NCBI RefSeq assembly: GCF_019670125.1
Contig: NZ_AP023033.1
Location: forward strand, 1,849,001-1,913,000
Source of the DNA: Agarivorans aestuarii
Lineage (GTDB): Bacteria > Pseudomonadota > Gammaproteobacteria > Enterobacterales > Celerinatantimonadaceae
Direction of reading: 5' to 3'
Length of the DNA: 64,000 bases
Shown here: positions 1 through 64,000 of the stretch, piece by piece
Numbering within the stretch: the first letter of the stretch is position 1
Layout of the letters: each line of letters opens with the position of its first letter
Made by a program: the position numbers and the translations under genes
The notes under the pieces: model-generated
What the model saw: only the letters and a program-made list of their open reading frames with translations
The model's database searches: none
What the model was told of the DNA's origin: nothing

Positions 1-91
1 TAATATTCCTAAAGCTGCAGAATTGTTGGACGTAAGTCCTTCTACTATCTATCGCAAAAAGCAATCATGGGAAGAAGCCGAAGCAAGCTAG
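1..91 (+). CDS. C-terminal end of a sigma-54-dependent response regulator (LuxO-like), partial
   Basis: Frame 2 is open from the left edge to a TAG at 89-91 and gives 29 residues containing AAELLDVSPSTIYRKKQSW. This is a Fis-type (HTH_8) DNA-binding helix-turn-helix, the C-terminal domain of NtrC-family activators. The wording IPKAAELLDVSPSTIYRKK is very close to what I recall for the end of Vibrio LuxO, the quorum-sensing regulator of Qrr small RNAs. The receiver and AAA+ domains lie outside the window, so LuxO identity is only suggested; any NtrC-family regulator with this Fis helix could fit. A hairpin terminator follows 20 bases after the stop. Confidence 0.75.
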   Translation, partial: NIPKAAELLDVSPSTIYRKKQSWEEAEAS

Positions 92-111
92 GTTTGCTTT
101 TACCAAGATGC

Positions 112-139
112 AAAAAGGCCCTGTTTAGCAGGGCTTTTT
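112..139. terminator. Bidirectional rho-independent terminator
   Basis: A run of A, stem GCCCTG (118-123), loop TTTAG, stem CAGGGC (129-134) and a run of T. It sits between the regulator end on the plus strand and the merR-type gene on the minus strand. The flanking A and T tracts let it serve both converging genes. Confidence 0.85.
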
Positions 140-142
140 ACT

Positions 143-556
143 TTAGGCTTGTTTGAGTTTGTTATTAGGTTTACTCGATTTTTTACTGGCGATGTTAAGT
201 AAACGGCGAAAGGTAGGGCATTCGAAATGATTGGCTGCTTTGCATTTTGCACTGTGTCTTAAGCCATCACGCATAGTAGTGAGCGCTTTGATCGTTTTGT
301 CTAATTCATCGGCTTTGGCATTTAGCTTGGCTCGGTCTACTTGCGCTCCAGTTGATGTGAGCATCGGTTTTATTTCAAGTAGCGAAAATCCAGCTTGGCT
401 GGCTAAGCTAATAAAGGCCAGCTGTTCCACTACCTTGCTATTAAACTGACGTCGCAATCCTTTTCTTGAACTAGATTTAATCAAGCCTTGTTGTTCATAG
501 TAGCGCAGTGTTGAAGCGCTAAGCCCCGAGGCCTTTACTACTTCTGCAATATCCAT
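143..556 (-). CDS. MerR-family transcriptional regulator
   Basis: The 137-residue protein starts with a winged-helix MerR domain (residues about 3-70; motif SASTLRYYEQQGLI), then a dimerisation helix (about 75-100) and a short tail with two cysteines, C105 and C113, around a histidine (CKAANHFEC). A Cys-x7-Cys tail could bind a soft metal or sense thiols or redox state, as in other MerR proteins; the ligand is not known. The gene is divergent from a thiopurine methyltransferase gene. The intergenic region holds a MerR-type promoter with a 19-bp spacer and a palindrome, so this protein very probably controls the methyltransferase gene and probably its own gene. Confidence 0.9.
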   Translation of the reverse strand: MDIAEVVKASGLSASTLRYYEQQGLIKSSSRKGLRRQFNSKVVEQLAFISLASQAGFSLLEIKPMLTSTGAQVDRAKLNAKADELDKTIKALTTMRDGLRHSAKCKAANHFECPTFRRLLNIASKKSSKPNNKLKQA

Positions 557-567
557 CTTTTTTACTC

Positions 568-598
568 TTGACTTAAAGTCGACTTTAACTTGTAAACT
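568..598 (+). promoter_or_regulatory. MerR-type promoter/operator for the methyltransferase gene
   Basis: A -35 TTGACT (568-573) and a -10 TAAACT (593-598) are separated by 19 bp, longer than the usual 17. The perfect 16-bp palindrome TTAAAGTCGACTTTAA (573-588) lies almost wholly within that spacer. An over-long spacer with a central dyad is the hallmark of promoters twisted into activity by MerR-family activators. The promoter points to the gene starting at 661 and lies 12 bases from the start of the divergent merR-type gene. Confidence 0.85.
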
Positions 599-660
599 AG
601 TGGATAAGCTTACTTAGCGCAACGCTTTTTGCAGATTAGAAAGATTTTAGGGGGGTAAAC

Positions 661-1296
661 GTGCACGAACAATTTTGGCATCAAAAATGGGAAAAAGACG
701 AAATCGGTTTCCATGAAGGAGAGGTGAACCTCTTTTTATATGAGTACTTTAAGGTTCTTAAACTAGCGGCAGGTGCGCGAGTGTTTGTCCCTTTGTGTGG
801 GAAAACGCGAGACATAGCCTGGTTGTTAGACAATGGGATGAAAGTAGTTGGTGTAGAGCTTAGTGAGCATGCCATAAAGCAGCTTTTTGCAGAGTTAAAC
901 TTAGAGCCAAAAGTAGAGAGCTTAGCTGACTGCCTACATTACACCAGCGCTAATATAGATATTTTTGTTGCCAATATCTTTAGTCTAAACAGTGAGTTAT
1001 TAGGCGAAGTGGACGCAATTTATGATCGTGGTGCTTTAGTGGCCTTACCCGAAGGCATTCGCACGCGCTACGCTCAAATGCTACCAATTATCACCAACAA
1101 TGCACCGCAACTAGTGGTTACCTACAACTACGAACAAAGCCAATATTCCGGTCCTCCTTTTGCGTTACCAGAGTCTGAAATAGAGCGTTTATATGGATCC
1201 ATTTATGCTTTAAAGAAACTCGCTAGCAGACAGGAAACAGAAGGGTTTGCCAAGGGAATAGATGTTGAAAACGCGGTTTGGTTGCTAGGGAGTTAG
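661..1296 (+). CDS. tpm: Thiopurine S-methyltransferase family protein (Tpm)
   Basis: A 211-residue SAM-dependent methyltransferase of the TPMT family. The N-terminus (EQFWHQKWEKDEIGFHEG) and the SAM site (FVPLCGKTRDIAWL, then VVGVELSE, residues about 42-70) match the family, as does DRGALVALP near residue 120. Length is normal. Bacterial Tpm proteins methylate thiopurines and, in several species, tellurite or selenium oxyanions to volatile forms. The start is GTG with a strong upstream AGGGGGG. Placement behind a MerR-type promoter and divergent from a cysteine-tailed MerR gene suggests inducible metalloid or thiol detoxification; the inducer is inferred, not seen. Confidence 0.9.
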   Translation: MHEQFWHQKWEKDEIGFHEGEVNLFLYEYFKVLKLAAGARVFVPLCGKTRDIAWLLDNGMKVVGVELSEHAIKQLFAELNLEPKVESLADCLHYTSANIDIFVANIFSLNSELLGEVDAIYDRGALVALPEGIRTRYAQMLPIITNNAPQLVVTYNYEQSQYSGPPFALPESEIERLYGSIYALKKLASRQETEGFAKGIDVENAVWLLGS

Positions 1297-1464
1297 ATTG
1301 CTTTAGTTCTTCAGCTATTCTAACTGATTTGCAAGATGCAAAAGTGTCATTCTATTCAATGGGAGTGAGTGCTTAAATTCATATAAATCATATCGTTAAA
1401 AATCTGGCTTGGCTCTTGCTGATAAGCAATTAATAGCCTCACAAAGTAAACGATAGGATTGAAT

Positions 1465-3585
1465 ATGAAACCTTGGAAACCTCTCGCTTTCGCCATGCTT
1501 TGCTCGCCATTGAGCTCTTATGGTGCTGCGTTCTCAAGTTGCCCTACACAAGCTTTTTTGGTCCAGCAAAATGTGGCGCAACTGTTCGGTGTTAATTTGG
1601 CCACAGGCTTTTACCAAACCTTGGCCGATGATATGGGCACTACTGGTAAACTCAACGCTTTGGGTTTTAACCTCCACGACGATTACCTTTATGCTTGGAG
1701 TTACCAGCATGGCACCCTAGCCAGAATTGGTGATGACTACCAAATTGAGCCACTCATCCTAGATTGGAATGGCATTGATAGTAATGTGAGTTTTTATGTG
1801 GGCGATGTGGCTGTTAGCCACAACGCACACTACCTCTATCGCAGCGGTTCATCGCGTGGTTTATACCGTGTATCGCTAGATGAAACTGATAGTGACTACC
1901 TACAAATGCAGCGAGTAATTGATGGCAGTGCCTTAAACTTGCGCATTTTTGATATGGCCTTCCATCCTGATAACAACATGCTTTACAGCGTTGATAACAA
2001 CGGTAACTTATGGAGCATTGACGCTAGCAACGGCAATAGCCAAAACCTCGCAAATGTTGGTCAAACTGGCACCTTTGGCGCGGTTTACTTTGATGTTGAT
2101 GGCAACCTATATATTAGCCGCAACAGCGATGGCTCAGTATTCAAAATTGATGTCTCAGAAAGTAACCCACAAGCACAGTTTTACGCTCAAGGACCGGCAT
2201 CGGGTAATAACGATGGCGCCCGATGCGCAATCGCCCCGATTGTTGCCGAAGATGAAGCCAATATCGATTTTGGTGACGCACCAGATAGCTTTGGTACTTC
2301 TTTAGCAAATAATGGCGCTCGCCACCAGCTAGTGGAGGGTGGAATTCACTTAGGCACCTACGTAGACGGCGAAGCCGATGCATATGTGTATCCGAAGAGT
2401 GATGACAGTTCTCGTTTATTAGACGATGAAGATGGCATCGCCTTTGTGACCGATGTGCAAGTAGGTCTAGATTTTGTGGTGCAGGTAGACAGCTCTGCTA
2501 ATGGCTACTTAAGTGCTTGGATCGATTTAAACGGCAACGACGTATTCGATTCACAAGAGCAAGTGCTAACCGACCAAGCCGTTGTTAGTGGGGTGCAATC
2601 ACTACTAGTGAGTGTGCCAGAGGGCTACGAAAGTGGTGACCGATGGGCGCGTTTTCGGATTAGCTCGGCAGGTGGTAACGCCGCCACGGGTGGCGCACCA
2701 GATGGTGAAGTTGAAGACATGCAAATCTACGTGGGTGACTCGGCCACTCAGGTTAGTTATTACCCAAGTGCTGATGGCTACGCCACAGTAGCCTTTGAAG
2801 ATAACTGGCCTGCAGAAGGGGACTACGACCTTAACGACCTAGTGGTTAACCTGCAAACTAAGGTATTAAGTTTTGCTGATGGTGATGTTGCAAGGGTAGA
2901 GCTGCAAGGTGAAGTAAGAGCGGTTGGCGCAAGTTTTCATAATGGCTTTGCGATCCGTATTCCAGGTATTGATAAATCGTTGGTGGATGTTGCTGCTATT
3001 CGATATGAAATAAATGGGCAGTTATTGGATAGCCCGGTACTGGATGCAAGCACTAGCGATATTACCGCGATTATTGCCAGTAACGTGCGCGATTATATTA
3101 ATAATCAAAACCAGTGTGACTTTTACAAAACACAAAGCGATTGCCGTGGCGAAGGTCAACTTCACTTCAAAGTATTGTTGCCAATGCTTGAAGGGGTTGC
3201 GGCCAGTAGTTTACCTAGCGCACCGTTTGACCCATTTATCTACGCAACCGACCATGCGCGTAACCCCTATTTTGCAAACTCACCAGGCCGTGGCTTAGAG
3301 ATCCACGCTAAAAATCAAAGCCCAAGCTCGCAAGCCGACGATACCTTGTGGGGAAGCATGGATGATGTGTCCAACCCAGCGGCTAATTCCTACTACCAAA
3401 CTGGCAATGGCCTGCCTTGGGCAATCATTGTGCCTTACAACTGGCAGTATCCATTTGAGCGAATCAAAGTAAGCGATGCCTACCCAAACTTTATTGAATA
3501 CGCCCAAAGTGAAGGCCAACAAGCCAGTGACTGGTACTTGCTGGAAAATGCCCGCAGCGAACTTATTTATCAAGATCAGGAGTAA
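1465..3585 (+). CDS. Secreted LruC-domain protein with GEVED-type module
   Basis: About 706 residues with a signal peptide (to about residue 20, ending SSYGA). The ATG at 1465 is preferred to the TTG at 1459 because AGGA (1455-1458) is well spaced from it. Residues about 25-255 look like repeated beta-propeller blades. A middle module of about 150 residues contains IDLNGNDVFDSQEQ and ends GEVEDMQIYV, the mark of GEVED domains. The C-terminal 270 residues carry FEDNWPAEGDYDLNDLVV, the signature of the LruC/DUF4842 domain. Aspartate-rich loops suggest calcium binding. This is probably a cell-surface or secreted protein; its role is unknown. It heads a three-gene run with a lipoprotein and a glycosyltransferase. 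Confidence 0.8.
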   Translation: MKPWKPLAFAMLCSPLSSYGAAFSSCPTQAFLVQQNVAQLFGVNLATGFYQTLADDMGTTGKLNALGFNLHDDYLYAWSYQHGTLARIGDDYQIEPLILDWNGIDSNVSFYVGDVAVSHNAHYLYRSGSSRGLYRVSLDETDSDYLQMQRVIDGSALNLRIFDMAFHPDNNMLYSVDNNGNLWSIDASNGNSQNLANVGQTGTFGAVYFDVDGNLYISRNSDGSVFKIDVSESNPQAQFYAQGPASGNNDGARCAIAPIVAEDEANIDFGDAPDSFGTSLANNGARHQLVEGGIHLGTYVDGEADAYVYPKSDDSSRLLDDEDGIAFVTDVQVGLDFVVQVDSSANGYLSAWIDLNGNDVFDSQEQVLTDQAVVSGVQSLLVSVPEGYESGDRWARFRISSAGGNAATGGAPDGEVEDMQIYVGDSATQVSYYPSADGYATVAFEDNWPAEGDYDLNDLVVNLQTKVLSFADGDVARVELQGEVRAVGASFHNGFAIRIPGIDKSLVDVAAIRYEINGQLLDSPVLDASTSDITAIIASNVRDYINNQNQCDFYKTQSDCRGEGQLHFKVLLPMLEGVAASSLPSAPFDPFIYATDHARNPYFANSPGRGLEIHAKNQSPSSQADDTLWGSMDDVSNPAANSYYQTGNGLPWAIIVPYNWQYPFERIKVSDAYPNFIEYAQSEGQQASDWYLLENARSELIYQDQE

Positions 3586-3589
3586 GACC

Positions 3590-4132
3590 ATGAACAAGTT
3601 AATCAAAGTAAACCGTATCTTAAGTAGTGGGCTATTGGTGTTAAGCAGCAGCTTGTTAGTGGCTTGTGGCGGGGGCGGCGGTGGAGGTGGCCAAACCGAA
3701 GTTGTTGAAACTGTAGAAACTGAACCGAGTCCAGAGCCAACAACACCGGTGGAAACAGTGCCAGAGCCAAGCCCTGAACCAACACCTATTGCAACCAGCT
3801 TAGAAGAGGTACAGGTTGCAGAGAGTTTTATTTTTAGTAATCAGCAAGATATAGAGTTGCAGGTATCTTATCCAATGCTGGGAGACGAACGAGCTTACTT
3901 AAACATTTGCACCCAATGGAAAGACATGGAGCAGCAAAGCATAGAGTACAGTTCTTGTGTATGGCGTGGTCAAATTAGCCAATCACAAATGGCGCTAGAT
4001 ATAACCTTACCAGCTCATGCCAGCACTTTAGTTGCCGAGGTTTGGCAGCTATCGTCTGGCAACGTGACTCGAGTTCATCAAGAGTTAAGTTTGGCAGAGT
4101 TAGGTGTTACCTCACCGAGCTTTTCGTTTTAA
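3590..4132 (+). CDS. Glycine-rich lipoprotein of unknown function
   Basis: A 180-residue protein with a lipoprotein signal: a hydrophobic stretch ending LLVAC, then eight glycines. A low-complexity spacer of Pro-Glu-Pro and Thr follows (residues about 35-70), then a globular domain of about 110 residues with paired cysteines (NICTQW and SSCVW) and predicted beta strands. The start is the ATG four bases after the LruC gene stop, with AGGAG about nine bases upstream, so the two are probably co-translated. The design is a membrane-anchored stalk holding a small beta domain. I do not recognise the C-terminal domain; it may work with the LruC protein. Confidence 0.7.
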   Translation: MNKLIKVNRILSSGLLVLSSSLLVACGGGGGGGGQTEVVETVETEPSPEPTTPVETVPEPSPEPTPIATSLEEVQVAESFIFSNQQDIELQVSYPMLGDERAYLNICTQWKDMEQQSIEYSSCVWRGQISQSQMALDITLPAHASTLVAEVWQLSSGNVTRVHQELSLAELGVTSPSFSF

Positions 4133-4144
4133 GAGGTCAATGCG

Positions 4145-5203
4145 ATGCAGGCATATCATCATGGTGAGGTGGTTCCTCAAGCGTATTCTGTTTGGTTGTT
4201 TATCGACAGCCAAACAGTGGGCGGTATAGAGAGCCACGTGTTCAATTTGGCCTTAGCGCTTCATCAACGAGGTCATGCTGTATGTGTTGTGTTTTGGAAG
4301 GCTTATATCAAGCCTCATCCTATGCTCAGTCAGTTAGAGCAAGCTCAAGTACCTTGGTTAATACTCGACGGCGCGATAGCTAGTTTGTTGCATGCGGTGA
4401 ATGACTTCTCTCCAAGGCTAGTTCACAGCCATGGTTACAAAGCGAGTTTAGTTGGGCGCGTGTTACGCTGTATTAAACCTATCAAGTTGGTGTCTAGCTA
4501 TCATGCGGGTGAAATTAGCCAAGGGCGTTTAGCCTGCTACGACTGGTTAGATCGTTACACTGCGTTTTTGTCGCAGGCCAGAATTGCTATTAGTAGAGAT
4601 ATAGCCAAGCGTGTTGCAGCATCTAGCAAGATAGTGAACAACTTCGTGCAAGTTCCCCCGTTTGTATCAACTTTAAAGTCTCGGCGACATAAGCGCCGTC
4701 TAACCATTGGCTTTGTTGGTCGGCTAACAGAAGTAAAGGGGCCTGATCGTTTTTACCAATTGTCTAAGGCCATGCCTGAGCTCAACTTTGTGGTGTTTGG
4801 TGAGGGGACTTTATTGCCAAGTGATGAGCACAAAAACTTAAGTAATCTAAGACTACGCGGCAAACAAGACAGCATGGATAGTTGCTGGCAAGAGCTAGAT
4901 TTACTGTGTATGCCTTCACGAAATGAGGGCTTGCCGCTGGCTGCTTTAGAGGCCATGAGCAGAGGGATCCCGGTTATCGCCAGTAATGTTGGGGCGCTTA
5001 GTGAACTCATCAAACACCAGCAAAATGGTTTTATACTAGAAGGCTTTGAAGTGGAGCAGTGGCGTAAAGTCATTAAACGCTGGCAACAAAATGCTGATTT
5101 TCAGTATCAGCTTGCTAAGCAGGCCAGGCAAACCATTATCGAGCGTTATTCCCCAGAAGCGATTATCCCGCAGTTTGAAAAGGTGTATAGCCAGCTGGCT
5201 TAA
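4145..5203 (+). CDS. GT4-family glycosyltransferase
   Basis: 352 residues with a GT-B fold. The N-terminal half has VGGIESHVFNLALALHQRGH, typical of GT4 acceptor domains. The C-terminal half has GFVGRLTEVKGPDRF followed by MPSRNEGLPLAALEAMSRGIP, the EX7E nucleotide-sugar site of GT4 enzymes. There is no signal peptide, so it acts in the cytoplasm, transferring a sugar from a nucleotide donor. It follows the lipoprotein gene by 12 bases on the same strand and is probably in that operon. It is about 7.5 kb from the polysaccharide cluster and may serve a different glycan. Confidence 0.85.
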   Translation: MQAYHHGEVVPQAYSVWLFIDSQTVGGIESHVFNLALALHQRGHAVCVVFWKAYIKPHPMLSQLEQAQVPWLILDGAIASLLHAVNDFSPRLVHSHGYKASLVGRVLRCIKPIKLVSSYHAGEISQGRLACYDWLDRYTAFLSQARIAISRDIAKRVAASSKIVNNFVQVPPFVSTLKSRRHKRRLTIGFVGRLTEVKGPDRFYQLSKAMPELNFVVFGEGTLLPSDEHKNLSNLRLRGKQDSMDSCWQELDLLCMPSRNEGLPLAALEAMSRGIPVIASNVGALSELIKHQQNGFILEGFEVEQWRKVIKRWQQNADFQYQLAKQARQTIIERYSPEAIIPQFEKVYSQLA

Positions 5204-5296
5204 CGTGAGCTTGATTGTGCTTGTTTCCTGTTGCAATTTGCATTAATTCAAAATGCTTATCTGATGGATCTTAGGAAGGATAAGTATTTGCCGTTC

Positions 5297-5333
5297 TAAA
5301 AAACTAGCTGCATTCTCAGCTGAAAATGCAGCT
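5297..5333 (-). terminator. Rho-independent terminator of the small secreted-peptide gene
   Basis: Stem AGCTGCATT (5306-5314) pairs with AATGCAGCT (5325-5333). Read on the minus strand the stem is followed by a run of six T (plus-strand A at 5298-5303). It lies just downstream of the minus-strand gene at 5364-5540; on the plus strand there is no T run. Confidence 0.6.
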
Positions 5334-5363
5334 CTAAAAGACCTGAAGTTAACGATTGTGGAA

Positions 5364-5540
5364 TTACTTTTTCGTCTTCATTTTGCAATCATCTATAACT
5401 GCTTTGGTTATAGGGCCGCGAGACTGCTCGGTTTTCAATACCTTTGAACAGTCAAAATTATCGTTAAAAACATAAATGCCCATGGCTTGAACAGAGCTTG
5501 CTGCAAAGCTAAGAGCTAAAGCTAAACTTAAAACTTTCAT
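5364..5540 (-). CDS. Small secreted peptide, 58 aa, unknown function
   Basis: Reads MKVLSLALALSFAASSVQA as a clear signal peptide, leaving about 39 residues (MGIYVFNDNFDCSKVLK to KMKTKK) with two cysteines that could form one disulfide. AAGGAAT is placed well upstream of the ATG and a terminator follows, so the unit looks like a complete stand-alone gene. I do not recognise the family. The size, export signal and lysine-rich end would fit a periplasmic or secreted small protein. Confidence 0.65.
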   Translation of the reverse strand: MKVLSLALALSFAASSVQAMGIYVFNDNFDCSKVLKTEQSRGPITKAVIDDCKMKTKK

Positions 5541-6064
5541 AGTGATTCCTTTTACAAAAAAGTTTTTATTACTGTAATGAGTGCAATGGCTGTCGACTTA
5601 TTAACAGAGTTACGGAAGAGATTTGGCATTAACGATGACTAGTCATATTGTTAACTGCGTCACAAATCAACTTCTAGGTAAAGGTTAGGTCAATGTTATA
5701 AAAATGTGAAGTTAAATAAAGGTCATTTTTTAATCAGATGTTGGTTCTAAAGTGTTTTTATTTTTTTGTTTTTATAATCAACGCCTTATTGTATTTGGTT
5801 TTTATTTATTTGCTTTTAGATTGACTTTATTGAAACGAAATATCATAAAGGCTTGCGTGACTTGACTGCGCGAAGAAACCTTTAGCGGCTGGTTTTGTTC
5901 AATTTTTATTGGCTTGCTTACATTTGGCATGAGCTCTGTTTTAGAAAACTTCTTTGTTGCGTGCTTAGGCCCTATATCGTTTTATTTGTTAATTACTATC
6001 TTGGCTGTGATTTGCAATTGAAATGATATAACATCACATTTATTCGTATCCCACTGTTGCTACT
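5541..6064. other. Gene-free AT-rich region
   Basis: No convincing reading frame on either strand. It should hold the promoter of the small secreted-peptide gene at its left end. A Zur-like box lies at 6015-6037, just before the DUF2946-like gene. Nothing else recognised. Confidence 0.5.
6015..6037. promoter_or_regulatory. Possible Zur box upstream of the metal-related ABC operon
   Basis: The 23-base stretch contains GAAATG followed closely by ATATAACATCAC. Compared by eye with the gammaproteobacterial Zur consensus (GAAATG, TTATA, then TATAACATTTC) it agrees at about 16 of 23 positions, with the right half nearly perfect and the left half weak. It ends 27 bases before the start of the first gene. 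A Zur (zinc repressor) role would fit the histidine-bearing DUF2946-like protein that follows; the assignment is tentative. Confidence 0.4.
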
Positions 6065-6355
6065 GTGTTTTATTTCAGCCGCTTTCAATTTAATAAATTG
6101 CTAATACTGGCGATGCTCATTATCCCTGTGGGGTTGAGTAGCCTTTCGCTCGTTCATGCGATGGAGGTGGAGCAGCATGTTCATGAAGAGCACCAGTGTG
6201 AAATGTATGATGCGATACTTAATGCAATAAGCTATCCAGTTAGTTCAGTCACTTTAGTCGCTCTTACTAAGTGCTCTCTTAGCTTTAGTACATTAGAAGA
6301 AACCGCCTGTTTTACTGCACTTCCAAGAACGCGCTCTCCGCCTCTGCGATTCTAA
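6065..6355 (+). CDS. DUF2946-like small exported protein
   Basis: 96 residues beginning at GTG. A hydrophobic stretch (about residues 11-32, ending LVHA) looks like a signal peptide, followed by a short histidine cluster (HVHEEHQCEM), a second hydrophobic region and a C-terminus RTRSPPLRF. A small protein with one or two membrane segments, a His/Cys patch and an ARxPP-like tail resembles DUF2946 proteins, which often sit next to metal uptake genes. It precedes the ABC importer genes by 68 bases on the same strand and follows the Zur-like box. The function could be metal binding or chaperoning; this is inferred. Confidence 0.6.
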   Translation: MFYFSRFQFNKLLILAMLIIPVGLSSLSLVHAMEVEQHVHEEHQCEMYDAILNAISYPVSSVTLVALTKCSLSFSTLEETACFTALPRTRSPPLRF

Positions 6356-6423
6356 ATTTTCTACCGAGTATCTTTTCAAAATCTCTTTTTTATAGCGTTA
6401 AATGGAATACGTTAGGAACCCTT

Positions 6424-8013
6424 ATGACTGAAATATCTTATAAACCCAAGAACAAACTTAAGCGTGGTACATTGCTTGTTGTGTTCGCACTAGCGGTTGT
6501 TGTTACCGCTGTAATGTTCAAAGACTCCAAAAAATCTGAATCTTTAATGCCAAGCAAAGCCAATACTTTATCTATTAGTGGTCCTTGGGAAATGACCAGT
6601 TTAGATCCCTCAAAACAGGGCTACATATTAACCCGTATGCAAGTGATAGAGACGCTGTTAAACGTGGATGAACGTGGTGCTATTACAGCAGGATTAGCAA
6701 CGCAGTGGCAGGTGAGTGAAGATGGGCTGAACTGGCAATTTACTTTGAGAGATGGAGTAACCTTCCACGATGGTTCAAAGCTTGACGCTAATGTAGCTGT
6801 TCACGCTCTTAAGGTTGCTCAAAGTAAGCACGGTACTTTAAGCAAAGCGGAAGTAGTGAACATTTCTGCACTTAGCGACAATGAAATTAGTATCGAGTTA
6901 GCTAAACCGTATGTGGCGTTTGCGGCGCTGCTAACCAACTATTCAAATGCCATTTTGGCAGAAAAATCCTACCAAGAAGATGGTGCGGTACTAGAGCTAT
7001 ATGGCAGTGGCCCATACCAAATGGAAAGCTTTTCGCCGCCTCATAAATTAACCGTGAGAAAGTTTGATGAGTACTGGGGAGAAAAGGCTCAAATCAGCTT
7101 TGCAACATACTTAACTGGTCACCGAGCCGAAAGCCGTATTTTGCAGGCTAAATCTGGCGAAGCTGACATAGTGTTTACCCTAGACCCAGCGATGCTTATC
7201 CAACTTGAATCAAGCACAGAGTTAGATGTTCACAGCAATCTAATCCCACGAACAATGTTTGTGAAGTTAAATGCTGGTCACCCCTTCCTTAGTGATGTTA
7301 AAGCTCGCCAAGCCTTGAGTATGGCTTTAGATAGAGCCTCCATTAGCAAAAATGTACTGGGCGCTGAAGGTTCTGAAACTGCACAACTTATGCCTAGCTC
7401 TATGTCGCAATGGTTTATTGAAGGAGTTGATAATAACCCTTACAACTTAGAACAGGCGCAGCAAATACTAAGCGGTTTAGGTTGGCAAAAAGGTACGTCG
7501 GGATTGTTAGAGCGCGATGGTAAGCCATTTAAAATTACGATGATGACATACGCAGACCGTCCTGAACTGGCTACAGTAGCAACGGCCATTCAAGCGCAGT
7601 GGGCCAAACTTGGCGTAGATCTAAAAGTAGATGTAACTAACTCAAGTATGATCCCAGCAGGCCATACCGATGGTTCTTTAGAAATGGCGCTTATTGCCCG
7701 CAACTTTGGCTTTAGTGCCGACCCTTTACCCATTATTAGTAGTGATTTTGCCAACGGTGGTGGCGACTGGGGAACCATGAACTGGGTAAATCCGCAGGTA
7801 GATACTGCCATTGCTGAGTTGCTAAATTCCAGCCAAGCTGAGCAGTCTTTTGCCTTAAGCCAAGAGGTGGCGCAAGAGATCTATCAAGATACGCCAGTGC
7901 TACCTATTTCTAGCTATAGCCAACATACGTCGGTTAATGCACGAGTGAAGAACTTTAAGTTCGACCCATTTGAGCGTGATTACTTCATCAATCAGATGTA
8001 TTTCGAACAGTAG
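6424..8013 (+). CDS. ABC importer substrate-binding protein (SBP_bac_5; NikA/DppA/OppA type)
   Basis: 529 residues of the class C binding-protein family for peptides, nickel chelates and opine metallophores. Landmarks: ITAGLATQWQVSEDGLNWQFTLRDGVTFHDG (given here in two parts, ITAGLATQW and FTLRDGVTFHDG), GSGPYQM, DVKARQALSMALDR. The N-terminus has a hydrophobic stretch at residues about 18-33 with no cysteine, so it is membrane-tethered or cleaved rather than a lipoprotein, which is less common in this family. AGGAACC precedes the ATG. It is followed by two permeases and a fused ATPase. The Zur-like box upstream favours a metal chelate over peptides, but the sequence does not fix the ligand. 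Confidence 0.85.
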   Translation: MTEISYKPKNKLKRGTLLVVFALAVVVTAVMFKDSKKSESLMPSKANTLSISGPWEMTSLDPSKQGYILTRMQVIETLLNVDERGAITAGLATQWQVSEDGLNWQFTLRDGVTFHDGSKLDANVAVHALKVAQSKHGTLSKAEVVNISALSDNEISIELAKPYVAFAALLTNYSNAILAEKSYQEDGAVLELYGSGPYQMESFSPPHKLTVRKFDEYWGEKAQISFATYLTGHRAESRILQAKSGEADIVFTLDPAMLIQLESSTELDVHSNLIPRTMFVKLNAGHPFLSDVKARQALSMALDRASISKNVLGAEGSETAQLMPSSMSQWFIEGVDNNPYNLEQAQQILSGLGWQKGTSGLLERDGKPFKITMMTYADRPELATVATAIQAQWAKLGVDLKVDVTNSSMIPAGHTDGSLEMALIARNFGFSADPLPIISSDFANGGGDWGTMNWVNPQVDTAIAELLNSSQAEQSFALSQEVAQEIYQDTPVLPISSYSQHTSVNARVKNFKFDPFERDYFINQMYFEQ

Positions 8014-8024
8014 GAACGTAAACG

Positions 8025-8978
8025 ATGTTGTGGGATCTAGCTAAAAAGCGCTTATACCAACTTATTTTGGTTGCTTGGGGAGTGGGTACGCTGACCTTTG
8101 TATTGATGCGTAGCCTACCAGGAGACATGGCTTATAGAATTGCGGCCAGTCGCTACGGGCAGGATAACGTTGATTCAGCAGCGGCAGAACTTGTTCGCCA
8201 AGAATTAAACTTAGACCAAGGTTGGTTGAGTAGCTACGTTAGTTGGTTGTTAGACCTACTGCAGCTTAACTTAGGTAATTCACTGGTAAGTGGATTACCG
8301 GTTAGTGAAATGGTTTTACATCAACTTGGACATTCATTGCTGCTAGCAGGGGTTGGCATTGCCTTATCGATATTGATTGCGCTGCCTTTAGGTACCTTAA
8401 CGGCTAAAGAAGTATTGAAGAAAAAAGGCGGCGTGATTAATTCGCTGGTGGTGTGGTTTTCTACCTTCACCCGGGCAATGCCAGTATTTGTATTGGGTTT
8501 GATACTAATTTTGCTGTTCGCCATTGAGTGGCAATGGTTCCCGGTAGCAGGTTACGGTACTTGGCAGCATCTTGTTTTGCCAAGTGTAACCTTAGCGATT
8601 AGTTTAGCAGCGGTATCAAATCGGGTGGTTCACAATAGCGTAGGTCGGGTGCTTCGCTCACCCTTTTATCTATTCTCCCGAGTAAAAGGCTTAACCGAGA
8701 ATCAAACCTTTTTTCGCCATGGTGTGAGAAATATGGCTGTGCCCGTTGTTGCTTTTATTGGTATTCAACTGGTGAGCGTGATTGAGGGGATAGTGATGAT
8801 TGAGTCTCTCTTCTCTTGGCCTGGTGTTGGCCACGGGCTTGCGCACGCAATTTTTGCCCGCGATATTCCGGTTATTCAAGGCTGTGCCCTTACCATGGGG
8901 GTGTTGTTTGTATTGCTAAATAGCCTGATAGATGTGTTGTGTTACTGGATTGATCCAAGAGGTCAGCTAGAGAAATGA
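8025..8978 (+). CDS. ABC importer permease (DppB/NikB type)
   Basis: 317 residues, about six membrane segments. Starts LWDLAKKRLYQLILVAWGVGTLTFVLMRSLPGD, shown here by its key part TFVLMRSLPGD, the standard N-terminus of DppB/NikB permeases. The EAA-type cytoplasmic loop appears near residues 215-235 (SPFYLFSRVKGLTENQTFFRHGVRN), where it would meet the ATPase; the usual conserved glycine is in VKGL. Eleven bases after the binding-protein gene and overlapping the next gene by four bases, so translationally coupled. Pairs with the second permease to form the channel. Confidence 0.88.
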   Translation: MLWDLAKKRLYQLILVAWGVGTLTFVLMRSLPGDMAYRIAASRYGQDNVDSAAAELVRQELNLDQGWLSSYVSWLLDLLQLNLGNSLVSGLPVSEMVLHQLGHSLLLAGVGIALSILIALPLGTLTAKEVLKKKGGVINSLVVWFSTFTRAMPVFVLGLILILLFAIEWQWFPVAGYGTWQHLVLPSVTLAISLAAVSNRVVHNSVGRVLRSPFYLFSRVKGLTENQTFFRHGVRNMAVPVVAFIGIQLVSVIEGIVMIESLFSWPGVGHGLAHAIFARDIPVIQGCALTMGVLFVLLNSLIDVLCYWIDPRGQLEK

Positions 8979-9784
8979 TGAAGCAATTAAATTTAAATCA
9001 AAAGCTTGGCTTAACTATTCTGCTTGGGCTGCTGGCATTTTCGCTATTAGTGGCTTGCTTGTCTCCACATAGTATTGATGAGCAAAACTTAGCACAGCGT
9101 TTATTACTGCCAAGTGCCAACAATTGGCTGGGTACCGATCATTTTGGTCGAGATATGATGACCCGTTTAGCCAGTGCTATCGGCTTGTCATTTAGCTTAG
9201 GCGTGCTTTGTGTTGTTAGCGCATCTGTATTAGGTGTAACGCTTGGCGTTTGTTCTGCTTGGGCGGGAGGCAGAGTTGAGCAAGCTCTAGATGTGGTGGT
9301 GAATATACTACTCGCGCTACCTGGTTTGGTGTTGGTGTTATTACTTTCTGCACTGGCGCCGGGTTCATTTTTGGTGATGTACCTCGCTATCTCATTGGTG
9401 CAATGGGTTGAGTACTATCGCGTAACCCGCGCAATTACGCGAACCATTGTCGATAGCCCCGAGCGGCAAGTTTCCGCCATGATGGGTTTTGGTAAGTGGT
9501 ATCAGTTTAAGCGCCACATTTGGCCAGCAGTTGCTCCGTCGGTATTTACCATGGCAGCCTTTGGCGCTGCGAATGCCATTTTAATGATGGCTTCACTTGG
9601 TTTTATTGCAGTAGGTATTCAACCACCATTGGCCGAACTGGGCTTAATGAGTGTGGAGCTATTTCCGTTTTACATTGAAGCACCCTGGGTACTCGCTCAA
9701 CCCTTACTCGTGGTTGCTCTATTGGTACTAGGTTTTCATTTATTAGCAGGAGCGAGCCGTGAATCTCTTAATTCAGCTGACTGA
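8975..9784 (+). CDS. ABC importer permease (DppC/NikC type)
   Basis: 269 residues. The N-terminal LLPSANNWLGTDHFGRDMMTRL is the family mark of DppC/NikC permeases (key part LGTDHFGRDM). About five or six membrane segments follow, with an EAA loop around RQVSAMMGFGKWYQFKRHIWP (key part MMGFGKWYQFKRHIWP). ATG overlaps the end of the first permease gene (ATGA), and its own end overlaps the ATPase gene by 26 bases. The C-terminus is a little short for the family but the fold appears complete. Confidence 0.88.
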   Translation: MMKQLNLNQKLGLTILLGLLAFSLLVACLSPHSIDEQNLAQRLLLPSANNWLGTDHFGRDMMTRLASAIGLSFSLGVLCVVSASVLGVTLGVCSAWAGGRVEQALDVVVNILLALPGLVLVLLLSALAPGSFLVMYLAISLVQWVEYYRVTRAITRTIVDSPERQVSAMMGFGKWYQFKRHIWPAVAPSVFTMAAFGAANAILMMASLGFIAVGIQPPLAELGLMSVELFPFYIEAPWVLAQPLLVVALLVLGFHLLAGASRESLNSAD

Positions 9785-11141
9785 TCTTTCGATTAATGCC
9801 AAAGAGCTTGAGTTGCTTCAACCCTTATCGCTTCAGTTATACCAAGACAAACCTTTAACTATTCTTGGCCAAACAGGCTCGGGTAAAAGCTTGTTGGCTC
9901 AAGCCATTGTGGGTTTGTTACCTAGCGAATTATCGCAACAAGGTAAGGTAGAAGTATTTGGTAAAGTTCATGAGCAAAAGTCACTCACTAGCCTTTGGGG
10001 AAAACAGGTGATAATGCTACCTCAAGAGCCTTGGCGCGCACTTGACCCGTTAATGCCAGCTTATCAGCAAGTGTCTGAAGTTTACGAGTGTTTGCACAAT
10101 CTCGACGAAGAAACTGCATTCAATCGCGCGATAGAGGACTTAGACCGAGTCGGCTTGAAAAGTAGCGCCTTAAAACGCCCTGGGCAGCTATCCGGTGGCA
10201 TGGCGCAGCGTTTAGCGGTATCTGCGGCAACAGCTGGTGGAGCAAAGTTGGTGCTAGCCGATGAGCCAACCAAAGGGCTTGATGTAAGCCGCAGAGACGA
10301 CATCATTCAATTGCTAATCAACAGTGCCAAGGGTGGTGGTTTGCTTACCATTACTCATGACATAGAAGTTGCACGCCAAATTGGCGGTGAGATTATTGTG
10401 ATGAAAGAGGGGGAAGTGGTTGAACGGGGTAGTGCTGAGCAAGTATTGGAAAATCCTCAACACGCTTACACCCAATTGCTGATTGCCGCGGATCCACGCC
10501 ACTGGCAACAGCGTGAGAAAAGCCAAATTGCTAAAACTCCAGTGCTCGAAACTAAGCGTTTAGCGATAGGTCGCAATGGTACAGCGCTGTCGAAGAACAT
10601 CGATTTCACTATTCACACTGGCGAAGTAGTGGGGGTGGTAGGAGATAGTGGTTGTGGCAAAAGCACCTTAGGCGATACTTTACTGGGTTTACTTAAGCCG
10701 GTTGATGGCCAGGTAAACAAGTTAAAGAACGACGCCAAACCTTATCAATGGTTGAAGCTTTACCAAGACCCTCCTGCGGCAATTACGTCTAGTGTTTCAC
10801 TTGGAGTATTGTTGGAAGACTTGCTCAAGCTGTATAAGCTAGAGCGCCAGCGTGTGCCGGATTTAATGAACAAACTCAACTTGGCACCAGAGCTTCTCGC
10901 GCGCAGAAGCACCGAAGTGTCAGGGGGAGAATTGCAGCGCTTTGCAATTTTGCGCGCTTTGTTACTGGATCCGGTATTTTTGTTTGCTGATGAACCCACC
11001 TCTCGCTTAGATCCGATCATTGCAAAAGAGGTGACCGACCTACTGGTGGATTTGGCGAAACAGCAAGGTTGTGCGCTGTTATTAGTAAGCCACGATCCCT
11101 ACATGATTGAGAAGCGCTGCGATACTGTAGTGCGCTTGTAA
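9759..11141 (+). CDS. Fused double ATPase of the ABC importer (DppD-DppF type)
   Basis: 460 residues containing two complete ABC domains. First: Walker A GQTGSGKS, signature LSGGMAQR, Walker B VLADEPT. Second: Walker A GDSGCGKS, signature VSGGELQR, Walker B FLFADEPT. In most Dpp/Opp/Nik systems these are two genes; here they are one chain of about half the combined usual length each, lacking the C-terminal iron-sulfur or oligopeptide tail. The GTG start lies inside the permease gene. No lone second ATPase is seen, so this protein alone should power the importer. Confidence 0.85.
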   Translation: MNLLIQLTDLSINAKELELLQPLSLQLYQDKPLTILGQTGSGKSLLAQAIVGLLPSELSQQGKVEVFGKVHEQKSLTSLWGKQVIMLPQEPWRALDPLMPAYQQVSEVYECLHNLDEETAFNRAIEDLDRVGLKSSALKRPGQLSGGMAQRLAVSAATAGGAKLVLADEPTKGLDVSRRDDIIQLLINSAKGGGLLTITHDIEVARQIGGEIIVMKEGEVVERGSAEQVLENPQHAYTQLLIAADPRHWQQREKSQIAKTPVLETKRLAIGRNGTALSKNIDFTIHTGEVVGVVGDSGCGKSTLGDTLLGLLKPVDGQVNKLKNDAKPYQWLKLYQDPPAAITSSVSLGVLLEDLLKLYKLERQRVPDLMNKLNLAPELLARRSTEVSGGELQRFAILRALLLDPVFLFADEPTSRLDPIIAKEVTDLLVDLAKQQGCALLLVSHDPYMIEKRCDTVVRL

Positions 11142-11170
11142 GGTGAGTTAATTTACAGGTAAGCGTATAA

Positions 11171-11199
11171 AGGCGGCTTAGCTAAGCTGGGCCGCTTTT
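11171..11199 (+). terminator. Rho-independent terminator of the ABC importer operon
   Basis: GCGGC and GCCGC arms (about 11173-11195) with inner TTAGC/GCTAA pairing, followed by TTTT. Begins about 30 bases after the ATPase stop. Confidence 0.7.
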
Positions 11200-11603
11200 A
11201 TGCGTTTTAGCGCTTCTTGATTAAGTTACCCAGTTTTATTGGCCTAGAAGTGAGAGAGCTAATCACCTGATCGGCTAATGAAAGAGGCTAAGTTTGCAGA
11301 AGATACTCGATGTGTTTTAAGTGTTGAACGTAGTTTCTTTAGGCTAGTATTTAGCTGATAGTATGTAGCAATAACAAGGGATAAGCATGAAAGTACATTA
11401 CCTTGAGAACGTAACTCTAGAGGTTGCATCTGAGTGTAATGCTTACGCGCTTTGCAATTTATATACTTGGCTCAATTGAACACGGTTTTTGGCAACTATA
11501 AGTAATTGGCTGATTAGCTGTTTTGCACTTAACAAGCTAGTTTAAATTTTGCCTCTTTGATCTTATATTCCTCTCATAGAATAGATAAAAAAGGATGTTG
11601 AAA
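11200..11603. other. Largely gene-free region
   Basis: Between the importer terminator and the P-loop kinase gene. It holds one short reading frame with a ribosome site (11387-11479, listed separately) and the kinase promoter region. Nothing else recognised. Confidence 0.5.
11387..11479 (+). CDS. Possible 30-aa small protein or gene remnant
   Basis: ATG preceded by AAGGG at a normal distance, encoding MKVHYLENVTLEVASECN and ending CNLYTWLN. The composition looks protein-like, with two cysteines and no signal peptide. It could be a genuine small protein or the N-terminal stub of a lost gene. No family recognised. Confidence 0.25.
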   Translation: MKVHYLENVTLEVASECNAYALCNLYTWLN

Positions 11604-12098
11604 ATGGCTAGGCTAATTATAGTTTGCGGCGCAACAGCTGCAGGTAAGACAACCTATTCTCTCTCTATTTGTGAAGATATTGGCGCAGTTAAATTCTCGA
11701 TAGATCCTTGGATGCAGACCCTGTTTGCTAAGGATATGGTGGAACTCGATTTCTCGTGGATGATGGAGCGGGTAGAGCGTTGCTACCAGCAAATATGGGA
11801 AGTGAGTGAGCAAATTTTGGCACTAGACGGAAACGTTGTTCTCGATTTAGGTTTTACTACCAAAGCGCTACGAGACATTTTTGTAAATAATGCTAAGGCT
11901 TTGAAGATAAATGCTGAAGTTCACTATATAGAAGCAACATCGGAAACACGTAAGCAGCGAGTCGCTAAACGCAATATGGAAAAAGACCCTAAAGTATATT
12001 CCTTTGAAGTGACCGACATGATGTTTGACTTTATGGAAGGCAAGTTCGAGGTGCCTGATGACATGGAGTTAGAGCATGGCTGCAAGGTGAGCTTATAA
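11604..12098 (+). CDS. P-loop kinase (AAA_33 / zeta-toxin-like fold)
   Basis: 164 residues from the ATG at 11604; this start is preferred to 11595 because AAGGA (11591-11595) then has normal spacing. Walker A is GATAAGKTT (residues 9-17). The rest fits the AAA_33 family of small ATP-dependent kinases: FSIDPWM after the P-loop, VVLDLGFTT as the Walker B-like strand, and an Arg-rich lid (RKQRVAKRN). Such proteins phosphorylate small molecules such as antibiotics, nucleosides or sugars; the substrate is unknown. No antitoxin-like partner is adjacent, so a zeta toxin role is unlikely. Confidence 0.7.
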   Translation: MARLIIVCGATAAGKTTYSLSICEDIGAVKFSIDPWMQTLFAKDMVELDFSWMMERVERCYQQIWEVSEQILALDGNVVLDLGFTTKALRDIFVNNAKALKINAEVHYIEATSETRKQRVAKRNMEKDPKVYSFEVTDMMFDFMEGKFEVPDDMELEHGCKVSL

Positions 12099-12168
12099 CT
12101 AGGTTTTTTGGTTTTGCCGCGCGGTGAAGCTTCCCCTAAAACGGCATTAGCTTAGTCGGAGGATATTA

Positions 12169-12702
12169 ATGAAATCTGCAGTATTGGTTATTGATGTTCA
12201 GTCGATTTTATTCGACCCAGAACCTCAACCATATGAGTCTCAAGTGGTACTTAACAAGATAAATCAAGTTACCAGTTTGGCGCGCGCAAAGTCTGTCCCG
12301 GTAATCTTTATTCAGCACGAACATGCCAATTCTGTCATTGAGTATGGAACCGAGGGCTGGGCATTGCAGTCTAGCCTAGTAACTCAAACGGGTGACCATT
12401 TTGTTCGTAAAAACACTCCCGATTCGTTTCTAAATACCAACCTTGAAGAGTTATTGATAGAGCTTGCCGTTGATAGCCTAATTGTGTGTGGCTATGCCTC
12501 TGAGTTTTGTGTGGATACCACTGTTCGCAGAGCGGCTGGTTTGGGTTATCCGGTAGTGTTGGTCTCTGATGCCCACACAACTCATGATAAAGAGCACGCA
12601 AGTGGCGCTCAGATTCGAGCCCACCATAACGCTACCTTAGCTAATATCTCTAGTTTTGGTGTAAAGATAGAAGCAATAGAGACAGCTAAGCTTTGGCCGT
12701 AA
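12169..12702 (+). CDS. Isochorismatase-family cysteine hydrolase
   Basis: 177 residues with the Asp-Lys-Cys triad of the family visible as D9 (VLVIDVQ), K81 (VRKNTPDSF) and C114 (GYASEFCVDTT). The cis-peptide region and the DAHTT segment are typical of amidohydrolase members (nicotinamidase-like, carbamoylsarcosine-like) rather than true isochorismatases with carrier domains. Strong GGAGG precedes the ATG. The substrate is not evident. It follows the kinase gene by 70 bases on the same strand but is not clearly linked by function. Confidence 0.85.
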   Translation: MKSAVLVIDVQSILFDPEPQPYESQVVLNKINQVTSLARAKSVPVIFIQHEHANSVIEYGTEGWALQSSLVTQTGDHFVRKNTPDSFLNTNLEELLIELAVDSLIVCGYASEFCVDTTVRRAAGLGYPVVLVSDAHTTHDKEHASGAQIRAHHNATLANISSFGVKIEAIETAKLWP

Positions 12703-12766
12703 CCGCAAGGTTTACGCTTTAAAACTGTTTTTAATTTAAATGCCTTAATAACAATAAAACCCTAGG

Positions 12767-13711
12767 TTATCTCAGCATTAACAAATTACGGGTGTCCGCT
12801 AGGGTTTCTATAACGCGTCGGCGATTTGGGGAATAGTAAAGAGCCTGAACTCTTGAGAATATTGCTGATAGTCGCAGGCTTTGTTCATTGTATAGCTCCG
12901 CTTCTGCGGTGGCGATGCGAGCTTTGGCTTGGGCTAAAGCTTTTGGTGATTGCTGTTTTACCGCTTGCGCATAGCGCTGATAGATAATGTGCATGGCTTT
13001 AATGCGTAGCTGACTTTTACTGCTTTCAGAACCATCGCGCATTAGGTATTCACAATCAACATGGTTGCTAATGCCAACAGGGCCTAGTAATGCCAACTTT
13101 AGCCACAAGTCCCAATCTTCTGCCGAGGGCAGTTGCTCATCAAAGGCGAAGCATTTTAGTAAGGCTGTCCGTGATGCCATTACCGTTGAGGTGCCAACCA
13201 CGTTTTCTGCAAACAAACTTGCTGCGGCATCGGGTTTAAGTTGGTAGCCCTTTTGTTGTTGGCTTAAGCCTTGGTAGTTTGGCCAAAACTCGAAGCAAGT
13301 GCCTCGGTCTTCGCCATTTTCTCCCACATGACGGTAATCGGTAAAACTAAAGCTTAACTCAGGTTTTGCTTGATGAAATTCGATTTGGCGTTGTAGTTTG
13401 CCTGCCAACCAAACGTCATCGGCATCTAAAAAAGCAATAAGTGGCGCTTTAGCTTGTTGAATGGCGATATTACGAGCCACTGCTGGGCCTTTGCCGCTGA
13501 GTTTAATGCTGCGTAGATACGGTGTTTTTTGTTGTTGGTTTTGCAGCCATTGCCAGGTGCCATCGCTAGAGTTGTCGTCTACGACAATAACTTCCAGCTT
13601 ATCTACGTTTTGTTGTTCAACGCTTGCTAAGGCTTGTTTTAAGTAGCTTAAACAATTGTAAGTAGGGATCACTACACTGCATACGGGTTGGCTATTCATT
13701 AAGTTAGGCAT
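12767..13711 (-). CDS. GT2-family glycosyltransferase
   Basis: 314 residues. The ATG at 13711 is chosen because AGGAG lies six bases upstream; an ATG nine codons earlier lacks one. GT-A fold: VVIPTYNCLSYLKQALASVE, VIVVDDNSSDGT, then IAFLDADDVW (the DxD metal site, residues about 90-97). A later EDWDLWLKLAL segment is common in this subfamily. It transfers a sugar from a nucleotide donor on the cytoplasmic side. Divergent from the Wzy-type gene across a perfect inverted repeat, and on the edge of the polysaccharide cluster. Confidence 0.88.
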   Translation of the reverse strand: MPNLMNSQPVCSVVIPTYNCLSYLKQALASVEQQNVDKLEVIVVDDNSSDGTWQWLQNQQQKTPYLRSIKLSGKGPAVARNIAIQQAKAPLIAFLDADDVWLAGKLQRQIEFHQAKPELSFSFTDYRHVGENGEDRGTCFEFWPNYQGLSQQQKGYQLKPDAAASLFAENVVGTSTVMASRTALLKCFAFDEQLPSAEDWDLWLKLALLGPVGISNHVDCEYLMRDGSESSKSQLRIKAMHIIYQRYAQAVKQQSPKALAQAKARIATAEAELYNEQSLRLSAIFSRVQALYYSPNRRRVIETLADTRNLLMLR

Positions 13712-13731
13712 ATCAATCTCCTGGATAGTAG

Positions 13732-13779
13732 CTGGCATTCAGCTTGCTTATACAGCTACATAAGCAAGCTGAATGCCAG
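13732..13779. repeat. Perfect 19-bp inverted repeat between divergent polysaccharide genes
   Basis: Left arm CTGGCATTCAGCTTGCTTA (13732-13750) and its exact reverse complement at 13761-13779, separated by the 10-base spacer TACAGCTACA. It fills the 80-bp gap between the GT2 gene (start 13711, minus) and the Wzy-type gene (start 13792, plus). There is no T run on either side, so it does not look like a normal terminator. It may be an operator or an mRNA hairpin affecting translation of both genes. Confidence 0.85.
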
Positions 13780-13791
13780 AGAGTAATGTAG

Positions 13792-15186
13792 ATGAAAGCA
13801 GCCTTAAAAAATCAAGACCATAGCGGAATGCGACTCAAGCCTTTAGCTTGGTCATTATTGGTTGTGGCGTTGGTAGCTCTAATTTGGTTAAAGCTATCTA
13901 ATCCCTTGATTCCAATAGCCTTAGGCGTTCTTCCTTTGCTTGTCGTAATGGTAATGAAACAACCGTTCTGGGTAGTGCTTGGCTTTGTTTGTTTCTCATT
14001 TTTTCGTTTACACGAAGCTTTTCCTGCCTTGTATGTTTTACGCATTCCGCAATTATTGGCCCTTGCATCTTTAGCTTGTTTGGCTTGGCATTTATTCATT
14101 TCTCGCAAAATGCAAATCTATTGGAGTAAAGAATTAAGCTGCTTAATGTTGTTTGTGGCTTTGTGTGCGGTGGGGGTGATATTTGCCAGTAGTAGACCGA
14201 CAGCAATGGCATATTTAAATGGGGTATTTAGCAAGATTGCATTAATGACTGTGGCGATTGCTTGGTTAATGCGTCGCCCCGAAGATTTTGAGAGAGCAGC
14301 CGTTGCCTTTTTTGTTTGTGGCTTAATGATTGCGACAGTTGCCTTACAAAATGCCGCCGCCGGTATAGAGATGGTAGAGGGCACCCGAGTAACCATTGGC
14401 CGTTCGATGGGCTCGGTATTAGGAGACCCAAACGACCTCGCCTTAACCTTGCAGTTTCCCTTAGGTTTTGCCTTGGCCTTTAGCTTAAAGCGAGGTTTTT
14501 CGTTTACTCGCTTGCTGGCCATTGTATGTGCTGGAGCGATTATCTTGGCCATTTTGGCAACTCAAAGCCGAGGTGGATTGTTAGGCATTGCCACCATTTG
14601 TGCAGTGCTAGCATGGCGAAGAGTAGAAAATAAAGCGCTGCTAATTAGCGCCGGCGCCTTGGCTTTGCCGATATTATTTATTCTGGCGGGGGTGTCGGAG
14701 CGTAGCTCTGGTGGGGCGGCCGAGTCGGGAATTGATGAGTCTTCAATGGGCAGAATTTATGCGTGGCAGGCTGCCTTTAAGATGGCTTTATATAATCCCA
14801 TTACCGGGGTTGGTATTGATAACTTTTATGCTAACTACTATTTTTTCTCATCTCACTGGGATGGTAAAAACCATGCTGTTCATAGCACTTGGTTTGGGGT
14901 GTTAGCAGAAACAGGTTTTGTGGGGTTTATTGTATTTTGCGTGCTGCTATTTAAAGTTTGTCGGCTTGCCCATCAGAATCTACAGACCCTTGCACAACAT
15001 GCCACAAGCAAGCATGCTGGCTTGTTCTCCTGCGCTGAAGGGGTGTTTGCGGGTTTGTTAGGCACCATTGTTTCGGGCACCTTCCTTACTCAAGGCTTTA
15101 CTTGGCCTATCTATATTTTTACTGCCTTAGTAGTGGCGATTGCTCAACTACTTCGCCAACCTATTGCAGAATGCAAAAGCCGCTAA
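13792..15186 (+). CDS. O-antigen polymerase/ligase family membrane protein (Wzy/WaaL type)
   Basis: 464 residues with about 10-12 membrane segments and the Wzy_C-type periplasmic region. Landmarks: GSVLGDPNDLALTLQFPLGFA, the short TQSRGGLLGI loop, and a large periplasmic loop with GIDNFYANYYFFSSHW and HAVHSTWFGVLAETG. These fit polymerases or ligases that join lipid-linked sugar units. The context of glycosyltransferases and a flippase favours polymerisation of a secreted or surface polysaccharide. Ligase versus polymerase cannot be settled from sequence alone. Confidence 0.82.
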   Translation: MKAALKNQDHSGMRLKPLAWSLLVVALVALIWLKLSNPLIPIALGVLPLLVVMVMKQPFWVVLGFVCFSFFRLHEAFPALYVLRIPQLLALASLACLAWHLFISRKMQIYWSKELSCLMLFVALCAVGVIFASSRPTAMAYLNGVFSKIALMTVAIAWLMRRPEDFERAAVAFFVCGLMIATVALQNAAAGIEMVEGTRVTIGRSMGSVLGDPNDLALTLQFPLGFALAFSLKRGFSFTRLLAIVCAGAIILAILATQSRGGLLGIATICAVLAWRRVENKALLISAGALALPILFILAGVSERSSGGAAESGIDESSMGRIYAWQAAFKMALYNPITGVGIDNFYANYYFFSSHWDGKNHAVHSTWFGVLAETGFVGFIVFCVLLFKVCRLAHQNLQTLAQHATSKHAGLFSCAEGVFAGLLGTIVSGTFLTQGFTWPIYIFTALVVAIAQLLRQPIAECKSR

Positions 15187-15335
15187 ATAGGCGTTTGTTG
15201 TTACAACCCATCCGCTTTTATCTTATTGAATTTAAATAACTAATAATGAGTGGCCTAGCTTTTGCTCTAGTGTTGCTATGACCTGAATTCGAAATCGAAA
15301 TAACGGGTCGAAGAATAGCAAAAGAGGGCATTGCC

Positions 15336-16340
15336 ATGTTTAACGTATCTATTATTGTTCCTGTCTATAAATCTGAGCAGTACCTAGCAAGTTGTTTGAG
15401 CTCACTGGCCAAGCAAACGCTGGAACATGTTGAGGTAATAGTGGTTATTGATGCCTCTCCAGACAACTGCGCAGCGATTGCTGGCGAGTTTTGTATTCAG
15501 TATCCAGAGCGCTTTCGCAAAATTGTATTGGAAAAAAATGTGGGGGTGTCGATGGCTCGCAACATTGCCATGCAGTCGGCTCAGGGTGAATACATTGGCT
15601 TTGTAGACAGTGATGATTATGCAGAGCCAAATATGTTTGAACTGATGTTTTGCAAAGCGCTCACTTCCAATGCCGACGTAGTGAGTTGTCAAATGCGCTC
15701 TTTTGAAACGCATGCCTCAAGTGTGGAATACCACAACATTCCTACCAAAGAGTATTACGACGATACCTTTGTGACAAACAAGCTGTTTCGTCGTGTTTAC
15801 CTGCTTTCCAAGCAAATTAATTTTTATAGCAATGTGATTTTTGAAGATGAACCTTTTGCGTATACCGCACGCTTTGCCACCGAGAATGTCGCAGAGGTTA
15901 ATCAAGTGCTTTACAACTACCGAATGAGCCCAGAAGGCTTGTGCCGTGGAGATAACCACGGTCGATTCAACCTCTATGATAAGCAGTTGATGCTGGCCAG
16001 GTTTTTAGCCGATATGGAGCGCAGGGGCGCTATTGAAGGTCATGCGGCGGAGCTACTGCAGTGTTTAGCTAATCACGCTTTAAGCGCACTTTATTATCAT
16101 ATTTCGGCTGTTGATTTGTTGGGCTTCTTTAGTTTTATCGACCATCTAGTGGGCAAGTACCGTTTGCTTGAGCGCTGCGAAGTTGTTCCTCAAGACTACA
16201 AAGTAAGCCGTTATTTAAAATTTAGGGGCTCGGCAACACAAATAGTATTACTGAGTTATTGGGTAAAGGCACGCCAATTCAAACAACAGTTTTCTGCAGG
16301 GCTGTTATTGCCCAGCTTGAGCAGTGAAGGAGCTAAATAA
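15336..16340 (+). CDS. GT2-family glycosyltransferase, first of a tandem pair
   Basis: 334 residues. N-terminal GT-A domain with VSIIVPVYKSEQYLASCL, VIVVIDASPDN and IGFVDSDDYAEPNM (DxD). The second half (FEDEPFAYTARFATE, VLYNYRMSPEGLCR) is typical of enzymes related to WcaA/EpsJ-type transferases. It shares long matching segments with the next gene, so the pair arose by duplication. The stop codon overlaps the next start by one base (TAATG). Confidence 0.88.
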   Translation: MFNVSIIVPVYKSEQYLASCLSSLAKQTLEHVEVIVVIDASPDNCAAIAGEFCIQYPERFRKIVLEKNVGVSMARNIAMQSAQGEYIGFVDSDDYAEPNMFELMFCKALTSNADVVSCQMRSFETHASSVEYHNIPTKEYYDDTFVTNKLFRRVYLLSKQINFYSNVIFEDEPFAYTARFATENVAEVNQVLYNYRMSPEGLCRGDNHGRFNLYDKQLMLARFLADMERRGAIEGHAAELLQCLANHALSALYYHISAVDLLGFFSFIDHLVGKYRLLERCEVVPQDYKVSRYLKFRGSATQIVLLSYWVKARQFKQQFSAGLLLPSLSSEGAK

Positions 16341-17305
16341 TGAAAAGGGTATTTGCTTCTCAGGTCAGTGTGTCGGTGGTGGTTCCGGTGTTTAATACCG
16401 AGCAATATTTGTGGGAATGTTTAACTAGCCTAGAAAACCAGCAACTAAGTTCACTGGAAGTTATTGTGGTAATTGATGCTTCACCGGATAAGGCTTATCA
16501 ATTAGCGACGCGTTTTGCTCAGCAATCCAGGTTGGCAATTCGCATTGTTAAGCTAGATAAAAATGTAGGTTTAGCTCAAGCGCGAAACATTGGAATGAGC
16601 CACGCTAAGGGTCAGTATCTAGGGTTTCTAGACAGTGATGATTACGTAGATGAAAACATGTATCAGCATTTGTTTAATGAGGCCTGCCAGCAGCAAGCAG
16701 ATTGGGTAAGTTGTGGTTTTAGTAAGTTTTCTGCCCACGGGGTAGAGTGCTACGCCCATCAAAATATTAGCGAAAATACTTCGGTATGTAACAAGCTATT
16801 TCGTCGAGAGTTTATTTTTGAGCATCAAATCGTATTTCCACAAGGGGAGTTATTTGAAGATGAAATTTTCTCTTACATGGCCGAATTGTTCGCAGATACC
16901 GTGGTGCATATTGAGCAAGCTTACTACTTTTATCGGCATAATTCGCAGGGCATTTGTCGACGCGCTGGTGCCGACAAACATCGCTTGTATGCGCGTATGT
17001 CATCTATTGGCGATTTTATGCAGCGCATGGAGCAAAGTAAGTTGTTGCCTAAAGCTGCGCCGCTGTGTTTGGAAATGCTTTGTCGGCATGCTTATTTGCA
17101 GTTAAGAACTCAAGTGAGTTGGTTCGATTTACTCTGTTACTGGCGCTTTACCCAGCACCTCATCGAAAAATATCAGCTAAACAACAGTGACTCGCAAACC
17201 CTAGATAATTATTTTGTAAGCAGCTTTAGTAAATGGCAAAGCCGAGAGTGGGCACTTTGGTTAATTCGCATTCGAGCGGGGAGAGCCAATTATGCTGTGG
17301 AATAA
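16340..17305 (+). CDS. GT2-family glycosyltransferase, second of a tandem pair
   Basis: 321 residues, a paralogue of the preceding protein: VSVVVPVFNTEQYLWECL, VIVVIDASPDK, LGFLDSDDYVDENM, then FEDEIFSYMAELFAD. The shared VIVVIDASPDK and CNKLFRR segments show recent common ancestry while the acceptor-binding halves have diverged, so the two enzymes probably add different or successive sugars. Translationally coupled to the preceding gene, and its end overlaps the flippase gene by 14 bases. Confidence 0.88.
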   Translation: MKRVFASQVSVSVVVPVFNTEQYLWECLTSLENQQLSSLEVIVVIDASPDKAYQLATRFAQQSRLAIRIVKLDKNVGLAQARNIGMSHAKGQYLGFLDSDDYVDENMYQHLFNEACQQQADWVSCGFSKFSAHGVECYAHQNISENTSVCNKLFRREFIFEHQIVFPQGELFEDEIFSYMAELFADTVVHIEQAYYFYRHNSQGICRRAGADKHRLYARMSSIGDFMQRMEQSKLLPKAAPLCLEMLCRHAYLQLRTQVSWFDLLCYWRFTQHLIEKYQLNNSDSQTLDNYFVSSFSKWQSREWALWLIRIRAGRANYAVE

Positions 17306-18713
17306 GCTTAAGCAAGCTCGCCAGTCGCTGCAGGAAATGGGTATATACGGCGTACTCATGGTTCTGCAAAAAGGCATTGGCTTAATGATGCTGCCAGTCA
17401 CCACGCGCTATTTGAGTTTGCAAGAATACGGCGTGTTAGAAAGTCTTGTAGTGATTTTTTCTCTGTGTTCGCTGCTAGAAATAAGTGCAGGGGCTTTGCC
17501 ACGCTTTTACCCAGAGTGTAAAGATGCTGTGGCTAAAGCGAACCTTATTTCGTCTTCTGTTTTATTAAGTTTGAGTTACGGACTGGTGCTAGCCGTATCG
17601 GCAGGAACAGCACTAGCCCTAGTGCCGCTAGAGGTATTCTCTCAGTTAAGTCTTATTCAGTTAGCTGGCGTTTCTGCGGTTATTGCTTTATCCATTTCTT
17701 TGCAGCCTATTATGATGTGGCTGCGTATTGAGCGCCGCGCTGACAGTTATTTTTATTTAGTTGTGGCGCAAGCGAGTTGCCAAGTAGTGATGACTTTATT
17801 TGGTTTGCAGCAAGGCTGGGGAATGGATTCGGTGATTGTTGCTAGCGTTTGTGCCAATGCTTTAGGTTTAAGTATTGGTTTGTGGTTTTGCCGAAAGCAG
17901 CTCAAGTTAACGCTAGATCTCACCTTGGCCAAGTTAACCTTAAGCTATCAGCGCTGTTTAATTGGAGCCTCACTTGCGCTATTCATTATGCATGGTTTAG
18001 ATCGGTTGCTACTGGCCGAGTGGTTAGGCGCAGAAACATTAGCCCAGTACGCCATTATGATTAAAGTGGTAGAGGCCACCGCCATGGCTTTTGGTGTGCT
18101 AGAAAGTTGGTGGTTACCGCGCCGGTTTACGGTGTTGCAGCAAAGCAATGGGGCGAATGAAGTGAGTGTGATTCATCAGCGTTTGCTGTTGGCGGTGATG
18201 TTATTGATTTTGTCTGCCGCTTTGTTTGCACCCATAGTGCTTAAGTGGGTGCTGCCAATAGAATACTTAGTTGGCATTGAATGGTTGCCGTTAATGTTGC
18301 TGGCTTTAGGTTTTAAGTTAGCTACAGCGGTAACCGACATAGGCTGCTATTTACCTAATAGCCCAGTTTGGCTTCCCCGAATAAACGCCTTGTCTGCGTT
18401 ATTGGCTGTTGGACTGTATTACTTACTCATTCCAAGCTGGGGCGTTTGGGGGCTGATTGTGGCCACTAACAGTGTATTTGCCCTGCGCTTTATACTATTC
18501 ACCGCACTGAGCTTACGCCTACAGGCCTTGCCTTATAAAGTAGCTGTGCTGCTCAGCGCTTTACTCCCTCCTTTAGGTTTGCTTCTAATCGTTCCGTTTA
18601 TGGCATCTTCTATCTGGACCTCTTTATTACCGGCCATTGGCTTAAGCTGGTTGTTGCTGTGGGCAATGCCATTGGTAAAGCCCAAAATGCATTTTAAGAA
18701 GGCTTATGCTTGA
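17292..18713 (+). CDS. Polysaccharide flippase, Wzx/MATE-like
   Basis: 473 residues with about 12 to 14 hydrophobic segments. The N-terminus (MGIYGVLMVLQKGIGLMMLPVTTRYLS, key part GIGLMMLPVTTRYLS, then LQEYGVLESLVV) is the classical start of Wzx/RfbX oligosaccharide flippases. It would move the lipid-linked repeat unit made by the neighbouring glycosyltransferases across the inner membrane before polymerisation. Last gene of the tightly packed group, followed by a strong terminator. Confidence 0.88.
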   Translation: MLWNKLKQARQSLQEMGIYGVLMVLQKGIGLMMLPVTTRYLSLQEYGVLESLVVIFSLCSLLEISAGALPRFYPECKDAVAKANLISSSVLLSLSYGLVLAVSAGTALALVPLEVFSQLSLIQLAGVSAVIALSISLQPIMMWLRIERRADSYFYLVVAQASCQVVMTLFGLQQGWGMDSVIVASVCANALGLSIGLWFCRKQLKLTLDLTLAKLTLSYQRCLIGASLALFIMHGLDRLLLAEWLGAETLAQYAIMIKVVEATAMAFGVLESWWLPRRFTVLQQSNGANEVSVIHQRLLLAVMLLILSAALFAPIVLKWVLPIEYLVGIEWLPLMLLALGFKLATAVTDIGCYLPNSPVWLPRINALSALLAVGLYYLLIPSWGVWGLIVATNSVFALRFILFTALSLRLQALPYKVAVLLSALLPPLGLLLIVPFMASSIWTSLLPAIGLSWLLLWAMPLVKPKMHFKKAYA

Positions 18714-18717
18714 GCCT

Positions 18718-18757
18718 CAAAGAGCGAATTGCAAACTGCAATTCGCTCTTTGTTTTT
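18718..18757 (+). terminator. Strong rho-independent terminator
   Basis: A perfect 16-bp stem (18718-18733 with 18737-18752, core GAGCGAATTGCA) and a three-base loop, followed by TTTTT. Starts directly after the flippase stop and separates it from the acetyltransferase gene. Confidence 0.93.
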
Positions 18758-18854
18758 CTTTGTAAGTTATTGAATAAATTGACTTTAGTTTATTGGCATA
18801 AATGCTGCTACCTACAGCTTAAGACAACATATCTACCAGTTATAGGGGAATTAT

Positions 18855-19574
18855 ATGAGCAGCATGTTTTTTCATCATACTAAGCATTGGCTAAAAAGTA
18901 GTGACTCTGCCGTAGCAAAAAAACTATTTAGGTTTTTAAAGGCGCTAAGGTTATGTCAGCTACCTAAAGTGCCATTGTTGTTCTCGGTGCTTTATCGCCT
19001 TCAAACCAGTTTATCTAATGCCTTAAGCAGTGTGCTGCGCATATTGTGGTGGACGCCTTTGTTTAGAAGTAAAACCAGCGGCCCTTCTCAGGCCTTGTAT
19101 CTATACGGTGGAATGCCACTTATTAGTGAAGGCCTAAATATTGAATTAGGCAATCGCTGCCGAATTTCTGGGGTGACCACCTTTAGTGGACGAAGCAGTG
19201 CAGCTGAGCCCGCGTTATTAAAGATTGGCGATAACGTGGATGTAGGCTGGCAAACCACCATCGCGGTAGGCCGCACCGTAAAACTTGGTAACAACGTGCG
19301 TATTGCTGGGCGTTGTTTCATGGCTGGCTATCCAGGCCACCCTCTAAATGCAGAGCAGCGCGCAGCTGGGCTGCCCGAACTTGATGAGCAAGTGGGCGAC
19401 ATAGTTCTTGAAGATGATGTGTGGCTAGCTACGGGCGTGTCGGTAATGGCCGGGGTAACTATTGGTAAAGGCACCGTTGTTGCTGCCGGCAGCATTGTGA
19501 CTAAAAGCTTACCCGCAGGTGTATTGGCTGCGGGTGTACCTGCCAAAGTCATTAAATCGATTGAGGAGAAATAG
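18855..19574 (+). CDS. Left-handed beta-helix (hexapeptide) O-acetyltransferase
   Basis: 239 residues. The C-terminal half is a hexapeptide-repeat beta helix (IGDNVDVGWQTTIAVG, IVLEDDVWLATGVSVMAG, VTIGKGTVVAAGSIVTKSLP) ending AAGVPAKVIKSI, the WbbJ/maltose-acetyltransferase pattern. Residues 1-90 form a basic and partly hydrophobic extension. Likely to acetylate a sugar of the polysaccharide. AGGGGA precedes the ATG. Only one base separates its stop from the next gene, so the two form an operon separate from the Wzx unit. Confidence 0.88.
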   Translation: MSSMFFHHTKHWLKSSDSAVAKKLFRFLKALRLCQLPKVPLLFSVLYRLQTSLSNALSSVLRILWWTPLFRSKTSGPSQALYLYGGMPLISEGLNIELGNRCRISGVTTFSGRSSAAEPALLKIGDNVDVGWQTTIAVGRTVKLGNNVRIAGRCFMAGYPGHPLNAEQRAAGLPELDEQVGDIVLEDDVWLATGVSVMAGVTIGKGTVVAAGSIVTKSLPAGVLAAGVPAKVIKSIEEK

Positions 19575-19575
19575 T

Positions 19576-20754
19576 ATGAAACACGATCTCATAGTATTTG
19601 GTGAAGATTGGCAACGCCACCCAAGTAGCAGCCAACACGTGATAACCGAATTGGCTAAAAACCACCGCATTCTTTGGATTAATTCTATTGGTTTACGTAG
19701 GCCACGCTTGAGCCTGCGAGATGCTAAAAGAGTACTAGAAAAAATGAAGTCGATGTTTGGAGCGACCAAAGCTAACGCGATTGCTCAAGACTTTGCAGAA
19801 AAAGTATCAGCTAAAAAGCCGGCCAATATTCATGTATTGTCGCCCATAGCCTTGCCTGCGCCACGCAGTCGTTTGTTTCGCTGGCTTAACCGCTGCTTGT
19901 TAAAAGCTCAGGTAAATAAACAGGTTAAGCGCCTTAAGTTAGTAAACCCTGATCTTTGGATTGCCTTGCCTACAGCAGTAGATATGTTGGGCCACCTAAA
20001 CGAGCGGCAGGTCATTTATTACTGTGGCGATGATTTTAATGCACTAGCTGGCGTAGACCACCAACATGTTACTGAGTGTGAAAAGCAGTTAGTTGAAAAG
20101 GCTGACCACGTGCTAGTGGCTAGTGACATGCTGTTACGTAAGTTCTCTAAGCACCCGCATCTAGCTTTGAAAACCCGAATTTTACCACACGGGGTAGACT
20201 ATAACTTGTTTGTTCGCCCTTCGAGTCCAGCACCATCTATTTTACAAGGCGGTCCGGTGGCTGGTTTTTATGGCTCTATAGCAGCTTGGTTAGATATCCC
20301 TTTAATCGTTAAAGTCGCTAAGGCTTTACCCGAATGGCGGTTTGTATTTATTGGCCAAGTGCAAACCGATATTTCTGCTTTTAAACAAGTAGACAATATA
20401 GAAGTGTACCCGGCAGTTGCACATAGTGAGCTACCCCGTTATGTACAGCATTGGCAGGTATCTTGGTTACCGTTTAAAAGCTGTAAGCAAATAGCTTCTT
20501 GTGACCCACTTAAGTTACGTGAGTATTTGGCCGCGGGGCGCCCCATTGTAAGCACGCCTTTCCCTGCGCTTAAACCTTACGCAGGCATGGTTACGCAAGT
20601 TGAAGAGCCGTTTCAAATGGTTCAAGCGCTGCAAGACAGCTTAGATACACCTTCGGCATTGCAACAGCGCAGAACTTCTTTTCAACGAATGAGTGTGCGT
20701 TCAGAAAGCTGGGGCGAGCGAGCTAAGCAGGTGCATCAATTGTTGTCTTGTTAA
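19576..20754 (+). CDS. Glycosyltransferase, GT4/TuaH-like
   Basis: 392 residues from the ATG at 19576, which follows GAGGAG. Early residues LIVFGEDWQRHPSSSQHVITELA resemble enzymes of the TuaH type (glycosyl transfer with the QRPxx-like motif, here WQRHPSSSQH). VIYYCGDDFNAL and FYGSIAAWLDIPLI lead into a GT-B donor domain; the C-terminal PLKLREYLAAGRPIVSTP is the typical donor-site segment. Cytoplasmic. It completes the set of four glycosyltransferases in this cluster. Confidence 0.85.
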   Translation: MKHDLIVFGEDWQRHPSSSQHVITELAKNHRILWINSIGLRRPRLSLRDAKRVLEKMKSMFGATKANAIAQDFAEKVSAKKPANIHVLSPIALPAPRSRLFRWLNRCLLKAQVNKQVKRLKLVNPDLWIALPTAVDMLGHLNERQVIYYCGDDFNALAGVDHQHVTECEKQLVEKADHVLVASDMLLRKFSKHPHLALKTRILPHGVDYNLFVRPSSPAPSILQGGPVAGFYGSIAAWLDIPLIVKVAKALPEWRFVFIGQVQTDISAFKQVDNIEVYPAVAHSELPRYVQHWQVSWLPFKSCKQIASCDPLKLREYLAAGRPIVSTPFPALKPYAGMVTQVEEPFQMVQALQDSLDTPSALQQRRTSFQRMSVRSESWGERAKQVHQLLSC

Positions 20755-20759
20755 GAGAT

Positions 20760-20784
20760 AAAGTGTTGCCTTAGGCAACACTTT
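20760..20784. terminator. Hairpin shared by convergent genes
   Basis: AAAGTGTTGCC (20760-20770), loop TTA, GGCAACACTTT (20774-20784), perfect 11-bp stem. The loop is the stop codon of the minus-strand gene and the stem overlaps its last codons. No long T run on either side, so termination efficiency is uncertain. Confidence 0.5.
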
Positions 20785-21376
20785 GATGATTTTGCTCGGG
20801 CTTGTTGTTATCTAGTAGTTCTTCTGGGGAAGTTTTGCTGATACTTTCCGGTTTCTCTTTTAAGTAGTGGCGGGCAATAAATTCGCCACCACACTGTGGA
20901 TGGGTTAATCCCGTAGCAACTTCACTATCTTTATTATGCTGCCAAAACTGACCAATGATGTTTAATGAGGAGTTGATAACAGCGACATCTAAGGAACCAC
21001 AGCAAACACATTTGGCTTGGTTAGCCCGTTGTCTGGCAACATCAAGTTCTGCGCCTAGGGTTAGTAAGTTTTCTACAGAGCGACGGCGCACTCTGCGAAG
21101 CTTGCGATTAAGTAGCCGTTGCCAGTAGTTAGTTTTTAGGGTTTTCTCTAAGGCTGATACCTGCCTAACCAGTTCGCCCATTTCTTTGATTATGAGGTTT
21201 ATATCTCTAAACTCTTCGGCAGTTACTAGCGCTTCACATTGTTTGCACCAACCCAAGGTTCTGCGCAGTGGCAGCTCCAAACCGTTATACAAAAATACCC
21301 GCCACCCGTTTACTTTGTCGGTGGTGGTGCTGTATTCACAACGATTACAGTGTACTTGAGTTAACGGTTTTTCCAT
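20771..21376 (-). CDS. Zinc-ribbon protein of unknown function
   Basis: 201 residues with several paired cysteines: HCNRC (about residues 9-13), WCKQC (about 43-47), CVCC (about 122-125) and a final QCGGEF. These look like zinc ribbons at each end flanking a long basic coiled-coil-like middle (residues about 55-115, including RRVRRRSVENLL). No enzyme motif. The last 25 residues are polar and likely disordered. Possibly nucleic-acid or protein binding; I do not recognise the family. Confidence 0.6.
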   Translation of the reverse strand: MEKPLTQVHCNRCEYSTTTDKVNGWRVFLYNGLELPLRRTLGWCKQCEALVTAEEFRDINLIIKEMGELVRQVSALEKTLKTNYWQRLLNRKLRRVRRRSVENLLTLGAELDVARQRANQAKCVCCGSLDVAVINSSLNIIGQFWQHNKDSEVATGLTHPQCGGEFIARHYLKEKPESISKTSPEELLDNNKPEQNHQSVA

Positions 21377-21534
21377 GGCTGTTACCTTAGCGCAACTAAG
21401 CTTAGTGTGGATTATTTTCGAGAAATTTAAAAGCGCTTACCCAAGTTTCTATATATTAGCGAATCAATGCCGTTGAGTTACGTGTTTATTGGTGCTGATG
21501 TTATAGTGTTCGGCAAAAATAGCTGGAGAAGAGA

Positions 21535-21876
21535 ATGGCTAATATTCCAAATAACTATGCAAGCCTTGAACAAGGCTACCGAGAGAAAGCACTAAAACTG
21601 TTTCCCTGGGTATGTGGGCGTTGTGCTCGAGAGTTCCCTTATTCTAATTTGCGAGAGCTAACGGTGCACCATATCGACCATGATCATACTAATAACCCAA
21701 ATGATGGCTCAAATTGGGAGTTATTGTGCTTGTATTGCCATGATCATGAGCATTCTAAATATACTGAGGCCGCTCAGTATGGCTCAACGGTAGAGGCTGG
21801 CAGTGACTTAAAGCAAGATTTAGCAACTTCCAACCCATTTGCCGACCTTAAGGCTATGATGGACAAAAAGAAATAA
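21535..21876 (+). CDS. yajD: YajD-type HNH nuclease family protein
   Basis: 113 residues. The HNH region reads CGRCAREF, then LTVHHIDHDHTNN, NWELLCLYCHDHEH: two CxxC zinc ligands bracketing the HH/N/H catalytic segment. Length and sequence match the YajD family of small HNH proteins found across enterobacteria and vibrios, whose cellular role is not established. GGAGAAGAG lies directly before the ATG. Confidence 0.85.
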   Translation: MANIPNNYASLEQGYREKALKLFPWVCGRCAREFPYSNLRELTVHHIDHDHTNNPNDGSNWELLCLYCHDHEHSKYTEAAQYGSTVEAGSDLKQDLATSNPFADLKAMMDKKK

Positions 21877-22187
21877 TTCTAGCTTTGTTGCCGCTATTCA
21901 AACTGGCGGTAATATCTACAATAATGCAGTTGCGCTAACGTTTAAGCCAACTATGCTGATTATTGGGTAGGGGAGTTATACTTTTTTTATTGACTGACAA
22001 GAAGATACGAATTTAAGTGAAAACCCGAGACTAACTGGCTTGCGGCTATTTGTTGACACTAATTTAAGACACTTTTTTAAAGAAATTTCGCAATAAATCG
22101 CTCAAATACAGTTCACCCTCTCGCCTTGTGCGACAGTAGTGGTATACTCCCCGCGAATTTGAAAAACAATTGAATTAGAGTTGAACA
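21877..22187 (+). promoter_or_regulatory. Upstream region of the EF-G gene with likely promoters
   Basis: No reading frame. TGGTATACT at about 22140-22148 is an extended -10 element 40 bases before the ATG. A second candidate, TTGACA (22053-22058) followed 17 bases later by TTTAAA, lies further up. The remainder shows nothing recognised. Confidence 0.5.
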
Positions 22188-24272
22188 ATGGCTGATTTAT
22201 CAAAATATAGAAATATTGGTATTTTTGCTCACGTTGATGCAGGTAAAACTACCACAACTGAGCGTATCCTAAAACTTACTGGTCAGATCCACAAAACTGG
22301 TGAAGTACATGACGGTGAGTCTACTACTGACTTCATGGAACAGGAAGCTGAGCGTGGTATTACTATTCAGTCTGCAGCAGTAAGCTGTTTCTGGGATGAC
22401 CACCGCTTCAACGTTATTGATACTCCTGGACACGTTGACTTCACCGTTGAAGTTTACCGTTCACTTAAAGTACTTGATGGCGGTATCGGTGTATTCTGTG
22501 GTTCTGGTGGTGTTGAACCTCAGTCAGAAACTAACTGGCGTTACGCTAACGAATCAGAAGTTGCACGTATCATCTTCGTAAACAAACTAGACCGTATGGG
22601 TGCTGACTTCTACCGTGTTGTTAAGCAAACTCAAGACGTACTAGCTGCTAACCCTCTAGTAATGGTTCTACCTATCGGTATCGAAGATGACTTCGTTGGT
22701 GTTGTAGACCTGTTAACTGAAAAAGCGTACATCTGGGATGACACTGGTCTTCCTGAGAACTACGAAGTTACAGATATCCCTGCGGATATGGTAGAAAAAG
22801 CAGCTGAATACCGCGAAATGCTAGTTGAGTCTGCTGTTGAGCAAGACGAAGACCTAATGATGGCTTACATGGAAGGTGAAGAACCTACTATTGAGCAATT
22901 AAAAGCGTGTATCCGTAAAGGTACTCGTGACATGTCTTTCTTCCCAACTTACTGTGGTTCGGCATTCAAAAACAAAGGTATTCAATTAGTACTTGATGCT
23001 GTTGTTGATTATCTACCTAGCCCTACAGAAGTTGATCCTCAACCTCTTATGGATGACGAAGGCGAAGAAACTGGCGAAAAAGCTATCGTTTCTGCTGATG
23101 AAACCTTTAAAGCATTGGCATTCAAAATTATGGATGACCGCTTTGGTGCATTAACCTTCGTACGTATCTACTCTGGTACATTGAACAAGGGTGACACCAT
23201 CCTTAACTCATTTACTGGTAAAACAGAGCGTATTGGCCGTATGGTTGAAATGCAAGCTGATGACCGTAATGAATTAACTAGCGCACAAGCTGGTGACATT
23301 ATTGCGATTGTAGGTATGAAGAACGTACAAACTGGTCACACATTATGTGATCCTAAAGACCCATGTACTCTAGAGCCTATGGTATTCCCAACTCCAGTAA
23401 TCTCGATTGCTGTAGCACCTAAAGATAAAGGTGGTTCTGAGAAAATGGGTATCGCTATCGGCAAAATGGTTGCAGAAGATCCATCTTTCCAAGTTGAAAC
23501 TGATGAAGATTCAGGCGAAACCATTCTTAAAGGTATGGGCGAGCTTCACTTAGATATTAAAGTAGATATCTTGAAGCGTACTTACGGCGTAGACCTAGTT
23601 GTTGGTCAACCTCAGGTTGCTTACCGTGAAACTATTACTCAAGAAATTGAAGATAGCTACACGCACAAGAAACAGTCTGGTGGTTCTGGTCAATTCGGTA
23701 AAATTGATTACCGTATTAAGCCTGGTGAAGTGGGTTCTGGTTTCACTTTCACCTCTTCGGTTGTTGGTGGTAACGTACCTAAAGAATTCTGGCCTGCAGT
23801 ACAAAAAGGTTTCCAAGTAATGATGGAAACTGGTCCGCTAGCTGGCTTCCCACTTCTAGATATGGAAGTAGAGCTATATGATGGTGCTTTCCACGCAGTG
23901 GATTCATCAGCAATTGCTTTTGAAATTGCAGCTAAAGGCGCTTACCGCCAATCTGTACCAAAAGCGGGTCCACAACTTCTTGAGCCAATCATGAAAGTTG
24001 ACGTATTCTCTCCAGAAGATCACGTTGGTGATGTTATTGGTGACTTGAACCGTCGTCGCGGCATGATTAAAGACCAAGAAGCTGGCGTAACTGGCGTACG
24101 TATTAAAGCAGACGTACCGCTAGCAGAAATGTTTGGTTACATCGGTTCTCTACGTACTATGACTTCTGGTCGTGGTCAGTTCTCTATGGAATTCTCGCAC
24201 TACGCTGCTACTCCACAAAATGTGGCTGAAGCGGTAATCGCAGAAGAAAAAGAACGTCAAGCTAAGAAGTAA
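22188..24272 (+). CDS. fusA: Elongation factor G, second-copy type (EF-G 2)
   Basis: 694 residues, full-length translation GTPase. G1 AHVDAGKTT (14-22), DTPGH beginning at D78, NKLD at N132, then domains II-V with the conserved GMGELHLDI and the SxRSxT-like region [16 protein letters not shown]. The N-terminus [20 protein letters not shown] and the stand-alone setting, with no rpsL/rpsG/tuf neighbours, indicate the second EF-G paralogue found in many Shewanella, Vibrio and Pseudomonas relatives rather than the str-operon copy. Codon choice is strongly biased to abundant-tRNA codons (GGT, CGT, GTT, GAA), suggesting high expression. Confidence 0.9.
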
Positions 24273-24285
24273 GCTTACTGCTTAG

Positions 24286-24313
24286 TAAAAAAGCCGCTCA
24301 TTGAGCGGCTTTT
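24286..24313 (+). terminator. Rho-independent terminator of the EF-G gene
   Basis: AGCCGCTC, loop ATT, GAGCGGCT followed by seven T, preceded by a run of A. Starts some 14 bases after the EF-G stop and can also stop transcription from the opposite strand. Confidence 0.92.
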
Positions 24314-24376
24314 TTTATGTTTGTGTTTATTAAAAAGCAGCCTTTGGCTGCCTTTTAATTTCTAGGCACTTAGCTA

Positions 24377-24802
24377 CTAGAACTTGATTGAGTGGCGACC
24401 TGTTTTGGCATTTCGTTGAGCTTGCTTTTCGTTAGGCTGCTTGGCAGCTGTTAGTTTTTGGCTAGGTTTGCTTGCTTTATTTCCCTTGTTTTTCTGCATG
24501 TTTGAACCTTTCTTCGCTACGCTTTTAGGCTCTGGCTCAGTAATTGGCTGATCACAAACAACATATAAAAACTGACCGTTAAACTCGATGATGTCATCAG
24601 CATACACCTTCTTGCGTTTACGCTGCTCGAGTTCACCGTTAAGCCCAACATAACCTTCTGCTATAGCCATTTTTGCTTCGCCGCCGCCATTCACCAAATT
24701 GCCTATCTTTAATACTTTGTAAAGCTCGATAGGCTGTTCATCCACATATACTTCGGTGGCTTCTACTTCAATTTCTTCTGGGTTAGTCATTTTTAATGCC
24801 AT
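24377..24802 (-). CDS. S4-domain RNA-binding protein (YbcJ-like)
   Basis: 141 residues. Residues about 20-85 form a small S4 domain: PIELYKVLKIGNLVNGGGEAKMAI, AEGYVGLNGELEQRKRKKVYADD, as in the YbcJ/YaaA group of short S4 proteins, which probably bind structured RNA. The C-terminal 50 residues are Lys/Asn/Gln-rich and likely disordered, giving a basic tail longer than E. coli YbcJ (about 70 residues). The start is uncertain: ATG at 24802 is the furthest in-frame choice, and a second ATG lies four codons later; neither has a clear ribosome site. Confidence 0.75.
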   Translation of the reverse strand: MALKMTNPEEIEVEATEVYVDEQPIELYKVLKIGNLVNGGGEAKMAIAEGYVGLNGELEQRKRKKVYADDIIEFNGQFLYVVCDQPITEPEPKSVAKKGSNMQKNKGNKASKPSQKLTAAKQPNEKQAQRNAKTGRHSIKF

Positions 24803-24940
24803 GGGGAGGAAGAGCCCAGATTATGGCGATGTGCTGGGAATGGGTCAAGTTTGAGCTAGTGTAATCGAATGTGAAATTTACTTGGTGGTTTCACTTTCTA
24901 GTGTTTTAGTGACTGTTTATTGCTTTGGTGTTGCCTGATT

Positions 24941-25861
24941 ATGGATTTTAGCTTCTTAATGAAAAGAGTGGTGTTGTGTTTGTGTCTATTGACAGGGCTC
25001 TGCACATTGCTAGCCTGTAGCCCAATGCCTAGTGCGATAAAGCAACAACAGCAGTTTATTCAAAGTGATTTGTTAACTAATCCCGATATCGAACACTATC
25101 AACTTACTGCGGATAATTTTACTTTGAACGTACATGCTAATGGGCGTGCAGATCAAGCAGTGATGGTGTGGATCCACGGTACGCCTGGCTCTTGGCAAGA
25201 CAGTGCTTATTTAATTACTGAGCCTTCTTTAACTAGTAAAATACGTGTGGTTAGTTTTGATAGACCTGGCTGGGGATTGTCGCAATATCAAGACCAAGCT
25301 AAATCCGTTGCTAACATGCTGACTCAAGCGAAGCTGATTTCACCTCTCATTCAACACTTAAAGCAAAAGTACCCTGAGCTGCCGCTAATTCTTGTAGGGC
25401 ATTCTTGGGGCGCGTCCTTAGCGCCTATTATTGCCGAGCATAACCCCCAGCAAGTTGATGGTTTGTTATTGTTGGCTGGTGGAATGAGTAAACAGCTTAC
25501 TCAAGCGCGTTGGTATAACAAGTTTGCTAGAAGTGGTGTAGGGCACTTTTTATTGTCTTTATCTGATTTGGGGAAACAACTAAACCAAGCTAATTTGGAT
25601 ATGTTTGCCCTGCAAGATGGCTTAGCTGATTCGGCCGAGCGTTTAGCTTCGCTTAAAATACCTGTGGTGTTGGTACAAGGTGGCAAAGACCATTTGGTTG
25701 ATCCCAAAAATGCTGATTTTGCTGAGCAATATTTACCAACTCAGCACTCCAAAGTTATTCGCCTAGTTGAACAGGGGCACTTTATGCAAGTTGAGCAAGT
25801 TGCATTAATTAGCCGCTGTACTTTTGCCTTGGTAAATAACAAGCTAAATGACTGTGGTTAA
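24941..25861 (+). CDS. Alpha/beta hydrolase lipoprotein
   Basis: About 306 residues. The N-terminus has a lipoprotein signal (VVLCLCLLTGLCTLLAC, then SPMP), so the enzyme is anchored at the cell envelope facing the periplasm or outside. The hydrolase core shows WIHGTPGSWQD (oxyanion region), LVGHSWGAS (nucleophile elbow GHSWG), and a late EQGHFMQVE histidine. An acidic residue lies in VLVQGGKDHLVDP. The fold is clear but the substrate is not. The start is ambiguous: ATG 24941 is given; ATG 24959 (MKRVVLCLC) would make a more standard lipoprotein signal. Confidence 0.8.
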   Translation: MDFSFLMKRVVLCLCLLTGLCTLLACSPMPSAIKQQQQFIQSDLLTNPDIEHYQLTADNFTLNVHANGRADQAVMVWIHGTPGSWQDSAYLITEPSLTSKIRVVSFDRPGWGLSQYQDQAKSVANMLTQAKLISPLIQHLKQKYPELPLILVGHSWGASLAPIIAEHNPQQVDGLLLLAGGMSKQLTQARWYNKFARSGVGHFLLSLSDLGKQLNQANLDMFALQDGLADSAERLASLKIPVVLVQGGKDHLVDPKNADFAEQYLPTQHSKVIRLVEQGHFMQVEQVALISRCTFALVNNKLNDCG

Positions 25862-25866
25862 GCCCG

Positions 25867-26775
25867 CTAGTTTGCAGCAAATTGCTTGATGCTAAAGTTA
25901 GCAAAGTCTGCATGTACACTTGGTTTAAGTTTGTTTGCTTCAACAAGTGAGCGATAGATTCCCCATTTAGGGCGAACAAAATGTTGTTCGCTCACACCTC
26001 GCCACATGTCTAGCTTGTCATCGCGAAAGTTAAATATTTCTGCTCCATCGCTTAAGCGAACGAGTGTTAAGCTGAACCAACCTAGTTCGCTGTATTTGGC
26101 TTGAACCTTGGCTTCTAGCCACTCTCCTTGAATCATGTCTCAATCTGCTCTTGCTAGAATACGAGTTTGGCGTAATGGACTATGTCTTACTTCTATGCCT
26201 GCTTTACCGTTACGAGTATTTCCGGTTAGCGTAATAATTGGCATTGAATCTTCACCGCCTACGGCTTTTAGTTGAAACAAATGGGTGAACTTGTTGGTAA
26301 CCTGCATGTCATTGCTAACGCGAAACTTCCAACTGTATGAGAAATGACGGCCTTGGTAGCCTTTTAGCGCGTCTGCTGAGCCGCCATAGACTTTAATTTC
26401 ATTGCGTTGCCTATCGATATACTTTCCTTTATTGCCATCTAAATCTCGGTGCAAAATAAAGCGAAAAAAAGGGCCGTATAGCTTGTCTGTGTACTCTTGT
26501 AAATGGAGTTCACCTTGGTGGTCGTTTTTAAAGCGATCTGGTGATTCTATGGCGTTCTTGCCAAACTGCTGACGAATTAGCTGGTAAGCGGATTGTCCGT
26601 AGTCTGGGCCATCTGCATCCAAGTTAGCGCTTGCTAAAATCTGTTTGTTTTCTGGATGCAGCGCTTGGCTCTGCAAATCATCGTTAAGTTTGCTGGAGCT
26701 ACAGGCAGTTAAGACAACCAACATCGCCGCAGATAGCCCGGTTTTTGTTAGCGTATTTACTTTTAGTTTCATCAC
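25867..26775 (-). pseudogene. Polysaccharide lyase-like lipoprotein gene interrupted by one in-frame TGA
   Basis: The minus-strand frame opens at 26775 with a lipoprotein signal (AMLVVLTACSSS) and runs 211 residues to a TGA at 26140-26142, then continues in the same frame for 90 residues to TAG/TAA near 25867. Joined, the about 302 codons make one coherent protein of the heparin-lyase-I-like Polysacc_lyase fold (PF14099 type): DLDGNKGKYIDRQRNEIKVYGG (key part DRQRNEIKVYGG), FTHLFQLKAVGG, then after the stop DMWRGV and RPKWGIYRSL. The stop replaces a residue just before DMIQGEWLEAKV, where a TGG Trp codon would need a single change. No shift is needed. Readthrough or a sequencing error remains possible. 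Confidence 0.8.
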
Positions 26776-26781
26776 AATATG

Positions 26782-27115
26782 CTACTGGGTCGCAATTTGA
26801 TTGCTTGCAGGCAAGTATTCTTTGAGCTTGAAAATGGCCAGTTGCCCGAGTTGTTGCTCAGATTTGGCTTTTAATGATTCGCTCGCTTGTTCATTGTGCT
26901 CTGCATCTTTGTGGGCTGAGTGGCCTAACTCTGCAATCTTGTGCCACTTGCTAGGTTGCGCACTTCGTCGGCGACTACTGCAAAACCTCGGTCTTGTTCG
27001 TCCGCTCTTGCTGCCTCAATGGCGGCATATTTGACCAATCAGCGCTACCGCAATCAGTAAAATAAATAGAATTGCAAAACCGGCTAGTGTTCTCATCACT
27101 ACAGAAATTTGCATG
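26782..27115 (-). pseudogene. Remnant of a methyl-accepting chemotaxis protein
   Basis: Minus strand. A good ribosome site (AAGGA) and ATG at 27115 open MQISVVMRTLAGFAILFILLIAVALIGQ, given by its key part VVMRTLAGFAILFILLI, the first membrane segment of a chemoreceptor. At about 27035 the frame jumps directly into AAIEAARADEQDRGFAVVADEVRNLA (key part RGFAVVADEVRNLA), the conserved signalling tip. A second shift near 26960 leads to KIAELGHSAHKDAEHNEQ and a normal receptor C-terminus ending NQIATQ and TAG at 26782. The sensing domain, second membrane span and most of the coiled coil are gone, so the gene is dead. Confidence 0.8.
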
Positions 27116-27549
27116 GGCCATCCTTAGCGTTTAGTAGAATTAAATCTCGTTCATTACGCAATATATTTTTGTTGCTATGGTAATACAATATAGCCGTGCC
27201 ATGGATGTGATTGGACTAACACTTATGTTGAGGGTGTGAACCGTAATAAGAGCTTGAGTAGTTATTATAGAAGCGGGTTACGGTTAGTCGTTCTGAAGTA
27301 ATAGCAGCAGAATTCATAAGTAGTGAATCAGCTAGGCAATTATCCTTTCGATTCTTTCAGCATTAGATTTAGTTGCTATTCATTTTGTAAATTGATGTGA
27401 GTCAAATTTACTTGTAAGTGGTCAGAGTAGTCTATAGCTTCAGCTATAACTCAAATTTCGTTTAGCTTAATAATTCTAATAATAATTGTTTGTAGTTTGT
27501 GTAACTAAACCTTGTCGTTTCTGTTTTACAGTTAGTTAAGGCTTATTAT
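27116..27549. other. Gene-free AT-rich region
   Basis: No convincing gene. It holds a copy of the TTGTATTACCA operator motif at 27178-27188 (listed separately) and an FNR-like half-perfect dyad TTGAT-GTGA-GTCAA at 27392-27405, 145 bases before the diguanylate cyclase gene. The cyclase promoter should lie here. Confidence 0.5.
27178..27188 (-). promoter_or_regulatory. Putative GntR/FadR-type operator upstream of the MCP remnant
   Basis: On the minus strand reads TTGTATTACCA, identical to the copy at 59680-59690 and matching the TnGTnnnACnA pattern. It lies 63 bases upstream of the chemoreceptor remnant start, in the orientation that would control the chemoreceptor and the polysaccharide lyase pseudogene. 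Confidence 0.45.
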
Positions 27550-28479
27550 ATGCATTTATCCACTCCACAACTGTTGGAGATTGTTGCTGCTTTTCCCGAT
27601 TCCACTTTGGTGTTTACTGAAGACGGCTATTGTATTGCGCATTTGGGCGACCAAGAAACCCATGATTTCTCAAGCAGCCGCTTATTAACCGGTCGCTTTG
27701 TATCTGATGTATTTAGCGAAGAAAAAGCTAAATGGTTCTTACAACAAATCCGCAATAGTATTTTTGAGCAGCGCTTGCGTGTTTCGGAGTACGCCATTTC
27801 ACCAGACGATATTCGTTTACCCAACTGTGAAAGCGCCAAACTAGAAAGAGAGCATTGGTTTGAAGCTCGCATTCTACCCTTAAACTCTTTTATTGATGGT
27901 CAGCGAGCAGTGGTCTGGGCGGCGCGTAATATTAATGAACGCTACAAGCTGGAGCAACAACTGCGGAGACTTAGTGAAACCGATGAGTTAACCGGTGCGT
28001 TTAACCGCCGTCGTTTCTTTGAAAGTTTAGCGAATCATTACCAAACCTTTCACCGTCACTTTCTTGATTGCAGCTTAATCATGTTAGACATTGATAACTT
28101 TAAGAGAATCAACGATCAATATGGTCATCCATGTGGTGACAGAGTGCTTAAGCAAGTGTATCAGCAGATTTGTACCCAACTCCGTGAGGTGGATATTTGC
28201 GCGCGAATGGGCGGTGAAGAGTTTGCCATTTTACTTCCCAATACTAAAACATCAGAAGCTCTACGCAGCGCCGAGCGGATAAGAATAGCGATTGAAGAAT
28301 ACACCTTCACCACACTAAATCATCAGGTTGATGTTACGGTTAGTTTAGGAGTGAGTAGCATAGAAGTGACCGACAGCAATTGCGATAGTGTATTACAGCG
28401 CGCCGACGATGCTTTATATCACGCCAAGAAAACTGGACGAAATCAAGCTGTTCAGTTCCTAGAAGAATTTAGTATTTAA
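27550..28479 (+). CDS. PAS-GGDEF diguanylate cyclase
   Basis: 309 residues, no membrane segment. Residues 1-125 look like a PAS sensor domain (LEIVAAFPDSTLVFTEDGYC; WAARNINERYKLEQQL leading out). Residues about 135-305 are a GGDEF domain with an intact active site RMGGEEF and an inhibitory I-site REVD five residues before it, so it should make c-di-GMP and be subject to product inhibition. ETDELTGAFNRRRFFE marks the domain start. It is about 200 bases upstream of the TonB-receptor operon on the same strand and may act in the same signalling network. Confidence 0.9.
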   Translation: MHLSTPQLLEIVAAFPDSTLVFTEDGYCIAHLGDQETHDFSSSRLLTGRFVSDVFSEEKAKWFLQQIRNSIFEQRLRVSEYAISPDDIRLPNCESAKLEREHWFEARILPLNSFIDGQRAVVWAARNINERYKLEQQLRRLSETDELTGAFNRRRFFESLANHYQTFHRHFLDCSLIMLDIDNFKRINDQYGHPCGDRVLKQVYQQICTQLREVDICARMGGEEFAILLPNTKTSEALRSAERIRIAIEEYTFTTLNHQVDVTVSLGVSSIEVTDSNCDSVLQRADDALYHAKKTGRNQAVQFLEEFSI

Positions 28480-28683
28480 GCTATAAATCAGAGATTTAGT
28501 TAATCCTAAGACGAATACCTAAGATCAGTTTGTAGTTTACCTCGCCTGTTTTCTATGAGATAAATGTCACTAATTTTTGCTGAAGAATTGCTCAGAGTTT
28601 TATTCTGTTCTCACGCCCAATTTCGTGTCGAGCTTTTTGTTTCAGTTATCAAGGATAGATTAAAAGCCCAAGGAGTGGTGTAG

Positions 28684-30735
28684 TTGAAGTATTCAGCTGG
28701 TGTTTTGTGGTCGCTATGTTTGGCTAATTACAGCTTTGCAGCAGCTGAGCCCTTGCCTAATTTGGATTTAGAATCGTTAATGGCTACAGATGTGCAGGCA
28801 ACATCTGCGATGAAACGTGCCCAATCAGCGTTCACCACCGCGGCGTCATTATATGTACTAAGCAAGGAAGACATTCGCGCATCGGGTGCGGTATCGGTGG
28901 CAGAAACATTAAAGTTGGTACCGGGTTTAGAAGTGCGGCAGCTAGACAGTAATCAGTGGGCTATCACTGCGCGTGGTGTTGCTGGGCGTTATACCAGTAA
29001 ACTGTTGGTAATGGTGGATGGGCAAAGCGTTTATAACCCATCTTTTGCTGGGGTTTATTGGGAAACCTTAGATGTACCTCTCTATGACATTGAGCGTATT
29101 GAAGTTATTCGAGGTCAAGGTGGTTTATTGTGGGGCAGCAATGCCACCAATGGGGTGATTAACATTATCACCAAAAATAGTTTAGACACACGCGAAACCT
29201 TGGTGCAAGTAAGCAGTGGTGACCAACTAAATTATGATGTAGGGCTGCGCCACGGTGGAAATATCGGCTCCAACGGTAGTTACCGCATCTATGGTAGCGT
29301 GCGAGATTCTGACGCGGCCAAAACGGGTAAGTCGCTACCTGCTAATGATGAAGCCAAACAACAGAGTATTGGTGCACGTTTTGATTTTGCGCCTAATGAT
29401 GATTTGTCTATTCTTACCCAGCTCAGTTATACCCATACAGATATGGGGCAAAATCTTAAAGCTCTATCTCTAGCCACAAACCAAAACACCCTATATGCCG
29501 AGCGCTTTGAGCGTGATGACGGGCGTATTATGGCGCGGGCAGAGCACCGGGTATCTGGCTCTTCTAATCAAATGTTGCAAGCTTCGTGGGCTGTTCAAAA
29601 TGGTAAACAGCTATATTTGGAAGAACGATTTCAAACATTGGATATTGATTATCAAATGAATAGCTTGTGGGGGGCTACCCAACTTGATTGGGGTTTAAAC
29701 TACCGTAATAGCTATTTACCTTTTGAAGAAAACTACATTATTAGTAGTGACGAAGATATCGACCGTTTAGAGCAATATGGCGCTTTTTTACAGCTGCAAT
29801 TTGCGCTTATTCCTGAGCAGTTAGATTTAAGTTTTGGTAACAAGTCTGAACACAACAGTTTTACCGGTTGGGAGCATCAGCCGGTTGCACGTATAACTTG
29901 GCAGCCCAATATCGAGCATGTACTTTGGAGTGCTATATCGCAAGGCGTGCGGATCCCATCGTTGGCAGAGTTTGATTACGATTCTGCTATTAATGGCACG
30001 CGTGTTGGCGAGTATTTTCAAACCGGTATCGACGCTATTGATAGCTATCACGTGCGCACGGTGTTAAACGGCAATCAACATGTTGAGCCAGAAAAGTCTC
30101 TTTCTTACGAACTGGGTTACCGTTTTAGCAAACAAGATTGGTCATTCGACCTAGCCTTATTTCATACGCAATCTAAAGATGTTTTTGCAGTGCAGCCTAA
30201 TCCAGACAGTGCCAACTTGGATCAAATCGCAGCTTTGTTAGCACAGGGTAAAATCATCGAGGCGCAGCAAGCTTTACGAAGCACAGTGCTTGAATTTGAC
30301 GTTGCATCTAATGCTGATTTAAATGTGAAAGGTGGTGAAGCGCTAGTTGCTTGGCGACCAAGTGCCAATTTTCGCGCCGAATTAGGATACAGCCAAATGG
30401 CTTATCGTTATCGCTTACAAGAAAATACTCAGCCTGCTATAGGATATGACTCTGACAGCAAACAGATTTTTGCCAAGACTGGCTGGCAACCTTTTAAGAA
30501 GCACTCCTTTTTTGCCTTGTTCCGCTCCATTAACAGCGATGCTTATTCAGTAGATGATTATAACGCGCTAGATCTAAGTTGGGCTTGGCAGCTTATGCCG
30601 CATAGTTCGCTGTCATTAACAGGCAAAAATTTATTAGCCGGTAGCCACCTAGAATACAACAACACCTCAGAAACCTTTACTGTTCCAAACTATATTGAGC
30701 AAAGTGTCGTGCTACGATTTATGGCGGAGTTTTAA
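28684..30735 (+). CDS. TonB-dependent outer-membrane receptor
   Basis: 683 residues with a signal peptide (ANYSFAAA). Plug domain at residues about 40-155: VSVAETLKLVPGLEVRQL, VMVDGQSVYNPSFAGVYW, IERIEVIRGQGGLLWGSNATNGVINIITK (key part IEVIRGQGGLLWGSNATNG). The remainder is a 22-strand barrel ending VVLRFMAEF with a terminal phenylalanine. The start is TTG at 28684. The ligand is unknown. The gene is followed after three bases by a YfiR-like gene and then by a GGDEF-EAL gene, suggesting a signalling rather than a purely nutritional role. Confidence 0.88.
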   Translation: MKYSAGVLWSLCLANYSFAAAEPLPNLDLESLMATDVQATSAMKRAQSAFTTAASLYVLSKEDIRASGAVSVAETLKLVPGLEVRQLDSNQWAITARGVAGRYTSKLLVMVDGQSVYNPSFAGVYWETLDVPLYDIERIEVIRGQGGLLWGSNATNGVINIITKNSLDTRETLVQVSSGDQLNYDVGLRHGGNIGSNGSYRIYGSVRDSDAAKTGKSLPANDEAKQQSIGARFDFAPNDDLSILTQLSYTHTDMGQNLKALSLATNQNTLYAERFERDDGRIMARAEHRVSGSSNQMLQASWAVQNGKQLYLEERFQTLDIDYQMNSLWGATQLDWGLNYRNSYLPFEENYIISSDEDIDRLEQYGAFLQLQFALIPEQLDLSFGNKSEHNSFTGWEHQPVARITWQPNIEHVLWSAISQGVRIPSLAEFDYDSAINGTRVGEYFQTGIDAIDSYHVRTVLNGNQHVEPEKSLSYELGYRFSKQDWSFDLALFHTQSKDVFAVQPNPDSANLDQIAALLAQGKIIEAQQALRSTVLEFDVASNADLNVKGGEALVAWRPSANFRAELGYSQMAYRYRLQENTQPAIGYDSDSKQIFAKTGWQPFKKHSFFALFRSINSDAYSVDDYNALDLSWAWQLMPHSSLSLTGKNLLAGSHLEYNNTSETFTVPNYIEQSVVLRFMAEF

Positions 30736-30738
30736 CCA

Positions 30739-31275
30739 GTGTTGGCAATAAGGCGCTTTGTTAAGCTAGTCATTACCTTGGCTATATTGGGCCTTGCTAG
30801 TGAGGTGAGTGCTGCTGATAAAGAAGCAGCCTTAAAGGCTGGGTTTATGTTTAATTTTGCGCGTTATAGTGAATGGCAAGGTTTAGCTAAACCATTGGGT
30901 TATTTTAAGCTGTGTAGCCCAGACATTGAGTTTGTCGATACTGCTAGTTGGGTGCTCCATAAGCAGCGTATTCATGAATTAGAAATACGGGTGAGCCTAG
31001 TTGAGTTGGATTCGTTATCGATAAATCAATGTAACTTACTGTTTGTCCCCGCTGCCTATAGAAAAACCTGGCTAACTGTAGACAGAGCTTTATTGCCTCA
31101 CACCATGTTGGTTGGGGAGACCCCAGATTTTATTCATCAAGGAGGGCACATTCGCTTCTTCTTACTAGCTGGAAAAATCCGTTTCGAAGTTGCCCCCGAA
31201 GAACTTAAAAAGGCCGATATAACCATGAGCTCAAAGGTATTGAGATTGAGTCGCGTTGTTAAGGAGGAGCAGTAG
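30739..31275 (+). CDS. YfiR-family periplasmic regulator (DUF4154)
   Basis: 178 residues, signal peptide (LAILGLASEVSAA), then AALKAGFMFNFARYSEWQ, the start of DUF4154/YfiR proteins, and a C-terminus (AGKIRFEVAPEELKKADI, then SSKVLRLSRVV) typical of the family. YfiR of Pseudomonas and E. coli is a periplasmic repressor that binds the inner-membrane diguanylate cyclase YfiN. The next gene, two bases away, encodes just such an enzyme. Two cysteines (KLCSP and NQCNLLF) match the YfiR disulfide pair. GTG start three bases after the receptor stop. Confidence 0.85.
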   Translation: MLAIRRFVKLVITLAILGLASEVSAADKEAALKAGFMFNFARYSEWQGLAKPLGYFKLCSPDIEFVDTASWVLHKQRIHELEIRVSLVELDSLSINQCNLLFVPAAYRKTWLTVDRALLPHTMLVGETPDFIHQGGHIRFFLLAGKIRFEVAPEELKKADITMSSKVLRLSRVVKEEQ

Positions 31276-31277
31276 AG

Positions 31278-33323
31278 ATGTCTTTTCTTAGCATAAATAC
31301 CATGAGTAAAAAGCTGCTAGTCATTTTGATGAGTATGGCGATTTTTTCTGCTGCTATGGTGACGGTAGTGTTAAGTGCCTACGAATTTGTAAGTGCCAAG
31401 CGAGAACAAACTCAAAGCTTACAAAGCATAGCCGATACCTTGTCGCCCAACATCACAGCGGCTTTGTTGTTTGATGACCGAGATGCCATGCAGGAGATGA
31501 TTTCTTCATTGTTATTACGTGAAGGCGTAATCAGAGCAGCCATTACCGATACCGAACAGCAAAACTTGGCAGTGGTAGAAAGTGATAACTACCAAGAAGA
31601 GTTAGCAGAAGAGGCCGATGAACTGATAGAGGTAAGCAGTTTGTTGATTCTTGATGAGCAAGTTTATGGTGCGCTTACAGTACTGGCAAATGACAGTTAC
31701 ATAGACCAACGAATTGGATTTTACGGTCAGTTTCTCGCAGTGCTATTGGTGATTACTTTTGGCTTAAGTTTGTCTTTTTCTTTGTTCTTAAAACGAGGTT
31801 TCTTACGTCCCTTATTGCACCTTTCTGATGTTGCCGAGCGGGTGACTGCGTCAAATGATTATAGCCTGCGCGCTCAGCAGTCCAGTGATGATGAGGTGGC
31901 TAATCTCACCGAATGCTTTAACGGCATGCTGGAGACCATAGAGCTGCGCGAACGGATGCTGGAGAAGCAGGTTAGGCTGCGAACCCAAGAGCTGGAAGGG
32001 GCTAATCAGCAACTATTACAATATGCCTATACTGATGGGCTTACTGGCCTGCCTAACCGCCATTTTTTCTATGAAAAGTTACAAGCTCTGGTAAAAGAGA
32101 AAACCGAGTTTGCACTAATCTTCATTGATTTAGATGGTTTTAAAGAGATTAATGACACCCTTGGTCATGACTACGGTGATATTCTGCTTAGCCAAGCAGG
32201 GCAACGGATCCTGCGCTGCGTGCGTGAACAAGATACGGTTGCTCGTTTGGGGGGAGACGAATTTACCATTGTGATTGAAGGTGTTAACGAGCAAGCGCGG
32301 GTATCTAATATTGCAGAAACAGTATTACAAGGCTTGGCAAAGCGTTTCACCATTAAAACAGAAGCAGCTCATGTGAGTGGCAGTATCGGCATCGCCTTTT
32401 CTCCACTGGATGGGGACAGTGTCGAAGCGGTGGTAAAACATGCTGACCAAGCTATGTATGTATCAAAAAGCCGCGGTCGTAATTGCTATCAATTCTTTTC
32501 TTCTGATATGCAAGTGGAAGCTCAGCAGAAACGGCGTTTGTTAGAAGAGCTACGTACCGCTTTAGAAGAAGAACAGTTCGAACTCTATTATCAGCCGATC
32601 ACCTCGCTAAAGTTTGCGGCGCAAGAAGCTAGAGTTAACAAGGCTGAAGCGTTGTTGCGTTGGAACCACCCACTGCGCGGTGTGGTAGGGCCCGATGAGT
32701 TTATTCATGTGGCGGAAGAGGCCGGGCTGATTCGCGAGATTAGCCAATGGGTAATGCAGCAAACAGTTGCTACGGTTTCTCAATGGTATAAGCAAGGGCT
32801 TGATGATATTCAGATTAGTGTGAATACCTCGCCGTCGCAGTTTAATGATGGCGGTAAGTGGATCGACGACTGGATCCATGCCATTGCCTTACATGAATTG
32901 CCAGCTCACAGCATTATGATTGAGATCACCGAGAATGTATTGATGACCACCGATGACTCGATTAAAGATCAGCTCACTCGCCTACAACAGCGCGGCTTTG
33001 ATGTAGCCATTGATGACTTTGGAGTAGGTTATTCTTCGTTGTCTTATTTGCAGCAGTTGGATATTGATTTACTGAAAATAGACCGCTCGTTTATTCAGCA
33101 TTTGACCACTGACAATGACAGTGTTGCCTTGGTTAAAGCTATTGTGACAATGGCTCACCATTTAGGCTTAAAGGTAGTGGCTGAGGGGGTGGAAACAGAG
33201 CAACAACGACAGCATGTTTTGAACGTAGCGTGCGACTACTTACAGGGCTACATATTTGCCAAGCCCGTTCCCAAAGATGAGTTTTATCAGCGTTATTTAT
33301 TGGGCAATGCTGAAATAACATAA
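31278..33323 (+). CDS. YfiN-like membrane GGDEF-EAL protein (c-di-GMP synthesis and hydrolysis)
   Basis: 681 residues. Membrane segments at about 12-35 and 153-177 bracket a periplasmic sensor of the YfiN/CHASE8 kind; HAMP follows (FLRPLLHLSDVAERVTASNDYSLRA; key part PLLHLSDVAERV). GGDEF motif is intact (RLGGDEF, G325-F329) with an I-site REQD. The EAL domain is also intact: EALLRW from E457, DDFGVGYSSLSYLQ, IDRSFI and VVAEGVETE. Both activities are therefore possible. Operon order receptor, YfiR-like, GGDEF-EAL resembles YfiBNR with a TonB receptor in place of the YfiB lipoprotein. A terminator follows. Confidence 0.88.
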   Translation: MSFLSINTMSKKLLVILMSMAIFSAAMVTVVLSAYEFVSAKREQTQSLQSIADTLSPNITAALLFDDRDAMQEMISSLLLREGVIRAAITDTEQQNLAVVESDNYQEELAEEADELIEVSSLLILDEQVYGALTVLANDSYIDQRIGFYGQFLAVLLVITFGLSLSFSLFLKRGFLRPLLHLSDVAERVTASNDYSLRAQQSSDDEVANLTECFNGMLETIELRERMLEKQVRLRTQELEGANQQLLQYAYTDGLTGLPNRHFFYEKLQALVKEKTEFALIFIDLDGFKEINDTLGHDYGDILLSQAGQRILRCVREQDTVARLGGDEFTIVIEGVNEQARVSNIAETVLQGLAKRFTIKTEAAHVSGSIGIAFSPLDGDSVEAVVKHADQAMYVSKSRGRNCYQFFSSDMQVEAQQKRRLLEELRTALEEEQFELYYQPITSLKFAAQEARVNKAEALLRWNHPLRGVVGPDEFIHVAEEAGLIREISQWVMQQTVATVSQWYKQGLDDIQISVNTSPSQFNDGGKWIDDWIHAIALHELPAHSIMIEITENVLMTTDDSIKDQLTRLQQRGFDVAIDDFGVGYSSLSYLQQLDIDLLKIDRSFIQHLTTDNDSVALVKAIVTMAHHLGLKVVAEGVETEQQRQHVLNVACDYLQGYIFAKPVPKDEFYQRYLLGNAEIT

Positions 33324-33327
33324 ACGA

Positions 33328-33365
33328 TGAGGCCCATTTGTTTTATATAGAGGGCCTCAATTTTT
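33328..33365 (+). terminator. Rho-independent terminator of the TonB/YfiR/GGDEF-EAL operon
   Basis: TGAGGCCC (33328-33335) pairs with GGGCCTCA (33352-33359), followed by ATTTTT. It begins five bases after the GGDEF-EAL stop. It lies before the end of the convergent gsk gene. Confidence 0.85.
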
Positions 33366-33374
33366 AAGTTTGCT

Positions 33375-34676
33375 TTAGCGCTCCCAATAGGCTTCTTCTA
33401 AGCTTTCTTCTCGCTCCGGTAAACCGCGAGAAAGGCGAGGGCTATGTTGGGCTAGTACTTCGTAACTTACTCGGTTGGCGTATTTACAGATTTGCGCAAA
33501 CGAGGAGTAACTGAGCGCTTCAAAGCGATGCTTACTGGATTGTTCAACATTACTGCGGTGAAATACGTTTGCTGCCATGTCGTGGAGCAGCGCCGATAAA
33601 GCGCCATCTCCGGCGCCGTTAGTGTTGGTGATTTTTTCTGGACCACCCATGAATGGCGCAATGTGCGAGTACACCTTAAGTGCTTGTTGGCAATCTGCTT
33701 TTAACATTGGGCGAGAGAATTCATATTGGTTGAATTCTGGAATAGCGCCAGGCAGTAGAGTATGGCTAGTGGTTCGTTTAAAAGACTCATCGGTGTAGCC
33801 CGCCATAAATAAGCCGCGAGAACCAGCGGTACACAAAATAAGATCGCACCACTCTAAGGCTGCTTCACAAGCCAGTAAAACATCACTCTCACCAGTTAGG
33901 GCTTCTGCCTCTTCTTCGTTCATGGCAAGCACAGTGACATGTTCACGAATGAATTGCTGCCACCACTGTGGGTCATCTTCGATTAAGAAGCGGGTGCCTA
34001 AAGTCAGCACCACTGGCACTTTGGCTTGATGAGCATACTCTATGGCCTGCATCGCTGCTTGTGTTATTGGATCGTCACCTGCGCGCATAAGGTAGGCGGT
34101 TAATGCTAGCGCTGCACCGGTTTTTACCAATTTTTCATCAATAAACTCTGGAGTAAGTTTATCCATGTGGCCCTTAGAAATAGCAAAGGTGCGCTCACCG
34201 CAATCACTAATTAGAGTAAAGCATCGGCCAACCGGACCATCGACGGCTTGTAGGTGATTAAGGTCAACCCGTGAAGAGGTATTACATAAATAGCGGTAGG
34301 CATAATCACCAATGGTAATGTTTTGGCTCATTACGCCAAACATCACTGAGCGACCATCGGCTAGGGTGGAGTAGTTGTGCAAGGTATTGCCGATAGTACC
34401 GCCAGCAAACTCGGCAGTAATTAGCTGTTTATCTTGTAGCTCTTGGTAAAGCGCTTGAGCTGCACTGTCATCAATGAGCAGTGAATTGCCTTTAACTAGT
34501 TTATGACGATCGATAAATGCTTGGTCAACGTGAGCTTCGATATCCACTAGGGTTTGGTCAATACCGGTAATATGCGTGTGCTTGGGGCTAATAACCGGAT
34601 TGAGTTCGTTGGTTAAAGGATCGCGAGATTCAACCGGGAAATAGTGTTTGGATTTACGTTGGCCAGGAAATTTCAT
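33375..34676 (-). CDS. gsk: Inosine/guanosine kinase
   Basis: 433 residues, the same length as E. coli Gsk. PfkB-family fold: the N-terminus FPGQRKSKHYFPVESRDPL is characteristic of Gsk, the FAGGTIGNTLHNYS segment binds nucleoside, and NTNGAGDGALSALL near residue 355 is the PfkB signature with the catalytic Asp. It phosphorylates inosine and guanosine to IMP and GMP in purine salvage, in the cytoplasm. Stands alone, with no operon partner. Confidence 0.93.
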   Translation of the reverse strand: MKFPGQRKSKHYFPVESRDPLTNELNPVISPKHTHITGIDQTLVDIEAHVDQAFIDRHKLVKGNSLLIDDSAAQALYQELQDKQLITAEFAGGTIGNTLHNYSTLADGRSVMFGVMSQNITIGDYAYRYLCNTSSRVDLNHLQAVDGPVGRCFTLISDCGERTFAISKGHMDKLTPEFIDEKLVKTGAALALTAYLMRAGDDPITQAAMQAIEYAHQAKVPVVLTLGTRFLIEDDPQWWQQFIREHVTVLAMNEEEAEALTGESDVLLACEAALEWCDLILCTAGSRGLFMAGYTDESFKRTTSHTLLPGAIPEFNQYEFSRPMLKADCQQALKVYSHIAPFMGGPEKITNTNGAGDGALSALLHDMAANVFHRSNVEQSSKHRFEALSYSSFAQICKYANRVSYEVLAQHSPRLSRGLPEREESLEEAYWER

Positions 34677-34847
34677 GCAATGATCGCTTGTTCTATTTAA
34701 GGCTTACTGTAGCAGTGAACGTGTGGCACTGCTCAAAAGCGAGCGATTCTAGCATAGACCAATCAAAATATTGCTTTGAAGATCAATATTAGATTTAAAT
34801 ATTTTATTTTTATTAAATAGCGTGTTGATTTAGCTGTTATCGGGCGC

Positions 34848-35507
34848 TTATGCATTTTGCAAAGCTTCGTAAGCTAATTGAGCCGGGTGGGTATTGTTTC
34901 CGCTCATTCGGCGATAATGTGCAATGGTTTTTGCAAGGTATGCTTGGTGCTTGGGATTAGATAGTTGCCACATAGCTTCACCCACCTTGCTTATTGGTGA
35001 ATGCTTAGCAGTAGATAGATGGAGTATTTCATAATGGCGTTGGTTTTCTTCTACCAGTTGTTCGTGGATTAAACCAATTTCTTGGCTATGTAGGAATTGA
35101 CGAAGCTCATATTGGTAATGCACAGGGCAAAGGATTAACTCAAAGTTAAATTTAGGGTTATTACTTAGAATTCCCTTGAGTAAATCAATACATAACTCTC
35201 CGCCAACCCCTGCAATAATCACCAGCTGCGTGCCGTTGCCTTTTAGTTCGAGCTTGGCTACGTCTTCACAATGTACTTGCCATTGGCTTGTTGAGCCATT
35301 TGACGTATAGGGAAGGTGGTGGCTCAAGTTTTGTTCTAAGTGCTGACAAATTTGCGGCACGCTATCAACAAAGTGCACGCAGTTAGCACTATTGCGTTTG
35401 ACTAAATCTGCACCGAGCAAACCATGGTCGCAGCAACAATCCCATATATCGTGATATTGCTTGGTAACGCGTTGGCTAATTGCAGCTAAGCGGCGACTTG
35501 TTTTCAC
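34848..35507 (-). CDS. trmK: tRNA (adenine22-N1)-methyltransferase, TrmK family
   Basis: 219 residues. SAM-binding motif I region WDCCCDHGLLGADLV (typical DxxxDHGxLP-like), LVIIAGVGGELCIDLL as the post-motif strand, and LILCPVHYQYELRQFL. These match the TrmK family, which methylates N1 of adenine 22 in some tRNAs. The cysteine-rich DCCCDHG variant of motif I is unusual. Length fits the family. No neighbour gives further information. Confidence 0.8.
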   Translation of the reverse strand: MKTSRRLAAISQRVTKQYHDIWDCCCDHGLLGADLVKRNSANCVHFVDSVPQICQHLEQNLSHHLPYTSNGSTSQWQVHCEDVAKLELKGNGTQLVIIAGVGGELCIDLLKGILSNNPKFNFELILCPVHYQYELRQFLHSQEIGLIHEQLVEENQRHYEILHLSTAKHSPISKVGEAMWQLSNPKHQAYLAKTIAHYRRMSGNNTHPAQLAYEALQNA

Positions 35508-35821
35508 TTGTTTCTCCTAAGTAAGGCCATGAATACTAATTAATTGTTATTAAGTGGCAAGAAATTTTTCCAGTATTTTCAGGGCTTAATATGGTTATTT
35601 GGCTTAAGGCTATTAGCAAATACTGTTATTTGACAAATATGTGACTTTAGCGGCTGCTGCAGCTGTAAAACATCAAGCTGCATTATTTTATCCTTACTTT
35701 GTGTTGATTGGCTATTTTTTGGTTTGTTACTACGCTGAATTTTGGGGGGTTTATCTGTTAGCACATTTTTCTTCCCCAATTGTTAAGAGTTAATGAAAAA
35801 ACTCAAACCAAGGAGTGAACA
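35508..35821. other. Gene-free region between trmK and the porin gene
   Basis: Contains the divergent promoter regions. A 66-codon frame on the minus strand has no ribosome site and low-complexity content, so it was not called. AAGGAG at 35810-35815 is the porin ribosome site. Nothing else recognised. Confidence 0.5.
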
Positions 35822-36871
35822 ATGAAGAAGGTAATTGCAGGCTTAGCACTTAGTGCTATGGCAGGTAGCGTTTCGGCCGCTACCATTTACGAAAACGGCA
35901 AAACCAATGTGAGCATTGGTGGCTACTTAGGTATAGAGGCATTTTATCAAGCTGGCTATGGTGACGGGGCAAACAAAGATAGCTCGTTTGAATTACAAGA
36001 CAGAGCTTCACGTATCCGTTTTGCTTTTGAACATGAAATGGTACAAAACTGGATTGCTGGGGCGCAGCTAGAGTGGGGCTTTAATCCCGTTGAAAAAGCA
36101 GAACCACTATTCACCAATCGTTTAGGTAACATCTACTTCAATAACGATAGCTTTGGTTCAATTCGAGTAGGTAAGCAATGGTCTGCTTATTATGACATTG
36201 CGGTGTGGACCGATCAGTTTTGGAAGTTTGGTGGTGATGCGTCGGGTACGTATGATGGTCGAAATGGTGGTGATGAGTCAGGTATGGGGCGCGCTGATGA
36301 TGCATTAACCTACCGAAAGTCTTTTGGTGGATTTGGCTTAGCAGCTCAGTACCAATTTGAAAACGATAACTCAGCCAGAGACTATGGCTACCAGTTAAGT
36401 GGTAAATATGATTTTGACTTTGGATTATCGATTGGCGTCGCTTATGCCGCTAATGGTTATGACAACGCTAAGGCTGGTTATGTAGGAGCCGTAGATCAAG
36501 ATAAAGCTACATCTTGGTTAGCGGGTGCGGTGTATGAGTCTGATATGTTCTATGTTGCAGGTACTTACGGTGAGTATGAAAACTTGAGCAAGATGTTTAG
36601 CACCCTAGCAGATAAGGCTAATGGTGTTGAACTGATAGGCTTCTATAAAATAGACGACGGCCTTTACCACGTTTACGCTGGTTATAACGGCTTGGAAGAT
36701 AAAACCAGTGGCAGCCAAGGCGAGTTAAGTTACGCAGTAGGCGGGGTGGGGTGGAAACCTGGCCAAGTATTGTTAGCCCTTGAATATAAGTTTGGTTTAG
36801 AAAACAAGGACGCATTGGGCGCAGACAAAAAACAAGACGAAATGTCGATACAAGCCCGATACTACTTCTAG
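35822..36871 (+). CDS. Outer-membrane porin (general trimeric type)
   Basis: 349 residues with a signal peptide (KKVIAGLALSAMAGSVSA) and a C-terminus ending SIQARYYF, a terminal phenylalanine as in trimeric porins. The beta-strand pattern, with SFELQDRASRIRF and NDSFGSIRVGKQWSAYYDI (loop-3 region), fits Gram-negative porins of the 16-strand type. Likely a diffusion channel for small hydrophilic solutes in the outer membrane. Codon choice suggests good expression, and a strong ribosome site and a terminator bracket it. Confidence 0.88.
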   Translation: MKKVIAGLALSAMAGSVSAATIYENGKTNVSIGGYLGIEAFYQAGYGDGANKDSSFELQDRASRIRFAFEHEMVQNWIAGAQLEWGFNPVEKAEPLFTNRLGNIYFNNDSFGSIRVGKQWSAYYDIAVWTDQFWKFGGDASGTYDGRNGGDESGMGRADDALTYRKSFGGFGLAAQYQFENDNSARDYGYQLSGKYDFDFGLSIGVAYAANGYDNAKAGYVGAVDQDKATSWLAGAVYESDMFYVAGTYGEYENLSKMFSTLADKANGVELIGFYKIDDGLYHVYAGYNGLEDKTSGSQGELSYAVGGVGWKPGQVLLALEYKFGLENKDALGADKKQDEMSIQARYYF

Positions 36872-36970
36872 CCTAGTAACTCTAGCTAGCGGCTTAAGCT
36901 ATTCGCAGTTTTATGCTGTTTGAAGAACTTGACTGTTTTTATTAAACAAAGGTCGCTTGTTATAGCCAAC

Positions 36971-37006
36971 AAAAGGCATTGCACAATTTTTAGCAATGCC
37001 TTTTTT
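36971..37006 (+). terminator. Rho-independent terminator
   Basis: AAAAGGCATTGC (36971-36982) pairs with GCAATGCCTTTT (36993-37004), then more T. About 100 bases after the porin stop. Confidence 0.9.
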
Positions 37007-37093
37007 CTTCTCAAATACCAGTAATTATTCTTGGTCAACTCGCCACAGCGCCAAGACCTGCTACAATCCTTTCTTTTTTGCACGAGATTTAAG

Positions 37094-37366
37094 ATGAAGT
37101 GGGTAACCGTATCTTTCTTGGTAATTATTGCCTTAGTTAATTTTGGCCCTAGGGTTAATGCCATGTTCTATTCAAAACCAGATACCACGGTATTGTTTAA
37201 TAGCGGATGCTTTCTGCATGGTGAATTACGGGTTGACCCAGTGAGTCTTTCATACTTTATTGTGTTGGATGATGGCCAAGAGTTGTCGTTTGCCGATGAT
37301 AGCTACGCGGAGATATCTTCTGACGAAAATCTGCTTGATGTTTCTGAGCTGGATTTTTGTGTGTAG
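37094..37366 (+). CDS. Small exported protein of unknown function
   Basis: 90 residues from ATG 37094. The N-terminus WVTVSFLVIIALVNFGPRVNA is a membrane segment or signal peptide. The rest (YSKPDTTVLFNSGCFLHGEL and FCV at the end) has two cysteines and acidic character and looks like a small beta domain. A 21-residue upstream extension in frame lacks a ribosome site and was excluded. No family recognised. Followed by a terminator, so it is a single-gene unit. Confidence 0.6.
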   Translation: MKWVTVSFLVIIALVNFGPRVNAMFYSKPDTTVLFNSGCFLHGELRVDPVSLSYFIVLDDGQELSFADDSYAEISSDENLLDVSELDFCV

Positions 37367-37394
37367 TTAACAAATTGTTAACTCAAACTGCGCT

Positions 37395-37417
37395 AGCCTG
37401 ATTCTTCAGGCTTTTTT
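37395..37417 (+). terminator. Rho-independent terminator
   Basis: AGCCTGA (37395-37401), loop TTCT, TCAGGCT (37406-37412), then TTTTT. Follows the small exported-protein gene. Confidence 0.88.
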
Positions 37418-37727
37418 GTACTTAGCTTTGTTTTCTTGAGCCCCTCTCTATTGTTCAATGCAATCTTTTATTGCTTCCTTAAGTGCTGATTTCCTGCGTC
37501 TAGATCTCAATTTTCACTTGTATTCAGGGACTTTAGACTAAAGATTAATACCTAGTCTGTTAATCGTTTGTTAACTTTTTCTTCGATAGGCTTGAATTGA
37601 GTTTATATGTGTATCTATTCCACTAGCCGCAGATAAAAACTTAATGATGTGTTCGGCCGTTAACATGTTGTTTACATACTTATTGGCACAAAATCGCAAG
37701 CTGTTTCAGCTTGCTTGGAGAAATATC
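37418..37727. other. Upstream region of the DUF4212/symporter operon
   Basis: No gene. The 12-base word TTGTTAACTTTT at 37568-37579 occurs again upstream of the second symporter gene (51472-51483). The operon promoter should be here. Confidence 0.45.
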
Positions 37728-37979
37728 ATGGAAGAACAGACTACATATTGGCAAGAAAACTTGCGCCTAATATTTACCTGTCTCGTCATATGGTTTGTGG
37801 TTTCATTTGGCTTTGGCTTACTACTGGTCGAGCCGCTAAATGAAATTCGCTTAGGCGGATATAAACTGGGTTTTTGGTTTGCACAACAGGGCTCTATTTA
37901 TACCTTTGTGGCTTTGATTTTTTGGTATACCGCCAAAATGAATAAGCTCGACAAAAAATACCATGTTGAGGAGTCATAA
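37728..37979 (+). CDS. DUF4212 small subunit of a sodium/solute symporter
   Basis: 83 residues with two membrane segments (about 13-33 and 50-72). WQENLRLIFTCLVIWFVVSFGFG (key part NLRLIFTCLVIWFVVSFG), RLGGYKLGFWFAQQGSIYTFV and YTAKMNKLDKKYHVE match DUF4212. Members sit directly before a large VC_2705-type symporter and are thought to be an accessory subunit. GGAG precedes the ATG. Its TAA is immediately followed by the symporter ATG. Confidence 0.9.
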   Translation: MEEQTTYWQENLRLIFTCLVIWFVVSFGFGLLLVEPLNEIRLGGYKLGFWFAQQGSIYTFVALIFWYTAKMNKLDKKYHVEES

Positions 37980-39716
37980 ATGGACGAGTTAAAACTCTAT
38001 ACTTATATCGCTGTATTTGGCTCCTTTGGCCTGTACTTTGCCATTGCTTGGTGGGCTAGAGCAGGCTCTACCAGTGACTTTTATGTTGCGGGTGGTGGTG
38101 TTACGCCAATCCAAAATGGTATGGCAATTGGTGCTGACTGGATGAGTGCAGCTTCGTTCATTTCTATGGCGGGTTTAATTGCCTTCCTAGGATATGGTGG
38201 TTCTGTTTTTCTAATGGGCTGGACCGGCGGCTATGTGCTGCTAGCTATGTTACTAGCTCCTTATATGCGTAAGCATGGTAAGTTTACGGTGCCTGAGTTT
38301 ATCTCCGATAGATACTATTCAAAAAGTGCGCGTATTGTTGCTGTAGTGTGTTTGATCATCGCATCGCTTACTTACATTATCGGCCAAATGAAAGGTGTTG
38401 GCGTTGCCTTCTCTCGCTTCTTAGAAGTTGAGTACGATATGGGCTTATACATTGGCATGTTTGTAGTTTGGGTTTACGCGGTATTGGGCGGCATGAAGGG
38501 GATTACTTACACCCAGATTGCACAATATTGTGTACTTATTTTTGCTTACACTATTCCAGCCGTGTTCATTTCACTGCAGTTAACTGGTAATCCTATCCCA
38601 CAGATTGGCTTAGGTAGTACCTTAGCCGATGGTAGTGGTGTGTATCTGCTTGATAAGTTAGACATGGTGGTTACCGATCTTGGCTTTAAAGAGTATACCA
38701 CCGACAACTTAGGCGGCACCTTAAACATGTTTGCCTACACCTTGTCACTAATGATTGGTACTGCAGGCTTACCTCATGTAATCATGCGCTTCTTCACTGT
38801 ACCAACAGTTCAAGCTGCCCGCTCGTCTGCAGGTTATGCTTTAGTGTTCATTGCCTTGCTCTACACTGTTGCCCCTGCGGTAGGTGCTATGGCTCGCTTT
38901 AACCTTATGAATACGATTGTTCCATCAGCGGGTGACAACTTGGTGTATAACGAACGTCCTCAGTGGTTTAAAGATTGGGAAAAAACCGGTCTGTTGAAGT
39001 TTGAAGACAAAAACGGTGATGGCAAAATCCAATATGTTGCTGATAAAGAAAGCAACGAGATGGTGAAAGTAGACCGCGATATTATGGTTCTTGCGAACCC
39101 AGCTATTGCTAACCTACCTAACTGGGTAATTGCATTGGTTGCTGCTGGTGGCTTAGCGGCTGCGCTCTCTACAGCTGCAGGTTTGTTGTTGGCTATTTCA
39201 TCCTCGATATCCCACGACTTAATGAAAGGGGTACTCACGCCTAACCTCTCAGATAAGAATGAGTTACTGGCAGGGCGAATAGTGATGACACTTGCCATCT
39301 TGGTGTCCGGTTACCTTGGTTTAAATCCGCCTGGATTTGCCGCAGGTACCGTAGCACTGGCCTTTGGTTTAGCCGCTTCGTCTATCTTCCCGGCGTTGAT
39401 GATGGGTATCTTTGCTAAGAAAATGAGTGGTACCGCTGCGGTAGCCGGCATGTGTTCAGGTATTGGTGTAACTATGCTTTACGTGTTCCAGCATAAAGGC
39501 ATTATGTTTATACCAGGTACTTCTTTCTTAGGTGATATGGGGCCAAACTGGTTCTTAGGTATTTCGCCAAATGCCTTTGGTGTAGTGGGTGCATTGGTTA
39601 ACTTTGGTGTTGCCTTCGCAGTATGTAAAGCAACCGGTCCTGCACCACAGCATATTCAAGATATGGTTGATAACTTCCGTGTACCACATGGTGCAGGCGC
39701 AGCTCACGATCATTAA
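37980..39716 (+). CDS. Sodium/solute symporter, VC_2705 (acetate-symporter-like) family, large subunit
   Basis: 578 residues with 13 or so membrane segments. SSS-family landmarks: DFYVAGGGVTPIQNGMAIGADWMSAASFI (key part GADWMSAASFISMAG), GGYVLLAML, GQMKGVGVAFSRF, GGLAAALSTAAGLLLAISSSISHDL (key part ALSTAAGLLLA). Likely imports acetate or a related monocarboxylate with Na+. A soluble insert between membrane segments holds DKNGDGKIQY (from D343), an EF-hand-like loop. It follows the DUF4212 gene without a gap. A paralogue lies at 51541. Confidence 0.9.
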   Translation: MDELKLYTYIAVFGSFGLYFAIAWWARAGSTSDFYVAGGGVTPIQNGMAIGADWMSAASFISMAGLIAFLGYGGSVFLMGWTGGYVLLAMLLAPYMRKHGKFTVPEFISDRYYSKSARIVAVVCLIIASLTYIIGQMKGVGVAFSRFLEVEYDMGLYIGMFVVWVYAVLGGMKGITYTQIAQYCVLIFAYTIPAVFISLQLTGNPIPQIGLGSTLADGSGVYLLDKLDMVVTDLGFKEYTTDNLGGTLNMFAYTLSLMIGTAGLPHVIMRFFTVPTVQAARSSAGYALVFIALLYTVAPAVGAMARFNLMNTIVPSAGDNLVYNERPQWFKDWEKTGLLKFEDKNGDGKIQYVADKESNEMVKVDRDIMVLANPAIANLPNWVIALVAAGGLAAALSTAAGLLLAISSSISHDLMKGVLTPNLSDKNELLAGRIVMTLAILVSGYLGLNPPGFAAGTVALAFGLAASSIFPALMMGIFAKKMSGTAAVAGMCSGIGVTMLYVFQHKGIMFIPGTSFLGDMGPNWFLGISPNAFGVVGALVNFGVAFAVCKATGPAPQHIQDMVDNFRVPHGAGAAHDH

Positions 39717-39744
39717 GCTTGAATTGAATTAATCCCTAGTAAGC

Positions 39745-39773
39745 AAAAGGCTCCCTAGAGGGAGCCTTTTTTT
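39745..39773 (+). terminator. Rho-independent terminator of the symporter operon
   Basis: AAAAGGCTCCCT and AGGGAGCCTTTT nearly abutting, followed by more T. Confidence 0.9.
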
Positions 39774-39872
39774 GCGGCGGAACTTGGTAAAAATAATTAA
39801 TTTTCAATATGATAGTGTTAAAGAGTGAACTTGGTTAGCATCACTCAATAAGGTTGATTACAGGAAGTAACA

Positions 39873-40313
39873 ATGAACAGACACACTAAGTTGGCTATGT
39901 TGGTGATGCCGTTTTTGGCAATTGGCGGGTATATCGCATCGGATATTTATTTAGAACATGATGCGGAAAAAGATCGTATCTTCCAGCTGAGTACCTATGG
40001 TCACTGCGACATTATTAACCAAAAGTGTATTCTTGAATCAGGTGATTTTCAGCTCAATATTAGTGATGAAGCAGGAACAACTACGGTTAATTCTACCTTC
40101 CCTTTAGATAGTGCAACCTTCTTTATTGTAAGTAGCTCAAATGTAGTGACCGCTTACCCACTAGGCATGAGTGATAGCCCTTATTACTGGAAAAGCCCCA
40201 CCGAGCTTCGCGAACTGATCCCTAATCAGGGTGATAGCTATAAGCTACGCATTATTGCCAATATTAAAGGCGGAAAATACATTAGTGAGTTTTATAGCCA
40301 AACTGTTAAGTAG
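39873..40313 (+). CDS. Membrane-anchored or exported protein of unknown function
   Basis: 146 residues; N-terminal hydrophobic segment (LAMLVMPFLAIGGYIASDIY) then an exported domain with a CDIINQKC cysteine pair and a beta-rich sequence (FQLNISDEAGTTTVNSTFPL; FFIVSSSNVVTAYPLGM). The ATG has AGGAAG upstream. The pattern (anchor, CxnC, beta sandwich) recalls small periplasmic proteins of unknown role in marine gammaproteobacteria. I do not recognise the family. Confidence 0.65.
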   Translation: MNRHTKLAMLVMPFLAIGGYIASDIYLEHDAEKDRIFQLSTYGHCDIINQKCILESGDFQLNISDEAGTTTVNSTFPLDSATFFIVSSSNVVTAYPLGMSDSPYYWKSPTELRELIPNQGDSYKLRIIANIKGGKYISEFYSQTVK

Positions 40314-40388
40314 CTGCGCGCTAGGAAAAGCAAACAGCTGGTGCTAACATTTAACTAATAAAAACAAAGCATTGTTCCTAGGTACTGC

Positions 40389-41267
40389 ATGCATATTACT
40401 CCCGAACGTTTAGTTTATTTGGTGACAGTAGCAGAGACGCGTTCTTTCTCAGCGGCTGCGCGTAAACTAGGGGTTAGCCCTTCAGCAGTGAGCCAATTGA
40501 TTCAAAATATGGAGTTGGATTTAAATATTCGACTTTTTGATCGTGTTTCTGGCCAAGCGCCAACCTTAACCGACGTTGGACGCACGCTTTATGTTCAGGC
40601 TTTGGAGATTGTTCCACGCTTACAAGCTATGGAGAAAAAAGCCCAATCTTACCATGAGGGGATTGAAGACAAATTAACCATTGGCGTATCGGGTTATAGC
40701 TTTTTTCCAGAGTATGGAGAGGCGATAAAGAGCTTGTTAGCTAAGTTTCCGCAATTAAATGTGAAGATCATTGATGTAGATGAGTTCGACTCCCATAATT
40801 TTGGTGAAGACGGCGAGGTAGACATTCTTATTACTCCTGCTGAGCTTATCCCACGTCGTGGAGTAGAGAGTGTTATGATTGGCCGAATTAAATGGTTGTG
40901 TGTTTGCGCGCCAAGCCATCCGCTTGCCAAGATAAAACATGCTTTATCTATTCAAGATCTCCTTTCGCAAATTCAAATAACTCCTGCAGTGTCTAACTTT
41001 ATTACTGAAGATTTAGCTGAGTCAGTGCGCCTTAGTTCTCAGGTGGTTAATTGTTCAAGAATGTATCAATTTAAGCAGCTGTTGCTTAATGGCGTTGGCT
41101 TTGGTTTGTTCCCCGAGCCTTTAGCTAGAACCTACATCGCCAATAACCAACTGGTTGAGTTAGAGCGAGATTTTATTGTGGATGACTTTGAGTGGCCAAT
41201 TGAAGTGGTTTGGAGTCAAGCTCTTGGGCCTGCTGGGGAATGGTTTATTGAGCATCTGACGGAGTAA
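40389..41267 (+). CDS. LysR-family transcriptional regulator
   Basis: 292 residues. N-terminal winged helix: LVYLVTVAETRSFSAAARKLGVSPSAVSQ (key part SFSAAARKLGVSPSAVSQ), then a linker helix and a periplasmic-binding-protein-like effector domain (residues about 90-290). Effector unknown. It is on the same strand as its neighbours, not divergent from an obvious target, so the regulated gene cannot be told from position. Confidence 0.9.
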   Translation: MHITPERLVYLVTVAETRSFSAAARKLGVSPSAVSQLIQNMELDLNIRLFDRVSGQAPTLTDVGRTLYVQALEIVPRLQAMEKKAQSYHEGIEDKLTIGVSGYSFFPEYGEAIKSLLAKFPQLNVKIIDVDEFDSHNFGEDGEVDILITPAELIPRRGVESVMIGRIKWLCVCAPSHPLAKIKHALSIQDLLSQIQITPAVSNFITEDLAESVRLSSQVVNCSRMYQFKQLLLNGVGFGLFPEPLARTYIANNQLVELERDFIVDDFEWPIEVVWSQALGPAGEWFIEHLTE

Positions 41268-41408
41268 AACAGCGAATAAACTAGCGATAAATCTAAGTAA
41301 ATAGCTAACCGGATCATTAAATGTTTAATTTGTTGTGATTAATTGCAGATGATCAAATACACTTAAGCAATAAACTAAATTTCCCATAGAAAGAAATAGG
41401 AACCAGTA

Positions 41409-41651
41409 GTGAGCTCTAATCAAAAATGTCCATCTTGCGGTGGCCATAAACCAGCATTAATGGCCTGTCGTGATTGTGGATTTACCTATAGCGTAACCAG
41501 CCGTCCACCGGCAGCTACCAAACCTGCGCCTCAAACTAAGCCTGTGCCAAGAAGCGAATATAGAGCGGTGGTCGAAGAAGGTGGTGCTAAATCAAAAGTT
41601 GTGATTAAAACTAAAAAACGCCGCACTTATACCATTCCTAGCGAAGAGTAG
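41409..41651 (+). CDS. Small zinc-ribbon protein
   Basis: 80 residues, GTG start preceded by AGGAACC. Residues 7-25 hold two CxxC pairs (KCPSCGGH and ACRDCGFTY), a zinc ribbon. The rest is a Pro/Ala linker and a basic end (VVIKTKKRRTYTIPSEE). Short zinc-ribbon proteins of this kind are common next to metabolic genes and may bind nucleic acid; the role is unknown. Confidence 0.65.
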   Translation: MSSNQKCPSCGGHKPALMACRDCGFTYSVTSRPPAATKPAPQTKPVPRSEYRAVVEEGGAKSKVVIKTKKRRTYTIPSEE

Positions 41652-41655
41652 CCGT

Positions 41656-42054
41656 TTAGCTTAACGTTGCTATTTTCTGCAATATCGCCGTTATTCCGTT
41701 GTTTCTCGATTCACTTAAATGATGCGCCAAGCCAAGCTTTTCTAAAGTTTGGCTAAATATTGTTTGAGTGCTTTCAGTTTGCTGGACGAAGCTGGCTAAC
41801 ACAATCACCAGTAAACCCTTTATGATTTTGGCATTGCTATTTATGAACAGCTGTTCATTTGCATAATACAGCCACACATCACTTTCGCAGCCTTGCACTA
41901 AGTTTTCTTCTGTTTGGTATTGAGAATCCATCGGGCTCAGAGCCTTACTTAACAGCAGTAGTTGACGGTAGCGCTCTTCCCACGAACTACAATTAGCAAA
42001 GCGCTGTTCTATTTGCTCTATGCTTAAATCCACTTGTGGCGCTTTATTCATCAA
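41656..42054 (-). CDS. csdE: SufE-family sulfur acceptor (CsdE)
   Basis: 132 residues. SIEQIEQRFANCSSWEERYRQLLLL (key part SWEERYRQLLLL) and VQGCESDVWLYY, in which C56 accepts the persulfide sulfur from the desulfurase. Downstream of and overlapping the csdA-like gene by 11 bases, so the two are translationally coupled. Acts in the cytoplasm to pass sulfur on for cofactor or tRNA modification routes (e.g. TcdA/CsdL in E. coli). Confidence 0.9.
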   Translation of the reverse strand: MMNKAPQVDLSIEQIEQRFANCSSWEERYRQLLLLSKALSPMDSQYQTEENLVQGCESDVWLYYANEQLFINSNAKIIKGLLVIVLASFVQQTESTQTIFSQTLEKLGLAHHLSESRNNGITAILQKIATLS

Positions 42055-43258
42055 ACAACTCCATTATTTTATCAATTACCTCAATCGCTTGGTCAATATC
42101 TTGCTGATTGTTATATAGACCAATAGACAAGCGAATACTGCCTTCTGGAGACAAACGACTGCTTAAGGGCATTGCGCAATGATGGCCACAACGCAAAGCA
42201 ACATTGTATTGGTCAAATAGGGTGGCAGCATCTTGCGGGTGAACTCCACGCAAATTGAAGGCAATTAATCCTACTCTCATCATAGGTTCACCAACTAATT
42301 CAACCTTAGGGTGCTGTTTAAGCTGCTGCAGTGCATAAGCTAATAATTGGCGTTCATGACTAAGACGCTCTTTTATAGGGAATTGCGCTAAAAATTTGAT
42401 GGCAGAGGCCAAACCTATTGCCCCGGCTATATTAGGCGTTCCCGCTTCTAGGCGATAGGGAAGGCTGTTCCAGGTGCTTGTTTCAAAAGACACCTTACTT
42501 ATCATCTCTCCACCAAATACGCTGGGCTCGAGCAGTTCCAGTGCTTCTTCGCTACCATATAGCACGCCAATGCCCGTTGGGCCGTATAACTTGTGCCCAG
42601 AAAACAAGTAATAATCACAAGCTAAACGATTAACGTCGATGTCTAAGTGGGCTACTGCTTGTGCGCCATCTACAACTATTTTTGCGCAGTGTTGGTGGGC
42701 AAGCCTAGATAATTCAGGAATGGGCTGCATAGCACCAATACTGTTTGATACATGGGCAACGGCAATAATTTTACATTTGTCGCTAAGTTGCTGGCGAAGG
42801 TAAGCTAAATCTATATCGCCATTATCGAGTACAGGAATTACTTTTAGCTTCGCCTTACGCTTAAAGGCTAATTGTTGCCAAGGTACTAAGTTTGAGTGAT
42901 GTTCGAGCTCGCTAACCCAAATTTCGTCGCCTTCATCAACTAGATGGGCGAGGCCGTCTGCCAATAGGTTCGCTGCCTGGGTGGTTCCGCTGGTCCAAAT
43001 AATGTTTTGCGCCTTAGCACCAATAAATTCTGCAAGTGTTTTCCTTGCTAATTCAAAGGCATTGGTGGCATGTCGAGCAAAGCTATGACTTGCTCTATGT
43101 ACATTGGCATGACCTTGGCGGTAATATTGTTCAATGTCTTTTAAGACAACTTCAGGGACTTGAGTTGAAGCTGCGCTATCAAGGTATGCAAATGGCTGAT
43201 TAGTACCGTTTAATGACGGGAAAAACTGTCGATAGCGAGTATGCTTAAGTGAAGTCAC
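42044..43258 (-). CDS. csdA: Cysteine desulfurase (CsdA/SufS type)
   Basis: 404 residues, fold-type-I PLP enzyme. N-terminus PFAYLDSAASTQVPEVVL, the histidine HVSNSIGAMQPI, the PLP lysine in FSGHKLYGPTGIGVLY, and the active cysteine in RCGHHCAMPL (C361). Converts cysteine to alanine and hands persulfide to SufE/CsdE. Coupling to a csdE gene and the absence of suf partners (sufBCD) favour CsdA over SufS. Confidence 0.92.
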   Translation of the reverse strand: MTSLKHTRYRQFFPSLNGTNQPFAYLDSAASTQVPEVVLKDIEQYYRQGHANVHRASHSFARHATNAFELARKTLAEFIGAKAQNIIWTSGTTQAANLLADGLAHLVDEGDEIWVSELEHHSNLVPWQQLAFKRKAKLKVIPVLDNGDIDLAYLRQQLSDKCKIIAVAHVSNSIGAMQPIPELSRLAHQHCAKIVVDGAQAVAHLDIDVNRLACDYYLFSGHKLYGPTGIGVLYGSEEALELLEPSVFGGEMISKVSFETSTWNSLPYRLEAGTPNIAGAIGLASAIKFLAQFPIKERLSHERQLLAYALQQLKQHPKVELVGEPMMRVGLIAFNLRGVHPQDAATLFDQYNVALRCGHHCAMPLSSRLSPEGSIRLSIGLYNNQQDIDQAIEVIDKIMELFDE

Positions 43259-43366
43259 AATGATTCTTTGTTTGGCAATTAAAGCCGATATTGTAGCCCT
43301 AGGCGCAAATCTAAACTAGTTTATATCGGTGTTCTCTTTGATTTAACAACAGGAGTTAAAGGAAAG

Positions 43367-44545
43367 ATGCAACAGCCACAAGTTATGCTAGCGTGGAAAA
43401 GCGTATTTATGGGCTTTTCTTCCTCAAGCCAAGAGCGGCAATTTGCTAACTGGCAGTGGCAACAACAGCGCCAACATCTCTTTTGGGTTCAATCGCTCTA
43501 TTGCTTGTGTATTATCTCTTATCTTTTTCAATCGGGTGTACTTGCTGCTTGGTGGCAACAAGCCAATATAGGCGCATCTTTAGCATTAAGTGTTTGGTTT
43601 TGTTGTCAAATAGTGGTCACTTGGCTTGGTTTGAAATTGGTCACAGCCCGCTCAGCCCATGTTTTATTAGCTGCCCATGCAATAATACATTTCGCGTTAG
43701 TCTTTGCTTTAATGCATGGCGGAGGGGCGCTGCAGTTTAATGGCGTTCCAAACTGGTTAGTATACAGCCTACCGGTATTGTTTATTTGTTTCTATTTGCC
43801 CATCTTACTCGCTGTCAGCTTGATAGTTGTTGCTACTTTGCTCACCTTGAGTGTGGTTGAGCCCTTAAACACAAATCAAGTACAAAATTGGCCTTATGTT
43901 GAGCTGCCAAATGCCTTAGTTCACAGTTTGCTAGTATCTATTATTGTTTGTCTTTGTCATGCTTTGTGGCGTCATCGCTATACCCACGAACAAGGCTTAG
44001 ACTTGTTCCAAGAGAAAGAACAGCCAAGCAGTGAAAACTTACCTTTGTTTAAGCAATCGATAGATACCGATGAACTTACTGGCTATGCAAATTTTGCTCG
44101 CTTTAAACAGTTTTCTGAGATAGAAATTGAACGTACCTCTCGTTATCAGAATGCCTATTCTATTGTTTTGATTAACGTCAATCATTTTAGCCGATACCGT
44201 GATAAATTAGGCGCTGATGAAGCGGATAAGCTATTGGTTAAACTAGCGAATTTTTTGCAATCTAAAATACGCAAAGTAGACTTGTTGGCCCGTTGCGAAA
44301 AAGATCAGTTTGTTATTGGGTTACCCGAGTCTAGCCTATATCAAGCTTTGGATACTGCTGAGCGGATCCACGATGCATTAGGCAGCGAGTTTTGGCTCAG
44401 TTATCTTGATGAGTTAGAGCTTGGCTCTCGTTTGGGGGTAGCTTGCGTAGATGGCGCTGCCAACAATATTGAGACACTAATGAACAAAGCTGAAAACGCA
44501 ATGAACAATCATCGAAGTGCCAGCGCCCTAAGCTACGGACGCTAG
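43367..44545 (+). CDS. Membrane protein with degenerate GGDEF domain
   Basis: 392 residues. About six hydrophobic segments in residues 40-215 (a membrane sensor), then a GGDEF fold from DTDELTGYANFARF onward (about 240-390). The catalytic GGDEF is replaced by EKDQF (E311-F315, preceded by C310), so cyclase activity is not expected. The I-site RKVD five residues before is kept, so it may bind c-di-GMP as a receptor. AAAGGA precedes the ATG. Divergent from csdA. The partner is unknown. Confidence 0.82.
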   Translation: MQQPQVMLAWKSVFMGFSSSSQERQFANWQWQQQRQHLFWVQSLYCLCIISYLFQSGVLAAWWQQANIGASLALSVWFCCQIVVTWLGLKLVTARSAHVLLAAHAIIHFALVFALMHGGGALQFNGVPNWLVYSLPVLFICFYLPILLAVSLIVVATLLTLSVVEPLNTNQVQNWPYVELPNALVHSLLVSIIVCLCHALWRHRYTHEQGLDLFQEKEQPSSENLPLFKQSIDTDELTGYANFARFKQFSEIEIERTSRYQNAYSIVLINVNHFSRYRDKLGADEADKLLVKLANFLQSKIRKVDLLARCEKDQFVIGLPESSLYQALDTAERIHDALGSEFWLSYLDELELGSRLGVACVDGAANNIETLMNKAENAMNNHRSASALSYGR

Positions 44546-44601
44546 AACGAAATCTTAATCAATCTAAAACAAATGAGCATTCGCCTAAGGAGTGGGACTT
44601 A

Positions 44602-46017
44602 ATGCGTATATTGTTGCCTCTGCTATTGTTGTTATTTTCTTCTGCTAGTTATGCCGCTGATGGCTTTAATTTAACCTCGTCGTGGGTGGGCTATAGTGCG
44701 CTGGTTATTTTTGCTATCGCTTATTTATTGGTGATGAGCGAAGAAGTTATCCATTTACGAAAATCGAAACCAGTGCTGGTAGCCGCCGGCTTAATTTGGT
44801 TTTTGATTGCGATTTATTACCGCGGCTCTGGGCACGAAGAGCTGGTAACCGATGCTTTTCGCCATAACTTACTCGAGTTTTCAGAATTAATGTTGTTCTT
44901 GCTGGTGGCGATGACGTATATCAACGCCATGGAAGAGCGCCGCTTATTTGATGCTTTGCGGGCCTGGCTGGTCAGTAAGAAGCTGAGTTATCGCAAGCTG
45001 TTTTGGTTAACCGGCTGCTTAGCCTTTGTTATTTCGCCAGTGGCCGATAACCTCACTACCGCACTACTGATGTGCGCGGTGGTAACTAAAGTAGCGCAAG
45101 GCAACAGCCGATTTATTAACTTAGCCTGTATTAACATTGTAGTGGGAGCTAACGCTGGAGGGGCATTCAGTCCCTTTGGTGATATTACAACCCTGATGGT
45201 TTGGCAAAAAGGCTTAGTCACTTTTGGTCAGTTTTTCGATTTGTTAATTCCATCTTTTGTTAACTTCGTTATTCCTGCTTTTATCATGTCGATGTTTGTC
45301 TCCGCAGATGCGGTAGAAGCGGAACATGAGGAGGTCGAGCTTAAGCGCGGCGCAAGACGAATTGTCGGTTTATTTCTAATCACTATTGCCACTGCCGTAA
45401 TGGGACATAGCCTGTTCCATATGCCTCCGGTTATGGGCATGATGATGGGCTTAGGTTATTTACAATTCTTTGGCTTCTTCTTACGCAGAACCTTAGCCAC
45501 AAGCCTACATAGAAAGGCCGTTGATGCTATTTCTCATCGAGATGATGCCCGACTAAAAGCCTTGGGCAGTGTGGTTCCCTTTGACATTTTTAACCGGGTA
45601 GCACGGGCGGAGTGGGACACCTTATTGTTCTTCTACGGCGTGGTCGTGTGTGTTGGTGGCCTTGGCTTTATTGGTTATTTAGAAATGGCATCCAACACCA
45701 TGTATCTAAATTGGGACCCAACTTACGCCAACATCGCTGTTGGGGTATTAAGTGCCATTGTAGATAATATTCCGGTGATGTTTGCAGTGCTTACCATGGA
45801 GCCTACGATGTCTTTAGGCCAATGGCTATTGGTGACGCTAACCGCAGGGGTTGGTGGTAGCATGTTATCAATTGGTTCTGCAGCTGGTGTTGCCCTAATG
45901 GGCCAAGCCAGAGGCCACTATACCTTCATTAGCCACCTTCGTTGGGCACCAGTAATTGCACTGGGTTACGCGGCATCTATTGTTTGTCACTTGGTGTTGA
46001 ACAAAGCCTTGTTTTAA
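44602..46017 (+). CDS. nhaD: Sodium/proton antiporter NhaD
   Basis: 471 residues with about 12 membrane segments and a possible signal peptide (SSASYAA). NhaD marks: SPVADNLTTALLMCAVV (Asp in the ion site) and GANAGGAFSPFGDITTLMVW, then IVDNIPVMFAVLTM (second discontinuous helix with Asp). Exports Na+ (or Li+) at alkaline pH in marine bacteria. Follows the degenerate GGDEF gene by about 56 bases. A strong terminator follows. Confidence 0.93.
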   Translation: MRILLPLLLLLFSSASYAADGFNLTSSWVGYSALVIFAIAYLLVMSEEVIHLRKSKPVLVAAGLIWFLIAIYYRGSGHEELVTDAFRHNLLEFSELMLFLLVAMTYINAMEERRLFDALRAWLVSKKLSYRKLFWLTGCLAFVISPVADNLTTALLMCAVVTKVAQGNSRFINLACINIVVGANAGGAFSPFGDITTLMVWQKGLVTFGQFFDLLIPSFVNFVIPAFIMSMFVSADAVEAEHEEVELKRGARRIVGLFLITIATAVMGHSLFHMPPVMGMMMGLGYLQFFGFFLRRTLATSLHRKAVDAISHRDDARLKALGSVVPFDIFNRVARAEWDTLLFFYGVVVCVGGLGFIGYLEMASNTMYLNWDPTYANIAVGVLSAIVDNIPVMFAVLTMEPTMSLGQWLLVTLTAGVGGSMLSIGSAAGVALMGQARGHYTFISHLRWAPVIALGYAASIVCHLVLNKALF

Positions 46018-46030
46018 TTTGAACAGAAAT

Positions 46031-46058
46031 AAAAAAGCCACCTAAGGGTGGCTTTTTT
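46031..46058. terminator. Bidirectional rho-independent terminator
   Basis: AAAAAAGCCACC, loop TAAG, GGTGGCTTTTTT, a 12-bp stem counting the A/T arms. It serves nhaD on the plus strand and the yeaG-yeaH-spoVR operon on the minus strand. Confidence 0.92.
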
Positions 46059-46071
46059 GTCGCTAATCTAT

Positions 46072-47571
46072 CTAGTCTTGGGCTGGGCAGCGGGCTATTT
46101 CTTGTACCCCGCCATTATCGTCACTTTGTTCGAGAATCACGTCAAAGCCCCATAAGCGATGTAGGTGTTTAATCACTTCATCTTTGCTTTTCCCAAGAGG
46201 AATGCCTTGATGAGGAACGTAACGCAAGGTGAGCGACCGATCACCGCGTAAGTTAACATTGTATACCTGAATGTTAGGTTCAATATTGCTTAGGTTGTAT
46301 TGGGCACTGAGCGCTTCTCTTACTTGCTGATAACCATGGTCGTCATGAATGGCTTTAACCTTTAGGTAGGGCTTGTTTTCGTCATCATCTAGGGTAAATA
46401 ATTTTAAGTCACGTATTACCTTGGGTGATAAGTATTGGCTAATAAAGCTTTCATCCTTAAAGTTCCGCATGGCAAAATGTAGGGTTTTAAGCCAATCGCT
46501 GCCGGCGATATCAGGGAACCACTTGCGATCCTCATCGGTGGGTGATTCACATATCCTACGAATGTCGGTCATCATGGCAAAACCCAAAGCATAGGGGTTT
46601 ATCCCATTAAAATAAGGGCTGTTATAAGCGGGTTGCATCACTACGCTGGTGTGGCTGTGCAAAATCTCTAGAATAAAGCGCTCGCTCACTTGTCCGTGGT
46701 CGAACATATGATTGGTGATGGTGTAATGCCAGAAGGTGGCCCATCCTTCATTCATCACTTGAGTTTGTTTTTGTGGATAAAAGTACTGACTGATTTTTCT
46801 TACAATGCGAACAATTTCTCGCTGCCAAGTTTCCAATAAGGGGGCATGTTTCTCGATGAAATAGAGCATGTTCTCTTCAGGGGAGGCGGGAAAACGCTGA
46901 CGTTTTTCTACGTTTGGATCTTCTTTTGTAGGAATGGTTTTCCACAACTCATTGATTTGGCTCTGTAAGTATTCGGCTCGAGCGTCTTGACGAGACTTTT
47001 CCTCTTCCATTGAAATTGGGCTGGGTCGTTTGTAACGATCGACGCCGTAGTTCATTAAGGCGTGGCAAGAGTCGAGCAAATCTTCAACCGCCTGAACGCC
47101 ATGGCGAGCTTCACATTTGCTAATGTAGTTTTTGGCAAATACCAAATAATCAATGATTGAGCTGGCGTCGGTCCAAGTTTTAAACAGGTAGTTATTTTTG
47201 AAGAAACTATTATGGCCAAAGCAGGCATGGGCGATAACCAAAGCCTGCATTGGCATGGTGTTTTCTTCCATCAAGTAAGCAATACAAGGGTCTGAATTAA
47301 TAACAATTTCGTAGGCCAGACCCATTTGACCACGTTTGTAGGTTTGTTCGGTTTGGATAAATTTTTTACCGTAAGACCAATGATGATAGCCAATGGGCAT
47401 ACCTACGCTGGAATAAGCATCCATCATCTGTTCGGCGGTAATCACTTCAATTTGATTTGGATAAGTATCTAATTGATAGTGTTGTGCAACCTTTTCAATC
47501 TCTTGATGATAAAGCTCAAGCATTTCAAAGGTCCAATCTGGTCCATCGGGCAACATCTTAGTTTTGCTCAT
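46072..47571 (-). CDS. spoVR: SpoVR family protein (YcgB-like)
   Basis: 499 residues from the ATG at 47571. An upstream in-frame extension overlaps yeaH and lacks a ribosome site. Conserved features include the HHWSYGKKFIQTEQTYKRG segment (key part HHWSYGKKF), HACFGHNSFFKNNYLF and WATFWHYTI. SpoVR/YcgB proteins travel with PrkA and a VWA protein; biochemical role unclear. Seven bases after yeaH, so last gene of a three-gene operon. Confidence 0.92.
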   Translation of the reverse strand: MSKTKMLPDGPDWTFEMLELYHQEIEKVAQHYQLDTYPNQIEVITAEQMMDAYSSVGMPIGYHHWSYGKKFIQTEQTYKRGQMGLAYEIVINSDPCIAYLMEENTMPMQALVIAHACFGHNSFFKNNYLFKTWTDASSIIDYLVFAKNYISKCEARHGVQAVEDLLDSCHALMNYGVDRYKRPSPISMEEEKSRQDARAEYLQSQINELWKTIPTKEDPNVEKRQRFPASPEENMLYFIEKHAPLLETWQREIVRIVRKISQYFYPQKQTQVMNEGWATFWHYTITNHMFDHGQVSERFILEILHSHTSVVMQPAYNSPYFNGINPYALGFAMMTDIRRICESPTDEDRKWFPDIAGSDWLKTLHFAMRNFKDESFISQYLSPKVIRDLKLFTLDDDENKPYLKVKAIHDDHGYQQVREALSAQYNLSNIEPNIQVYNVNLRGDRSLTLRYVPHQGIPLGKSKDEVIKHLHRLWGFDVILEQSDDNGGVQEIARCPAQD

Positions 47572-47578
47572 GAGGGCC

Positions 47579-48850
47579 TCACACAGTGGTTTTTTTGAAG
47601 AGATCTCTAAATGTCGGCAATATTTCTTCGGCATTTTTCACATGACGAATAGAGAAGTTAGGGAAGATTTCACTGAGCTGTTCGTATTCGTGCCACAAGC
47701 TTTGGTGGGCACGGCTGGTTATTTCTATGTATGCGTAATGGCGGCTTAGAGGGAGCAGTGTTTTCTCGAGTAATGCGCGACATTTTGGGGAGTCATCGGC
47801 CCAGTTATCGCCGTCTGAAGCCTGGGCTGCGTATATGTTCCATTGGTTTTTCGGGTAGCGTTCTTCAATAATTTTATCCATTAAGTTAAGCGCGCTAGAA
47901 ACAATGGTGCCACCAGTTTCTTGAGAGTAGAAAAACTCATGCTCATCAACTTCTTTAGCTTGAGTGTGGTGGCGAATAAACACCACCTCGATTTTTTCGT
48001 AACTGCGGGTCAAAAATAGATAGAGCAGTAAGTAGAAACGCTTGGCAATGTCTTTGGTTGCTTGGTCCATAGAGCCAGAGACATCCATTAAACAAAACAT
48101 TACTGCTTGGCTACTCGGCACCGGGTGTTTGGCAAAGTTATTAAACTTAAGATCGAAGGTATCGATAAAGGGAATGTTTGAAAGCTTGCGTTTAAGTTCT
48201 ACGATCTCTGCTTTTATTGCTTCAATCTCACTGTGCGGAACGTGAGCGTCAGACTGTTTTTGTTCTAATTGCAGCTCTAAAGCTCTTAACCGTTTGCGCT
48301 TATCGCCACCCATGGCCATGCGTCTAGCCAGAGAATTTTGCAAAGAACGAACAATGTTGATATTGGCGGGTACGCCGTCGTTGGTAAAGCCGGCTCGTGC
48401 GGTGCGATATTCAACAATGCTATCAACATCGGTTTCTTGCAGGTTAGGAAGCTCTAAGTCATCAAACAAGATGTCGAGATATTCGTCTTTGGAAATATTA
48501 AACTGAAACTCTTCGGTGCCTTCTCCTTGGTCGCTGGCCTCGCCATCTCCAGGGCCGCCGGCTCCTTCACCTTGTGGTGGGCGTTCAATCTTATCGCCGG
48601 TACCAAATTGATCGTTGCCGGGTAGGGTGCGCTGACGTTGCCCTCCATCTCCTTGATGAAAAAAGGGCTCGGTAATGTCTTTATGAGGAATGCTTATGCT
48701 TTCGCTGTTCTCCAAATCTTGGATACTGCGTTGATTAACGGCATCGTTTACTGCACGTTTAATTTGGCTTTTATAACGGCGAATAAAGCGCTGGCGGTTA
48801 ACCGCGCTTTTATTCTTACCATTTAAACGTCGATCGATAAAATGAGCCAT
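47579..48850 (-). CDS. yeaH: YeaH/DUF444 VWA-domain protein
   Basis: 423 residues. N-terminus [30 protein letters not shown] (key part [19 protein letters not shown]) and a C-terminal von Willebrand A-like domain with the MIDAS motif [15 protein letters not shown], then [14 protein letters not shown]. The middle has a long acidic Gly/Glu stretch (residues about 80-110). Acts with the PrkA kinase under nutrient stress in E. coli; mechanism not known. Eighteen bases after yeaG. Confidence 0.92.
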
Positions 48851-48868
48851 AGGCGCCCTCCATCAAAT

Positions 48869-50791
48869 CTAAGACGATTTACGAACGCGTAAATACCATT
48901 CAGATAACAAACGCACTTGTTTGCGGGTGTATCCTTTCTCCATCATCCGAGCAACAAAGTCATCGTGTTTTTGTTGGTCGTCGGCAGAGGTTTTAGTATT
49001 GAAGGAAATAACTGGCAGTAAGTCTTCGGTATTTGAGAACATTTTCTTCTCAATCACTGTGCGAAGTTTTTCGTAGCTGGTCCAGTTAGGGTTTTTACCG
49101 TCATTGCCAGCACGAGCACGTAAGACAAAGTTAACGATTTCATTACGAAAGTCTTTAGGATTACTAATGCCAGCTGGCTTCTCTATTTTCTCAAGCTCGG
49201 CGTTTAGCGCTGCTCGGTCAAATAGCTGGCCAGTATCTGGGTCACGATATTCTTGGTCTTGAATCCAGAAATCGGCGTAAATCACGTAACGATCAAAGAT
49301 ATTTTGGCCGTATTCAGAGTAAGACTCCAAGTAGGCGGTTTGAATTTCTTTGCCAATAAAGTCGACGTATTTAGGAATTAAGTAGCCTTTTAAGTGTTCT
49401 AAGTAGCGGTCCGCCACTTCTTGGCTATATTGTTCACGCTCTATTTGTTGTTCAAGAACATAGAACAGATGAACCGCGTTAGCTGCGACTTCGGTGGTAT
49501 CAAAGTTAAATACTCGAGACAAGATCTTAAAGGCGAAGCGGGTGGACAAACCTTCCATGCCTTCGTTAACCCCGGCAAAGTCTCTATATTCTTGATAAGA
49601 CTTGGCTTTTGGATCGGTGTCTTTTAGAGTTTCGCCATCGTAAACTCGCATTTTTGAATAGATGCTTGAGTTCTCTGGGTCTTTAAGCCTCGATAAAACT
49701 GAAAACTGCGACAATAACTCTAAGGTGCTTGGCGCACATTTAGCAGTGTTTAATTCACTATTATCTAGCAGTTTTTGATAAATTTTTATCTCTTCGCTTA
49801 CTCGTAAGCAATAAGGCACTTTTACAATATAAACGCGGTCTAAAAAGGCCTCGTTGTTTTTGTTATTTTTAAAGCTTTGCCACTCGGATTCATTTGAGTG
49901 AGCCAAAATAATGCCTTCGAAGGGAATTGCCGAGAGCCCTTCGGTACCGTTGAAGTTGCCTTCTTGGGTTGCGGTGAGTAGAGGATGTAGTACTTTAATT
50001 GGCGCTTTGAACATCTCTACAAATTCCATCAAACCCTGATTAGCTCTACACAAGGCTCCTGAGTAGCTGTAGGCATCGGGGTCGTTTTGAGCAAAATGCT
50101 CTAACTGGCGAATATCAACTTTACCCACCAATGAAGAAATATCTTGGTTGTTTTCATCACCTGGTTCAGTTTTAGCGATGGCAATTTGATTGATGATGGA
50201 GGGATAGCATTTAACCACCTTGAACTTACTAATATCTCCGCAGTATTCATTTAAACGTTTGGCTGCCCAAGGCGACATAATGTTTTTTAAATGGCGCTTA
50301 CTAATGCCGTATTCTTTCTCAAGAATGTTGCCATCTTCGTTGGCGTCAAATAAGCAGAATGGATGGTCGTTTACTGGAGAGCCTTTCAAGCGATAAATAG
50401 GTACTTGTTGCATGAGGGCTTTGAGTTTTTCCGCTAAAGAGGACTTACCGCCGCCAACTGGTCCCAACAAGTAAAGTATTTGCTTTCGCTCTTCAAGGCC
50501 TTGCGAGGAGTGTTTTAGATAGGAGACGATTTGTTCAATGCTATCTTCCATCCCATAAAATTCTTTAAATGCAGGGTAGCGAGCAATAACGCGGTTAGAG
50601 AAAAGCCGGCTTAGGCGTGAGTCTTTAGAAGTATCGACCATTTCTGGTTCGCCAATGGCGAGTAAAAGCCGTTCTGCAGCACTGGCGTAAGTACTTGGTT
50701 GTTCTTTACAAAGTGTTAAAAACTGATCGAGAGATAACTCTTCTTCTTGAGCCTGCTCGTAACGCTGTTGATAGTGGTCAAAAATACTCAT
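48869..50791 (-). CDS. yeaG: PrkA-family serine protein kinase (YeaG)
   Basis: 640 residues, the normal length of YeaG. AAA-type domain with Walker A LLGPVGGGKSSLAEKL (residues about 108-123), then the PrkA kinase-like C-terminal part. VFNFDTTEVAANAVHLFYVLEQQ lies in the link region. In E. coli YeaG acts with YeaH in adaptation to nitrogen starvation and stationary phase. First gene of the operon; AGGAGG lies eight bases upstream of the ATG. I found no convincing sigma-54 or sigma-S promoter by eye. Confidence 0.93.
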   Translation of the reverse strand: MSIFDHYQQRYEQAQEEELSLDQFLTLCKEQPSTYASAAERLLLAIGEPEMVDTSKDSRLSRLFSNRVIARYPAFKEFYGMEDSIEQIVSYLKHSSQGLEERKQILYLLGPVGGGKSSLAEKLKALMQQVPIYRLKGSPVNDHPFCLFDANEDGNILEKEYGISKRHLKNIMSPWAAKRLNEYCGDISKFKVVKCYPSIINQIAIAKTEPGDENNQDISSLVGKVDIRQLEHFAQNDPDAYSYSGALCRANQGLMEFVEMFKAPIKVLHPLLTATQEGNFNGTEGLSAIPFEGIILAHSNESEWQSFKNNKNNEAFLDRVYIVKVPYCLRVSEEIKIYQKLLDNSELNTAKCAPSTLELLSQFSVLSRLKDPENSSIYSKMRVYDGETLKDTDPKAKSYQEYRDFAGVNEGMEGLSTRFAFKILSRVFNFDTTEVAANAVHLFYVLEQQIEREQYSQEVADRYLEHLKGYLIPKYVDFIGKEIQTAYLESYSEYGQNIFDRYVIYADFWIQDQEYRDPDTGQLFDRAALNAELEKIEKPAGISNPKDFRNEIVNFVLRARAGNDGKNPNWTSYEKLRTVIEKKMFSNTEDLLPVISFNTKTSADDQQKHDDFVARMMEKGYTRKQVRLLSEWYLRVRKSS

Positions 50792-51121
50792 GGCCTAGGC
50801 CTCCTAAATACAAGCTATCTCTATAAAAGATAGAATTTGGAAACAAAAGATTTCATGAAGCGCTAAAATAAGTTTATACCATGGCAAAAATAAATTTATA
50901 AAAAATAAGCATTTTTTTAAAAATCCTTAGTCATTAATTGTTGCCATCCTGTCCCTTATAGAAAACCCGCGCAAGGCTCTTTGAGTATAACAAACAGGCA
51001 TAATTTGCTTCGCTTTATGTAAGTAAAGTACGTTTGCATAAACAAAAGAGATCGAAAAATGCATCGTTTCTTCAGCGTGTTAGGCCGCTCACATAAAGTT
51101 AATGAATTGTAAAATTTATGG

Positions 51122-51149
51122 TTGACCTAAAAATTCAACATGCTAATTT
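51122..51149 (+). promoter_or_regulatory. Sigma-70-like promoter of the candidate small RNA
   Basis: TTGACC (51122-51127) and TAATTT (51144-51149) with a 16-bp spacer. The predicted start is near 51156, at the foot of a folded RNA that ends in a terminator, with no reading frame between. Confidence 0.5.
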
Positions 51150-51155
51150 AGTTCA

Positions 51156-51268
51156 GTAGCTTGAACCTTCTAGCTTTGGTCGGCGAGCACTACATCGAGG
51201 GGAGTAGTGTTGAAGGTTTCCAAAAAGCACGTTTCCATTGGCTCTTGCTTTGCAAGAGCTCTTTTTTT
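51156..51268 (+). ncRNA. Candidate structured small RNA, about 113 nt
   Basis: An outer stem AACCTTC (51164-51170) with GAAGGTT (51212-51218) encloses a hairpin CACTAC (51188-51193) with GTAGTG (51204-51209), whose loop ATCGAGGGGA exposes a purine-rich GGGGA. After a short single-stranded stretch comes a terminator hairpin GCTCTTGC (51241-51248), TTT, GCAAGAGC (51252-51259), then CTTTTTTT. With a promoter upstream and no protein reading frame, this looks like an independently transcribed small RNA. I could not match it to a known family (Spot 42, Qrr, RyhB and CsrB/RsmY patterns were considered). Confidence 0.5.
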
Positions 51269-51540
51269 GCCTTTTTCTCCGTAGTTAGCCATCTTTATGC
51301 GCGTTTAGACTAAAGGATGATAACAATCATCCATTAGTATTATTCATTAAATTCAATTACTTAATAAGAAAGTTTTTGCTTTTAAGCACGCTAGTGCTAT
51401 TGAGTGTCTCATCTATACCAAAGTATAAGTTTCAAGCGACTAAATGCGCCCTAAGTTAGTTCGTAACAAATTGTTAACTTTTGGTCTGCTTTGTTGGTGT
51501 CACTTTCGATTTCAGCATCTTAGCTCCAGTAGGGTAAATA

Positions 51541-53229
51541 TTGCTTGGTATGGACATTCAAACTTGGACCTCCTTATTCGTCGCGCTTAGTTTTACGTTG
51601 TATATGGTGATAGCCATTTGGGCTAAAGCCAACAATACCCAAGATTTCTACGTTGCTAATGCCAGCATTCATCCGCTTACTAATGGTATGGCCACCGCAG
51701 CGACCTGGATGTCGGCAGCTTCTTTTATCTCTTTGGCGGGGGTTATCTCATTTCTCGGCTACGATGGCGCCGTTTACTTAATGGGCTGGACGGGCGGATA
51801 CGTGCTGCTCGCGGTGTGTTTAGTGCCCTACTTACATCGTTTCGGACAATATTCGGTTGCCGACTTTTTTGGTCAGCGCTATTACTCAAAGCGGGCTAGA
51901 GTGCTAGCGGTAATATGTACGGTGTTCATTTCATTTATTTATGTTGCTGGGCAAATGCGCGGCGTAGGTGTGGTGTTTGCGCGTTTTTTAGAGGTGAACG
52001 TTAATCTGGGTATTTTGCTCGGCATGGCAATTGTGTTCTTTTATGCGGTGTGGGGGGGAATGAAAGGAATTACCTATACTCAGGTAGCTCAATATTGCGT
52101 ACTGGTTTTTGCCTTTTTAGTCCCGGCTGTTTTTACATCGATAGCCTTAACTGGGCAGGTTTTTCCACAGTTTGGTTTAGGTAGTAATGTTACAGGAACT
52201 TCAAATCTTTACTTATTGGATAAGCTTGATGGCTTATCTGAAGAGCTAGGTTTTGCAAGGTTTACCAACGGTACTCGAAATCTCAGTGACCAGGTGTTTA
52301 TCACTGCTGCGTTAATGATGGGAACCGCTGGATTACCGCATATAATCGTGCGGTTTTTTACCGTAGCTAAAGTTGGTGAAGCTAGGGTATCTGCCGGTTA
52401 TGCGCTAGCCTTTATTGCTTTGTTATACACCGCTGCGCCAGCGGTGGGAGCTTTTGCAAAAGTAAATCTTATTGAGTCTATCAACGGTTTGGATTTAAAA
52501 GGAATTGCGCAAGAACAGCAGCCCAGTTGGTTAGCTCATTGGCAACAAGCTGGGCTAGTGGAATGGAGCGATGAAAATGGTGATGGTCGCTTATTTTACT
52601 CGGGTGATCAGCGCAATGAAGTCACCATTAACCAAGATATAGTGGTGTTGGCCTCACCTGAGTTAGCGCAGTTGCCTAATTGGGTGGTGGCCTTGGTTGC
52701 TGCGGGAGGCTTAGCAGCGGCACTGTCTACCGCTGCCGGCTTGTTGCTGGTGATAGCCAGCTCGATATCTCATGATTTGGTCAAGCAAACTTGGCAAAAA
52801 AAACTTAGCGACAAACAGGAGCTGAAGCTGGCACGCTGCTGCGCAATTGTAGCAATTTGTGCGGCTGGCTATTTAGGCATTAACCCTCCAGCCTTAGTTG
52901 CGGAAGTGGTTGCGATTGCTTTTGGTTTGGCGGCTAGCTCGCTGTTCCCGGCTATTGTTCTGGGTATATTTGTTAAGTCTATTGGGCGTACAGCGGTAAT
53001 AAGCGGCATGCTAAGCGGAATGAGCATCACTTTAGCTTACGTCGCTTTCTTTAAATTTGTATCTCCAGCTCTCAACCATACGGAGCACTGGCTTTGGGGG
53101 ATTTCGCCAGAGGGAATTGGTGCTCTGGGAATGCTAGCAAATTTTGCGATTGTGTTTATCGTTCAGCGCTTTACGCAGCCAGCACCAGCTTCTGTGCAAG
53201 ACTTAGTACTTGCATTGCGTAAGCCTTAA
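51541..53229 (+). CDS. Sodium/solute symporter, VC_2705 family, second copy
   Basis: 562 residues. TTG start at 51541 is supported by AGGG six bases before; ATG at 51550 is an alternative. Close paralogue of the protein at 37980: DFYVANASIHPLTNGMATAATWMSAASFI (key part TWMSAASFISLAG), GGYVLLAVCLVPYLHRFGQ, GGMKGITYTQVAQYC and ALSTAAGLLLVIASSISHDL. It has no DUF4212 gene beside it. The soluble insert DENGDGRLFY (from D344) is again EF-hand-like. Likely monocarboxylate import, perhaps with different specificity or as a single-subunit form. Confidence 0.88.
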   Translation: MLGMDIQTWTSLFVALSFTLYMVIAIWAKANNTQDFYVANASIHPLTNGMATAATWMSAASFISLAGVISFLGYDGAVYLMGWTGGYVLLAVCLVPYLHRFGQYSVADFFGQRYYSKRARVLAVICTVFISFIYVAGQMRGVGVVFARFLEVNVNLGILLGMAIVFFYAVWGGMKGITYTQVAQYCVLVFAFLVPAVFTSIALTGQVFPQFGLGSNVTGTSNLYLLDKLDGLSEELGFARFTNGTRNLSDQVFITAALMMGTAGLPHIIVRFFTVAKVGEARVSAGYALAFIALLYTAAPAVGAFAKVNLIESINGLDLKGIAQEQQPSWLAHWQQAGLVEWSDENGDGRLFYSGDQRNEVTINQDIVVLASPELAQLPNWVVALVAAGGLAAALSTAAGLLLVIASSISHDLVKQTWQKKLSDKQELKLARCCAIVAICAAGYLGINPPALVAEVVAIAFGLAASSLFPAIVLGIFVKSIGRTAVISGMLSGMSITLAYVAFFKFVSPALNHTEHWLWGISPEGIGALGMLANFAIVFIVQRFTQPAPASVQDLVLALRKP

Positions 53230-53445
53230 GCTAAACCTTAGCTGTGCATTGTTTTCCCTGTCCACTATCTACTACAGCCTTGTTGTTACTTTTCTCGCTA
53301 ATTACATCGCACTTTGCTAGCGGCTTACCTAGGCTATACAAGAGTGTGAAAGGGTGATTGCTTTTTTTTAACTTACGGTTAACAATCGTTTGCTGTTAAA
53401 ACTAAGTTTCTGAATTTGTTATTTAAATTACATGGACGTAATACG

Positions 53446-54858
53446 ATGAAATTGATTTTTGTGCATGGCTGGAGTGTGACCAATACCTCCACTTACGGCG
53501 AGCTTCCGCAATCGTTAGTGGCTAAAGCTAGTAGCGCGGGTTTGCAGATTGATTTAGAGCATATCTATTTAGGCAAATACATTAGTTTTCACGATGAAGT
53601 CTCGATGGATGATATATCGCGCGCCATGCAGCAAGCTTTGCAAGATTTACCCGGCAACGAAAGCAGTATTCAAGAGTTCTCTTGTATTACCCATTCAACT
53701 GGTGGGCCGGTGGTGCGTTCATGGGTTGATAAATACTATGGCGCTGCGGGTTTAGGGTCTTTGCCTCTAAAGCATTTAGTGATGCTTGCACCAGCAAATC
53801 ATGGCTCAAGCTTAGCGGTATTAGGTAAGCAGCGAGTGGGCCGAATTAAGTCTTGGTTTGCCGGTGTTGAGCCAGGGCAAAGAGTATTAGATTGGTTGAG
53901 TTTAGGCAGCCAAGGGCAGTGGCAACTAAACGAAAACGGCATGGCATATGATTATGTTGGCAACAGCTTTTATCCCTTTGTACTAAGTGGTCAAGGTATT
54001 GATACTAAGTTTTATGACTTTTTAAATGGCTATTTAGTGGAGTCTGGCTCTGACGGTGTGGTGCGGATAGCGGGCGCTAATATGAATTATCGTTATTTCG
54101 CGCTTGACCAGTCTGAAGAGCTGCTAAACGGTTTTCAAGGTAAGGCTTATCGATTAAAACCTAGTGAATTAGAGCCCGTAAGACGACCAGCCGAAGTGCC
54201 TATCGGGATATTAAGTGAGTTTAGTCACTCAGGTCCTAAGATGGGCATTATGGCTAATAAAGCCAGCTCTGCTAATCATCATATCGTTGTTGACCAAGTG
54301 CTTGCATGTTTGCAAGTAAACAGTGCCAGTGATTACCAGCAACGCAGCGCTGAGCTAACGCAGTTAAGCCAAGCCGAACAAGCCAAAGTGCCGCTCGGTA
54401 AAAAGCGAAGCATTGGTAAATATTGCATGTTGGTTGTGCGGGTTAGAGACCAAACTGGCGAGCACATTCACAATGAAAACTACGATGTTTTGCTACTAGC
54501 AGGTAAAGGTTATAAACCGCATCAGTTACCGGAAGGCTTTTTTGTAGATAAACAAATGAATAAAGCAACACATAGCTTGGTGTATTACATTGATGCCGAC
54601 AAAATGTCGCAAATTAAAGATAATTGTTTTGGGCTTCAAATCATGGCTAGGCCAAACAAAGGATTCTCTTTTTACACTAATACTCAGTTTCGCTCAGAAG
54701 GTTTAGCCATCGATCAAGTGTGCGCCGCTAACCAAACCACCTATATCGATATCACTATCCATCGCGATGTAGATAAAAACGTATTTAGATTTGCGTCTGC
54801 GAAGGCGCCCCGAGAAAGCTTTAAGAACATTAAACCCTCTGGTGATACCATTTCTTAA
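53446..54858 (+). CDS. Lipase-like alpha/beta hydrolase without signal peptide
   Basis: 470 residues from ATG 53446; an upstream 10-codon extension was excluded. Starts MKLIFVHGWSVTNTSTYGEL (oxyanion HG motif) and has CITHSTGGPVVRSW, with S84 in an HSTGG elbow that replaces the usual GHSxG. A C-terminal domain of about 150 residues (VRVRDQTGEHIHNENYDVLLLAGK; key part VRVRDQTGEHIHNENYDV) is beta-rich and of unknown kind. The protein looks cytoplasmic or exported by a leaderless route. It is followed 21 bases later by a gene for a small secreted cysteine-rich protein, an arrangement seen for antibacterial lipase effectors and their immunity proteins. Confidence 0.7.
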   Translation: MKLIFVHGWSVTNTSTYGELPQSLVAKASSAGLQIDLEHIYLGKYISFHDEVSMDDISRAMQQALQDLPGNESSIQEFSCITHSTGGPVVRSWVDKYYGAAGLGSLPLKHLVMLAPANHGSSLAVLGKQRVGRIKSWFAGVEPGQRVLDWLSLGSQGQWQLNENGMAYDYVGNSFYPFVLSGQGIDTKFYDFLNGYLVESGSDGVVRIAGANMNYRYFALDQSEELLNGFQGKAYRLKPSELEPVRRPAEVPIGILSEFSHSGPKMGIMANKASSANHHIVVDQVLACLQVNSASDYQQRSAELTQLSQAEQAKVPLGKKRSIGKYCMLVVRVRDQTGEHIHNENYDVLLLAGKGYKPHQLPEGFFVDKQMNKATHSLVYYIDADKMSQIKDNCFGLQIMARPNKGFSFYTNTQFRSEGLAIDQVCAANQTTYIDITIHRDVDKNVFRFASAKAPRESFKNIKPSGDTIS

Positions 54859-54879
54859 TAGTATATAGGAGAAACTGAG

Positions 54880-55218
54880 TTGTTTAAGCTTATGGCAATA
54901 GCGTTAGGGCTGTTTTACAGCATCTTAGCTAATGCAGGTTGTGCTAGAGATGAGTTTGAGTGTCGAGTTTACCAAGGCGATGAGGTAAAGCTCATGCCTT
55001 GTGAGATAAAAATTTGTGCCAGCGCTAACGATTCAACCATCTATTGGGAACTGCAAGATGGCACCAAGATTTATGACCATGCGGAACAAGGCTTTAATGA
55101 AGTCACCATTAATAAGGAAGCTGCGCAGCAGCTTCCTGACATCTTAAAAGACCCAGTAACTTGTTACAGTGCATTGGGTAAGGCGATGGTTATATGTGCT
55201 GACGACGTATCGTTATAG
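54880..55218 (+). CDS. Small secreted cysteine-rich protein, possible partner of the lipase-like protein
   Basis: 112 residues, TTG start with AGGAG upstream; a later ATG (54892) would shorten the signal peptide. Signal peptide about residues 1-19 (LGLFYSILANA), mature part of about 93 residues with cysteines in GCARDEFECRVY, MPCEIKIC, VTCYSAL and VICADD, suggesting three or more disulfides and so a periplasmic or outside location. Unknown family. Coupled to the lipase-like gene by a 21-base gap. Immunity or folding-partner roles are possible. Confidence 0.6.
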   Translation: MFKLMAIALGLFYSILANAGCARDEFECRVYQGDEVKLMPCEIKICASANDSTIYWELQDGTKIYDHAEQGFNEVTINKEAAQQLPDILKDPVTCYSALGKAMVICADDVSL

Positions 55219-55221
55219 GCA

Positions 55222-56454
55222 CTACAGCATATAGCGAAGTCGTAAGCCAAAAATGGTATCTCCAGCAGTGTTTATGCCTTTGGTGGCTGCTTTGGTAAAG
55301 TAGTATTGAATATCAGGCGCAATGCTTAAACGATTAGTCAGTTTTATATCGTAGTAAATCTCGATGGACTTTTCGTTTCCGTGTTGTTTACGGATCCTAT
55401 CAACGGGTTCTACCTCGGCATATCCAATGCCTAATACATCTTGGTTATCTAATAAATCATTTACCACTAGGCCAGCTACAGCAACTGCTTTAGTTTTTGC
55501 CGCGTAACGTTGATAAGAGCGATTATAGCGAGCAAAGATGCCGAGATTTCCAAAGTCCTGGCTTACACTCACCGATAAAGTTTGACCCGCCTTATTTGCC
55601 TCTAGGTCATTTACTGAGGTATGTGCATTACTTGTATCGTCGATGTCTGCAAGGCTAATTTTGTATTCACCTTCACCAAAATTAAAACTTGGTGTTAGGC
55701 CTAGCTCGAGGTGGCGTACAAATTTTCCATCACTAAAGCTACGTATGTCGATATCTTTGCCATTAGGTTTCGCATCGTTAAACCCCGCCTGCACATAAGC
55801 CCATTGGTTTTGTACTGACAGTGTTGCTCCTAGTGCACGTTGACCACTAGTCCAACTTAAACCTTGGTGTGAAAATGGCGAGGCCATAAAGGTGCTACGA
55901 TCATCACTTAGATATTTGTTGGTTGCCCATAGTCGGGTGGTGTAAAGGTGTCCTAGGCGATAGGTGAGTCCATTATTAAGTAAGCTATGTTCCCACCATA
56001 AGCCGTTAATTGCGGTGATGTTTTGGTCTGGTCCTGTCATTCCACCATTTGGTTGACTTGGTCCTAATCCGACATCGTCGGCAAATTTTCGGGTATAACT
56101 ATTGTTAAGCATGTTTACCATCACGCCGGCAAACACTAGCTTGCCGTAACCATGTTGGTTTTCCCAAAATCGCTTGGTGATAATGAGGTCGGTTTCGTTA
56201 TCTAGGTAGTTATTACCGTGACCGTCGGTTTGGGCTATGGGCGCAATCTGGATTTGATAATCTAAGCCATGATTTACCGACAAGTAACGTTTCATACTTT
56301 GATAATTACTTAGCTCATCGACGCCACTCAGCATGGGTTTGTGGTTATAGGGGGAAACCTGTTTGGATAAGTCAGTAAATAGTTGCGCCTGCAAGCTGTT
56401 ACTTAGCCCAGTTGCCAACAATGATAAACAAACCAAAATGTGTGCGCTTTGCAT
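55222..56454 (-). CDS. Carbohydrate-selective porin, OprB-like
   Basis: 410 residues with a signal peptide (LATGLSNSLQA). Terminal beta strands read SIEIYYDIKLTNRLSIAPDIQYYF and IFGLRLRYML (key parts YYDIKLTNRLSIAPDIQYYF and GLRLRYM), the C-terminal pattern of OprB porins. HGYGKLVFAGVMVN and GLWWEHSLLNNGLTYRLGHLYTT fit the barrel body. OprB proteins let glucose and other sugars pass the outer membrane. An inverted repeat upstream may control it. Confidence 0.8.
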   Translation of the reverse strand: MQSAHILVCLSLLATGLSNSLQAQLFTDLSKQVSPYNHKPMLSGVDELSNYQSMKRYLSVNHGLDYQIQIAPIAQTDGHGNNYLDNETDLIITKRFWENQHGYGKLVFAGVMVNMLNNSYTRKFADDVGLGPSQPNGGMTGPDQNITAINGLWWEHSLLNNGLTYRLGHLYTTRLWATNKYLSDDRSTFMASPFSHQGLSWTSGQRALGATLSVQNQWAYVQAGFNDAKPNGKDIDIRSFSDGKFVRHLELGLTPSFNFGEGEYKISLADIDDTSNAHTSVNDLEANKAGQTLSVSVSQDFGNLGIFARYNRSYQRYAAKTKAVAVAGLVVNDLLDNQDVLGIGYAEVEPVDRIRKQHGNEKSIEIYYDIKLTNRLSIAPDIQYYFTKAATKGINTAGDTIFGLRLRYML

Positions 56455-56510
56455 GATGATGTCTCAGTAAATATTGAGTGACATATTCTCTTATGCAAGC
56501 ATCGATTTGT

Positions 56511-56532
56511 TGAGTAAATTACGGTTTACTCA
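56511..56532. repeat. Inverted repeat upstream of the OprB-like porin gene
   Basis: TGAGTAAA (56511-56518), spacer TTACGG, TTTACTCA (56525-56532). A perfect 8-bp dyad 57 bases upstream of the porin start and on the way to bfd (start 56689). It looks like a repressor operator; the binding protein is unknown. Confidence 0.5.
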
Positions 56533-56688
56533 TTTTAAAACAATTGCTTAAGTGCTTATTGCTGCTTGTGTGTTACCTAAAGTTACCCCTCTGTGATTTT
56601 ACTCTCTAGTTAACGCTCCGGTGTGTAACTGCTTAGCTGTTTGGCGTTGATTTACTGTTGCTGTAGTTTTTAATACAGGAGCAAAGTT

Positions 56689-56880
56689 ATGTGGGTGTGT
56701 TTATGCGAACAGATTAACGATGAAGCATTGGCAAACAGTTATGCGCAAGGCTTAAAAACGGTTAAACAGCTGAAACAAGCCAAGCAGTTGGGTAGCACCT
56801 GTGGTAAGTGCATTCGATTAGCAAAACAAAAGCTTGCTCAATTAGATAGCTCTATCATTCAAGTAAGCTTGCTAACTTAG
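56689..56880 (+). CDS. bfd: Bacterioferritin-associated ferredoxin-like protein (Bfd family)
   Basis: 63 residues. Cysteines C4, C6, C38 and C41 (VCLCEQIND and GSTCGKC) form the [2Fe-2S] site of the BFD-like family. AGGAG precedes the ATG. In E. coli and Pseudomonas Bfd removes iron from bacterioferritin. No bfr gene is adjacent here. No clear Fur box was recognised in the upstream 100 bases. Confidence 0.88.
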   Translation: MWVCLCEQINDEALANSYAQGLKTVKQLKQAKQLGSTCGKCIRLAKQKLAQLDSSIIQVSLLT

Positions 56881-57022
56881 GAATACGGAGTAGCGAAGCG
56901 ACTAAACTTTAGTCATTATGAGTGTTGTACATGTATTAAATGATAAAAATTCATTTAATACATAGAGCTAGAGCGGCTACACTGATATTTGTAAATTTTG
57001 CTTACTAACTCGGAGCTCTACT

Positions 57023-58003
57023 ATGTTTAAGGCACTCGTTCTCGATCAAGTTGAGAAACAAACCACTTCTAGCATTCGCCAACTTAATGATACCGACTTG
57101 CCCGAGAGTGACGTAATTGTAAAAGTTGATTATTCCTCACTTAACTATAAAGACGGCCTAGCCATTACCGGTAAAGGTAAAATTGTTCGCAATTTCCCCA
57201 TGGTACCCGGAATTGATTTAACCGGTACCGTTGAGCAATCTCACGACCCTCGTTACGCTGCTGGTGACAAAGTGGTGTTAACCGGTTGGGGAGTTGGTGA
57301 AGGGCACTGGGGCGGAATGGCAGAAAAAGCCAGTTTAAAAGCGGATTGGTTAGTTCCTCTGCCCGAGGGCTTAAGTGGTAAGCAAGCTATGATGGTAGGT
57401 ACTGCTGGTTTTACCGCTATGTTATGTGTACAAGCCTTGATTGATGCTGGTATTACGCCAGAATCGGGTGAAATCCTGGTTACAGGTGCCAGTGGTGGCG
57501 TTGGCTCGGTAGCCGTTACCTTACTTGCCAAGTTGGGATATAAAGTGGCTGCTGTTAGCGGTCGAATAGAACAAAATGGTGCTTTATTAGAAGAACTAGG
57601 CGCTAGTAGAGTTATCGACCGTAGCGTGTTTGAAGAGCCAGCGCGCGCCTTAGAAAAACAAGTTTGGGCCGGTGCAGTTGATACTGTGGGTAGCAAGGTA
57701 TTGGCTAAAGTACTGGCTCAAATGGATTATAATGGCGCCGTTGCCGCCTGTGGCTTAGCTGGCGGCTTTGATTTACCAACCACGGTTATGCCGTTTATTT
57801 TGCGTAATGTTAGCTTGTTAGGCATAGATTCAGTGAGTTGCCCAAGTGCTAAACGGATTAATGCGTGGCAGCATTTAGCTGAGTTGCTACCAGATAGTTA
57901 CTACCAGCAAGCGTGCACCGAAGTGGAATTAGAGCAAGTTGCAGAATACGCTGAAGCTATAACGAATGGCCAAGTCACTGGGCGGGTGGTTATCAAGCTT
58001 TAA
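57023..58003 (+). CDS. acuI: Acrylyl-CoA reductase / zinc-free quinone-oxidoreductase-like protein (AcuI/YhdH)
   Basis: 326 residues of the MDR family. Landmarks: DYSSLNYKDGLAITGKGKI, VPGIDLTGTVEQSHD, LTGWGVGEGHWGGMAEKA and the NADPH site VTGASGGVGSVAVTLLAKLGY, then GAVAACGLAGG. These are typical of AcuI/YhdH, which reduces acrylyl-CoA (a toxic product of DMSP breakdown in marine bacteria) with NADPH. CGGAG precedes the ATG. Its stop codon is the beginning of a tandem repeat. Confidence 0.88.
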   Translation: MFKALVLDQVEKQTTSSIRQLNDTDLPESDVIVKVDYSSLNYKDGLAITGKGKIVRNFPMVPGIDLTGTVEQSHDPRYAAGDKVVLTGWGVGEGHWGGMAEKASLKADWLVPLPEGLSGKQAMMVGTAGFTAMLCVQALIDAGITPESGEILVTGASGGVGSVAVTLLAKLGYKVAAVSGRIEQNGALLEELGASRVIDRSVFEEPARALEKQVWAGAVDTVGSKVLAKVLAQMDYNGAVAACGLAGGFDLPTTVMPFILRNVSLLGIDSVSCPSAKRINAWQHLAELLPDSYYQQACTEVELEQVAEYAEAITNGQVTGRVVIKL

Positions 58004-58039
58004 AAACTTAAAAACTTAAAAACTTAAAAACTTAAAAAC
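58000..58039. repeat. Five tandem copies of an 8-bp unit
   Basis: TTAAAAAC repeated five times from 58000 to 58039 followed by TTAC. The first copy contains the acuI stop codon (58001-58003). A short sequence repeat of this kind is prone to slippage but lies outside the coding region apart from the stop. Confidence 0.95.
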
Positions 58040-58047
58040 TTACGTCT

Positions 58048-58074
58048 AAGCCGATCTATAGGGTCGGCTTTTTT
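58048..58074. terminator. Rho-independent terminator between acuI and the LysR gene
   Basis: AAGCCGA (58048-58054) pairs with TCGGCTT (58064-58070), followed by TTTT. Can serve both convergent genes. Confidence 0.88.
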
Positions 58075-58101
58075 ATTGATCTGCTTTTGATTGCTTAGCA
58101 C

Positions 58102-59046
58102 TTATTCTACTAATCCCATGTCTTGCACACGTTTACTTATTAAGCGGCTACATTCTTGTTTAATTACATTGCGCAGCCAAACTTGCGGAGCAGAGTGCTC
58201 GCAGCGTGGGTGCCATAACAGTGAGTAGTCAAAAGGCTTAAATTCAAAAGGCAGCGGTTTAACTACTAGTTGATTCTTTTCTGCGACTAAATAGGCTAGG
58301 TCAGCGGGAACCGTAATAATCACCGGCACTTGTTCACTAATTGCTAGGGCCGCTTCTAGGTGATAAGCACGAAGTAATAGCTGAGGTTTATCTTGACCAG
58401 ATAATGCTTCATCCAGCAAGCTTTTCACTCCATCACTAATGGCTATCATCGCATGGGGATAAGCCAAATACTCTTTCAGAGTGAGTTCTTTATCTGCCAA
58501 TGGGTGATGCTTAGCAAGTAAACAAAATACACTCACTAAACCCAAGCTTTCTTTAGCTAGAGGTGCCACTGACTGGGTCGGCCGACAAATCGCCATATCG
58601 CAGCCATCTGCTGATAACTGTTGGGCGAGTTGTTCATGCTGCAGAGGAGCAAACTCAAGGGAGATGTTAGGCGCTTCTTGATAGATCCTTGCTAGGGCAA
58701 AGGGCAAAATGGTTTGCATTGCATAGTCGGTAGTTGCGATGGTGAAATGCTGGGTGCATTCTGCTGGGTTAAACCCATTGGGGCTGAGTACCTGACGCAG
58801 GTTTTCTAAGGGGCCTTGTAAGGCTTGATTCAATTCTAAGGCTCGCTCAGTAGGCACCAAACCTTGGCCTTGGCGAATAAACAAAGGGTCATTGAGTAAG
58901 TCACGTAGGCGGGTTAATACTCTACTCATCGCCGATTGACTAAGACTCAAGCGGATAGCTGCTTTACTTACGCTACCTTCCTCGATGAGCACTTTTAAAG
59001 CTATGAGTAAGTTTAGGTCACGACGATAGATTTCTTCTAAGTCCAT
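58102..59046 (-). CDS. LysR-family transcriptional regulator
   Basis: 314 residues. N-terminal winged helix: RRDLNLLIALKVLIEEGSVSKAAIRLSLSQSAMSRVL (key part GSVSKAAIRLSLSQSAMSRVL) and a C-terminal effector domain (residues about 95-300). It resembles the NodD/LeuO-type group that begins LNLLxAL. Convergent with acuI; its target is not clear from position. Divergent side faces a gene-poor region. Confidence 0.9.
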   Translation of the reverse strand: MDLEEIYRRDLNLLIALKVLIEEGSVSKAAIRLSLSQSAMSRVLTRLRDLLNDPLFIRQGQGLVPTERALELNQALQGPLENLRQVLSPNGFNPAECTQHFTIATTDYAMQTILPFALARIYQEAPNISLEFAPLQHEQLAQQLSADGCDMAICRPTQSVAPLAKESLGLVSVFCLLAKHHPLADKELTLKEYLAYPHAMIAISDGVKSLLDEALSGQDKPQLLLRAYHLEAALAISEQVPVIITVPADLAYLVAEKNQLVVKPLPFEFKPFDYSLLWHPRCEHSAPQVWLRNVIKQECSRLISKRVQDMGLVE

Positions 59047-59101
59047 AATACTAAATACTGTCTAAACAATTGCTTAAGTATGCGTTATTTGCACAGGAGT
59101 C

Positions 59102-59227
59102 GGTATAAATCTTTGCCTTGAAGAAAGCCTTATAAGAATTAATAACGAAGATGATTCGGTGCTGGAAGGGGAGTTTAGCGCTTGGTTAAGTATTCTAACC
59201 GACAAACTGCGTCGGTTAGAACGTTAG
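59102..59227 (+). other. Possible coding fragment overlapped by a hairpin
   Basis: An open frame reading INLCLEESLIRINNEDDSV and on to AWLSILTDKLRRLER before TAG at 59225. It looks protein-like but has no ATG, GTG or TTG until 59159. A perfect 11-bp hairpin, TTCTAACCGAC (59193-59203) with GTCGGTTAGAA (59211-59221), falls in its end. It may be a remnant or chance. Confidence 0.2.
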
Positions 59228-59247
59228 TCTTATTCATGTTTTTTATC

Positions 59248-59334
59248 TTAATGGTGACTTTTTAGTATGGCTGCTACGTCCATTATTACTAAGTAAGAGG
59301 CGACTAATGCCAGGAATATTCCTACAAAAATCAT
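59248..59334 (-). CDS. 28-aa single-span membrane peptide
   Basis: Minus strand ATG at 59334 with AAGGA seven bases upstream, encoding MIFVGIFLALVASYLVIM then DVAAILKSHH and TAA. One hydrophobic helix of about 18 residues with a short polar tail. Such small proteins often act as subunits or regulators of membrane complexes, but no partner is nearby. The composition and ribosome site favour a real gene. Confidence 0.5.
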   Translation of the reverse strand: MIFVGIFLALVASYLVIMDVAAILKSHH

Positions 59335-59679
59335 AATGTTGTCCTTATTCTCGCGTTTAATTATTAAAACCAACAGCTCCGACAACAAGGCAATGAAGGT
59401 TTTAATGATGTATATCTTTCTTATTATTTTTTGCAGCGTATTTAGCTTAGAACAGCTAATCCCCCGTCTTGCTATTAAAGCTACAAGCTCAAATAGTCAT
59501 ACAATTAAAGCCTATTTTTTGAACATCTGTCTGTGAGATTGATCTTGTTTTGCTTAAGCAATGGCGTATTTCAACCAAATTAGTGAAGCTAAACGCCCAA
59601 AGAAACAAAATTTGTTAGCGTTAAACCAGTAATAGCAATATAGCTACTGCCGACAAAACTAAGCAGGCATAAGGCATAT

Positions 59680-59690
59680 TTGTATTACCA
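59680..59690 (+). promoter_or_regulatory. Putative GntR/FadR-type operator
   Basis: TTGTATTACCA, matching TnGTnnnACnA. In a gene-free region about 580 bases upstream of the LamG lipoprotein gene. Identical to the copy at 27178-27188. Confidence 0.45.
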
Positions 59691-60042
59691 ATCCTTGGGT
59701 GATTTGTAACTAAACCGGTATTTTCTCTCTGCTAGCGATACAAAATCAGACGCAGTTAGCGTACTTTTAAGTCAGCTGGTTTGAGATTTAACCCAGCTAT
59801 CACTGCTGCGATTAAGGGATTTAGTTATCGACGTTGCGCTGTTCAAGGTCGCAATCTATTAAGTAATTAAACAGTTATTTTATCTTGTAGCCTGCCTGTA
59901 ACATCGTTCCTCGCAATATCAATAATTTCATCGCTTACTCTGCTTTTATCTAGATTTTACAAGTTGTGAAGACAAAAAGATTAATCGCAAATAGTGCGAA
60001 GTCGGTCACTTTACAATCACAATCTTTTGCCACATTATAGTT

Positions 60043-60059
60043 TTGTATTACTAATACAA
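60043..60059 (+). promoter_or_regulatory. Putative GntR/FadR-type operator, perfect 17-bp palindrome
   Basis: TTGTATTA-C-TAATACAA. It contains TTGTATTACTA and, on the other strand, TTGTATTAGTA. Located about 205 bases before the LamG lipoprotein gene, immediately upstream of a leader frame. Confidence 0.6.
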
Positions 60060-60092
60060 TATGATCATTTTTACCGTAGTTAGGAGGTTTAA

Positions 60093-60122
60093 ATGGGAAC
60101 TTATCGCCGGCTAATCATTTAA
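60093..60122 (+). other. Nine-residue leader frame with strong ribosome site
   Basis: AGGAGGTTTAAATG followed by MGTYRRLII and TAA. The same 14-base ribosome site plus start (AGGAGGTTTAAATG) recurs at 60254-60267 before the LamG gene. It could be a leader peptide in the LamG mRNA or a remnant of a duplicated gene start. Confidence 0.35.
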
Positions 60123-60264
60123 GAGAGCGAATAGTCTGGAAAGGAAAAGTCATCTGGATGTATTTCGTTAAATAGGTTTCGGACTGTTTAACTACGGGTG
60201 ACCTTAGCAATATTAGTATTTTAACTATTACAATAATATTATTTATACCTACAAGGAGGTTTAA

Positions 60265-62115
60265 ATGAAACCGTCTAAGCTGCTGCTAATCCCTATGAGC
60301 ACAACTTTTATGTTTGGTTGTTTTGAGGCGCCAGAAGTATACGTTCCGCCACCAGAGCCTACTTATGCTATCGAAAACACCGATTGGAATATCTCTAGCG
60401 AAACCTCGAATATCACAACGTCGTCGACTGAATACGCACAAATCTATAAGTTTGTAGATGATGTGTTAACTATCTATAGCTACGATGAAACTAACGACCT
60501 TTATACCTACACGACTCAATCTTACACTGTTTCAGAAACCACTATTGCCTATGGTGATGTAGACGGTACATATGTAGTTGATGATGCAGGTGCTCTTGCA
60601 ATTACTTACACTTTAAATGGAGTGGACTATAACGACTCCGGAGCAGAAGTAACCGACGAAACTATTTTGGCGGCTATTGCTGATGCAGAAAAAGAACAAA
60701 CGCCAGGTGTAGAAGTTCCAACTGCTGACTATGAGTGGGACTTTGCCGCTATCGACGCTGATGCTGCACAGGGCGATAAAGTATTGCAAATGAGTAAAGC
60801 CGACAACAACCCAAGAGCGGTTGTTGATGGCGCTGTGGATACGAATGGTGCTGTATCTATTTCTCAGTCTACTGAATCTGGTTCTTACGGTTATCACTAC
60901 ACTACCATGGATAGCACCACAGACCCTCTTGCCGCTATTGATGGTGTAATTTCAATGGAAATTACTTTTAAAGCTGATAGTGCCAGCTTTAATGCTGATC
61001 TTGGCCAAGATCTACAGTTGTTAGAAAACACTGATAGCAATACCGGTTGGAAAGTAGTTGTAAATAAAAGCACTTTGATACCTGAACTACGTATCTACAA
61101 TGGCGATGGTTCTACCAGCATAAAAGCCACTTCGGTTGTAGAGGACGATACCTACATGCACCTTGTTGCTACTTACGATGGAACAACGGCCAGCATTTAC
61201 ATTAACGGGGAGCTCGAAGGTACTGCTGAAGTAACTGACTATATTGCAAATACTAAAGAAGGCGACAAAGTATACGTTGGTGGCGGTTCTAACAGCTCTC
61301 AGAAAAACTTAGCTGGCGCTATTGATAGTGCAGCATTTTGGCTAGAGACCCTTTCAGCTGAGGAAGTTGCAGAGCGTGCAAAAGACTTTGGCTTTGGGGA
61401 TACCGATCCTGAGACGCCTACAGGCCCAACCGCTGATTTTGAGTGGGACTTTAGCAGCGTTGATGCAGCACCTTCAGAAGGTGCAAAAGTTTTACAAATG
61501 AGTAAAGCTGATGACAATGCAAGAGCTGTGGTTGATGGCGCAGTAGAAGCTGATGCAGCGGTGTCTATAACTCAAACCTCTGCTGATGGCTTGTTTGGTT
61601 ATCACTACACGATAATGGATTCAACTACCGATCCTTTAGCCGCTATCGATGGCGTTATCTCAATGGAGTTGGTATACAAGTCAACTAGCGCCAGCTTCAA
61701 TGCAGACCTTGGCCAAGATTTACAGCTACTTGAAAATACCGATAGTAATAAAGGTTGGAAGGTTGTTGTAAACAAGAGCACCTTGATCCCAGAGTTACGT
61801 ATCTATAATGGTGACGGCTCAACATCAGTTAAAGCAACTTCAGTACTAGAAGATGATACCTATACTCACCTTATAGCCACATATGATGGTACTACAGCAA
61901 GCATATATGTAGATGGTGTACTTGAAGGTACTGCTGAAATCACAGATTACATTGCAAACACCAAAGAAGGTGACAAAGTGTACATCGGTGGTGGTTCTAA
62001 CAGTTCGCAGAAAAACCTTGATGGCGCAATTGATAATGCAGCGTTCTGGTTATCAACGCTAACAGCTGAAGAAGTTGCGGCGCGAGCAGAAGCATATGGC
62101 TTTACTGCTAACTAG
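60265..62115 (+). CDS. Lipoprotein with two tandem LamG domains
   Basis: 616 residues. Lipoprotein signal at the N-terminus (STTFMFGCF, cysteine at 19), a region of about 115 residues with no recognised domain, then two near-identical LamG modules: unit 1 from about residue 153 (DNA 60721), unit 2 from about residue 389 (DNA 61429). Shared words include MDSTTDPLAAIDGVISME, GWKVVVNKSTLIPELRIYNG and YIANTKEGDKVY. LamG (laminin G/ConA-like) modules often bind glycans; an outer-membrane oligosaccharide-binding role would fit the neighbouring porin and reductase. The strong ribosome site AGGAGG precedes the ATG. Confidence 0.85.
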   Translation: MKPSKLLLIPMSTTFMFGCFEAPEVYVPPPEPTYAIENTDWNISSETSNITTSSTEYAQIYKFVDDVLTIYSYDETNDLYTYTTQSYTVSETTIAYGDVDGTYVVDDAGALAITYTLNGVDYNDSGAEVTDETILAAIADAEKEQTPGVEVPTADYEWDFAAIDADAAQGDKVLQMSKADNNPRAVVDGAVDTNGAVSISQSTESGSYGYHYTTMDSTTDPLAAIDGVISMEITFKADSASFNADLGQDLQLLENTDSNTGWKVVVNKSTLIPELRIYNGDGSTSIKATSVVEDDTYMHLVATYDGTTASIYINGELEGTAEVTDYIANTKEGDKVYVGGGSNSSQKNLAGAIDSAAFWLETLSAEEVAERAKDFGFGDTDPETPTGPTADFEWDFSSVDAAPSEGAKVLQMSKADDNARAVVDGAVEADAAVSITQTSADGLFGYHYTIMDSTTDPLAAIDGVISMELVYKSTSASFNADLGQDLQLLENTDSNKGWKVVVNKSTLIPELRIYNGDGSTSVKATSVLEDDTYTHLIATYDGTTASIYVDGVLEGTAEITDYIANTKEGDKVYIGGGSNSSQKNLDGAIDNAAFWLSTLTAEEVAARAEAYGFTAN

Positions 62116-62127
62116 TTGTTGCTAATC

Positions 62128-62163
62128 AATAAACCCTCACTACTTAGTATGAGAGGGTTTATT
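62128..62163. terminator. Hairpin after the LamG gene
   Basis: AATAAACCCTC (62128-62138) pairs with GAGGGTTTATT (62153-62163); 14-base loop. The T content of the right arm is modest, so it is a probable but not certain terminator. Confidence 0.65.
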
Positions 62164-62295
62164 AAAAGTTCTACTTCGGTGTTATACAACCACTCACTAT
62201 TGCTCAATTAGATATAAATGGAAACATCGCCGACCAGCAAGCTAGTTGAGATGCAATAGTCGAGAATTTGTAAATCGCTAACAATAGCAGTTCTA

Positions 62296-62327
62296 AAATG
62301 CACCTTACTATGGTGCATTTTTCTTTT
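62296..62327 (+). terminator. Second rho-independent terminator, without an upstream gene
   Basis: AAATGCACC (62296-62304), loop TTACTAT, GGTGCATTT (62312-62320), then more T. It lies 130 bases after the first hairpin and 310 bases before the KdgM start. Confidence 0.8.
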
Positions 62328-62554
62328 CCGTAAACGCTCTTCTAAAAGTAAATGTGTCGCCTTCGAAGGTTTACATGCTATCAAGACGTTCTAACACTTC
62401 GTAAAGCAATATAGCTACACCCTAAGTTAGCAATGTCGCCCACCTGCTTACTTGCCATATTATATTTTTCATTTGAATGGATTGTTGAATTAATGGACTG
62501 TAAAAAGTGATCCGTTAGACGTTTTGTTTCAACAGCAATGCTGATGATCACATT

Positions 62555-62602
62555 TTGAACGGTTTAGCCTACACAATGTATTAAAATGATATTGTAATAC
62601 AA
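62555..62602 (+). promoter_or_regulatory. Promoter and operator of the KdgM porin gene
   Basis: TTGAAC (62555-62560), 18-bp spacer, TATTAA (62579-62584), giving a start near 62591. The palindromic operator TTGTA-A-TACAA (62592-62602) sits on the predicted start site, where a bound repressor would block polymerase. Outer arms ACACAAT and ATTGTGT (62571-62577, 62606-62612) flank the site. Confidence 0.6.
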
Positions 62603-62631
62603 ATTATTGTGTTCAATGTAGAGTTATAAAC

Positions 62632-63312
62632 ATGAAATCATACAGTCTAGCAATGTTACTTAGTGGTGGTTGTTTACTGAGTGCGAACGTTCTCGCGACT
62701 TCAGTAGACTTTCGCCATGAGTACAAAAGTGATACCAAGCAGCATGCTAGCCGAGTAAAGATGGCCCATACCTTTGAAAATAATTTCTCTATGGCTTTAG
62801 AGCTTAAATTTAAAGGAGAAGAGGGCAAATTCATGGAAGACTTACAATCAAACGGATCTGAAATCGACCTTGGCTACCGCTATAAAATTAACGATCAATG
62901 GGCGCTAATTCCTGGTATGCCTATAGAGTTTGGTCAATCCGGTGCTACCTACAAACCGCAGCTCCGATTAACCTACACCCCAGAAAAGGTAAAGGGATTG
63001 TCATTAAGTGGCCGTTACCGACTTGACGTAAAACCGGGAGAAGATATTAAGAAGTATCGCCATCGCTATACCGCCAACATTGGATATAAGTATCAGCAAT
63101 GGACCTTTGGTCTAGAGGGTAACTATTACTATTCCGACAATTCTGAATATCACCTCTATAACAATGGCCGAACTAATTATGAAAACAACTTTACCATTCA
63201 TTACAGCATGGGCAGTTGGACGCCGTGGTTAGAGTTTGGTGATGTTTCAATTTCCGATCAATCTAGCCAACGAGAGTTAAGAAGCCGCATAGGCCTACGC
63301 TATAACTTCTAA
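62632..63312 (+). CDS. kdgM: KdgM-family oligosaccharide-specific porin
   Basis: 226 residues. Signal peptide ends NVLA (LSGGCLLSANVLA), followed by TSVDFRHEYKSDTKQHASRVKMAH, whose DFRHEYKSDTKQHASRVKMA is the KdgM-family N-terminus. KdgM/NanC proteins are 12-strand monomeric barrels that pass acidic oligosaccharides (oligogalacturonate, alginate or sialic-acid oligomers) across the outer membrane. The C-terminus ends RIGLRYNF with a terminal phenylalanine. Next gene encodes an SDR reductase, consistent with import and catabolism of uronic-acid oligomers. Confidence 0.9.
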   Translation: MKSYSLAMLLSGGCLLSANVLATSVDFRHEYKSDTKQHASRVKMAHTFENNFSMALELKFKGEEGKFMEDLQSNGSEIDLGYRYKINDQWALIPGMPIEFGQSGATYKPQLRLTYTPEKVKGLSLSGRYRLDVKPGEDIKKYRHRYTANIGYKYQQWTFGLEGNYYYSDNSEYHLYNNGRTNYENNFTIHYSMGSWTPWLEFGDVSISDQSSQRELRSRIGLRYNF

Positions 63313-63328
63313 AGTGTGATCTGCGCAT

Positions 63329-63370
63329 TTGTATTACAAATTATCAAGGTGTAATCTATTTGTATTACTA
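63329..63370 (+). promoter_or_regulatory. Pair of GntR/FadR-type operators before the SDR gene
   Basis: TTGTATTACAA (63329-63339, a perfect palindrome) and TTGTATTACTA (63360-63370). Centre-to-centre distance is 31 bp, about three helical turns, so two dimers could bind on one face. They lie 55-90 bases before the SDR start. Confidence 0.6.
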
Positions 63371-63422
63371 AAGAGGCCGTTGGCTCTCTAACATTACTTA
63401 ACCTTTAATTGAGAGTGTAGAT

Positions 63423-64000
63423 ATGTCTAATAAAGTTGCATTAATTACCGGAGCAACCGGTGGAATTGGTTTTCAAGTGGCAAAACGCTTAGGTGAAGAC
63501 GGCTATACCGTTGTTTTGAACGGTATCGAAGATGAAGCCGGCGCAGCACGCGTTGCTCAATTACAAGAATTAGGTATTGAAGCAGAATACTATAGCTTTG
63601 ACGTTACTGATGAAGTAGCTGTTACCAGCAACGTGACTAGAATTGGTGAAAAGTTTGGCAAAATTGACGTGCTGGTAAACAACGCCGGTGGCTTAGGCGG
63701 TCGTAGCCCAATGGAAGAAATGACCACGGAGTTCTACCGTTTTGTAATGGCCCTAAATTTAGATAGTGCATTCTTTGTATCGCGTGCTGCAATTCCATTC
63801 TTGAAGAAAGGTGAAAATGCTTCAATCATTAATTTCACCTCAAATGCAGGTTGGAATGCCGGTGGTCCGGGCGCAGGCATTTATGGTGTTTCAAAGGGTG
63901 CTGTACATACTTTAACTCGCGCTTTAGCCAAAGAGCTAGCGCCAGCGGGTATTCGTGTTAACGCAGTATCTCCTGGTACTATTGATACGCCATTCCACGC
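63423..64000 (+). CDS. SDR-family NAD(P)-dependent oxidoreductase, partial
   Basis: 192 residues to the right edge, no stop reached. Rossmann motif TGATGGIG (T9-G16), NNAGG after the third strand, and the catalytic Ser/Tyr/Lys region with NFTSNAGWN, Y154 and K158 (YGVSK). This is a classical SDR. Beside a KdgM porin and shared operators, a role as a uronate reductase, such as KduD or the DEH reductase of alginate breakdown, is likely but the substrate is inferred from context. GAGAG precedes the ATG. Confidence 0.85.
   Translation, partial: MSNKVALITGATGGIGFQVAKRLGEDGYTVVLNGIEDEAGAARVAQLQELGIEAEYYSFDVTDEVAVTSNVTRIGEKFGKIDVLVNNAGGLGGRSPMEEMTTEFYRFVMALNLDSAFFVSRAAIPFLKKGENASIINFTSNAGWNAGGPGAGIYGVSKGAVHTLTRALAKELAPAGIRVNAVSPGTIDTPFH

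Follow-up and report, generated by a model that had tools for sequence, protein, structure and literature searches.

Agarivorans aestuarii, a marine bacterium that degrades seaweed, has copies of one short DNA switch upstream of the genes with which it consumes alginate. A 64-kb stretch of its genome (here, the window) raises the question of whether the operator-like sites around a set of uronate-type genes, together with a distant copy beside a dead receptor-lyase operon, answer to one GntR-type regulator. An exact pattern search of the window for TTGTATTACNA located six matches, i.e., 59680(+), 60043(+), 62592(-), 63329(+), 63360(+), and 27178(-), all at the positions given in the original prediction, and the predicted 17-bp palindrome at 60043 was recovered as an 8+1+8 palindrome (Table 1). 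The site at 62592 had been placed over the KdgM start; it instead ends 29 bp upstream of the KdgM ATG (62632).

Table 1. Features of the window, with coordinates counted from its first base
Feature	Coordinates	Strand	Description
Broken polysaccharide lyase gene	25867..26775	-	One in-frame stop; intact relative is PF14099
Receptor relic	26785..27114	-	Fragments (residues 1-30, 512-541, and 622-674) of a receptor 674 residues long
Operator-like site, hybrid	27178..27188	-	TTGTATTACCA, one ACCA half; upstream of the dead receptor-lyase operon
CRP-like box	27206..27221	-	Adjoins the 27178 site; 1 mismatch to TGTGA-N6-TCACA
LamG operator-like site, hybrid	59680..59690	+	TTGTATTACCA, one ACCA half; 575 bp upstream of LamG
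LamG operator (predicted)	60043..60059		17-bp palindrome TTGTATTACTAATACAA; identical in G001, G003, G004, and G006
LamG-type lipoprotein	60265..62115	+	Two Laminin_G_3 repeats
KdgM operator (predicted)	62592..62602		TTGTAATACAA on the + strand; found in all six aligned genomes
KdgM-family porin	62632..63312	+	PF06178, E 5e-39
SDR operator 1 (predicted)	63329..63339		TTGTATTACAA within ATTTGTATTACAAAT; found in all six aligned genomes
SDR operator 2 (predicted)	63360..63370	+	TTGTATTACTA; kept in G001, G006, and G003 (as ACCA)
SDR, probable DEH reductase	63423..64000	+	Runs on past the window (L023:4423-5178)

With one mismatch allowed, the window contained 15 matches vs a shuffle mean of 6.54, and none of 100 shuffles reached 15. 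The three right-end intergenic gaps (1,844 bases) held five matches vs a mean of 0.0185, a count reached in 0 of 2,000 Markov shuffles. Genome-wide, TTGTATTACNA occurred 22 times vs 13 for the reversed pattern, an excess that is only weak in number, and the exact palindrome TTGTANTACAA showed no clear enrichment by number across seven genomes of the genus (77 vs 67 reversed), which weighs against reading the core as an operator. The prediction had also held that the sites should not be as frequent inside genes as in promoters; 16 of the 22 matches were intergenic vs 1 of the 13 reversed controls (Fisher p = 0.0002; calls made with a simple ORF caller), and it therefore stands on this point. 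Since genome-wide counts are uninformative alone, we relied on site position and conservation. Most of the window sites are conserved in sister genomes at the corresponding promoters; there, sites occur at the LamG, KdgM, SDR, PL17, and SSS promoters. The 59680 site has a counterpart (TTTGTATTACCA/ACTA) at matching distance in G001, G003, and G004 (none is listed for G006), and SDR operator 2 is degenerate in G004 and G005.

The LamG lipoprotein, KdgM porin, and SDR genes in the window are part of an alginate utilization locus (AUL), which continues beyond the window with a GntR/FCD regulator, two PL17 oligoalginate lyases, a sodium symporter (SSS), and KDG-pathway genes; oligoalginate lyase, porin, transporter, and KDG-pathway genes are thus clustered with a regulator. 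The expectation of a uronate-type substrate holds in that the locus serves a uronate, which the PL17 lyases narrow to alginate rather than uronates generally. KdgK was assigned from a PfkB match only, and another gene is presumably KdgF. The SDR is called a DEH reductase only as probable because it matches many solved SDRs, DEH reductases among them. For one LamG repeat, no PDB match was found at E 0.001, and the AlphaFold model of that repeat had a mean pLDDT of 35.

A GntR-family gene expected at the flanking locus was indeed found: it begins 465 bp past the window edge (C1:1913465-1914187) and encodes a GntR HTH and an FCD domain, which place it in the FadR subfamily (N-terminal PF00392, E 8e-17; C-terminal PF07729, E 3e-22). 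Its best solved relative is 7c7e (E 5e-28), which we take to be DgoR. A motif-free palindrome search covered the intergenic DNA at 67 marine loci surrounding homologs of this regulator and returned TTGTA-N-TACAA as the top palindrome, present in 42 of the loci (permuted half-sites, mean 0.6), and the same loci contained 63 exact and 90 one-mismatch sites vs 1.2 and 24.1 in shuffles. Genes adjoining these sites include SSS, PL17, KdgF, GntR, KdgM, and SDR, and the Shewanella homologs of the regulator carry the motif. At the level of sequence, this recurrence bears out the proposed fit to the GntR/FadR pattern TnGTnnnACnA. We consider it likely (probability of about 0.8) that the sites are operators of an AlgR-like GntR/FadR-subfamily (FCD) repressor, encoded in the same locus and acting on the AUL and on unlinked genes.

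The claim that a single regulator controls the LamG, KdgM, and SDR genes fared less evenly: the local GntR and the conserved sites point to such control, but the genome encodes a second GntR (C1:2579296-2580000) that is 74% identical to the first, with a very similar HTH, and its presence also tells against our preferred reading. This paralog, or both proteins together, might bind the operators, forming a regulon with two regulators; TTGTAATACAT sites occur at its own locus, close to the gene of the paralog itself and to a second SSS, and the AUL of Vibrio sp. C42 is described as having two alginate-induced GntR genes (PMC13390454). The best sites at the locus of the paralog, however, end in ACAT vs ACAA, so the two specificities may differ, and we regard this arrangement as possible, although clearly short of an even chance.

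A second alternative concerns above all the sites at 27178 and 59680, which have one PdhR-type ACCA half and may thus answer to PdhR alone or to joint control. They, or some other sites, would then belong to the pyruvate-responsive PdhR or to another FadR-type regulator reading TnGTnnnACnA. The AUL GntR falls below the NCBIfam PdhR equivalog cutoff (66.9 bits vs 330), and the true PdhR of the genome scores 398.6 bits. In favor of PdhR, pdhR itself is preceded by TGGTnnnACCA in 12 of 12 family genomes, and an ACCA half occurs in 0 of the 90 one-mismatch sites of the marine loci. On the other hand, the sites at 60043, 62592, 63329, and 63360 have no ACCA half, ACCA and ACTA interchange within the genus at the second SDR site (G003 vs G000), and the receptor-lyase locus tracks PL17, being present in five of seven PL17-bearing vs none of five PL17-less genomes (p = 0.027, kinship ignored). 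We therefore view ownership by PdhR as unlikely.

Four relatives retain an intact chemoreceptor-lyase operon, and all four carry TTGTAWTACCA at -76/-77; none of 10 paralogous receptor genes has a site at ≤1 mismatch. The 27178 site could in principle be a chance match beside a dead gene that never mattered, given that some of the 22 genomic matches must be chance when the reversed pattern yields 13, but its recurrence at one position in the intact operons and its absence from the paralogs make this very improbable. The proposal that the regulator of the AUL genes once also controlled the receptor and the lyase is supported by these sequence comparisons, with PdhR as a possible alternative regulator.

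Predicted operators also mark three kinds of unlinked genes, i.e., PL7 lyases, the acetate transporter SatP, and a MATE transporter. Of the 12 family genomes, the 7 with PL17, and no others, have the MATE transporter, with an exact operator at -64 in four genomes; the satP site occurs in six of six PL17-bearing genus members and is absent from G002, which has no PL17; and the PL7 promoter site lies at -41/-42 in four genomes. Several observations run against the preferred reading of a local alginate repressor. Only three of the six PL7 genes of A. aestuarii have a site at ≤1 mismatch within 400 bp (one at -241), PL17-bearing G007 has a distant MATE without a site at ≤1 mismatch and a satP without a site, and in other genera, 40 of the 43 MATE genes that neighbor the regulator lack a site of their own within 350 bp. 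The adhE/oppA gap has conserved sites in four genomes without a clear alginate link.

Sites were also seen at the TRAP gene dctP (three of the five genomes having it) and in L006, L007, L017, L018, L019, and L020 (examined for position and neighbors, and L020 also by Pfam); these are weak or unexplained.

Among ten promoter regions searched for CRP-like boxes, the receptor box was strong (1 mismatch; 0 of 500 shuffles as good), with similar boxes in the five aligned genomes. A box common to PL17a and SSS was also strong (1 mismatch; 3 of 500 shuffles as good), that at LamG was moderate (2 mismatches; 43 of 500), and those at the remaining regions were no better than shuffles.

Gene content and the motif, along with how the motif is conserved and linked to the regulator clade, rest on sequence; we infer binding, the sign of control, the effector, and the role of CRP. 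In the mechanism that we propose, a GntR dimer would read TTGTA-N-TACAA (fuller form ATTTGTATTACAAAT) and hold down the AUL genes (LamG lipoprotein, KdgM porin, SDR, PL17 lyases, sodium symporter, and KDG-pathway genes) and the unlinked genes for some PL7 lyases, the MATE transporter, and SatP. In relatives, it would also repress the chemoreceptor-lyase operon, which has decayed in A. aestuarii. Release would be brought about by an intracellular alginate breakdown product, DEH or KDG being a guess from the pathway, and some promoters may be under additional catabolite control by CRP. Related species retain a switch of this kind ahead of the distant exporter, acetate transporter, and receptor genes, suggesting joint control by one regulator. 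We tentatively suggest, at somewhat less than even odds, that the alginate repressor runs a foraging program beyond catabolism. Its targets would then extend to a MATE exporter that alginate users retain, to an acetate transporter, and to a dedicated chemoreceptor that has a lyase of its own; the receptor would detect alginate or compounds derived from it, MATE would expel a catabolite that is toxic or in surplus, and the lineage of the window would have lost the sensing arm while retaining its operator.

GntR alginate regulons are of an already known kind. AlgR*, the regulator of a predicted alginate/hexuronate regulon in one Shewanella genome (PMC2996990, PMC3223726), is likewise predicted to regulate alginate use locally in a marine gammaproteobacterium and perhaps belongs to the same orthologous group as the AUL GntR; the comparison is by description rather than family or motif, and the available accounts of that regulon describe no MATE or receptor members. 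In Vibrio sp. C42, GntR-1 and GntR-2 lie in an AUL with PL, porin, SSS, dehR, kdgF, kdgK, and eda; there, a MATE and a methyl-accepting chemotaxis gene lie inside the AUL and are called not apparently related to alginate, whereas here they are unlinked to it, and the available text describes no operator (PMC13390454). AusR of Zobellia galactanivorans is similarly described as a GntR-family repressor of alginate genes released by alginate breakdown products, although it belongs to a flavobacterial PUL and is set beside the AUL GntR by description only (review PMC8286568). DgoR and PdhR of the FadR subfamily share the GntR HTH and FCD domain, with GT and AC three bases apart (PMC4494728); PdhR differs in its site at pdhR in the family, vs TTGTANTACAA at the AUL sites. 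Unlinked MATE and receptor members of a GntR alginate regulon seem unreported in the open-licence literature searched.

The operator provides one testable element for alginate catabolism common to Vibrio, Shewanella, Agarivorans-like, and Marinomonas-type bacteria, and it ties unlinked genes to the alginate pathway. Among these is MATE, which the available account of Vibrio sp. C42 treats as not apparently alginate related and which is linked here by operator and occurrence. Vibrio cyclitrophicus swims towards polymeric alginate, with no receptor named in the available text (PMC11493405); a receptor under the alginate regulator would be a concrete candidate for alginate sensing in the genus of A. 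aestuarii.

The window's right edge cuts into an alginate utilization locus (AUL), and the GntR-family gene sought at this flank encodes a GntR/FCD regulator beginning 465 bp past the edge. All six operator-like TnGTnnnACnA sites of the original prediction were confirmed in the sequence, and five fall in three right-end intergenic gaps (shuffle mean, 0.0185; 2,000 shuffles). Genome-wide (4.69 Mb), the pattern occurs 22 times versus 13 for its reversed form, and the proposed comparison of intergenic with genic placement bore the prediction out, 16 of 22 matches being intergenic versus 1 of 13 reversed controls (P = 0.0002). The first AUL gene is presumably of LysR type, and the small cupin-like protein is presumably KdgF. 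One PL17-type lyase matches PDB entry 7bjt (E = 1e-148), and outside this locus the source genome carries six PL7 lyase genes. In sister genome G005, a PL7 alginate lyase stands where the window has the LamG protein, which may bind alginate.

Coordinates of sites and genes (L, DNA stretches; C1, genome coordinates; G, genomes)
Feature	Position	Remark
LamG sites	59680, 60043	window
KdgM site	62592	window
SDR sites	63329, 63360	window
Receptor-lyase site	27178	window
GntR/FCD regulator	C1:1913465-1914187	AUL
Further sites	L023:13866, L023:14068	lyase/symporter gap
AUL, first part		LysR-type gene, LamG lipoprotein, KdgM porin, SDR, GntR/FCD regulator, DUF4336, PLA1, two PL17-type oligoalginate lyases
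AUL, second part		opposite strand: SSS symporter, small cupin-like protein, PfkB kinase (KdgK), KdgA
PL7 gene in LamG place	L045:7072-7968	G005
GH16-type gene	L226:4451-5233, L227:3202-3984, L228:4130-5020	G001, G004, G006
adhE/oppA site	L008:1501 (C1:1469692)	TTTTGTAATACAAAAG, between adhE-like and oppA-like genes
Second GntR/SSS/SDR group	L054 (C1:2568000-2587999)	TTGTAATACAT sites
Second pdhR site	L181:1496-1506 (C1:809095)	TTTGTnnnACAA-type

Matching promoters bear sites in five sister genomes (G001 and G003 to G006). The KdgM, first SDR, PL17a, and SSS sites were found in all six aligned genomes, with flank divergence clearest at KdgM and PL17a; the LamG palindrome does not vary among the five aligned genomes having LamG, where its flank is likewise conserved. 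Four aligned genomes retain the second SDR site, which is degenerate in G004 and G005. The motif was also recovered independently. Regulator relatives are encoded in 555 stretches, from which the best 80 loci (67 marine and 13 enterobacterial) were taken, and intergenic DNA of the marine loci was searched for 5-mer palindromes with gaps of 0 to 8. Among these best 80 of 555, the top palindrome was TTGTA-N1-TACAA, present in 42 of the 67 marine loci (permuted half-sites mean, 0.6) and followed by an AT-rich palindrome in 20; TTGTA-N1-TACAA has 63 exact and 90 one-mismatch sites there, versus 1.2 and 24.1 expected. Under a looser pattern that also lets in chance hits, 12 of 13 enterobacterial loci have a same-frame match; one of these falls within a called ORF.

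Earlier studies describe AlgR*, predicted for alginate/hexuronate use in one Shewanella (PMC2996990, PMC3223726), a Vibrio AUL with three GntR genes, two of them induced on alginate (PMC13390454), and AusR, a repressor of alginate genes in Zobellia (review, PMC8286568). In the part of the open-licence literature surveyed, we found no report of TTGTANTACAA as an alginate operator or of a MATE or receptor gene tied to it.

Exact TTGTANTACAA sites number 77 in seven genus genomes; 58 were examined, the other 19 comprising 17 in AUL loci and 2 left out. By a simple ORF caller, 33 of the 58 are intergenic and 25 genic, with one inside an AUL. Among the intergenic sites, those at PL7 lyases, at MATE, and in the adhE/oppA gap recur, and G004, G005, and G006 also have a site in that gap. 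For one PL7 gene, four genomes have the site at -41 or -42, and three of the six source-genome PL7 genes have one with at most one mismatch inside 400 bp. Of 12 family genomes, 7 contain both MATE (E <= 1e-100) and PL17 (E <= 1e-60), and the other five contain neither (P = 0.001, not adjusted for kinship). The source genome, G001, G003, and G006 have an exact MATE operator at -64, whereas that of G004 has one mismatch (-126) and that of G005 two (-127); the G007 MATE, only 42% identical, has two-mismatch matches only. In other genera, 43 of the best 80 loci, all marine, have a MATE of 59 to 72% identity close to the regulator. Only 3 of these 43 have their own site with at most one mismatch within 350 bp, and those without one would need co-reading with a neighboring gene. 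All six PL17-bearing genus members carry a TnGTnnnACnA site at -129/-130 of SatP (one exact, four one-mismatch, and one two-mismatch), which is absent from G002, G008, and G009 (all without PL17) and from PL17-bearing G007.

The receptor-lyase operon is decayed in the window, the receptor being reduced to pieces of residues 1-30, 512-541, and 622-674 of 674 and the lyase gene carrying one stop. Intact copies survive in G001, G003, G004, and G006, all preceded by TTGTAWTACCATAA at -76/-77; their lyase matches PF14099 slightly above the cut-off. Across 197 genomes of the order, the receptor's sensing part was detected in 10, with close similarity (72 to 100%) only in these four, the remaining matches being 28 to 37% paralogues within the family. 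A GH16-type gene precedes the intact operon in G001, G004, and G006 and is absent from that place in G003 and the window. The AUL of Vibrio sp. C42 also contains a receptor gene (PMC13390454), and three of the best 80 loci, all Vibrio, have one without a near site or sensing-part similarity. The predicted tie of the far 27178 site to the same regulator is supported, with a reservation: the same site precedes all four intact operons and, allowing one mismatch, none of ten paralogous receptor genes, but every operon site is a hybrid whose ACCA half fits PdhR. All 12 family genomes have TGGTnnnACCA as the site beside pdhR, and none of the 90 one-mismatch sites in marine loci is an ACCA hybrid; ACCA and ACTA interchange at the second SDR site within the genus. 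We put at roughly 60% the probability that the alginate GntR controls, or once controlled, the receptor operon.

The second GntR/SSS/SDR group encodes a GntR 74% identical to that of the AUL, and similar groups occur in G001, G003, G004, and G006. CRP-like boxes lie near the PL17a/SSS and receptor operators, with weaker ones near the LamG operator. From the regulator's family, and from the KdgM, SDR, and receptor sites lying a short distance upstream of their genes, we infer that the regulator would repress its targets and then release them; the effector, guessed from the pathway, would be DEH or KDG. Six PL17-bearing genus members have the second pdhR site at -145, and G002, without PL17, has TGGTnnnACCA at -160 in its place; this second site may link alginate and pyruvate control.
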